This document shows, in pieces, positions 1 through 27,814 of a DNA stretch of 27,814 nucleotides. Within the stretch, counting starts at the first letter, position 1, and each line of letters starts with the position of its first letter. The position numbers and the translations under genes are program-made. The stretch is taken from positions 1 to 27,814 of the IMG/VR virus record IMGVR_UViG_3300017737_000064, one strand, 5' to 3'. This DNA comes from a virus. Below the pieces are notes generated by a model that was not told where the DNA came from, ran no database searches, and was given only the letters and a program-made list of their open reading frames with translations.

Positions 1-1395
1 CAAAAATTAGTTAATAAATTTAAGTATCAAATACCATATGCATTTCATCTACCTGCGGTTAAATTAGGAAGATGGGACGGCAAAATTGCATTCTTTCAAA
101 TGGGAGGGTCAACATATCTCAATTTAGTAAATGAAATATTACCAATACTCGAAGCGGGCGGAGTATATGTTGAATTAGAGGATAGAAGAACTAAACATAA
201 TTTTGAATTTAATTCTATTGATAAAAATTATCTATCACATATTAATTGGCCTACTAATCATCCAATAGCAGGACAGCCGATAGAATTAAGAGATTATCAA
301 GTGGAAACAATAAACAAATTTATTGAAAACCCACAAAGCATACAAGAGATCGCCACCGGCGCAGGTAAGACTATTATTACAGCGGCACTGTGCCAACTAG
401 TCGAACCATATGGACGCACACTGACTATTGTTCCAAATAAAAGTCTTGTCACACAAACAGAAGAAGACTTTCTTGCTTGTAACCTAGACACAGGTGTATA
501 TTACGGTGACCGAAAAGAAGTTGGAAGATATAATACAATAGCAACTTGGCAAAGTTTGAATGTATTAGAAAAGAGAGCAAAGAACGAACATAGCACAGAG
601 TTCAAAGAATTTTGCGAAGGTATTAATACAATTATTATCGACGAAGTACATATGGCAAAGGCAGATGTTTTAAAAAGATTATTAACAGGTGCTTTTGCAC
701 ATTGTGGTATACGTTGGGGACTTACAGGTACAGTACCAAAAGAAGAATATGAATTTATGGGAATCAAATGTTCACTTGGAGAAGTTACAAATAGAATACC
801 TGCAAAAGATTTACAAGACAAAGGAGTACTTGCACAATGTAACGTAAATGTTTTACAGACACAGGATCATCCTATGTTTAAGAATTATCAAGAAGAATTG
901 AAATGGCTAACTACGGACAGCAATAGAATGACTTGGATAGCACAAACAATAAAAGATATTTCAAGTTCAGGAAATACACTTATACTAGTTGATAGAATAT
1001 CGGCCGGACAAATATTACAAAAAAAACTTAAAGACTCTGTGTTTATATCAGGGTCAACTAAAAATACAGAAAGGAAAGAACATTACGATGAAGTGTCTAC
1101 AGCACAAAGTAAAATTATTATTGCTACGTATGGAGTTGCATCTGTTGGTATTAACATTCCTAGGATATTCAATCTTGTTCTTATTGAACCTGGTAAGTCC
1201 TTTGTTCGTGTGATACAAAGTATAGGAAGAGGCATACGTAAAGCAGAAGACAAAGATCACGTGCAAATCTGGGATATTACAAGCAGTTGTAAGTTTGCAA
1301 AAAGACATCTAACACAAAGAAAAAAGTTTTACAAAGAGGCAAATTATCCGTATAATATAGAAAAAATAGATTATGAAAATCCTTACACTAGATAA
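1..1395 (+). CDS. uvsW: UvsW-type DNA/RNA helicase (5'-truncated by window edge)
   Basis: Superfamily 2 helicase of the T4 UvsW family, which unwinds branched DNA and R-loops during recombination-dependent replication and repair. The frame is open from base 1, so the first ATG at 100 is internal. The residues before it (LGRWDGKIAFF) match the N-terminal DNA-binding region of UvsW. Visible motifs in order are RDYQVETI (Q-like), ATGAGKT (Walker A), IIIDEVH (DExH box), GLTGT (motif III), ATYGVASVGINIP (motif V region) and QSIGRGIRK (motif VI). About 464 codons are present, close to the usual ~500, so only a short N-terminus is missing. It heads a + strand block of overlapping replication genes. 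The family assignment is firm; the true start lies outside the window. Confidence 0.93.
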   Translation, partial: QKLVNKFKYQIPYAFHLPAVKLGRWDGKIAFFQMGGSTYLNLVNEILPILEAGGVYVELEDRRTKHNFEFNSIDKNYLSHINWPTNHPIAGQPIELRDYQVETINKFIENPQSIQEIATGAGKTIITAALCQLVEPYGRTLTIVPNKSLVTQTEEDFLACNLDTGVYYGDRKEVGRYNTIATWQSLNVLEKRAKNEHSTEFKEFCEGINTIIIDEVHMAKADVLKRLLTGAFAHCGIRWGLTGTVPKEEYEFMGIKCSLGEVTNRIPAKDLQDKGVLAQCNVNVLQTQDHPMFKNYQEELKWLTTDSNRMTWIAQTIKDISSSGNTLILVDRISAGQILQKKLKDSVFISGSTKNTERKEHYDEVSTAQSKIIIATYGVASVGINIPRIFNLVLIEPGKSFVRVIQSIGRGIRKAEDKDHVQIWDITSSCKFAKRHLTQRKKFYKEANYPYNIEKIDYENPYTR

Positions 1396-1876
1396 TATAT
1401 CTTATAATATAGAAAAGATACCTGAATATGTTGACGACTCTTTAAGATTCTCTGTACTTGATAATTCAAATCCTGAGGATCCAGATCATTTTTTTATACC
1501 ACTTATATTTTTAGAAAGTTTCAATGCCCCGGCGGCAGTATTGCAAATAGGCAAATACAAAATTAAGATGCCATTGGATTGGAAAATGGTTGTTGGTGAA
1601 GCAGAGCAAGGAGAACTTCACGTACTACCTATAACAAGTTTAAATGACAGAGGCTTTGATGCATTCTTGTTCAATCCACTATCAAGCAATAAACCTGAAT
1701 TTGATAACGTTGATATCGTAGATATCTATCAAGAAGTAAAATGGTACTTTCCAAAAATTAAATCTGGACAAATATTATGTGTACCTTTAGAAAATAAACC
1801 TAAACCACAGTGTGCATATTTTGTAAAAGATATTTCTAGGCAGTGTGAACTTATCGATTACAGTGAAGTATGGTAG
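1373..1876 (+). CDS. Conserved hypothetical protein downstream of uvsW
   Basis: 167-residue acidic soluble protein beginning MKILTLDNISYNIEK. The start overlaps the last 23 bases of uvsW and the stop overlaps the next start, so it is probably translated by coupling in the same operon. I see no signal peptide, membrane segment or recognisable catalytic motif. Codon use matches the neighbouring T4-like genes. I do not recognise a function. Its place between a UvsW helicase and probable clamp-loader and primase genes suggests a replication, recombination or transcription accessory role. Confidence 0.8.
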   Translation: MKILTLDNISYNIEKIPEYVDDSLRFSVLDNSNPEDPDHFFIPLIFLESFNAPAAVLQIGKYKIKMPLDWKMVVGEAEQGELHVLPITSLNDRGFDAFLFNPLSSNKPEFDNVDIVDIYQEVKWYFPKIKSGQILCVPLENKPKPQCAYFVKDISRQCELIDYSEVW

Positions 1877-2139
1877 GAACACGCAAAGGACAGTCTGTTA
1901 CTATATCTGCTCCTTGCTCTCTCATTCCTGATCACAACGATAAAGAGGTTCCGCTTTGGCTTGATAGAGGACAATGGTATCAGGATTTATTAGAACATTT
2001 TCATAACCATAATTACGATGTCTATAAAACAATAATTAAAGAAGGAGAAATTACCATTCGCTTTAACAATAGAAATCATGCTATACTATTTTTACTAACT
2101 TATGAACAAAGAAATAAAACAGAAGAGGAAATTTTTTGA
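1870..2139 (+). CDS. Small hypothetical protein
   Basis: 89 residues. Its start overlaps the end of the upstream gene by 7 bases, and its end overlaps the next gene by 38 bases. It contains the aromatic stretch LWLDRGQWYQDLLEHFHNH and an acidic end. No motif is recognised. The overlaps and the absence of a competing frame support it as a real operon member. The function is unknown. Confidence 0.65.
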   Translation: MVGTRKGQSVTISAPCSLIPDHNDKEVPLWLDRGQWYQDLLEHFHNHNYDVYKTIIKEGEITIRFNNRNHAILFLLTYEQRNKTEEEIF

Positions 2140-2560
2140 ACTTAGGAACGGGCTCAAAGCAGTTGATTTCCGAAACAAAGATTACTATGACAGAATAGAT
2201 GACCATGAGCGATCATTATATTCTCCTTTTATGCTTATGAGATATGCTTCAAGTGTATCCTCGAAAGATCAATTTTTTGTTGAACACCACGTAGAGATGA
2301 TTAATGAATGTGTGAATAAAAATCTTTTCACGTTATCAAGTAAACACAAAAAATTATGTTGGATACTAACATCAATGTGTGGTGCATTACAGCAACAATT
2401 TCATCCTTGGATCAAACCAATGAAAAGGGTACAAAATAAAACATTAAAACAGTTGCTGACAATATATCCAAATATGAAAGAATCGGATCTTGAAACACTC
2501 GATAAGATTATAACCGATAAAGAATTTGAAGAATTATTAGAAGAGCATGGAATCAACTAA
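2102..2560 (+). CDS. Probable sliding-clamp-loader small subunit (gp62-like)
   Basis: 152 residues. The layout resembles the short gp62-like clamp-loader subunits of marine T4-like phages: a charged N-terminus, then YSPFMLMRYASS, a histidine/asparagine-rich helical part (VEHHVEMINECVNKN), then KHKKLCWILTSMCG and a closing acidic helix. In T4, gp62 partners gp44 to load the gp45 clamp onto DNA; neither gp44 nor gp45 is in this window. The gene overlaps both neighbours (38 and 14 bases), and no Shine-Dalgarno is visible before the ATG, which suggests coupling. The assignment rests on pattern resemblance and replication context only; hypothetical protein is the fallback. Confidence 0.45.
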   Translation: MNKEIKQKRKFFELRNGLKAVDFRNKDYYDRIDDHERSLYSPFMLMRYASSVSSKDQFFVEHHVEMINECVNKNLFTLSSKHKKLCWILTSMCGALQQQFHPWIKPMKRVQNKTLKQLLTIYPNMKESDLETLDKIITDKEFEELLEEHGIN

Positions 2561-3233
2561 ATTTAAATGTCCTTATTGTGGTAAGGAATTCACAAGAGAA
2601 AGAACATTACAGGTTCATATGTGTGAACCTAAAAGAAGACATCTACAAAAAAATGAAAAATGGGTGCAGAATGGCTTTATAGTATTTCAACGATTTTATG
2701 AAATACATCAAAAAAATCATAAAACTAAAACATATGATGAATTTTGTAAATCTGCTTTTTATAATGCATTTGTAAAGTTTGGCAGATTCATGATGCATAT
2801 ACATCCAATATATCCTGAAAAATATATTGACTACGTTATACTATCAAAAATTAAATTAGATCACTGGGCCAGAGAAGATTTATATGAGGCTTATCTCGTT
2901 GACACACTAAAGGTTGAACCTGTCGAATCTGCTATACAAAGATCAATCACAACAATGATGGATTGGGCCGACGAACAAAATGCACAATGGTCTGATTACT
3001 TTAGATTAGTAAACACAACGAGAGCAGTTCAACATATTCAGAACGGAAAAATGTCTCCGTGGCTTGTTCTTGGTTGTGTTGCAGGTCAAAAAATGTTACA
3101 ATCGTTTAGTGACGAACAATTAGATATGGTTGAAAGATTTATTAAACCCGACTATTGGAAAATGAAATTTAAACAATATCCTGCTGATCATTTGTTTGTA
3201 CAGGAAACAGTTAAAGGAGCAAGAATTGAGTAG
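2547..3233 (+). CDS. C2H2-like zinc-finger protein, possible DNA-replication accessory factor
   Basis: 228 residues. The N-terminus is a classical zinc-finger pattern: CPYCGKEF, a basic helix, then QVHMC at about residues 8-27, ending in H-x-C rather than H-x-H. The rest is mostly helical and aromatic. The C-terminal end (HLFVQETVKGARIE) and the preceding helices loosely recall the end of T4 gp59, the helicase loader; I treat that as a suggestion only. The gene sits in a chain of overlapping genes between the clamp-loader-like gene and a polymerase-like gene. Nucleic-acid binding is likely from the finger. Confidence 0.6.
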   Translation: MESTKFKCPYCGKEFTRERTLQVHMCEPKRRHLQKNEKWVQNGFIVFQRFYEIHQKNHKTKTYDEFCKSAFYNAFVKFGRFMMHIHPIYPEKYIDYVILSKIKLDHWAREDLYEAYLVDTLKVEPVESAIQRSITTMMDWADEQNAQWSDYFRLVNTTRAVQHIQNGKMSPWLVLGCVAGQKMLQSFSDEQLDMVERFIKPDYWKMKFKQYPADHLFVQETVKGARIE

Positions 3234-3468
3234 AGTAAAAGTTGAAATAGATGATGAATTAGATTTTGATCTTGAAGATGGAGATATGATACTACACATT
3301 AAACACAATGGCGACATTGGAAAAGTTTGTATGCCTGACATGAATCCTAAAGTAAAAAATAGTGTTGGCTATCACAAATTACTTAAAGTATTAGAAATTT
3401 TAAAACCTGGCACAAAAGAAGAATTTATTAAATGGAATGAAAAGAAATTGAAAGGTAGCATACACTAA
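3226..3468 (+). CDS. Small acidic hypothetical protein with TTG start
   Basis: About 80 residues if it starts at TTG 3226. That start is preferred because AGGAG lies at 3215-3219 with a 6-nt spacer and the overlap with the upstream stop is only 8 bases. An upstream TTG at 3196 has no such site. The N-terminal part is strongly acidic (DDELDFDLEDGD) and the C-terminus is basic. Its stop shares a base with the next ATG (TAATG). No domain is recognised; it is probably coupled to its neighbours in the replication block. Confidence 0.65.
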   Translation: MSRVKVEIDDELDFDLEDGDMILHIKHNGDIGKVCMPDMNPKVKNSVGYHKLLKVLEILKPGTKEEFIKWNEKKLKGSIH

Positions 3469-4058
3469 TGCCTGATGTAGATATAGATTTTTACGATAGA
3501 GATGGAGTATTATCATTGTTTAAACATACTCCGGCAACTATTATAAAAGATGAAATGCACGAAAAACATAAAACTGGAATTTACTTCCATGACATTCCAG
3601 TTAATCCATCTACAAAACATTCAAGTTTAGATTATAAAAAAGCAGACGAACGAGGATATTTTAAAATTGATTTATTGAATGTTAACATCTACAAAGATAT
3701 TAAATCAGAAAAAGAACTTGTTGAACTAATGATACAAGAACCAGATTGGGATATGTTGAAAGATCCCAAAATAGTAGAAAACCTTTTTCACCTAAATGGC
3801 CATTATAATATTGTATCAAAACTCGAACCCAAAAACATTGAACAACTTGCGGCTGTATTAGCAATCATACGTCCTGCCAAAAGACACTTGATGTATAAGG
3901 ATTGGCTAGATATATTAAAAGAAGTATGGACGAAGCCGTCCGATGGATCATATTTTTTTAAGAAGTCACACGCAATAGCCTATGCTCACGCAATCGTTGT
4001 CCAGTTAAATTTGATAGCACGTGATAAATATAGTTTTGATGCACCATCAAAAAACTAA
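3468..4058 (+). CDS. Miniature DNA polymerase III alpha-like protein
   Basis: 196 residues that align in order with core blocks of bacterial DnaE, but condensed. MPDVDIDF matches the catalytic PDxDxDF block, HKTGIYF matches the KHAGGV block, FKIDLLNV matches KFDFLGL carrying the third catalytic aspartate, LFHLNGHYNIVSKLEP followed by LAAVLAIIRPAKR matches FQLE...LxP...ALVALFRPGPL, and KKSHAIAYA matches NKSHxxAYA. All three acidic positions are kept. The PHP, tau-binding and OB domains and much of the fingers are absent (DnaE is about 1,160 residues). T4-like phages normally replicate with gp43, so this may be a regulator, decoy or specialised nucleotidyltransferase. The homology is clear by eye; polymerase activity is not established. 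Confidence 0.75.
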   Translation: MPDVDIDFYDRDGVLSLFKHTPATIIKDEMHEKHKTGIYFHDIPVNPSTKHSSLDYKKADERGYFKIDLLNVNIYKDIKSEKELVELMIQEPDWDMLKDPKIVENLFHLNGHYNIVSKLEPKNIEQLAAVLAIIRPAKRHLMYKDWLDILKEVWTKPSDGSYFFKKSHAIAYAHAIVVQLNLIARDKYSFDAPSKN

Positions 4059-4182
4059 AAAGAAAAAATCCAAAACACGTACTAAAAGAAACTCCGCTTC
4101 AAAAAAGGAACCATATGGCTATCAGCCAGACAATCCTTTAACGATATATTTTAAAAAGTATATTGAAAAGCAAGAAGATTAA
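4039..4182 (+). CDS. Small basic protein (47 aa)
   Basis: The frame starts at ATG 4039, inside the last 20 bases of the polymerase-like gene, and runs to TAA 4180-4182. The first half is almost pure lysine, arginine, serine and threonine; the second half is YGYQPDNPLTIYFKKYIE. It converges with the minus-strand gene, sharing four bases at the stops. Length, overlap and composition fit a small nucleic-acid-binding phage protein. The function is unknown. Confidence 0.55.
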   Translation: MHHQKTKKKKSKTRTKRNSASKKEPYGYQPDNPLTIYFKKYIEKQED

Positions 4183-4553
4183 ATAGGTTTCCGCATTAAT
4201 TGTATAGTACGTCTTTTCACCCGTTTCTTCGAAATATCTGAGAGTCGCACAGTTGGACCATGTGATATTTTAACATCTTTTCCATTTAGAGTCGTTAATG
4301 CATATTTGAATGCTTTGAAATCTTGTTTCAAGAAAATGTTTATTGGTAATTTTCTATTAGATTCCCACCACCAAACTTCACCTAAACGCAAAAACTCTTC
4401 CTTGTGAACTGCATCAGTGAGTCTATTGTAGTCATATAGGCTGATTACATTGATATCTTGATTCTGTATAATACCAACATATTCGAACTCACCCTTTTGT
4501 ACAAGCGATAAAAAAGGGAATTTTTTACCTAATTTTTCAAAAATGTCATTCAT
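4179..4553 (-). CDS. Conserved hypothetical T4-like phage protein
   Basis: 124 residues on the minus strand inside a + strand block. It has the aromatic core VWWWESNRKLPINIFLK and a very basic C-terminus (KKRVKRRTIQLMRKPI). I recall similar WWWESNR-containing proteins in marine T4-like phages, with no assigned function. Only 32 bases separate its start from the divergent structural gene, so the two promoters must be compact. No signal peptide or membrane helix is present. The basic tail may bind nucleic acid (inference). Confidence 0.75.
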   Translation of the reverse strand: MNDIFEKLGKKFPFLSLVQKGEFEYVGIIQNQDINVISLYDYNRLTDAVHKEEFLRLGEVWWWESNRKLPINIFLKQDFKAFKYALTTLNGKDVKISHGPTVRLSDISKKRVKRRTIQLMRKPI

Positions 4554-4561
4554 AGTCTATC

Positions 4562-4569
4562 AATAAATA
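4562..4569 (+). promoter_or_regulatory. T4-like late promoter box
   Basis: AATAAATA lies 16 nt before the ATG of the virion structural gene at 4586. It matches the T4 late -10 consensus TATAAATA at seven of eight positions. Late expression fits a structural gene. Confidence 0.6.
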
Positions 4570-4585
4570 CTGTTAAATATGTATT

Positions 4586-5368
4586 ATGCAAACAGTATCA
4601 AGGTATTTAATAACCAATCTGGTAAACGCCACTATAAGTGGTTATCACGGAAGGAACTCTAAGGTGTACGATCGCAGACTAAGAATATTCAAAGGAGCAT
4701 CTAATCCTATAACTTTTACGTTCAAAAACGAGGACCAAAAAGCTCAAACTATCACAAGCAAAACTTATGAGTTTAATTTAATTGATACAGAAAGTCATGA
4801 ATCTGTTTTAACTAGAAATCTAACTGTACTGGATGATGGAAGTACTCAATCATCTAAAGGACAAGCATCAGTTACTATCACTGAAGGTGATCTTCTAACG
4901 TTAGATGCAAAATTTTACAACTATGCAATTAGAGAAGTAAAAAGCGACAACTCACGTGAGGTAACATATACTGACACAGGATATAATGCTTCTGGTACTG
5001 TAGAAGTATCTGGTGAAGCATTTCCAAGTTTTATGGCTAGTACTGATGTTACAGGATTATTAACAGCATCAGGAACAAGAAAAACATCAAGTTCTGTTTA
5101 TGCATATCCAGGAAGAAATAGTAATTCTGCTTTGCATACTGTTGCAGTTTATGGTACAGGCTTCACTGGTAATTTTAAAATACAAGGCTCGTTGGTGACA
5201 ACACCCACAACAGATGCTGATTGGAGTACTATATCAAATAACTCCATCACAGACCTATCCGGTATTACCTACTATAACTTTACCGGTGTTTACACTTATG
5301 TAAGATTCTCTTACGATAATGCATCTGGTAATGCTGGAACCGTTGACAAAATACTTTATAGACATTAA
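4586..5368 (+). CDS. Virion structural protein (tail/neck or fibre-associated)
   Basis: 260 residues, rich in Thr, Ser, Gly and Asn, and beta-strand-like throughout with no cysteine. The first half (FKNEDQKAQTITSKTYEFNLID) resembles beta-sandwich domains of phage baseplate or fibre proteins. The C-terminal half (FKIQGSLVTTPTTDADW, then YTYVRFSYDN and GTVDKILYRH) resembles repeated beta domains in marine T4-like virion proteins. The late box upstream supports a structural role. Its exact location in the particle cannot be read from the sequence. Confidence 0.65.
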   Translation: MQTVSRYLITNLVNATISGYHGRNSKVYDRRLRIFKGASNPITFTFKNEDQKAQTITSKTYEFNLIDTESHESVLTRNLTVLDDGSTQSSKGQASVTITEGDLLTLDAKFYNYAIREVKSDNSREVTYTDTGYNASGTVEVSGEAFPSFMASTDVTGLLTASGTRKTSSSVYAYPGRNSNSALHTVAVYGTGFTGNFKIQGSLVTTPTTDADWSTISNNSITDLSGITYYNFTGVYTYVRFSYDNASGNAGTVDKILYRH

Positions 5369-5378
5369 AATATAGTTT

Positions 5379-6404
5379 ATGAACCTGATCCAGTCGACTA
5401 TTCTGACATCCTTACCTGCGGGTAAAAAGAAAACTCCTTCGGGATGGATTGCCTTTAATGCACCTTGTTGTGTACACAACGGAGAAAATACTGACAGAAG
5501 AAAACGAGGAGGCATAATGAATAGTCCAGATGGTACACTTTCTTTTCACTGTTTTAATTGTGGATTTAAAACTTCATATACACCGGGTAGAAAAATATCT
5601 TTGAAAACTAAAAAGTGGATGGCCTGGTTGGGCATAGACGATAACACTATTAAGAAAATGGTCATTGAGGCTATGCGTTTAGAGGAAGCAGATAAAACAG
5701 CAGGAGTTGAAAAGAAAAAATTTATTTCGTTTAATAAAAAATCTTTGCCAAAGAATTCACACAAACTTGACATTTGGCTAGAAAAATATCTTAAGAAAGA
5801 TCTAACCGACAAACAGCATAGATACATTGATTTATTGTTAAACTATCTTAAGGACAGAGGCATTGGTCCTGATTGGTATAATTTTATGTATTCACCTGAT
5901 ATGACATTTGATATTAACAAAAGAATTATTATACCTTTTTACTGGAAAGGTGATGTGGTTGGTTATACAGGAAGATTATTTGAAAAAATTGACAAACTAA
6001 AATACTACACAGATGTACAACCAGGCTATGTATTCAATATGGATGTACAAGATTGGTCAAGACAATTTGTAATTGTAACCGAAGGACCATTTGATGCTAT
6101 TTCCATTTCTGGAGTCAGTATACTTGGATCAGAGGTAAATGATACACAAAGAGAACTTATTGATAACCTAAACAGAAAGGTAATTGTAGTTCCAGATAAA
6201 GATAAAGCAGGGTCTAAACTTATTGAACAAGCAATAGAATATAGATGGTCCGTTGCTTTTCCAGAATGGGGACAAGGAGTTGACGATGTCGCCGATGCTG
6301 TGTTAAAATATGGAAGATTGTTTACAATACAATCAATATTAAAATCAACAGAGTCGAATAGACTTAAAATAGATTTAAAGAGAAAGATGTATGGCAGAGT
6401 ATAG
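5379..6404 (+). CDS. 61: DNA primase, T4 gp61-like
   Basis: 341 residues, about the size of T4 gp61. It makes RNA primers for lagging-strand synthesis together with the gp41 helicase. The N-terminal zinc-binding module uses PCCVH (about 29-33) and HCFNC (about 57-61). The central TOPRIM domain shows IVTEGPFDA with the catalytic glutamate, then VIVVPDKDKAG with the DxD metal-binding acids. The stop overlaps the start of the helicase gene by 14 bases, so primase and helicase are probably co-translated. Confidence 0.9.
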   Translation: MNLIQSTILTSLPAGKKKTPSGWIAFNAPCCVHNGENTDRRKRGGIMNSPDGTLSFHCFNCGFKTSYTPGRKISLKTKKWMAWLGIDDNTIKKMVIEAMRLEEADKTAGVEKKKFISFNKKSLPKNSHKLDIWLEKYLKKDLTDKQHRYIDLLLNYLKDRGIGPDWYNFMYSPDMTFDINKRIIIPFYWKGDVVGYTGRLFEKIDKLKYYTDVQPGYVFNMDVQDWSRQFVIVTEGPFDAISISGVSILGSEVNDTQRELIDNLNRKVIVVPDKDKAGSKLIEQAIEYRWSVAFPEWGQGVDDVADAVLKYGRLFTIQSILKSTESNRLKIDLKRKMYGRV

Positions 6405-7830
6405 TTTTGATGTTCAAAAGTTGTATTTAGAAATGTTTCTAGCGGATGCTGAAGCATTTGCAAGAGCATCTAACATTTTTAATCCAAACAGTTTTGATAG
6501 GAAACTACAACCAGTTGCAAAATTTATAAAAGACTATGTTGAAGAATATAAAATTATGCCAGAGGTTGATCAAGTAAATGCAAAACACGATATTAAATTA
6601 AAAGGCACAAACGATATAGATGCCTCTCATTTCAATTGGTTACTAGATGAGTTTGAAACGTTTTCCAGACACAAGGCACTAGAAAGTGCAATACTTCAAT
6701 CGGCTGACTTACTTGAAAGAGGTGATTATGCTCCAGTAGAGGACATGGTCAAAAGTGCAGTCAACATAGGATTGACTCGTGATATTGGTACAGACTACTT
6801 TGAAGATCCAAAAGGTAGATTAGAACTTTTAAAAAGTTCAAACGGACAAGTCAGCACAGGTTGGGCTAATCTTGATAAGAAACTGTTCGGTGGATTTAAC
6901 CGAGGTGAACTAAACATTTTTGCAGGCGGATCAGGTGCTGGAAAAAGTTTATTCTTACAGAATCTTGCAGTTAACTGGGCACTGGCTGGCTTGAACGTTG
7001 TGTACATATCTTTTGAATTATCAGAAACACTTGCGGCTATGAGAATAGATGCAATGACAACTAACATTCCAACAAAACAAGTAATGAAATCATTGGACGA
7101 TGTTGAAATGAAAGTTAAGATGTTAAAGAAAAAAGCAGGTAATTTACAGTTAAAATACTTGCCAAGTGGTTGTAATATTTTAGATGTAAAAACTTATATC
7201 AAAGAATTAGAACTAAAAAACAAAAAGAAGATTGATGCAGTACTGATAGATTATCTTGACTTAATGATGCCAAAAAGCAAAAAAGTATCTCCTGCAGATT
7301 TGTTTATTAAAGACAAGTATGTGTCAGAAGAACTGAGAAACTTTGCAGTAGAATCACAGTGTTTACTTGCAACAGCATCACAGTTAAACAGAGCAAGTGT
7401 TGAAGAAATAGAATTTGATCATTCTCACATAGCAGGTGGATTATCTAAAATACAAACAGCAGATAACGTAATTGGTATATTCACAAGCAGAGCGATGAGA
7501 GAACGTGGAAGATATCAAATACAGTTTATGAAAACTAGATCTAGTTCGGGTGTTGGACAAAAAGTTGATTTAGAATTTGATATCGATACATTAAGAATTA
7601 GAAGTTTAGACGAAGATGAATCAAACAATTATGTTACAAAACAATCAGGTGCTGTATTTGATCAACTTAAACAAAAATCCAAAGTAACACCATCAATACC
7701 AAAAGATGCACAACCACCTGAACCTGATCCAACCAAAGGTGATAATATCACTGGTAAAGTTAAAGCAGACGTTCAAAGCAATAAATTAAGACAACTGCTT
7801 AACGAACTCCATTCAGACGAAGAGCAGTAG
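6391..7830 (+). CDS. 41: Replicative DNA helicase, T4 gp41-like (DnaB family)
   Basis: 479 residues, close to T4 gp41 (475). It is a hexameric RecA-fold 5'-3' helicase. The N-terminal helical domain (about 1-130) carries the interaction surfaces. Then come GGFNRGELNIFAGGSGAGKS with Walker A at 179-186, VYISFELSE (motif H1a region), VLIDYLDLM (Walker B), ATASQLNRAS (H3) and QIQFMKTRSSSG (H4). The C-terminal ~60 residues are polar and proline-rich, probably flexible. The preceding gene is its primase. No replication gene follows, so it closes the block. Confidence 0.93.
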   Translation: MAEYSFDVQKLYLEMFLADAEAFARASNIFNPNSFDRKLQPVAKFIKDYVEEYKIMPEVDQVNAKHDIKLKGTNDIDASHFNWLLDEFETFSRHKALESAILQSADLLERGDYAPVEDMVKSAVNIGLTRDIGTDYFEDPKGRLELLKSSNGQVSTGWANLDKKLFGGFNRGELNIFAGGSGAGKSLFLQNLAVNWALAGLNVVYISFELSETLAAMRIDAMTTNIPTKQVMKSLDDVEMKVKMLKKKAGNLQLKYLPSGCNILDVKTYIKELELKNKKKIDAVLIDYLDLMMPKSKKVSPADLFIKDKYVSEELRNFAVESQCLLATASQLNRASVEEIEFDHSHIAGGLSKIQTADNVIGIFTSRAMRERGRYQIQFMKTRSSSGVGQKVDLEFDIDTLRIRSLDEDESNNYVTKQSGAVFDQLKQKSKVTPSIPKDAQPPEPDPTKGDNITGKVKADVQSNKLRQLLNELHSDEEQ

Positions 7831-7927
7831 CCAAAGGCGTACCGCGTTTTTTTATATACTAGTTGCGTAAATTTAGAAAAAGCGAGAGCGTTTTTTTGCG
7901 TAAAAAGGTTTGTGAATTTAAATGTTC
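7831..7927. other. Convergent spacer with two T-tract units
   Basis: The 97-base spacer between the converging helicase and SGNH genes has two similar units, each GCG followed by seven T and then GCGTAAA. The only stem before the first T-tract is GCG/CGC. This could act as a weak intrinsic terminator, but the stems are too short for a confident call. Confidence 0.3.
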
Positions 7928-8659
7928 TTACAATATAAACATTGGAGTTTCGTCTTTGGAAGGAGACGGTATGCGAGTGTTGTAAATGTTCTCACAATAT
8001 AATTTTGCTCCGGCCGGATTTAAATGTTGTCCATCGTCTACAATGTAATTTGAGTACTCCGGTATCTCTGCATATGGTAACACTGGGTCTTTACCCAACA
8101 CTTGTTGTACCTGTTTGTGCAACACAGGATCTCCCTGGTATCCTGAAGAACTGTTGGAATCTATGAACGTATGGCTGTAGGTCCCTAACAAATGTTTTGT
8201 GTACGCAAGTGCCTGCACGAACTGATGCCTAAACATATCAGTGAACACCCAGGCATTGTAATCACTGTTGGCAGTCTTTTGGAAGTTTGTCCTGTTCTTT
8301 GCTTCCGTGTCTGCATTACCCGGAGTTATTATATGGAAATGCTGTTTGATTCCGTCCTGTAATTTCAATGCTTTGTAGTTTGGTTTCACGTCATACCACG
8401 ATTCACTCAACACAGTGTCTGGGGATATTTTGGAAGTTTGGAAACCGTATCTTCTTGCTCCAGTGAGTTGGAAGAACACATGATCCGGTTGTACCTGCGT
8501 TAGCAAGGATTCTAACAAAAAATTATGCAGATGTATGGACGATCCTTGTATTCCGGCATTGTATATTTCGTGTTTTCCGTTGTCTAGATAGTCTGCCGGA
8601 GCAGGTCTATCTGCATCCGTGCCTGCGGTCCAACTGCACCCAACTAATAATAGTTTCAT
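7928..8659 (-). CDS. SGNH/GDSL-hydrolase-like protein
   Basis: About 243 residues from ATG 8659. SGNH enzymes are serine esterases, lipases or carbohydrate O-acetyl/deacetyl enzymes. Block I is LLVGCSWTAG with the candidate nucleophile serine. Conserved-looking NAGIQGSS and QLTGARR stretches follow, and the C-terminal DDGQHLNPAG supplies the Asp/His pair (block V). A phage SGNH protein could deacylate surface glycans or lipids; the substrate is unknown. I prefer 8659 over 8665 because AGTAAATA lies 5 nt upstream of it, as at other starts here. G+C is visibly higher than in the replication genes. Confidence 0.7.
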   Translation of the reverse strand: MKLLLVGCSWTAGTDADRPAPADYLDNGKHEIYNAGIQGSSIHLHNFLLESLLTQVQPDHVFFQLTGARRYGFQTSKISPDTVLSESWYDVKPNYKALKLQDGIKQHFHIITPGNADTEAKNRTNFQKTANSDYNAWVFTDMFRHQFVQALAYTKHLLGTYSHTFIDSNSSSGYQGDPVLHKQVQQVLGKDPVLPYAEIPEYSNYIVDDGQHLNPAGAKLYCENIYNTRIPSPSKDETPMFIL

Positions 8660-8664
8660 ACGCA

Positions 8665-8680
8665 TATTTACTATTAAATA
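8665..8680. promoter_or_regulatory. Divergent pair of late-type boxes
   Basis: Minus-strand AGTAAATA (8665-8672) lies 5 nt before ATG 8659. Plus-strand ATTAAATA (8673-8680) lies 6 nt before ATG 8687. The two TAAATA cores are back to back in a 27-base intergenic region, and neither start has a Shine-Dalgarno. Confidence 0.55.
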
Positions 8681-8686
8681 ATTGCC

Positions 8687-9889
8687 ATGAGAGATTTATC
8701 GAAAGACAAATATTTTTGTTATCATCCATTTGAGACATTGACAATAACAGCAGATGGTAATGCACAACCTTGTCCTGTGTGGAATATGTCTGATAAATTT
8801 CCCATAGCCGACCTCAATCAAAATGAAATTACCATAGACGATATATTCAATTCAGAGCCCCTCAAGAAGATGCGAGAACAGATGTCCAGCGGAGAGGTAG
8901 TGTCCGCCTGCAATTCTTGCCACAGGAGAGAACGTGTCAAGTTGGACAGCCAGAGATTGAGATACGGCAGGCGTAGATCCAAAAAAGAAACACACAGCCT
9001 GAAGCAGATAGAAATCAATTTCAGCAATCAGTGTAACCTGGCGTGTGCCATGTGTAATCACAATCATAGTTCTGGTTGGTATCAGCAGGAAAAATCTCTG
9101 CCCGAGTCTCTGAGGAAAGACATGGATCTCAACAAACACTGGCCTTCCAAACCCTACAAGTATTTTTCGTTATCCAAAAAATTTGTTGACAGTATAGTGG
9201 ATCGTTTAGACACACTAGAAGTATTAATGATCAAGGGCGGCGAGCCGTTGTACGATAAAAACTGTTTGAATCTACTTAACCGTATTAGTGAAATCAAACC
9301 AGATCTAAAGATAGTGTTGGTCAGCAACATAACACACATACCTCAAAAAACTCTGGACACCCTATCAAAACTTACCAACGTGGAGTTGAACATCAGCATA
9401 GACGGTACAGGCAAAATATACGAATGGATCAGGGGATATTCATTTGACAAGATAGTGAGCAACTATAAAAAAATTAGTGAATTAAAACTAAATGCTGTGT
9501 ATGTAAACGTCACTGTCAGTATCTACAATGTGTTCAATGTTGTTGACACAATAAAATATTTCAAGGACCTATCACCCAACAACTACGGCGGCAGTTTTAA
9601 CTTTGTGTGGGAACCTTTTATGTCTGCATTGACTTTGTTACCGGATACTCATAAAGATAGAATCATTAACGAAATCGTTCCGGAATTGAAAGAACTCGGT
9701 TGTGTTCCGGATGACCAAATTGATTCATACGAAAATTACGTTTCCAAAAAATATGATAATCTTCAAAGTGCTTTGGTAACAACAATGGATAAAACTCAAA
9801 AAGTTTTTCGAGATTATACCAATTGGCTAAACACAATTAGAGGTATACAAATACAAGACGAAGCAAGTTATTTGAAAGAATTAATGTAA
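8687..9889 (+). CDS. Radical SAM protein with N-terminal SPASM/twitch-like cysteine module
   Basis: 400 residues. Radical SAM enzymes use a 4Fe-4S cluster and S-adenosylmethionine to start radical chemistry. The core motif CNLACAMC (Cys 116, 120, 123) is followed by IKGGEPLYD (GGEP motif, about 182-190) and LNISIDGTG. Ahead of the core sits a cysteine module (Cys 11, 29, 75, 78; CNSCHRRE), like the twitch/SPASM auxiliary-cluster domain but placed N-terminally. Its stop overlaps the next ATG (TAATG), so it is coupled to the aminotransferase-like gene. The first two thirds are G+C-richer than the last third, which hints at mosaicism. The substrate is unknown. Confidence 0.85.
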   Translation: MRDLSKDKYFCYHPFETLTITADGNAQPCPVWNMSDKFPIADLNQNEITIDDIFNSEPLKKMREQMSSGEVVSACNSCHRRERVKLDSQRLRYGRRRSKKETHSLKQIEINFSNQCNLACAMCNHNHSSGWYQQEKSLPESLRKDMDLNKHWPSKPYKYFSLSKKFVDSIVDRLDTLEVLMIKGGEPLYDKNCLNLLNRISEIKPDLKIVLVSNITHIPQKTLDTLSKLTNVELNISIDGTGKIYEWIRGYSFDKIVSNYKKISELKLNAVYVNVTVSIYNVFNVVDTIKYFKDLSPNNYGGSFNFVWEPFMSALTLLPDTHKDRIINEIVPELKELGCVPDDQIDSYENYVSKKYDNLQSALVTTMDKTQKVFRDYTNWLNTIRGIQIQDEASYLKELM

Positions 9890-10767
9890 TGGATATTGAA
9901 AAATTAGAATCGTTGATAGATAGAAATGCAAAAAGGAAACGTCCTATGTATGATCAAGAGATGCGTACATATCTAAAAACAATCGACTACTCTTGGAATT
10001 ACCCGATAGATCATTATGTTCAAACATTCACTGAATGGTTAACATCTCACAAAACTAATAAATTAATTAACTTGGATGCATTTCCGGACAGACGAATCAT
10101 ACTAGGTGTCACGCAGGCCATCAATGATCTGTATATGATGTATCCTAATCGAGTTGTAATACTCGATGGCGAATATTTTTATCATGATCAATTGTTCCCT
10201 GATGTAAAAGTGAGGACGCTGGAAACTTTAACCAACGGTGATGTGCTGTTAATCTCAATGCCTTTCTGTGGAGAGAACTACGGAGTACATCCTAAGATGT
10301 CCGAGATACTGCAAAAATGTTTAGATGAAAATATTCCTGTACACATTGATGCGGCATGGTATCCTTGTAGCAGAGGAATAACTTTTGATTTAGATCATCC
10401 TGCAATACAGTCAGTCAGTTGTAGTCTAACCAAAGCATATGGCATAAGTGAACATCGTTCGGGAGTGAGATATTCTAGAGCACCTATGCCAGGATATGTT
10501 ACTTGGATGACCGACAATGATTCTATTCCGTCAAAGCATAATTTTTTTACTGGAATAAAATTTATGCAGAAATTTGGTCCAGACTATTGGTGGAACAAAT
10601 ACGGAGAACACTATGATTTTATTTTAGAAAATTGTAAAAATTTAGCACCCAGTCCTGCAATTCACGTTGCATTTTCTACCGACGACAAAGGAAATGTTAT
10701 AAAAGCAGTGCCAATGAAGGAAGCATTGTTGTACGTAAATACGTACAGTAATGGAACAACAACCTAA
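9889..10767 (+). CDS. PLP-dependent aminotransferase-fold protein (fold type I)
   Basis: 292 residues. Landmarks follow the aspartate-aminotransferase fold: GVTQAINDLY (start of the PLP-binding domain), MPFCGENYGVHP (NP-G-like loop), HIDAAWYP with Asp154 for the pyridine nitrogen, and SCSLTKAYGISEHRSGVR with Lys182 as the candidate Schiff-base lysine and following arginines. It is shorter than typical 380-400-residue members because the C-terminal small domain is reduced, so it may be a decarboxylase, lyase or histidinol-phosphate-like branch rather than a standard transaminase. It overlaps the next radical SAM gene by 17 bases and follows another by TAATG, so the three probably act together. 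Confidence 0.7.
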   Translation: MDIEKLESLIDRNAKRKRPMYDQEMRTYLKTIDYSWNYPIDHYVQTFTEWLTSHKTNKLINLDAFPDRRIILGVTQAINDLYMMYPNRVVILDGEYFYHDQLFPDVKVRTLETLTNGDVLLISMPFCGENYGVHPKMSEILQKCLDENIPVHIDAAWYPCSRGITFDLDHPAIQSVSCSLTKAYGISEHRSGVRYSRAPMPGYVTWMTDNDSIPSKHNFFTGIKFMQKFGPDYWWNKYGEHYDFILENCKNLAPSPAIHVAFSTDDKGNVIKAVPMKEALLYVNTYSNGTTT

Positions 10768-11683
10768 AATAAATCGTATACAATGGCTGTTTGGAAATAT
10801 GTGCAACTATGATTGTTCGTATTGTCCAACAAATTTACATTCTAATGATTCCAAATTTGATGATCCTAATATAATTGCAAACGCAGTTCAATATACAGTT
10901 TCTTCTTTGAGAATGTTAGATAGAGAACCGTCCTTTGAATTTGTAGGAGGCGAGCCCACATTGAATCCAGGACTGTTATCCATTTGTCAACGTATGGGTA
11001 ATCAAAAATTAAGCAACAAGTTAACCACAAACGGAAGTGCCAGTATAGAATGGTGGGAAGAATATTACATTTATTTTTCACAAGTTGAAATAAGTTATCA
11101 CACAGAATTTGCAAATCTAGAACATATCGAAAAAGTAATTGATTTTTTGATTGAAAAAGAACTTGCAGTTAAAGTAATGGTCCATTGTACACACCTCGAT
11201 GAACAATGGAACAAAGCAATACACGTTTATCAAATACTTAAAAACAAAGGATACAAAACAGAATTAAAACTTTTGTTTTCAAACTTTACCAAAGGTTTTC
11301 AATTTTATCCTTACAAAACATATCAGTTAAAATATTATTTTGAAGAGAAAGGACAAGACTGGGATCCAGAACAAACAATGTATACCGGAAATTTAAAGTA
11401 CGATGGATACACTCACGCAAGGCATGATATGAATAGAGAATTTGTAGATAAAAAAGATGGAAGAATAAAAAACAACTGGAACTATAAAGGTTGGAGATGC
11501 AACGCCGGTGTTGATCAATTTGTTGTTGATAAAAGAGGAAACGTAAGACGTGGCTGGTGTGGACAAGGAGAAAGATTGGGAAACGTTCTTCTAAGAAATG
11601 TGGAATGGCATCAAAAGGCTATCAAATGTGATTTAGATGTGTGCCGGAATGGCTTCGACCAATTAGCGACCAAGTTTAAATAG
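10751..11683 (+). CDS. Radical SAM enzyme with C-terminal SPASM-like cluster
   Basis: 310 residues. The core motif CNYDCSYC uses Cys 18, 22 and 25. FVGGEPTLNP is at about 64-73 and LTTNGS at about 91-96. At the C-terminus Cys 250, 270, 293 and 298 (GWRC, RGWCGQG, KCDLDVC) could ligate an auxiliary Fe-S cluster, as in SPASM enzymes that modify peptides or sugars. It sits in an operon with a PLP enzyme upstream and a ferredoxin-NADP reductase 4 bases downstream. The substrate is unknown. Confidence 0.88.
   Translation: MEQQPKINRIQWLFGNMCNYDCSYCPTNLHSNDSKFDDPNIIANAVQYTVSSLRMLDREPSFEFVGGEPTLNPGLLSICQRMGNQKLSNKLTTNGSASIEWWEEYYIYFSQVEISYHTEFANLEHIEKVIDFLIEKELAVKVMVHCTHLDEQWNKAIHVYQILKNKGYKTELKLLFSNFTKGFQFYPYKTYQLKYYFEEKGQDWDPEQTMYTGNLKYDGYTHARHDMNREFVDKKDGRIKNNWNYKGWRCNAGVDQFVVDKRGNVRRGWCGQGERLGNVLLRNVEWHQKAIKCDLDVCRNGFDQLATKFK
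11675..11682 (+). promoter_or_regulatory. Late-type box before the reductase gene
   Basis: TTTAAATA lies 5 nt before ATG 11688 and overlaps the last codon and stop of the upstream radical SAM gene. It may allow separate late transcription of the reductase. Because it is partly coding sequence, chance cannot be excluded. Confidence 0.4.
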
Positions 11684-11687
11684 TCGT

Positions 11688-12416
11688 ATGCACAAAGAAA
11701 AAGTAATATCAATAAAACATTATTCAGACAAATTATTTTCATTTAAAACAACACGTAACGCAGGTTTGAGATTTGATGCTGGACAATTTACAATGATAGG
11801 ATTGGATAACAAAACTATGAGAGCATATTCTATAGTAAGTGGTCCAGGAGAAGACTATTTAGAATTTTTATCTATTGTTGTTCCAGATGGTCCATTAACA
11901 TCTAAACTAAAAGATATCAAGCAAGGTGACGAAGTTTTAATAGGACCTAAACCGGTTGGAACTCTACTTTGTGATTCATTAAAAAATGATACGACACTAT
12001 GGTTAATTGGTACAGGAACTGGAATAGCACCTTTTGTTAGTATTTGCAGAGATGCAGACACATATCTAAAATTTAAAAAAGTTATAGTGTGTCACACAGT
12101 TCGTACAGTAAAAGAACTTGCATACTATGATTATTTTTTTAATTTAGCCGTGCAAGAATTTATTCAGTATTATCCAACAGTGACCAGAGAAGAGTGGGTA
12201 AACAAAGGAAGGATCACTGATCATATTAAAACAGGAGAGGTATTTTCTAAACTAGAAGTGCCACCAATGACTCCAGAGAATGATTCTGTGATGTTATGCG
12301 GATCACCTGACTTTAATTCGGAGATGATGGAAATGTTAAAAGAAAACGGTTGGCAAGGTGGCAGTTTAAGTCAGCAAGGAAACTTTGTTTACGAGAAAGC
12401 ATTTGTTGATAAGTAA
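11688..12416 (+). CDS. fpr: Ferredoxin/flavodoxin-NADP+ reductase
   Basis: 242 residues, matching bacterial Fpr (about 248-258). It moves electrons between NADPH and ferredoxin or flavodoxin through FAD. Visible landmarks are FDAGQFTMIG, MRAYSIVSG (the RxYS FAD-binding motif, 45-48), FLSIVVPDGPLTSKL, IGTGTGIAPF (NADP(H)-binding loop, about 107-116), IVCHTVRT, MLCGSPDFN, and a C-terminal GNFVYEKAFVDK. That tail resembles Azotobacter/Rhodobacter-type reductases ending in FVEK. It lies directly behind a radical SAM gene, and radical SAM clusters need reduction, so an electron-supply role is a natural inference. No ferredoxin or flavodoxin gene is seen in the window. Confidence 0.9.
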   Translation: MHKEKVISIKHYSDKLFSFKTTRNAGLRFDAGQFTMIGLDNKTMRAYSIVSGPGEDYLEFLSIVVPDGPLTSKLKDIKQGDEVLIGPKPVGTLLCDSLKNDTTLWLIGTGTGIAPFVSICRDADTYLKFKKVIVCHTVRTVKELAYYDYFFNLAVQEFIQYYPTVTREEWVNKGRITDHIKTGEVFSKLEVPPMTPENDSVMLCGSPDFNSEMMEMLKENGWQGGSLSQQGNFVYEKAFVDK

Positions 12417-12437
12417 TGCCAATGTTAGGACAAAGAT

Positions 12438-12635
12438 ATGGGAATACACTATACATACAAGGCTCAAAAGGGAGAACGATCTCTCAAGAAACAACAGAGA
12501 CAAGAAGAGAGACAGAGACGTTCTAACGCCCGTAAGTTCAAAAAACAATCAGAACAAGATAACAATAACACTCTTACCTTTCCCGAAACTGAAGTAATCA
12601 CACTAGAGCATCTTACCAATCCTGATCGTAAATAG
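12438..12635 (+). CDS. Small basic Gln/Arg-rich protein
   Basis: 65 residues: GIHYTYKAQKGERSLKKQQR, a run of R, K, Q and E, then an acidic end (EVITLEHLTNPDRK). It is chosen over the overlapping frames at 12385 and 12416 because an AGGA-like site precedes ATG 12438 and the ending is protein-like. It is probably a helical nucleic-acid-binding or adaptor peptide; no family is recognised. Confidence 0.5.
   Translation: MGIHYTYKAQKGERSLKKQQRQEERQRRSNARKFKKQSEQDNNNTLTFPETEVITLEHLTNPDRK
12627..12634 (+). promoter_or_regulatory. Possible late-type box
   Basis: CGTAAATA lies 7 nt before ATG 12642, overlapping the stop of the upstream small gene. The position fits the box-to-ATG pattern seen elsewhere, but it is partly coding sequence. 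Confidence 0.35.
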
Positions 12636-12641
12636 TACAAT

Positions 12642-12845
12642 ATGAAATGGGCTTTGGTTGTTTATTTTTTTGTGTGTTGCGGACCTGATGGTGGTTGGAA
12701 AACTGCCGAGGAACTGAACAAAGAAGGTTGGTATCGTATTGTACATCCTGACGTTGAATCTTGCGTACAAGCACAATGGCAGTTCATGGAACGTGTAAAC
12801 AAAGACTTTGTTAGAGCCAGTTGCGAAGAAATTTTAGAGGACTAA
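12642..12845 (+). CDS. Small secreted or membrane-anchored protein
   Basis: 67 residues. A short hydrophobic N-terminus (MKWALVVYFFVCCGP) is followed by WKTAEELNKEGWYRI and a region with two more cysteines that could form a disulfide (ESCVQAQW, RASCEEIL). The layout suggests export through a short signal or anchor segment. The family is not recognised. It lies between the small basic gene and an SGNH-like gene. Confidence 0.5.
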   Translation: MKWALVVYFFVCCGPDGGWKTAEELNKEGWYRIVHPDVESCVQAQWQFMERVNKDFVRASCEEILED

Positions 12846-12851
12846 AAACCA

Positions 12852-12859
12852 AATAAATA
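12852..12859 (+). promoter_or_regulatory. Late-type promoter box (near-leaderless)
   Basis: AATAAATA ends 6 nt before ATG 12866, with no Shine-Dalgarno near the start. With T4 late geometry, transcription would begin at or next to the start codon. Confidence 0.6.
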
Positions 12860-12865
12860 TCATAT

Positions 12866-13630
12866 ATGAAAATCACACATCATTTTAGTAATGGTTGTAG
12901 TTTCAGCACCAAGAAAGCATTTTTGAGTTGCCATCAAAAACTAGGTGAACTATTACAATTAAATCCAACAGTCAGTTTAGCCAAGGGTGGTAGAGGTAAC
13001 GACAGATGTGTTACAACCACAATGCATTGGTTCTTAAAAAATCCTGAACGTATGAAAGACACCTTTGTTAGTATAGGTTGGTCTTCCTCGCACAGGTGGG
13101 ATTATGTATCAGGCCCAACAAAAGAAGGTATGAAAGGGATCAAAGGCGAAATAGCAAAATTTTCATATCAATGGGGGACATGGAGACTGTGGGAAGAAGA
13201 ATGGATCGCACGTGATAAAGATGTGGATATAGATATGTCATCTGCGATAAGAATGTATACAAATATTCTCACTTTACAAAATTTTTTTAAATTACATAAT
13301 ATTCCTTACGTGATGTATTGGGCATTAACAAACGATTTACCAGAGGACGGAGATCTAAAACTATTAAAAGATGCTGTTGATAAAAAACATTTTTTTAATT
13401 TTGAAACTTCAGAACACGTTAAAGAAAATATTAAAATATATAATTCAATGAAGTCTAATAAAACAGTAGAAGTTCCAAACCAAGACTATGTGCAATCACA
13501 TTTTGAATACGTGGCACAACAAGGTTTAAGAAAAGCATACGACGATGCTCATCCTAATAAACTAGGACATCACCAATGGGCGTACTTGTTAAAAAATTTT
13601 GTAGACGATAATAATATTATTTCAAATTAG
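12866..13630 (+). CDS. SGNH-hydrolase-like protein
   Basis: 254 residues. Block I is FSNGCSFS (Ser12 candidate nucleophile), KGGRGNDRC resembles block III (GxxND), and DDAHPNKLGHHQW near the C-terminus gives the Asp-x-His-Pro of block V. Tryptophan-rich stretches (GWSSSHRWDYV, YQWGTWRLWEEEW) suggest a carbohydrate-binding surface. It is distinct in sequence from the SGNH gene at 7928, so the window has two diverged members. The likely role is deacylation or transfer on a surface glycan or on the product of the nearby radical SAM enzymes (inference). Confidence 0.65.
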   Translation: MKITHHFSNGCSFSTKKAFLSCHQKLGELLQLNPTVSLAKGGRGNDRCVTTTMHWFLKNPERMKDTFVSIGWSSSHRWDYVSGPTKEGMKGIKGEIAKFSYQWGTWRLWEEEWIARDKDVDIDMSSAIRMYTNILTLQNFFKLHNIPYVMYWALTNDLPEDGDLKLLKDAVDKKHFFNFETSEHVKENIKIYNSMKSNKTVEVPNQDYVQSHFEYVAQQGLRKAYDDAHPNKLGHHQWAYLLKNFVDDNNIISN

Positions 13631-13874
13631 AATCTAGATCTTTCCAATCATCATCGTTATCTTGAGTAGAACTTTTCTTATCGCAGATAGGATCTGATGA
13701 TCCAAACATACAACCTAATACGTTTGCTATAGAATCTAGTTTACCAATTGTATCAATTGTGGTATGTTTTTTTTGGTCTGAATTTACTTTTGGTTTTGCA
13801 CAACCAAACATTCCTAAACAAACTATCATTATTATTATGATCCAAATAAATTTTTTTGAGTTAAAAAATTCCAT
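13617..13874 (-). CDS. Small lipoprotein
   Basis: 85 residues. A basic N-terminus, a hydrophobic helix (FIWIIIIMIVCLGM) and the lipobox LGMFGC predict signal peptidase II processing. The mature part is polar and acidic, with one more cysteine pair (GCMFGSSDPIC). It converges with the SGNH gene, overlapping by 14 bases. Its start is one base from the stop of the 57-aa gene upstream, so the pair is coupled. A phage lipoprotein could serve superinfection exclusion or lysis; neither is shown. Confidence 0.65.
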   Translation of the reverse strand: MEFFNSKKFIWIIIIMIVCLGMFGCAKPKVNSDQKKHTTIDTIGKLDSIANVLGCMFGSSDPICDKKSSTQDNDDDWKDLDSNLK

Positions 13875-13875
13875 A

Positions 13876-14049
13876 TTATCCTAATTCCACACAACAACTA
13901 TATCTTACTTGAAAAAAATAATGATAGATTATTAATCCAATGATAATTCCTTCTAACCAAGCAATTATAGAACACAGCACTGGATACTTCCTTATAATAG
14001 AAATTTTCCAATTCATGATTGTTTTTAGTATAGATAGTAATCTTTTCAT
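13876..14049 (-). CDS. Small membrane protein (57 aa)
   Basis: Basic amphipathic N-terminus (MKRLLSILKTIMNWKISIIR) followed by a long hydrophobic helix (CSIIAWLEGIIIGLIIYHYF) and a short CC-containing tail. TTTAAATA ends 6 nt before the ATG, supporting both the start and late expression. It is co-transcribed with the lipoprotein. A holin or antiholin-like role is possible for a small late membrane protein but is only a guess. Confidence 0.6.
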   Translation of the reverse strand: MKRLLSILKTIMNWKISIIRKYPVLCSIIAWLEGIIIGLIIYHYFFQVRYSCCVELG

Positions 14050-14055
14050 CACACT

Positions 14056-14063
14056 TATTTAAA
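14056..14063 (-). promoter_or_regulatory. Late-type promoter box (near-leaderless)
   Basis: Minus-strand TTTAAATA followed by AGTGTG and then ATG 14049: the same 6-nt spacing as at 12866 and 15077. Confidence 0.6.
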
Positions 14064-14120
14064 TTTTTAGTCGTTGGATAATACTATACTATATGCTTTT
14101 AGTTAATGCAACCTTTGATA

Positions 14121-14318
14121 CTATATCTTGCTGTTCTTGTGTATCACAGACATATGACCGGCAACTTTGTCCTTGTTTGGACCTTGCTTGATTCTATATC
14201 CTGATGTACCATTTCCATTCACAGCAACTACTGGTCTCGAACTTGCTAAAGAGTTATTAGCTCTTTCTTTCAGTCTTTGCTCACGGAATTTTTTGTGTAA
14301 ATGATCGAATCGTCCCAT
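14121..14318 (-). CDS. Small basic protein (65 aa)
   Basis: Begins MGRFDHLHKKFREQRLKER, a basic helix, with a Gly/Asn-rich middle (VNGNGTSGYRIKQGPNK). A strong Shine-Dalgarno, GGAGG, lies 5 nt upstream of the ATG, which makes the start secure. A perfect T4-like late promoter sits about 80 bases upstream. The composition suggests a nucleic-acid-associated or virion-associated protein. The family is unknown. Confidence 0.65.
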   Translation of the reverse strand: MGRFDHLHKKFREQRLKERANNSLASSRPVVAVNGNGTSGYRIKQGPNKDKVAGHMSVIHKNSKI

Positions 14319-14398
14319 GACACCCTCCTTTTTAAGTTAGGTGCGTTCCTTCGGCATAATGCCTACTTCCGTCCTTTAAAGGATGAACGTTAAAAAAT

Positions 14399-14406
14399 TA
14401 TTTATA
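14399..14406 (-). promoter_or_regulatory. T4-like late promoter, perfect TATAAATA
   Basis: The minus strand reads TATAAATA exactly, about 80 nt upstream of the small basic gene at 14318. This is the conventional layout, with a real leader and a Shine-Dalgarno. Confidence 0.7.
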
Positions 14407-14552
14407 CGATAATAGCATAGCAGACCTGCAAATACAACATAAATGATTGGTAACTTAACTGTATGTATAACTACTCCAGGATACACTTTACCATGCGTAT
14501 ACGTGCTTCTATGTGCGTTTAAAAGGTAGACTAAAGGTGGTTTATAGTGTAG

Positions 14553-14558
14553 TATAAT
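14553..14558 (+). promoter_or_regulatory. -10 element before the tRNA cluster
   Basis: TATAAT lies 9 nt upstream of the first tRNA. A weak -35 (TAGACT, 14527-14532) is at a long spacing. It probably drives the tRNA array. A second TATAAT (14964-14969) lies before tRNA-Ala. Confidence 0.5.
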
Positions 14559-14567
14559 TACTGTGAC

Positions 14568-14643
14568 GCCGCTTTAGCTCAGTTGGTAGAGCAACTGATT
14601 TGTAATCAGTAGGTCCGCGGTTCGAATCCGTGAAGCGGCACCA
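14568..14643 (+). tRNA. tRNA-Thr (TGT)
   Basis: Full cloverleaf: acceptor GCCGCTT/AAGCGGC, anticodon arm CTGAT-TTGTAAT-ATCAG type with anticodon TGT, T-loop GTTCGAATC, discriminator A and genomically encoded CCA. It reads ACA, an A-ending codon frequent in AT-rich phage genes. Confidence 0.95.
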
Positions 14644-14711
14644 TCATTACATAGTAACGCACCTAATTAGGTATTTTTGGCAATATTGGTAATTTTGGAG
14701 TATTTTGGTTT

Positions 14712-14801
14712 GGAAGGATGGCAGAGTGGTTGAATGCACCGGTCTTGAAAACCGGCAAAGGGGCAACTCTTTCCTGAGTTCAAATCTCAGTCCTTCCGCC
14801 A
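14712..14801 (+). tRNA. tRNA-Ser (TGA)
   Basis: 90 nt with the long variable arm typical of class II tRNAs. Acceptor GGAAGGA/TCCTTCC, anticodon loop CTTGAAA (TGA), discriminator G and encoded CCA. It reads UCA. Confidence 0.94.
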
Positions 14802-14806
14802 CTCAC

Positions 14807-14882
14807 GGAGCATTAGTGTAGCGGTTAACACGTCGCCCTGTCACGGCGAAGACCACGGGTTCGATTCCCGTATGCTCCGCCA
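14807..14882 (+). tRNA. tRNA-Asp (GTC)
   Basis: Acceptor GGAGCAT/ATGCTCC, anticodon loop CTGTCAC (GTC), T-loop GTTCGATTC, discriminator G and encoded CCA. Confidence 0.95.
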
Positions 14883-14885
14883 CGT

Positions 14886-14960
14886 GGTCCCTTCGTCTAT
14901 CGGTTAGGACAGCGGGTTTTCATCTCGCAAAGAGGAGTTCGATTCTCCTAGGGACTACCA
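14886..14960 (+). tRNA. tRNA-Glu (TTC)
   Basis: Acceptor GGTCCCT/AGGGACT with a G-U first pair, anticodon loop TTTTCAT (TTC), T-arm GGAG-TTCGATT-CTCC, discriminator A and encoded CCA. It starts 3 nt after the CCA of tRNA-Asp. Confidence 0.93.
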
Positions 14961-14977
14961 GACTATAATTACGTGTG

Positions 14978-15053
14978 GGGGGATTAGCTCATCTGGGAGA
15001 GCGCCTGATTTGCATTCAGGAGGTGGCTGGTTCGAGTCCAGTATCCTCCACCA
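14978..15053 (+). tRNA. tRNA-Ala (TGC)
   Basis: Acceptor GGGGGAT/ATCCTCC with one G-U pair, anticodon stem CCTGA/TCAGG with loop TTTGCAT (TGC), T-loop GTTCGAGTC, discriminator A and encoded CCA. The late promoter of the next gene begins 10 nt after its CCA. Confidence 0.95.
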
Positions 15054-15062
15054 ATAATTTTC

Positions 15063-15070
15063 AATAAATA
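15063..15070 (+). promoter_or_regulatory. Late-type promoter box (near-leaderless)
   Basis: AATAAATA, then TCGGTA (6 nt), then ATG 15077. There is no Shine-Dalgarno; the sequence just upstream is the end of tRNA-Ala. Confidence 0.65.
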
Positions 15071-15076
15071 TCGGTA

Positions 15077-16255
15077 ATGAAAGATACCTATTGTACATTT
15101 CCGTTCAAACAAGTTGCTGTTAAAAAAATAAAGAGGGGAAAAATTATTCAGTATGCACCTTGTTGTCATATAAAGCCATCTGCAAGATTACAGATGCCTA
15201 ATGATGATCCTACACCCGATGAGTTATTCAATAGTCCAGAAATGAAACAATTAAGAAGTGATTTACTAGCAGGCGTTAAAAATCCAACTTGCGATGCTTG
15301 TTGGAAAAGAGAAGCAAGAGGACAACGTTCATTTAGAATGACAACACCTTATCAACCAGAAGCAGAGTTGAACACACTCGATCTAACAATGAGTAATTCT
15401 TGCAACCTAATGTGTAGAATGTGTACTCCTACAAAATCAAATAAATTAATGATTGATCAAAAGAAATGGAAAGATGCAAGTGTAGATTTTGAATGGATGA
15501 AACCATTCTGGTGGGATAGCACTCCTCATTATACAGAGAAAACTAAATTCTACGAATACCTAATGGCCCACACCGAACAGTTCACAACCTTAAAAATTAT
15601 AGGTGGTGAACCTTTTTATGACAAGCACTGTTTGGCTGTATATGAAAAATATGTAGAGATGGGGACTGCAAAGAATACAGTACTATGGACCAACACAAAC
15701 GGATTATGTTTTTCCGATAAAGTCTGTAATATGATTAACGAATTTAAAACTGCAAAGGTTACAATATCTTGCGATGGCACAGGAAAAGTTTATGACTATG
15801 TGCGACACGGTTCTACTTGGCAAGAGTTTCAGGATAATATGAACAACTATAAAAAATTAGTCAAGAATAGGAAAAAGAAAGTAACAGTAGCATTTACCAT
15901 GCAAGTTTATAATCTATCAAATATGCAGGATACTTGCGAATACGTTGATAGTATTGACGGAGAACTTTTACCTTATCCTGTATTTCCAGATACCAGAGGA
16001 ATATATCCATGGTTCTTGCCTGTTGATTATCTTAAAAAATGTAAAGAAAAAGTAACACATCAAAGCGAGGCAGGAGACGAAATGAGGAGATACTTTGATT
16101 ATTGGATCAAAGAGAACAAAGAAGATCTAACTTTAGTTAAACGTGAAATTGTTTTATTTGATAAATCTCGAGATCAAAATTATGCAGATTATTTAGATCC
16201 TGAACTAACGGCTTTACTGAACTCTGTAGATATAAATGACACTGCCGCCGCATAG
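15077..16255 (+). CDS. Radical SAM protein with N-terminal SPASM/twitch-like module
   Basis: 392 residues, a paralogue in layout of the gene at 8687. The N-terminal cysteine module has Cys 6, 29/30, 72 and 75 (YAPCCH, TCDACWKRE). The radical SAM motif CNLMCRMC uses Cys 109, 113 and 116. IIGGEPFYD and ISCDGTGKVYDYVR match the corresponding parts of the 8687 protein. It overlaps the following 2OG-oxygenase-like gene by about 20 bases if that gene starts at 16236. The near-leaderless late promoter suggests expression with virion genes. Substrate unknown. Confidence 0.87.
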   Translation: MKDTYCTFPFKQVAVKKIKRGKIIQYAPCCHIKPSARLQMPNDDPTPDELFNSPEMKQLRSDLLAGVKNPTCDACWKREARGQRSFRMTTPYQPEAELNTLDLTMSNSCNLMCRMCTPTKSNKLMIDQKKWKDASVDFEWMKPFWWDSTPHYTEKTKFYEYLMAHTEQFTTLKIIGGEPFYDKHCLAVYEKYVEMGTAKNTVLWTNTNGLCFSDKVCNMINEFKTAKVTISCDGTGKVYDYVRHGSTWQEFQDNMNNYKKLVKNRKKKVTVAFTMQVYNLSNMQDTCEYVDSIDGELLPYPVFPDTRGIYPWFLPVDYLKKCKEKVTHQSEAGDEMRRYFDYWIKENKEDLTLVKREIVLFDKSRDQNYADYLDPELTALLNSVDINDTAAA

Positions 16256-17102
16256 ATCTGCCAAGCACTACAAACTTATGAAAGATAATAAGAGCAGTAG
16301 CTCTGTTATCAATAATTTTTTAAACACAGAAGAAATACAATACTTTTACAAATGGTGGCAGGATCATAGGCACAGAGAAAAAGCCAAAGGTGATTACAGC
16401 CAAATGGAGAACGAGGGACAAGTGCCTGATGGAACTTCTCTTGGTAATTTAAGATATTCATACGCATACGAAGAACTAAAAGAAATTTTACAACCTAAAA
16501 TTCAAAAAGCATTGGGTACAGATAATTTTCGAGCATTACCCGGAAAGTTTTATTATGTTCCTAAAGATTATGTATGGGACACTGTGCATACTGATGTTTC
16601 ATTGTATGAAAGTAAAAGAGCAGAGGACCTGAAAGAGATCTGGGAAGAACTTGGATGTTCTGAAGAGATAGAACGTGCATCAAGAGAAGGATGTCCTTCG
16701 GCCAATGGAAAAGAATTTAGAGACTGGGCAACTGAAAATCCGCAGTATGTCATTCCATCTTGGAAAACAATCGTTGTTCCTTTATGGTGTCCTGGAGAAG
16801 CAACCACAGTTACATTTGATCAATATGATTACGGTGGAGAAAAGTTAACCGGTTGGTACAATTGGAACAGTAAGAATATCGAATATATGACCGACAAGAT
16901 GTCAATTACACAAGAACAGTTTGATAGTTGTTTAAGACACATTAGATATGGCAAAAAGAAACTACACGGGTTGAGTATTGAAAATGTTTTTAATTGGAAA
17001 GTTGGTTCTGCATTCATGTTTGATTCTGCACAACTACATACCAGCGGTTATTGTAGTGACGGCAAAATAGGATTCACAATGTGGGTTGCCCATAATGAGT
17101 AA
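16236..17102 (+). CDS. 2-oxoglutarate/Fe(II)-oxygenase-like protein
   Basis: 288 residues from ATG 16236, or 274 from ATG 16278 (MKDNKSSSSVINNF); neither start has a clear Shine-Dalgarno. A double-stranded beta-helix fold is suggested by the metal triad pattern VHTD (His118, Asp120) and the distal His268 in FDSAQLHTSG, with a basic residue after it as candidate 2-oxoglutarate anchor. The N-terminal SVINNFLNTEEIQYFYKWW is the usual opening of prolyl-4-hydroxylase-like phage oxygenases. These hydroxylate proteins, nucleobases or small molecules. Its pairing with a radical SAM gene suggests sequential modification of one substrate (inference). Confidence 0.65.
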   Translation: MTLPPHRSAKHYKLMKDNKSSSSVINNFLNTEEIQYFYKWWQDHRHREKAKGDYSQMENEGQVPDGTSLGNLRYSYAYEELKEILQPKIQKALGTDNFRALPGKFYYVPKDYVWDTVHTDVSLYESKRAEDLKEIWEELGCSEEIERASREGCPSANGKEFRDWATENPQYVIPSWKTIVVPLWCPGEATTVTFDQYDYGGEKLTGWYNWNSKNIEYMTDKMSITQEQFDSCLRHIRYGKKKLHGLSIENVFNWKVGSAFMFDSAQLHTSGYCSDGKIGFTMWVAHNE

Positions 17103-17110
17103 GTATTGCT

Positions 17111-17392
17111 ATGAAAAAATTCTTTTCAATGAAACTAAAACAAGGATGGAATGAAAATGTTCCGCTCGAACTTGCTAAAAAATTAATTGTAACAGAATCA
17201 CCTTTTGTAGAATACCTACACAAAAAAAAAGTATTAAAAATACGTCATATAAAATCTCGTAACTGCATAGATCTGTATGCCGACGAGAAACATCTAATGA
17301 TTGCCAAACTAAAATTTGGCAAAGTCTTTACAGGTAAAATGGGTTTTATAGAATTGTTTATAATGCACCAACTGAAAAGGAAATGTTTATAA
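17111..17392 (+). CDS. Small basic hypothetical protein
   Basis: 93 residues, lysine-rich: MKKFFSMKLKQGWNENVPLE, then VEYLHKKKVLKIRHIKSRN, then KLKFGKVFTGKMGFIELF. It starts 8 bases after the oxygenase-like gene and converges with the next minus-strand gene. No signal peptide or known motif is visible. Nucleic-acid binding is possible from the charge only. Confidence 0.6.
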   Translation: MKKFFSMKLKQGWNENVPLELAKKLIVTESPFVEYLHKKKVLKIRHIKSRNCIDLYADEKHLMIAKLKFGKVFTGKMGFIELFIMHQLKRKCL

Positions 17393-17396
17393 CTTT

Positions 17397-17711
17397 TTAA
17401 ATCTCTAGACGTTGATCTGTAAAGTCTAATCCTTCAAGCTCTTTAGGTTTCCCTTTTGGATATGATGGCTCAATTTTGAACTCTTCACCGGTAGCATCAT
17501 TCTTACATCCTGCCAACAGCCAATCCCATTTGAAGTTTCCGTCTTCTACGAATTCCCACAGTACATCGTATGTTCCGTTGTTTCTTGATTGCAACAATAA
17601 TTCTTTTTTGCAATCTTCCATTGTATTAAAAGTTCTTTCCATTTGAAATGTTTGCTGTGTAGCAATAGGATCTTGTGTGATAAGATAAGCCAGAATTAAA
17701 ATTTTATACAT
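17397..17711 (-). CDS. Small exported-looking hypothetical protein
   Basis: 104 residues. The N-terminus MYKILILAYLITQDPIATQQ could be a short signal segment. The mature part has two cysteines (DCKKELLLQ, LLAGCKND) and several tryptophans. Its start codon overlaps the stop of the 30-aa membrane peptide (TAATG), so it is the last gene of a four-gene minus-strand operon with two lipoproteins. Similar Cys-pair proteins of unknown function occur at 12642 and 19444 in this window. Confidence 0.6.
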   Translation of the reverse strand: MYKILILAYLITQDPIATQQTFQMERTFNTMEDCKKELLLQSRNNGTYDVLWEFVEDGNFKWDWLLAGCKNDATGEEFKIEPSYPKGKPKELEGLDFTDQRLEI

Positions 17712-17803
17712 TACAATAATACCAATCTTACAATAAAAAATGCAGTACCACCTATTATCATCGAAACCGCTAAAACTCCTGCCGTGGTATATATTAAATT
17801 CAT
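17711..17803 (-). CDS. Single-helix membrane peptide (30 aa)
   Basis: MNLIYTTAGVLAVSMIIGG followed by TAFFIVRLVLL: one transmembrane helix and almost nothing else. Its start overlaps the stop of the upstream lipoprotein gene (ATGA) and its stop overlaps the next start (TAATG). That double coupling is the best evidence that it is translated. Confidence 0.5.
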   Translation of the reverse strand: MNLIYTTAGVLAVSMIIGGTAFFIVRLVLL

Positions 17804-18015
17804 CGTCTTTCTTTATGCCACTCTAATAAATGCTGGCTCGGAGTTTTGCCTGTTGCACCATGGACAGCAAGATCTAGTCCACTGGACAATGCACTTTTTT
17901 GATAGTTTCCTGTTGCCGCACCTGTTACTGTGCTTGTCGACAGACTACCAATCAATGGCAATGAACAGCCGTTTAATAATATTGTTATTGTAACTATTCC
18001 GAATATATTCTTCAT
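17800..18015 (-). CDS. Small lipoprotein
   Basis: 71 residues from ATG 18015 (MKNIFGIVTITILLNGCSLP); the longer in-frame start at 18063 would run into the upstream gene. The lipobox is LLNGC. The mature part is Ser/Thr/Gly-rich (GSLSTSTVTGAATGNYQKSA) with no recognised domain. It is second in the lipoprotein operon and coupled by ATGA to the membrane peptide. Confidence 0.65.
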   Translation of the reverse strand: MKNIFGIVTITILLNGCSLPLIGSLSTSTVTGAATGNYQKSALSSGLDLAVHGATGKTPSQHLLEWHKERR

Positions 18016-18025
18016 AGTGTTAATT

Positions 18026-18217
18026 TTATTTTTCGATAAGTTTGCAAGTTTCTTTGTTTGCATTTAGACCAGTATCTTTACCGTAAATCCAAACGTGTGA
18101 CCAAACAACTTGATCACCTTGAACTGCACACTTTTTTCCAAAAGAAAGTTTTGGACTTTTTGGTACAGAACAACCAACTAATAATAATGCTATTAATATA
18201 ATTCCTATGTTCTTCAT
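18026..18217 (-). CDS. Small lipoprotein
   Basis: 63 residues: MKNIGIILIALLLVGCSVPK gives a clear signal peptide with lipobox LVGC. The mature part has two cysteines (GKKCAV, ETCKL) that could form a disulfide. It is first gene of the minus-strand operon, with a late-type box 6 nt before its ATG. Possible roles are superinfection exclusion or outer spanin; neither is demonstrated. Confidence 0.7.
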   Translation of the reverse strand: MKNIGIILIALLLVGCSVPKSPKLSFGKKCAVQGDQVVWSHVWIYGKDTGLNANKETCKLIEK

Positions 18218-18223
18218 ATGACG

Positions 18224-18231
18224 TATTTACC
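18224..18231 (-). promoter_or_regulatory. Late-type promoter box (near-leaderless)
   Basis: Minus-strand GGTAAATA, then CGTCAT, then ATG 18217 (6-nt spacing). Confidence 0.55.
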
Positions 18232-18284
18232 TTTATGTGCGTACATAATATATAATAATGCATAATTGTTGATGCGTCAACCTA

Positions 18285-18292
18285 GGTAAATA
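18285..18292 (+). promoter_or_regulatory. Late-type promoter box (near-leaderless)
   Basis: Plus-strand GGTAAATA, then CAGAC, then ATG 18298 (5-nt spacing). It has the same GGTAAATA core as the divergent box at 18224. Confidence 0.55.
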
Positions 18293-18297
18293 CAGAC

Positions 18298-18405
18298 ATG
18301 ATAAAATACATTTGTGATGACTGCGGTTGTGAACAGCACTGTAAACGTTCTTGTACAGAATGTCGAGACTGTCCTGATTGTGGTTGTAAAAAATGTAAGC
18401 AATAA
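18298..18405 (+). CDS. Cysteine-rich 35-aa peptide
   Basis: Ten of 35 residues are cysteine, at positions 6, 9, 11, 15, 19, 22, 25, 28, 30 and 33, with repeated CxxCxC units (CDDCGC, CPDCGC) and many charged residues. The pattern suits Zn or other metal binding (metallothionein or zinc-ribbon-like), or a substrate of a peptide-modifying enzyme. A late-type box 5 nt upstream and the AAGGAG of the next gene right after its stop support a real transcription unit. No family is recognised. Confidence 0.6.
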   Translation: MIKYICDDCGCEQHCKRSCTECRDCPDCGCKKCKQ

Positions 18406-18416
18406 GGAGATTTGAA

Positions 18417-18527
18417 ATGAAAAATTTTCTAAAAAATAAAAAAGTATGGGTTGGTGCCGCAGTAGTGGTAATCATATTCGCTTGGATGCTTTGGTCAGGA
18501 CAACCGGCTCCAGTGGAAGCTCAGTAA
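18417..18527 (+). CDS. Small membrane or exported peptide (36 aa)
   Basis: MKNFLKNKKVWVGAAVVVII then FAWMLWSGQPAPVEAQ. A Shine-Dalgarno AAGGAGA sits 8 nt upstream. The basic start, hydrophobic helix and PAPVEAQ end look like a signal peptide with almost no mature protein. The segment closely resembles the signal region of the gene at 24983 (VAVIAALVILWSVFKPAPAEA). Confidence 0.55.
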   Translation: MKNFLKNKKVWVGAAVVVIIFAWMLWSGQPAPVEAQ

Positions 18528-18541
18528 TAAGGAGAGGTAAT

Positions 18542-18652
18542 ATGTTTTTAACAATAGCCTTTATCATTGGTTTTGTTGCAGGTTGGTATGTGAATGAAAA
18601 ATTCGAAGACCTAGGTGCAATGAGTAAGAAACTAATGTGGTGGAAGAAGTAA
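18542..18652 (+). CDS. Small membrane protein (36 aa)
   Basis: MFLTIAFIIGFVAGWYVNEK, one N-terminal transmembrane helix, then a polar tail ending WWKK. AAGGAGAGG lies just upstream of the ATG. Its stop overlaps the start of the next gene (TAATG). Confidence 0.6.
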   Translation: MFLTIAFIIGFVAGWYVNEKFEDLGAMSKKLMWWKK

Positions 18653-18807
18653 TGTTTAAACTGCCAAAAATAAAATTACCCAAAGTTAAGATGCCTGATG
18701 TTGTTGGTAAAGCAAAGGACCTTACTAAAAAAGTAGGTGCCAGTGTTAAGTCAACAACAAAAGGTGCAACTAAAGGTATTAAAAGTTTAAATCCTTTTAA
18801 AAAGTAA
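18652..18807 (+). CDS. Small lysine-rich protein (51 aa)
   Basis: Starts MFKLPKIKLPKVKMPDVVGK with a repeated K-x-K/L-P pattern, then an alternating Lys/Thr/Gly helix (KKVGASVKSTTKGATKG) ending in NPFKK. It is coupled by TAATG to the membrane peptide. The composition fits membrane-surface or nucleic-acid contact. The family is unknown. Confidence 0.55.
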   Translation: MFKLPKIKLPKVKMPDVVGKAKDLTKKVGASVKSTTKGATKGIKSLNPFKK

Positions 18808-18830
18808 TATTTTAAGTAGGGGGTTCTACT

Positions 18831-18974
18831 ATGTGGAACTGGATTAAAAAAGTTTGTCTCCTAGGGTACGAGGATATCCTCAATCCGCCCGGCAAACAGA
18901 GCCAAAACGTGTATCGTATTAAAGGAAAGAAGTACGTACTTAAAAAACGTATGACTGCCCGAAAAAGCAAATAG
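18831..18974 (+). CDS. Small basic protein (47 aa)
   Basis: MWNWIKKVCLLGYEDILNPP followed by a basic half (YRIKGKKYVLKKRMTARKSK). AAGTAGGGGG precedes the ATG. The amphipathic Trp-rich start may contact membrane. No homologue is recognised. Confidence 0.5.
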   Translation: MWNWIKKVCLLGYEDILNPPGKQSQNVYRIKGKKYVLKKRMTARKSK

Positions 18975-18981
18975 CATATCG

Positions 18982-18989
18982 AATAAATA
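18982..18989 (+). promoter_or_regulatory. Late-type promoter box (near-leaderless)
   Basis: AATAAATA, then 8 nt (CTATTATT), then ATG 18998; there is no Shine-Dalgarno. Confidence 0.55.
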
Positions 18990-18997
18990 CTATTATT

Positions 18998-19444
18998 ATG
19001 AAGATCAGTGATTCAACATCAATATCAATGCCTATGCGGAATTTACTTTCCATCCTGGCCGCAGTCGCAGTCGGGGTATGGGGATATTTTGGCCTAGTAG
19101 AGAGGCTTACATTATTGGAGATGAAAAACGCATCACTTACAAAAGATCTAGAACACGCAGAACAGAAACTCACAGCAGACATTGAGAAGAACAACGAATT
19201 CAGAATCAAATATCCAAGAGGTGAGTTAGGACAGAGCTCACAGGACATAGAACAGTTCATGCTGATAGAAGACCTTTACACCACTGTGGAGAGAATGCAG
19301 AAGCATCTGGACAGCATGGCAAATAACAAAATTAATATTGAATTCTTAAACAAGCAGATGGAGAAAGCACAGGTGAACATCGAAGCACTCAAAGATGCTG
19401 ACAGGGAAATAGTTTACAAGAACGGTAACGGAGAAGCACACTAA
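18998..19444 (+). CDS. Membrane-anchored coiled-coil protein (marine T4-like family)
   Basis: 148 residues: polar N-terminus MKISDSTSISMPMRN, a transmembrane helix (LLSILAAVAVGVWGYFGLV), then a long charged coiled coil interrupted by the conserved-looking block EFRIKYPRGELG and QFMLIEDLY. I recall this layout, with the same SDSTSISMPMRN start, in marine T4-like phages, where it has no assigned function. One anchor plus a periplasmic coiled coil is also the layout of an inner-membrane spanin, so a lysis role is conceivable. Its stop overlaps the next ATG. Confidence 0.7.
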   Translation: MKISDSTSISMPMRNLLSILAAVAVGVWGYFGLVERLTLLEMKNASLTKDLEHAEQKLTADIEKNNEFRIKYPRGELGQSSQDIEQFMLIEDLYTTVERMQKHLDSMANNKINIEFLNKQMEKAQVNIEALKDADREIVYKNGNGEAH

Positions 19445-19653
19445 TGATAGAAACAGTATTCGCATTGTTGATGTTGGTCAACGGAGAGATCACGGAACAC
19501 AGAATCCAAGAGTCAATGGCCAAGTGCCTGAGAGGCAAACGTACAGCAGAAAGACAATACAATGAAAGTGTCAAGTACCAATGCATCAAAGCCAAGGCTG
19601 AGACAGAGATTTACATGGGTCAGAAGTCAATCAAAGCAATAATATTAGAATAA
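19444..19653 (+). CDS. Small hypothetical protein with N-terminal hydrophobic segment
   Basis: 69 residues: METs-style hydrophobic start IETVFALLMLVNGEITEHRI, then SMAKCLRGKR and YQCIKAKAE with a cysteine pair. It looks like the 'MIETVFAL' small proteins I recall from marine phages; no function is known. It is coupled on both sides by TAATG junctions. Confidence 0.65.
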   Translation: MIETVFALLMLVNGEITEHRIQESMAKCLRGKRTAERQYNESVKYQCIKAKAETEIYMGQKSIKAIILE

Positions 19654-19721
19654 TGAGTCAATGGTTAACATGGTTAATTATAATTGGCGTTGCTATATAT
19701 TTGGGTATCTATGTTTGGTAG
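19653..19721 (+). CDS. Possible 22-aa single-helix membrane peptide
   Basis: MSQWLTWLIIIGVAIYLGIYVW followed by a stop codon. Its ATG overlaps the upstream stop (TAATG), and a lipoprotein frame starts inside it in another frame. The same kind of coupled tiny membrane peptide is seen at 17711 and 26148. Confidence 0.4.
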   Translation: MSQWLTWLIIIGVAIYLGIYVW

Positions 19722-19846
19722 TGTTGTCCGGGTGTGCTACAACTAATCAAACATTTGTAATGCCTACAGCAATAACTTATCCTGAAGAACGTAAAGTATT
19801 AATGGCTGTGCCAGTACTTCCTGTCGAGATTAATATTGTCGAATAA
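19661..19846 (+). CDS. Small lipoprotein
   Basis: 61 residues from ATG 19661 (or 19670). The signal region is CYIFGYLCLVVLSGC with lipobox LSGC, and the mature part is TTNQTFVMPTAITYPEE ending in a Pro/Val-rich stretch (AVPVLPVEINIVE). It overlaps the 22-aa membrane peptide in a different frame, an embedded arrangement like outer spanins of the Rz1 type. Its 3' end overlaps the convergent minus-strand gene by 48 bases. Confidence 0.5.
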   Translation: MVNMVNYNWRCYIFGYLCLVVLSGCATTNQTFVMPTAITYPEERKVLMAVPVLPVEINIVE

Positions 19847-20014
19847 TCTTCTTTGTGATTGATTGTAAGAACAATTATTGAACCAATCTTGACTATCAAT
19901 ATCCATACTGCATAATTCACATTTATCAATTACCCATGTTGGGTCAAACCATAAAGGTGTGCCTGGACCAGGAGTGAGACAATGAGTGTGTCTCCAGACC
20001 ATCTTACGAGTCAT
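19799..20014 (-). CDS. Small Cys/His-containing hypothetical protein
   Basis: 71 residues from ATG 20014 (MTRKMVWRHTHCLTPGPGTP). It has aromatic residues, a CELC pair and further cysteines (HCL, NNCSYN) that could bind zinc. Longer in-frame starts exist up to 20077 but look less natural. The last 16 codons overlap the convergent lipoprotein frame, so one of the two 3' ends may not be used. Confidence 0.5.
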   Translation of the reverse strand: MTRKMVWRHTHCLTPGPGTPLWFDPTWVIDKCELCSMDIDSQDWFNNCSYNQSQRRLFDNINLDRKYWHSH

Positions 20015-20094
20015 GATGTAAATTAGTTTTCGTTTTTCAAGAGTGTACACACAATTATTTAGAATTCTTAAGTCCAAAATAATATGTGTAGATA

Positions 20095-20331
20095 TTAATC
20101 TAGATCTGTTCTAACGATGTGTTTTCTCAATGCTCTAACAAGTTCTTCAATTTTATCTATACAAGCAATCATATCTTTATCTGTGATATATTTTGCTCTG
20201 TCTTTTAACTTGTCGTATTCTTTCAAAGAGATTTGCACCATTGGAGAAAGATCACGTGACCCTTCGTTTTCGTAGGTCATATCGTTACCGTGCTCTTTAT
20301 GATCGTCGTATGTTCTTTTTGATTCTGACAT
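20095..20331 (-). CDS. Small acidic hypothetical protein
   Basis: 78 residues: a polar N-terminus rich in Glu, His and Asp, then a helical part SLKEYDKLKDRAKYIT and IDKIEELVRALRKHI, likely a coiled coil. The minus strand just upstream is AT-rich with TATAAT directly before the ATG. No domain is recognised. Confidence 0.6.
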   Translation of the reverse strand: MSESKRTYDDHKEHGNDMTYENEGSRDLSPMVQISLKEYDKLKDRAKYITDKDMIACIDKIEELVRALRKHIVRTDLD

Positions 20332-20369
20332 ATTATAATAATAATGCTAATTGTTGAACTAGTCAACTA

Positions 20370-20585
20370 TTATTTAGAGTGTGGTGGTAATTTTTTTTCT
20401 ACCCACCATATATGCTTTCTAGTGATTGGATCGTATTTTCTAACTCTGAGTTTTTGGTTTTTCTTTTCACCTTTAGTGGGTTTCATCGCATAGTAATAAA
20501 AGCCGTGGTCCTTCATTTTTGAATCCTCAGGAACCAATCTTACTTTTGCGTATGGTTTTTTCGTTTTTGGTTTGTCTTTTGCCAT
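20370..20585 (-). CDS. rpmG: Ribosomal protein bL33 homologue
   Basis: 71 residues. The core aligns with bacterial bL33 end to end: KVRLVPEDSKMKDHGFYYYA matches the (I/K)KLVSSAGTGHFYTT opening, and LRVRKYDPITRKHIWWVEKK matches the bL33 signature (L)xxKKYDPVxRKHVxxxExK, especially alphaproteobacterial versions. An extra basic N-terminus (MAKDKPKTKKPY) and a short C-terminal extension explain the length beyond the usual ~55. The zinc-binding cysteines found in some bL33 are absent, as in the E. coli type. It lies in a minus-strand cluster with clpP. A phage copy would be built into host 50S subunits near the E site, possibly biasing translation (inference). Confidence 0.85.
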   Translation of the reverse strand: MAKDKPKTKKPYAKVRLVPEDSKMKDHGFYYYAMKPTKGEKKNQKLRVRKYDPITRKHIWWVEKKLPPHSK

Positions 20586-20713
20586 CTTCTATATCCAGTT
20601 ATCCAATCTTCTTTATAGATTTTATTTACAAAATTTTCTAAATGTTTAGCAGGATCTACTGTATTATTTTTTAAAATTCGCCATACTTTAGTGTTAGCAG
20701 GCTTTTTAAACAT
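20540..20713 (-). CDS. Small basic hypothetical protein
   Basis: 57 residues from ATG 20713 (MFKKPANTKVWRILKNNTVD), with a basic Trp-containing body and a lysine-rich tail (QKTNQKRKNHTQK). It starts 1 base after the clpP stop and overlaps the bL33 start by 46 bases, so clpP, this gene and rpmG probably form one operon. The charge suggests RNA or ribosome contact. No family is recognised. Confidence 0.5.
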   Translation of the reverse strand: MFKKPANTKVWRILKNNTVDPAKHLENFVNKIYKEDWITGYRRWQKTNQKRKNHTQK

Positions 20714-20714
20714 C

Positions 20715-21314
20715 TTACTTGTTATCCTCTGCTCTCGAAGATACAATTTTATCTGCTAGTCCGTAAGCCACTGCTTCTTCCGAAGTCATAAACTTATCTC
20801 TTTCCATATCGTCTTTTAACTTATCGTATGGTTGTCCTGTCGTCTTCTCGTAAATTTTTGTAAGCTCTTTCTTCCATCTTAACAGTTCGTTCGCTTGTAT
20901 CTCAACATCGGTTGCTTGTCCTCTAGCACCACCCAAAGGTTGATGTATCATATGTCTCGAATGAGGTAACATCAATCTTTTTCCTTTTGTGCCTGCTGAT
21001 GCAAGTAATGATCCCATTGAGCAGGCTTGTCCTGTTACGATAGTCTGTATAGGACAGTTGACATATTGCATAGTATCATAAATGGCCATACCTGCTGTAA
21101 CTAATCCTCCTGGGGAGTTTATGTATATTGTAATATCTTTTGATGGAGATTGTGATTCTAAAAATAATAATTGGGCACAAAGAACTGATGAAGTGTGTTC
21201 ACCAATCGGTCCTTCAAGCATTATAATTCTGTCTTTCAGCAAACGAGAAAATATATCGTAACTTCTTTCTCCTTTACTAGTTTGTTCTATAACTATTGGT
21301 ACAAGTGAGCTCAT
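20715..21314 (-). CDS. clpP: ATP-dependent Clp protease proteolytic subunit ClpP
   Basis: 199 residues, full length. The catalytic triad is intact: Ser99 in [10 protein letters not shown], His124 in HMIHQP, Asp173 in MERDKFM. The oxyanion region SPGG (68-70) is present. It forms a tetradecameric chamber fed by a Clp/AAA+ unfoldase. No ClpX or ClpA is in the window, so it presumably uses the host unfoldase. A perfect -35 (TTGACA) lies upstream, suggesting early expression by host polymerase. In phages ClpP-like enzymes can be prohead proteases, but this sequence is much closer to true bacterial ClpP. Confidence 0.95.
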
Positions 21315-21320
21315 AAATTA

Positions 21321-21349
21321 ATATTACTTTAAATTGTTATCATTGTCAA
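21321..21349 (-). promoter_or_regulatory. Sigma70-like promoter for clpP
   Basis: Minus strand: TTGACA (21344-21349), 17-nt spacer, TAATAT (21321-21326). It has a perfect -35 and a weaker -10, immediately upstream of the clpP ATG. The transcript would start inside or at the very beginning of clpP unless an alternative -10 is used. Confidence 0.5.
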
Positions 21350-21352
21350 CCA

Positions 21353-22108
21353 CTACCAAGATGTCCATTTGACATTAAAGTCTTTACCACGTAGACCTTT
21401 TTCATGATATACGTAACAACGTGAATGGTGTTGCTTGTCTGTTTCATCTTTTACATCAAAGTGTCTAATCCAATCTTTATCTAGGTTGGTCCAAACTCCT
21501 TGATTAAAAACTTTCAATAATGCCTTTTGGTCTAAACCAATTTGGAAATGATCGTTGTTTGCTGTGTGTACAATGTCTTCAGCGACATTTCGAATTTTAG
21601 ATAAATCGTTTGGATGTAAATGGCAGAACGTTGCCATTATTCTACCTCCGTGTTTTGAGAATGCTGTTTGTTTGAATAACTCTTTTCTGGATCTCCTGTT
21701 CGGTACTCGTTGTGCATATGCATCAACATCGGCAACAATTATTGATTGGTCGGATCTCATATTGTATCCTAACAAAACAAAACGTTGGCATTGTGTATAA
21801 CTTTCGTATATCCATTTTTTTATAACACTATCTTCGTTGGTTCTCTCCGTTGCTATTCGAAATTTATCTACTGCCACTTTCCACTCGTAATCGTTTGTGT
21901 TGCAGTGGGTATGAGATATTTGTTTACTCTCCAACCATTTGAGAGATTGTTCACTAGGATCAATTATGTGTATGTGTACAGGCAACTGCCATAGTTCAGT
22001 GAACGTATCGTAAAATCTTTTGAAATAAACTTTAAAGTATCTTTCGTCGCAAGAACAAAGTATAAATCTTTTTTCGCTTGGCCAACTACCTTTTACATTA
22101 TTAAACAT
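21353..22108 (-). CDS. GT-A-fold glycosyltransferase-like protein
   Basis: 251 residues. The likely nucleotide-sugar/metal motif is IIVADVDAYAQR (DxD at Asp127 and Asp129), preceded by VLLGYNMRSD and followed downstream by HFQIGLDQKALLKVF, which resembles the D-Q acceptor region of GT-A enzymes. The N-terminal FILCSCDERYFKVYFKRF fits the first Rossmann-like strand. It probably glycosylates host surface polymer or a phage component; donor and acceptor are unknown. The ATG follows a 24-codon leader ORF by only 4 nt and has no Shine-Dalgarno of its own, so translation is probably coupled to it. Confidence 0.55.
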   Translation of the reverse strand: MFNNVKGSWPSEKRFILCSCDERYFKVYFKRFYDTFTELWQLPVHIHIIDPSEQSLKWLESKQISHTHCNTNDYEWKVAVDKFRIATERTNEDSVIKKWIYESYTQCQRFVLLGYNMRSDQSIIVADVDAYAQRVPNRRSRKELFKQTAFSKHGGRIMATFCHLHPNDLSKIRNVAEDIVHTANNDHFQIGLDQKALLKVFNQGVWTNLDKDWIRHFDVKDETDKQHHSRCYVYHEKGLRGKDFNVKWTSW

Positions 22109-22112
22109 ATTT

Positions 22113-22187
22113 TTATATACCCGGTATTGCTGAAGACAACACCGGGTGGTTCTTCAGACCGTTTAGTGCATCCACCTGCTCTTGCAT
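22113..22187 (-). CDS. 24-codon leader ORF
   Basis: ATG 22187 with GGAG 8 nt upstream. It encodes MQEQVDALNGLKNHPVLSSA plus IPGI and stops 4 nt before the glycosyltransferase-like gene. It sits on a transcript from a near-perfect sigma70-like promoter. The good ribosome site and codon choice suggest it is translated. Part of its sequence forms two interleaved inverted repeats (see the pseudoknot entry). Confidence 0.5.
   Translation of the reverse strand: MQEQVDALNGLKNHPVLSSAIPGI
22119..22157 (-). promoter_or_regulatory. Potential H-type pseudoknot in leader RNA
   Basis: Two 7-bp inverted repeats interleave: CTGAAGA (22130-22136) with TCTTCAG (22151-22157), and ACCCGGT (22119-22125) with ACCGGGT (22141-22147). 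As RNA these can form either of two hairpins or both as a pseudoknot. The 3' stem lies about 10 nt before the AUG of the glycosyltransferase-like gene. It could be a translational switch coupled to the leader ORF. It does not match a riboswitch class I can name. Confidence 0.5.
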
Positions 22188-22260
22188 ACAGGAAACTCCA
22201 GTTGATTTGACTCTCGCCTGACTCAATGGGTGTCTATACTTTCACCATGGATACATTGAT

Positions 22261-22289
22261 ATTATATGATGATTTGATGTTTAGGTCAA
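22261..22289 (-). promoter_or_regulatory. Sigma70-like promoter for the leader/glycosyltransferase unit
   Basis: Minus strand: TTGACC (22284-22289), exactly 17 nt, TATAAT (22261-22266). The predicted start near 22254 gives a leader of about 145 nt before the glycosyltransferase-like gene. Confidence 0.75.
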
Positions 22290-22310
22290 ATAGTTTTAGG
22301 ATATGAGGAA

Positions 22311-22361
22311 CGCACAAGGATAGAGTCCTTGCGTATTAGTTTTAATACTATTTTGTATTAA
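22311..22361. terminator. Tandem hairpins after the 112-aa gene, possible terminator
   Basis: CAAGGA/TCCTTG (22315-22331), with CG-rich flanks, and TTAATAC/GTATTAA (22342-22361) overlapping the stop codon of the minus-strand gene. Neither is followed by a long T-tract, so Rho-independent termination is uncertain. Confidence 0.35.
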
Positions 22362-22696
22362 CTACCAAAACTAACACTGTTAACTTCAGTTGCTGATCCT
22401 GTCGCTATTGTGATTACATTTGCTTCACAATGAGCGATTCTTTTTGCTTTGATGTCAGCCAGTGCCGCATCTGAGTCAAAAGCATCTTTAACTGATTGGT
22501 TAACCCAACGTTGTGTTACTCTGATTTGATTCTCACTTAGGTATTCCACTTTTCTTTTCATTTGTCCATTGTCAAGATAAGTGTTTGCCATGTGAGTTGC
22601 AACTGATTCAGCCGCTGTTTTACCTGCTTGAGTGTCAGAAAACCAACCTTTGGAGTTGTTTGGTCTTGTATAAGTTTTTGCTACTTCTATTGCCAT
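22358..22696 (-). CDS. Hypothetical protein, probably late/virion-associated
   Basis: 112 residues: MAIEVAKTYTRPNNSKGWFS, an Ala/Thr-rich helical middle (AGKTAAESVATHMANTYLDN), a possible beta segment (NQIRVTQRWVNQSV) and a Ser/Thr/Val-rich end. A Shine-Dalgarno AAAAGGA is about 11 nt upstream, and two tandem late promoter boxes lie at 22722-22749. I do not recognise the family. Late promoters and composition suggest a particle component or an assembly factor. Confidence 0.6.
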   Translation of the reverse strand: MAIEVAKTYTRPNNSKGWFSDTQAGKTAAESVATHMANTYLDNGQMKRKVEYLSENQIRVTQRWVNQSVKDAFDSDAALADIKAKRIAHCEANVITIATGSATEVNSVSFGS

Positions 22697-22721
22697 AGTT
22701 TTTAGTTCCTTTTAATGCTTG

Positions 22722-22749
22722 TATTTATTAAAACACAGTTGTATTTATA
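22722..22749 (-). promoter_or_regulatory. Tandem T4-like late promoters
   Basis: Minus strand: perfect TATAAATA (22742-22749) and AATAAATA (22722-22729), 20 bp apart and both followed by C. They lead into the 112-aa gene, which has a normal leader and Shine-Dalgarno. Confidence 0.7.
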
Positions 22750-22778
22750 TGTTGTGCTAGGGGTTCGTATGATATGTG

Positions 22779-24659
22779 TTATTTGTCTTTGTTGACTTCT
22801 TCAAAATCTGCGTCAACGACATTGTCGTCCTTGGGTTTTTCTTCTGCTGGCTTTTGCTCTTGCTGTTCTTTGTATACTGCTTCTCCCAATTTCATAGCCG
22901 ATTCTGTTAGATCCTTGATCTTATTTTTGATTGCATCAGTATCTGATGTCTTCAATGCTTCTTTTAGAGTATTGACATCCGCTTCAATCTTGGCTTTGTC
23001 TTCCGCTGACAGTTTATCACCGTGTTCTTTCAACTGCTTGTCCAACTGGTGTGCTAGGGTATCTCCCTGATTCTTTACATCAACTGCTTCTCTCTTTTGT
23101 TTGTCCGCTTCTTTGTTTGCTTCTGCTTCTTTTACCATCTTATCTATCTCGTCATCTGATAGTCCGCCTGATGCTTGTATAGTAATTTTTTGTTCTTTGC
23201 CTGTGCCTTTGTCTTTTGCACTTACACTGACAATACCATTTGCGTCTATGTCAAACGCAACCTCTATCTGAGGTATTCCACGTGGAGCAGGTGCGATGCC
23301 TTCTAGATTGAAGTTACCCAGTGCCTTGTTGTCCGCCGCCATCTCTCTTTCACCTTGTACAATTCTGATTGTGACTGCCGCTTGATTGTCTTCTGCTGTT
23401 GAGAATACTTGGCTTTTCTTTGTGGGAATGGTTGTGTTCTTTTCAATAAGTTTGGTTGCGACACCACCTAGTGTTTCAATGCCCAATGATAAAGGAGTTA
23501 CATCTAACAGTAATACATCTTTGACGTCACCTTGTAGTACTCCGGCCTGTATCGCGGCTCCGATCGCCACAACTTCGTCTGGGTTAACTCCTGTGTGAGG
23601 TTCCTTGCCAAAGAACTCTTTGACTGTTTCCGTAACTTTCGGCATACGAGTCATACCACCAACAAGCACTATCTCTGTTATGTCGCTGGCCTGTAGTTCG
23701 GCATCCTTCAATGCTTGTTTGCAAGGTGCCAGTGTTTTCATTACTAGGTCCTCGACCAGTGCTTCTAGTTTTGCTCTAGTCATCTTGATGTTCAAATGCT
23801 TTGGTCCTGTTTTGTCAGCAGTGATGAAAGGTAGATTGATCTCTGTCTGTGCCGCAGATGATAGTTCTATCTTGGCCTTCTCCGCCGCTTCCTTGACCCT
23901 CTGCAGAGCAAGGTTGTCCGATTTTAGATCGACTCCGTTGTCTTTCTTGAATTCTGTTAATAGGTAATCAACAATAACATTGTCAAAGTCTTCACCACCC
24001 AATGATGTGTCACCGTTTGTGGACTTAACTTCAAACACTCCGTCACCTATTTCTAATATGGATATGTCAAACGTACCACCACCCAGGTCGTACACTGCAA
24101 CTGTGCCTGACTTCTTCTTGTCAAGGCCGTATGCGAGAGCGGCCGCTGTTGGTTCGTTCACTATACGTTCAACTTCAAGTCCTGCGATCTTACCCGCGTC
24201 CTTGGTCGCTTGTCGCTGTGAGTCATTGAAATACGCAGGCACAGTGATGACCGCTTTGGTCACTGCTTGTCCTAGATACTTCTCTGCTGTCTCTTTCATC
24301 TTCTGTAAAACGAATGCGGATATCTGCGATGGCGAATACTTCTCGCCTTTTGCTTCTACCCAAGCGTCTCCGTTGTCTGCTTTGACTATCTTGAAAGGGG
24401 AAGTCAAGATGTCTTTCTGCACAGAGTCGCCGTCAAATTTTCTACCTATCAATCTCTTGGCCGCGAATATCGTGTTTGTGGGATTGGTCACTGCGTTCCT
24501 CTTGGCAGGCATCCCCACCAGTTGCTCGTCTCCGAAACCCACCACTGATGGTGTGGTCCTGTTTCCTTCTGCGTTCTCTATAACCTTCGCTCCGCTACCT
24601 TCCATGACAGAAACGCAAGAGTTGGTTGTTCCTAAATCTATTCCTATAATCTTTGTCAT
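22779..24659 (-). CDS. dnaK: Chaperone DnaK (Hsp70), full length
   Basis: 626 residues, only slightly shorter than bacterial DnaK (about 638). The nucleotide-binding domain shows [49 protein letters not shown] and LVGGMTRMP. The interdomain linker [13 protein letters not shown] and substrate-binding domain follow, then the helical lid and a canonical acidic C-terminus near [11 protein letters not shown]. The tail resembles bacterial EEVxDD ends that contact co-chaperones. No dnaJ or grpE is in the window, so host co-chaperones would be needed. G+C is higher than in the replication genes, consistent with acquisition from a bacterium (inference). Confidence 0.97.
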
Positions 24660-24675
24660 AACTTCTATATAAACA

Positions 24676-24870
24676 TTATTTTTTAAAATACAAGAGCATT
24701 TGGTAAACTTTTTTCACAATCCATCTTGTGCCCAGTATCAACATAGCGAGTGGCAGTATTATGAAGAAACACAACACACAGGCCACTATGCTGACGATCA
24801 CCCTGATGATGTTCAACACCCATCCACTGAACTGATATTCCGGATAGAACTGATATGTTTTCTTGCCCAT
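24676..24870 (-). CDS. Small membrane protein upstream of dnaK
   Basis: 64 residues from ATG 24870 ([20 protein letters not shown]). It has a long hydrophobic stretch, enough for one long or two short helices ([20 protein letters not shown] then [12 protein letters not shown]), and a basic end ([12 protein letters not shown]). The start at 24870 is only 9 nt from the -10 of a strong sigma70-like promoter, so the mRNA would be nearly leaderless. dnaK follows 16 bases after its stop, so they are probably co-transcribed. Confidence 0.6.
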
Positions 24871-24879
24871 AGTACTGAT

Positions 24880-24907
24880 ATTATAGCATATGCACAACAG
24901 TTGTCAA
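24880..24907 (-). promoter_or_regulatory. Sigma70-like promoter for the dnaK operon
   Basis: Minus strand: TTGACA (24902-24907), 16 nt, TATAAT (24880-24885). The -10 is preceded by TATGC, giving an extended -10 (TGC-TATAAT). Confidence 0.8.
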
Positions 24908-24938
24908 TGATGTTTGGTAAAGTAATTTGGAAGTGTGT

Positions 24939-24970
24939 CACACAGGGCAGGCGGGAACCAACCCTGTGTG
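24939..24970. terminator. Strong hairpin (9-bp stem)
   Basis: CACACAGGG pairs with CCCTGTGTG around a 14-nt loop. It lies downstream of the minus-strand beta-barrel-like gene, just before the dnaK operon promoter. There is no clear T-tract on either strand, so it may be a Rho-independent terminator of weak type or an mRNA-stabilising end. Confidence 0.45.
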
Positions 24971-24982
24971 TTAGATTAAAAT

Positions 24983-25351
24983 TTAGAATTTTAATTTAAA
25001 GCCAATAACAGTTTCAGTGTGATCTAAGTTCACATCAAAATCGTTATTAACATAAACAGAGGCTCTCTCACCAATGTCTTTGTCAAAGTCAAGTTCAAAA
25101 CTATTAAATGTTGCATTCATATTGTCGTCAACATCATAATTCAGACCAGATGTAGCACCGATGCCTGCCCACAGATCCACGTGTGAATCCAAGTACATGG
25201 CGTTAGTTTCAGCCTCTACTTTTCTTTCTGCTCCAAATGTGAAGTCAACGTCAGCCGCTTCTGCCGGTGCAGGTTTGAATACAGACCATAATATTACAAG
25301 TGCCGCAATTACTGCCACACCTAGGCCCATTTGTTTCTTTGTCATTTTCAT
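24983..25351 (-). CDS. Exported beta-barrel-like envelope protein
   Basis: 122 residues from ATG 25351; GGAG lies 8 nt upstream, so longer in-frame starts are rejected. The signal peptide MKMTKKQMGLGVAVIAALVI runs to a cleavage-like PAPAEAA. The mature part alternates polar and hydrophobic residues (FTFGAERKVEAETNAMYLD, FNSFELDFDKDIGE, TVIGFKLKF) and ends in phenylalanine, as outer-membrane beta-barrel proteins do. About 90 mature residues would allow only a small barrel or a pore subunit. A late-like GATAAATA lies about 75 nt upstream. A phage outer-membrane protein could alter receptor access (inference). Confidence 0.6.
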   Translation of the reverse strand: MKMTKKQMGLGVAVIAALVILWSVFKPAPAEAADVDFTFGAERKVEAETNAMYLDSHVDLWAGIGATSGLNYDVDDNMNATFNSFELDFDKDIGERASVYVNNDFDVNLDHTETVIGFKLKF

Positions 25352-25467
25352 CCTTTTATCTCCCTTTGTTAGTTTGATTATGATAATGCGACCATCGGCC
25401 GATGATCGCTTCGGATTGTACGACATATTTATCTTAATAGCAACCTTTAATTGTATGTGTTGGTAAT

Positions 25468-25698
25468 CTAACTCTCCAGCACGAGCATCAATGCGAACAG
25501 TGTGACCATGCCGTAGTACATCCAATAACTCTTGCAGTGCCTCCAGATCAAACGCAAGGGGATCTCTCGCACTCGTGTACTGCACCAACGAGTGATCGGT
25601 TCGTGTGGCCTATGCCCTGCTCTGTAAGATGACACCAAACCCATGACCACTCCGGGCAGTGTAAAGAACAGTATTATCCACAACGCAGTCTTGATCAT
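25468..25698 (-). CDS. Small two-helix membrane protein
   Basis: 76 residues from ATG 25698 (MIKTALWIILFFTLPGVVMG), with a second hydrophobic segment near the C-terminus (YWMYYGMVTLFALMLVL) and a basic loop between (STRVREIPLRLIWRHCKSY). ATG 25698 overlaps the stop of the upstream 43-aa gene (ATGA), which favours this start over 25704. No family is recognised. Confidence 0.5.
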   Translation of the reverse strand: MIKTALWIILFFTLPGVVMGLVSSYRAGHRPHEPITRWCSTRVREIPLRLIWRHCKSYWMYYGMVTLFALMLVLES

Positions 25699-25826
25699 AA
25701 CCATATGAGAGTTTTGTGATAGTAGCCCAGAACTATGCTGATCAGTATTGCTATTAGAAAGAACATAACCAGTAAGCGGAACATTGTAAAGTATTTACGG
25801 ACATACAGGCGGGTATAAGTGCCCAT
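25695..25826 (-). CDS. Small single-helix membrane protein (43 aa)
   Basis: Basic aromatic start MGTYTRLYVRKYFTMFRLLV, then a hydrophobic helix (MFFLIAILISIVLGYY), ending HKTLIWL. It is coupled by ATGA to the two-helix membrane gene. The pair may form one membrane complex. The function is unknown. Confidence 0.45.
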   Translation of the reverse strand: MGTYTRLYVRKYFTMFRLLVMFFLIAILISIVLGYYHKTLIWL

Positions 25827-26079
25827 ATAATTATGCTGTGCAAATTTTTTAGATCTGAGGTACACACCACCCAGGTTGCTTTTATGACCCGTTTTGGGAG
25901 ACCGGTATAGTGCCCTTTACAGCACTTGTGCATTTTTTTTATATAGGGGGTATTTTATCGGCCACCTGGTGATTCTTACCCCTTACCAAAAAAAATTACC
26001 GTTTTTATTTTATAATCCTGAAGCCCCTGGTGCCACCTCCGGCCACCATGCCTACCATTCTTGATTGTGTGTCGTGGTT
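25827..26079. other. 253-base intergenic region without a convincing gene
   Basis: Contains a short stem (GCAC/GTGC) followed by eight T at 25922-25940, which could terminate rightward transcription, plus GGTGG/CCACC-rich stretches, a minus-strand TTATAAAATA, and TTACCAA at 25983-25989 matching the right-end repeat unit. No frame is convincing on either strand. Confidence 0.4.
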
Positions 26080-26119
26080 CAAAAGAATAGGCCCTATGCT
26101 ATAATGCACACAGGGCCTA
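26080..26119 (-). terminator. Rho-independent terminator of the AAA+ operon
   Basis: On the minus strand TAGGCCCT pairs with AGGGCCTA (8 bp, 26088-26119) around a 16-nt loop and runs into TTCTTTT. It lies about 30 bases after the last small gene of the AAA+ unit. The loop also contains TATAAT on the plus strand with a weak -35, possibly coincidental. Confidence 0.65.
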
Positions 26120-26147
26120 CCTTTATTCTCAAGGGAGGTCGAGAATT

Positions 26148-26213
26148 CTATAATAGTATGTCGAGTATCAACAGGGTGATCCATACTGCACCCACAACTT
26201 CTAATCCACTCAT
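26148..26213 (-). CDS. Possible 21-aa single-helix membrane peptide
   Basis: MSGLEVVGAVWITLLILDIL plus L, then a stop. AGGAGGAG precedes the ATG, and the start overlaps the AAA+ stop codon (ATGA). The strong Shine-Dalgarno and coupling argue for translation despite the size. Confidence 0.5.
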   Translation of the reverse strand: MSGLEVVGAVWITLLILDILL

Positions 26214-27268
26214 GTGTTTACTCCTCCTGGTCTCATACAGGTCTGAGAAGCCAATTGTTTATACTTGTCTGGTGCCATCTTCCAAAGGTCTGCTATCTTC
26301 AATACCATTCTCAATGATATCTCTCGTAGGTTGGCCTTGTTATCGAATACGAACTGCACCAGATCTGCCTGTGTCTCTTGGTCCATATTGTACTTGTCCA
26401 GCATACCTTGTCTGCATATCTGCTTGATCCTAAGCATACGATCTCGCATACTGTCAATGGTTAGATCCAAGTAATGACATCTAGATTGTAATGCCTCCAG
26501 GTGATCCCGCAACTTCTTGCTCTTGACATTGTCGAACTTCACATTGGTAATGAACACAACACCGCCATTGAACTCAAACGAATTGGGCACACCTTCATTC
26601 CGTAATGCACTGGACTCTGTGTTCCAATGCAGGCATCTCTTACGACCTGTGTCCAATGCCGCCTTGAGCAGGTTCAACGATAGGTCATCATACAGTATGG
26701 CATCACAGTCATCGAAGCATACCACATGGCCTGCGTCGGCGTGTTCATATAACTTCTTGTATAATCCCACGGCACTCATTGCACCCTTGACCACCTCAAA
26801 CTTCCGTCTGGATCCTGCTATGTCATCGAAGGTGCTATACTTCTCCAGGGTCGTTTCAACACCATAAGATTTACCAATACCGGGCGGTCCACTAACGATC
26901 ATCGCCCGGACCTTCTTCTGTGCCACTGCTTCGGTCATCTCATTCAGTATCTCGAATCGTGCTTCTATACGGCCGATCGCTTCTTCATCGGTCTCCGTCT
27001 GCTTGGGTTCCTGGGTAGCCCCACCTTTGAACTCGTCTCTGAATCGTATGTATTCGCCCTCATTAACTACCCTGATATCACCAATGCTACCCACATTGAT
27101 CCGCACCTTATCCAGGCCCTCGTAGTCGCTCATATCAGTCACAGCAACGGTGACGAATCCACCCGGCTTGCCTGCGAACTTCTGATAGTCTTTCACTATC
27201 GGAAATATACGACCTGACTGGTCCTTATTACGATAGGTTCCTTGTTCTATTTTAATGTATTTTTTCAA
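26210..27268 (-). CDS. AAA+ ATPase
   Basis: 352 residues starting at TTG 27268, chosen for the strong Shine-Dalgarno AGGGAGG just upstream. The N-terminal ~100 residues are a beta-rich domain (IFPIVKDYQKF, GGFVTVAVTD, KVRINVGSIGD). Then Walker A GPPGIGKS (127-134), Walker B VVCFDDCD (182-189), a sensor-1-like VVFITNVK and an arginine-rich region (DSMRDRMLRI). Similar stand-alone AAA+ proteins are common in marine T4-like phages and are mostly unassigned. It might remodel a protein or nucleic-acid complex. It has a sigma70-like promoter with an upstream repeat array, so it is probably early and tightly regulated. Confidence 0.8.
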   Translation of the reverse strand: MKKYIKIEQGTYRNKDQSGRIFPIVKDYQKFAGKPGGFVTVAVTDMSDYEGLDKVRINVGSIGDIRVVNEGEYIRFRDEFKGGATQEPKQTETDEEAIGRIEARFEILNEMTEAVAQKKVRAMIVSGPPGIGKSYGVETTLEKYSTFDDIAGSRRKFEVVKGAMSAVGLYKKLYEHADAGHVVCFDDCDAILYDDLSLNLLKAALDTGRKRCLHWNTESSALRNEGVPNSFEFNGGVVFITNVKFDNVKSKKLRDHLEALQSRCHYLDLTIDSMRDRMLRIKQICRQGMLDKYNMDQETQADLVQFVFDNKANLREISLRMVLKIADLWKMAPDKYKQLASQTCMRPGGVNT

Positions 27269-27294
27269 TAGTTCCTCCCTTGTTTATAGTGTTC

Positions 27295-27322
27295 ATTATA
27301 GCATCATATTCGTATATGTCAA
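27295..27322 (-). promoter_or_regulatory. Sigma70-like promoter of the AAA+ gene
   Basis: Minus strand: TTGACA (27317-27322), 16 nt, TATAAT (27295-27300), preceded by ATGC as at the dnaK promoter. Both hexamers match the consensus perfectly. Confidence 0.85.
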
Positions 27323-27330
27323 ATGGTTGA

Positions 27331-27470
27331 GATTGGTAAAGATTGGTAAGAACCTTACCAACGATAGATCCACATTGATATCCTGGTAAAGATTGGTAAA
27401 ACGGTTCTGACTTGCCATGGAAGCGTACGGGTGATGAATATGGTTGGTAAGGTTTGGTAATGTCTGGTAA
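27331..27470. repeat. Phased TGGTAA repeat array (operator or origin candidate)
   Basis: (T/C)TGGTAA occurs at 27333, 27343, 27383, 27393, 27444, 27454 and 27464, plus one inverted copy at 27355-27361. Neighbours within each group are exactly 10 bp apart and the groups are about 50 bp apart, so most copies face the same side of the helix. The array begins about 10 bp upstream of the AAA+ -35 element. Confidence 0.8.
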
Positions 27471-27479
27471 ACACAATAC

Positions 27480-27537
27480 GAGCAGGCCATATTGTTTCAG
27501 ATCCTGCTCTGTCCCCTGCCTGGTCATCCGTACGGAT
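27480..27537. promoter_or_regulatory. Hairpin and 12-bp palindrome in the divergent control region
   Basis: GAGCAGG (27480-27486) pairs with CCTGCTC (27503-27509). ATCCGTACGGAT (27526-27537) is a perfect palindrome, a plausible dimeric-repressor site. Both lie between the repeat array and the rightward gene. Confidence 0.45.
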
Positions 27538-27601
27538 CGTGTCGCCCAAATTTGTAGGGCAAAGGGTATATTTTTGTTTCCAAAATCCTTAGGATGGGGT
27601 A

Positions 27602-27641
27602 CTATGCTAAAATGCTCCACCTCCGTAATCCAGGTTAAATA
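27602..27641 (+). promoter_or_regulatory. Two candidate promoters for the right-edge gene
   Basis: TATGCTAAAAT (27603-27613) is an extended -10 like those of the dnaK and AAA+ promoters but lacks a clear -35. GTTAAATA (27634-27641) lies 7 nt before ATG 27649, matching the late-type box-to-ATG pattern. Confidence 0.5.
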
Positions 27642-27648
27642 AACATAT

Positions 27649-27814
27649 ATGTCAAGCAACGATTTAGGACAAGACCCAGAACGATTCCGTAAGCCTCTAA
27701 TCCTCACACAAGAAGTGGAGCCAGAATTAAAGCATTCAGACCCAGTATCACCATCCGCCATATCACGACATCTAGCAGAATTAAAGGTAGGATTGTACGA
27801 CTCTCGCATATATA
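27649..27814 (+). CDS. Right-edge gene, truncated by window end
   Basis: Open from ATG 27649 to the last base (55 codons): MSSNDLGQDPERFRKPLILT, then EVEPELKHSDPVSPSAISRH and a Leu/Lys end. The late-type box 7 nt upstream supports this start. It is preferred over the antisense frame at 27252-27809, which reads as low-quality protein and crosses the AAA+ promoter and the repeats. The function cannot be judged from the N-terminus. Confidence 0.45.
   Translation, partial: MSSNDLGQDPERFRKPLILTQEVEPELKHSDPVSPSAISRHLAELKVGLYDSRIY

Follow-up and report, generated by a model that had tools for sequence, protein, structure and literature searches.

A phased repeat array beside a phrog_1250 gene, found in a 27.8-kb IMG/VR virus record (the whole of which is called the window here) that represents a fragment of an uncultured phage distantly related to PA5oct, is genuine and constitutes a control array specific to its lineage. 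With a probability of roughly 0.6, we consider it to be an element that controls transcription in a clade of PA5oct-related uncultured phages and that a predicted regulator would bind. The repeats are helically phased, they recur at one locus in related genomes, and their word, TTACCA, is associated with promoters in one direction.

The repeat array and its surroundings in the window

Eight copies of TGGTAA/TTACCA were located within 137 bp (27334-27470) and seven of them were co-oriented (Table 1). On the minus strand the word reads TTACCA and is directed toward a perfect sigma70-like promoter; the array lies upstream of this promoter, with 11 bp between the promoter and the nearest repeat. 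The copies form four pairs at exactly 10 bp, the starts of the groups are 50 and 61 bp apart, and the single inverted copy builds the dyad TTGGTAAG-AAC-CTTACCAA (27343-27361). The window was shuffled 300 times with dinucleotide composition preserved and the densest 143-bp cluster was scored; the maximum was four copies (in two shuffles) as compared to the eight observed, and each shuffle contained at most one 10-bp pair as compared to the four observed. Among the remaining 6-mers of the window none was as dense, the next cluster holding six copies. The window array is far beyond chance. These results bear out an earlier note on this DNA, which had described seven direct copies and one inverted copy of (T/C)TGGTAA, spaced 10 bp within groups and about 50 bp between them, as a helically phased array ending about 10 bp from a perfect sigma70-like promoter, here matching the consensus at 12/12 positions on the minus strand.

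Table 1. Features of the array region and of the dnaK promoter in the window.
Feature	Position	Strand	Basis or remark
TGGTAA copies	27334, 27344, 27384, 27394, 27445, 27455, 27465	+	Sequence
Repeat group 1: two TTACCA units, 10-bp step, closest to promoter	27334..27349	-	Sequence
Degenerate ninth unit TGGTTG, extends group 1	27324-27329		Sequence
Lone inverted TTACCA copy	27355..27360	+	Sequence
Repeat group 2: two TTACCA units, 10-bp step	27384..27399	-	Sequence
Repeat group 3: three TTACCA units, 10-bp step	27445..27470	-	Sequence
Perfect sigma70-like promoter TTGACA-16-TATAAT, TG before -10	27295..27322	-	12/12 consensus match
Gene for phrog_1250 AAA+ protein, T4 nrdC.10-like	26210..27268	-	TTG start at 27268 after GGGAGGA
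Right-hand gene, start; cut by contig end	27649..27814	+	~60 aa in relatives, apparently membrane-spanning
Hairpin GAGCAGG...CCTGCTC	27482..27511	.	Inner sequence (C/G)CATATTGTT(T/C)CAGAT conserved, hairpin not
Palindrome ATCCGTACGGAT	27526..27537	.	Kept only in part among relatives
Block AAAATCCTTAGGATGG...TATGCTAAAATGC: palindrome and extended -10	27582..27619	+	Conserved among relatives
Second perfect promoter TTGACA-16-TATAAT	24907-24880	-	Reads toward dnaK (22779-24659)
Single TTACCA box, 7 bp upstream of second perfect promoter	24915-24920	-	

The 27322-27295 promoter serves the phrog_1250 gene, whose product has T4 nrdC.10 and a PA5oct protein among its relatives. The array had been placed between divergent genes, and indeed the phrog_1250 gene runs leftward on the minus strand and another gene starts at 27649 on the plus strand, but this description is incomplete as the right-hand gene is cut by the contig end. 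The conserved block at 27582..27619 is the likely promoter of that gene. The palindrome and hairpin that were thought to strengthen the case for a control region both exist, but the hairpin adds no strength to it: in relatives its loop sequence is kept while the folding is no better than that of shuffles. A structured RNA at the array was rejected on the same folding result and for the lack of an Rfam match there, and a 186-aa minus-strand ORF across the array is unlikely to be a gene, since the corresponding sequence of relatives is full of stops.

Elsewhere in the window, a glutamine riboswitch aptamer (14340-14391, minus strand; RF01739, 64.8 bits) was found ahead of a 65-aa ORF, adjoining a cluster of five tRNAs (14568-15050). 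Putative radical-SAM-like proteins are clustered at 8687-12416 and 15077-17102 together with aminotransferase-like and ferredoxin-reductase-like proteins, as judged by eye from the translations, and the region 20715-24659 (minus strand) carries phage-borne ClpP and DnaK. A ClpP comparison across bacterial genomes gave no information on the host.

Recurrence of the array and of the TTACCA box in related phages

Relatives of the phrog_1250 protein are encoded at 16 viral loci, and most of the contigs concerned were read. The block AAAATCC(T/A)(T/A)AGGATGG...TATGCTAAAATGC, corresponding to window positions 27582-27619, was recognisable in eight of these records and in most cases preceded a gene whose product, of about 60 aa, is apparently membrane-spanning. 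In at least four other genomes (G004, G005, G006/G015 and G009) a dense (C/T)TACC(A/G) array is located upstream of the block, as in the window, at a distance of 100-450 bp, and units spaced by 10 bp are in these genomes almost confined to this locus. The arrays consist of groups of 2-4 units that are 40-75 bp apart, and the spacing of TTACCA pairs across the relatives peaks at 10 bp, with 10 pairs as compared to at most three at any other distance. The units keep the word but not the spacers, and between the near-identical strains G006 and G015 individual units have been gained and lost. Orientation is nearly uniform within each genome, whereas the absolute direction flips between genomes. 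In the window, G004 and G005 the units point away from the block (with one additional pair toward it in G005), and in G006, G015 and G009 they point toward it.

The earlier note had looked to close relatives that keep the flanking genes and lack the repeats as a sign against its proposal, and this was found in part, in that G008 and G010 have the conserved promoter block and no phased array. Most relatives have the phrog_1250 gene beyond the block, at a distance of 2-3.5 kb, and the window is the only case in which the phrog_1250 promoter abuts the array. The contigs of the two closest relatives, G011 and G012, break off within the gene and show no array on its other side, in agreement with the arrangement seen in the window. 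Ancestrally the array neighbours the side of the ~60-aa gene, and adjacency to phrog_1250 is an arrangement of the window only. A strong terminator-like hairpin with the conserved loop TTTCAACTCATTCAACTCG was also observed ahead of the phrog_1250 promoter region in the relatives L006/L007 (~4900-4990), L008 and L010.

When all 6-mers in the 36 nt preceding the perfect sigma70 promoters of the clade were ranked without bias, TTACCA was the most enriched. It was present at 8/17 perfect promoters (0.3 expected) and at 14/47 promoters with the -35 sequence TTGACN (0.83 expected), as compared to a single occurrence of TGGTAA in either set; the reverse complement was near expectation and the box has one orientation only. 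A control with the reversed pattern gave no matches versus 19 for the true pattern. TTACCA is in this clade a directional, sigma70-linked box enriched upstream of -35, at a distance of about 2-16 bp from it and without clear helical phase. Behind the boxed promoters are phrog_1250 in several relatives, hsp20-dnaK in G004 and G007, dnaK in the window and a number of genes with no assigned function; some of them are orthologues, which leaves roughly 6-7 independent promoter classes, and the chaperone genes carry the box at differing genomic positions.

A promoter box of the whole family was considered and discarded, since distant relatives (50-55% identity) had the box at 1/63 promoters and PA5oct showed no enrichment. 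The one-orientation pattern search had no match in Atu_ph07 or Cronobacter phage S13. In PA5oct (NC_071039) the region upstream of lncRNA004 likewise lies beside a phrog_1250 homologue, and positions 245999-246060 are the only place in that genome with three TTACCA/TGGTAA copies within 70-bp steps, but this cluster is not phased at 10 bp and may be a remnant or due to chance. The annotated lncRNA beside the homologue (L132 1370-1988, PA5oct 246116-246734) had no Rfam family match. The MIJ3 paper contains no promoter or origin data.

Likely mode of action

We infer from these patterns a binding protein that would assemble cooperatively, together with the sign and timing of the regulation it would exert. 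A sequence-specific DNA-binding protein, of phage or host origin, would recognise the 10-bp unit (C/T)TACC(A/G)nnCc, with one protomer per helical turn placed head-to-tail and hence on one face of the DNA, and would assemble cooperatively in groups of 2-4 units. The phasing, co-orientation and clustered groups fit such head-to-tail binding. The word lies upstream of -35 and so is not transcribed from that promoter, where it acts as DNA and not as RNA. Its placement ahead of an intact -35 speaks more for activation than for blocking, and the window array would most likely increase, and less likely repress, transcription of phrog_1250; a perfect promoter needs little help, however, so position does not settle the sign. 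On its other side, the array probably acts also on the conserved promoter with the extended -10, and the same protein probably uses the single TTACCA boxes at other strong promoters, including that of hsp20-dnaK. An operator bound cooperatively on one DNA face by a probably early regulator, as the earlier note had envisaged, gains support from the 10-bp phasing at the locus in relatives and from the directional box.

Similar layouts are known. The boxes bound by T4 MotA are a phage-wide word that marks a promoter class and replaces the -35; TTACCA also marks a promoter class, but it is found upstream of a -35 that is itself perfect. Sites of the OmpR/PhoB family (OmpR, CpxR, RstA) are short direct repeats about one helical turn apart, head-to-tail and upstream of sigma70 promoters. 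The window array likewise consists of direct repeats at 10-11 bp upstream of a promoter, and one pair (27386-27400) fits the CpxR site GTAAA-N5-GTAAA, whereas the conserved word of the array is TGGTA(A/G)/(C/T)TACCA and no Trans_reg_C regulator was found in 14 fragmentary phage contigs. BldC, lambda Xis and RdfS form head-to-tail winged-helix filaments with roles in transcription and recombination, and BldC occupies one DNA turn per protomer on the smeA promoter (PMC11963761). The array has the same one-turn steps, but the BldC repeats at whiI are 9 bp (PMC11963761) as compared to 10 bp here, and the 14 incomplete contigs held no small MerR-like/HTH_17 protein. Ribbon-helix-helix proteins were also absent from these contigs, and none of the known DNA-binder families was present among 53 proteins around the locus; the binder is possibly a host protein or a phage protein of an unrecognised type.

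The layout also occurs outside the clade. In the unrelated phage contig L058 (8701-8763, minus strand) three GTTACCACGR units stand in tandem at 10-bp steps and a sigma70 promoter follows 11 bp downstream, which is an independent instance of the same layout. In another group of viral contigs (L059, L068, L074, L083, L103 and L123) triple arrays resembling TTACCACATATTACCACNTTTTACCACA are shared among the members, in a similar intergenic context.

Competing explanations and significance

The main rival is an iteron-type replication origin, at which an initiator would occupy the phased units and open the DNA close by, possibly together with transcription from the neighbouring promoter. Phased direct repeats and several conserved elements in a noncoding stretch would suit such an origin, as would one array per genome fragment and the tolerance of inversion, and some triple TTACCA arrays with 10-bp steps in unrelated phages adjoin VapE-like, Prim-Pol, DUF5906 or DnaB genes, in a comparison where loci were picked for large neighbouring ORFs with ORF size uncontrolled. 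However, the word marks promoters elsewhere, two relatives have no array, and the primase and DnaB-like helicase genes of the window are ~20 kb off, the neighbours being phrog_1250 and a small gene. The GC-skew minimum of a joined relative was 15-20 kb away, which is a weak test as skew follows gene strand, and the iteron-like origin suggested in the earlier note thus gained no positive support. We regard it as rather unlikely.

An extension of transcriptional control, which we rate as unlikely, is a clade-specific takeover of transcription, where a phage protein or a phage-altered alpha subunit of RNA polymerase would read TTACCA upstream of strong sigma70 promoters, at flexible distances, and the phased array would be a nucleation or titration site switching a regulon that includes chaperone genes.

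A functionless array produced by chance or by mutational tandem expansion could account for the turnover of units between G006 and G015, for the two relatives without an array and for tandem TTACCA in unrelated contigs, but this is improbable given that the array recurs at the same locus with the word kept and the spacers not, and that TTACCA is associated with promoters.

Two further readings of the earlier note remained without specific support. A packaging start or genome-end signal was suggested by the fact that, of about 10 contigs that extend to the region, 6 terminate within ~0.8 kb of it, but the end points are scattered to either side, four contigs continue through the region without a break and no terminase gene was seen nearby; strains diverge at the region (G006 versus G015/G007), which explains the assembly breaks and, with the scattered ends, makes packaging very improbable. 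In plasmid centromeres, phased direct repeats are arranged in groups around a promoter, a layout that the array resembles, but a partition site of the parC/tubC type is scarcely credible, as single boxes occur at many further promoters, neither a ParM nor a TubZ-type gene was seen and the 14 contigs contained no ribbon-helix-helix (ParR-like) protein.

If transcriptional control by a TTACCA-binding protein is right, a first code would be available for the promoters of a group of uncultured jumbo-like phages, in which one word predicts the promoters of a regulon with phrog_1250 and chaperone genes among its members, and the array sequence would serve as bait for finding the regulator. The locus also offers a natural test of how phased arrays evolve, as orientation and copy number vary between relatives while the 10-bp phase stays.
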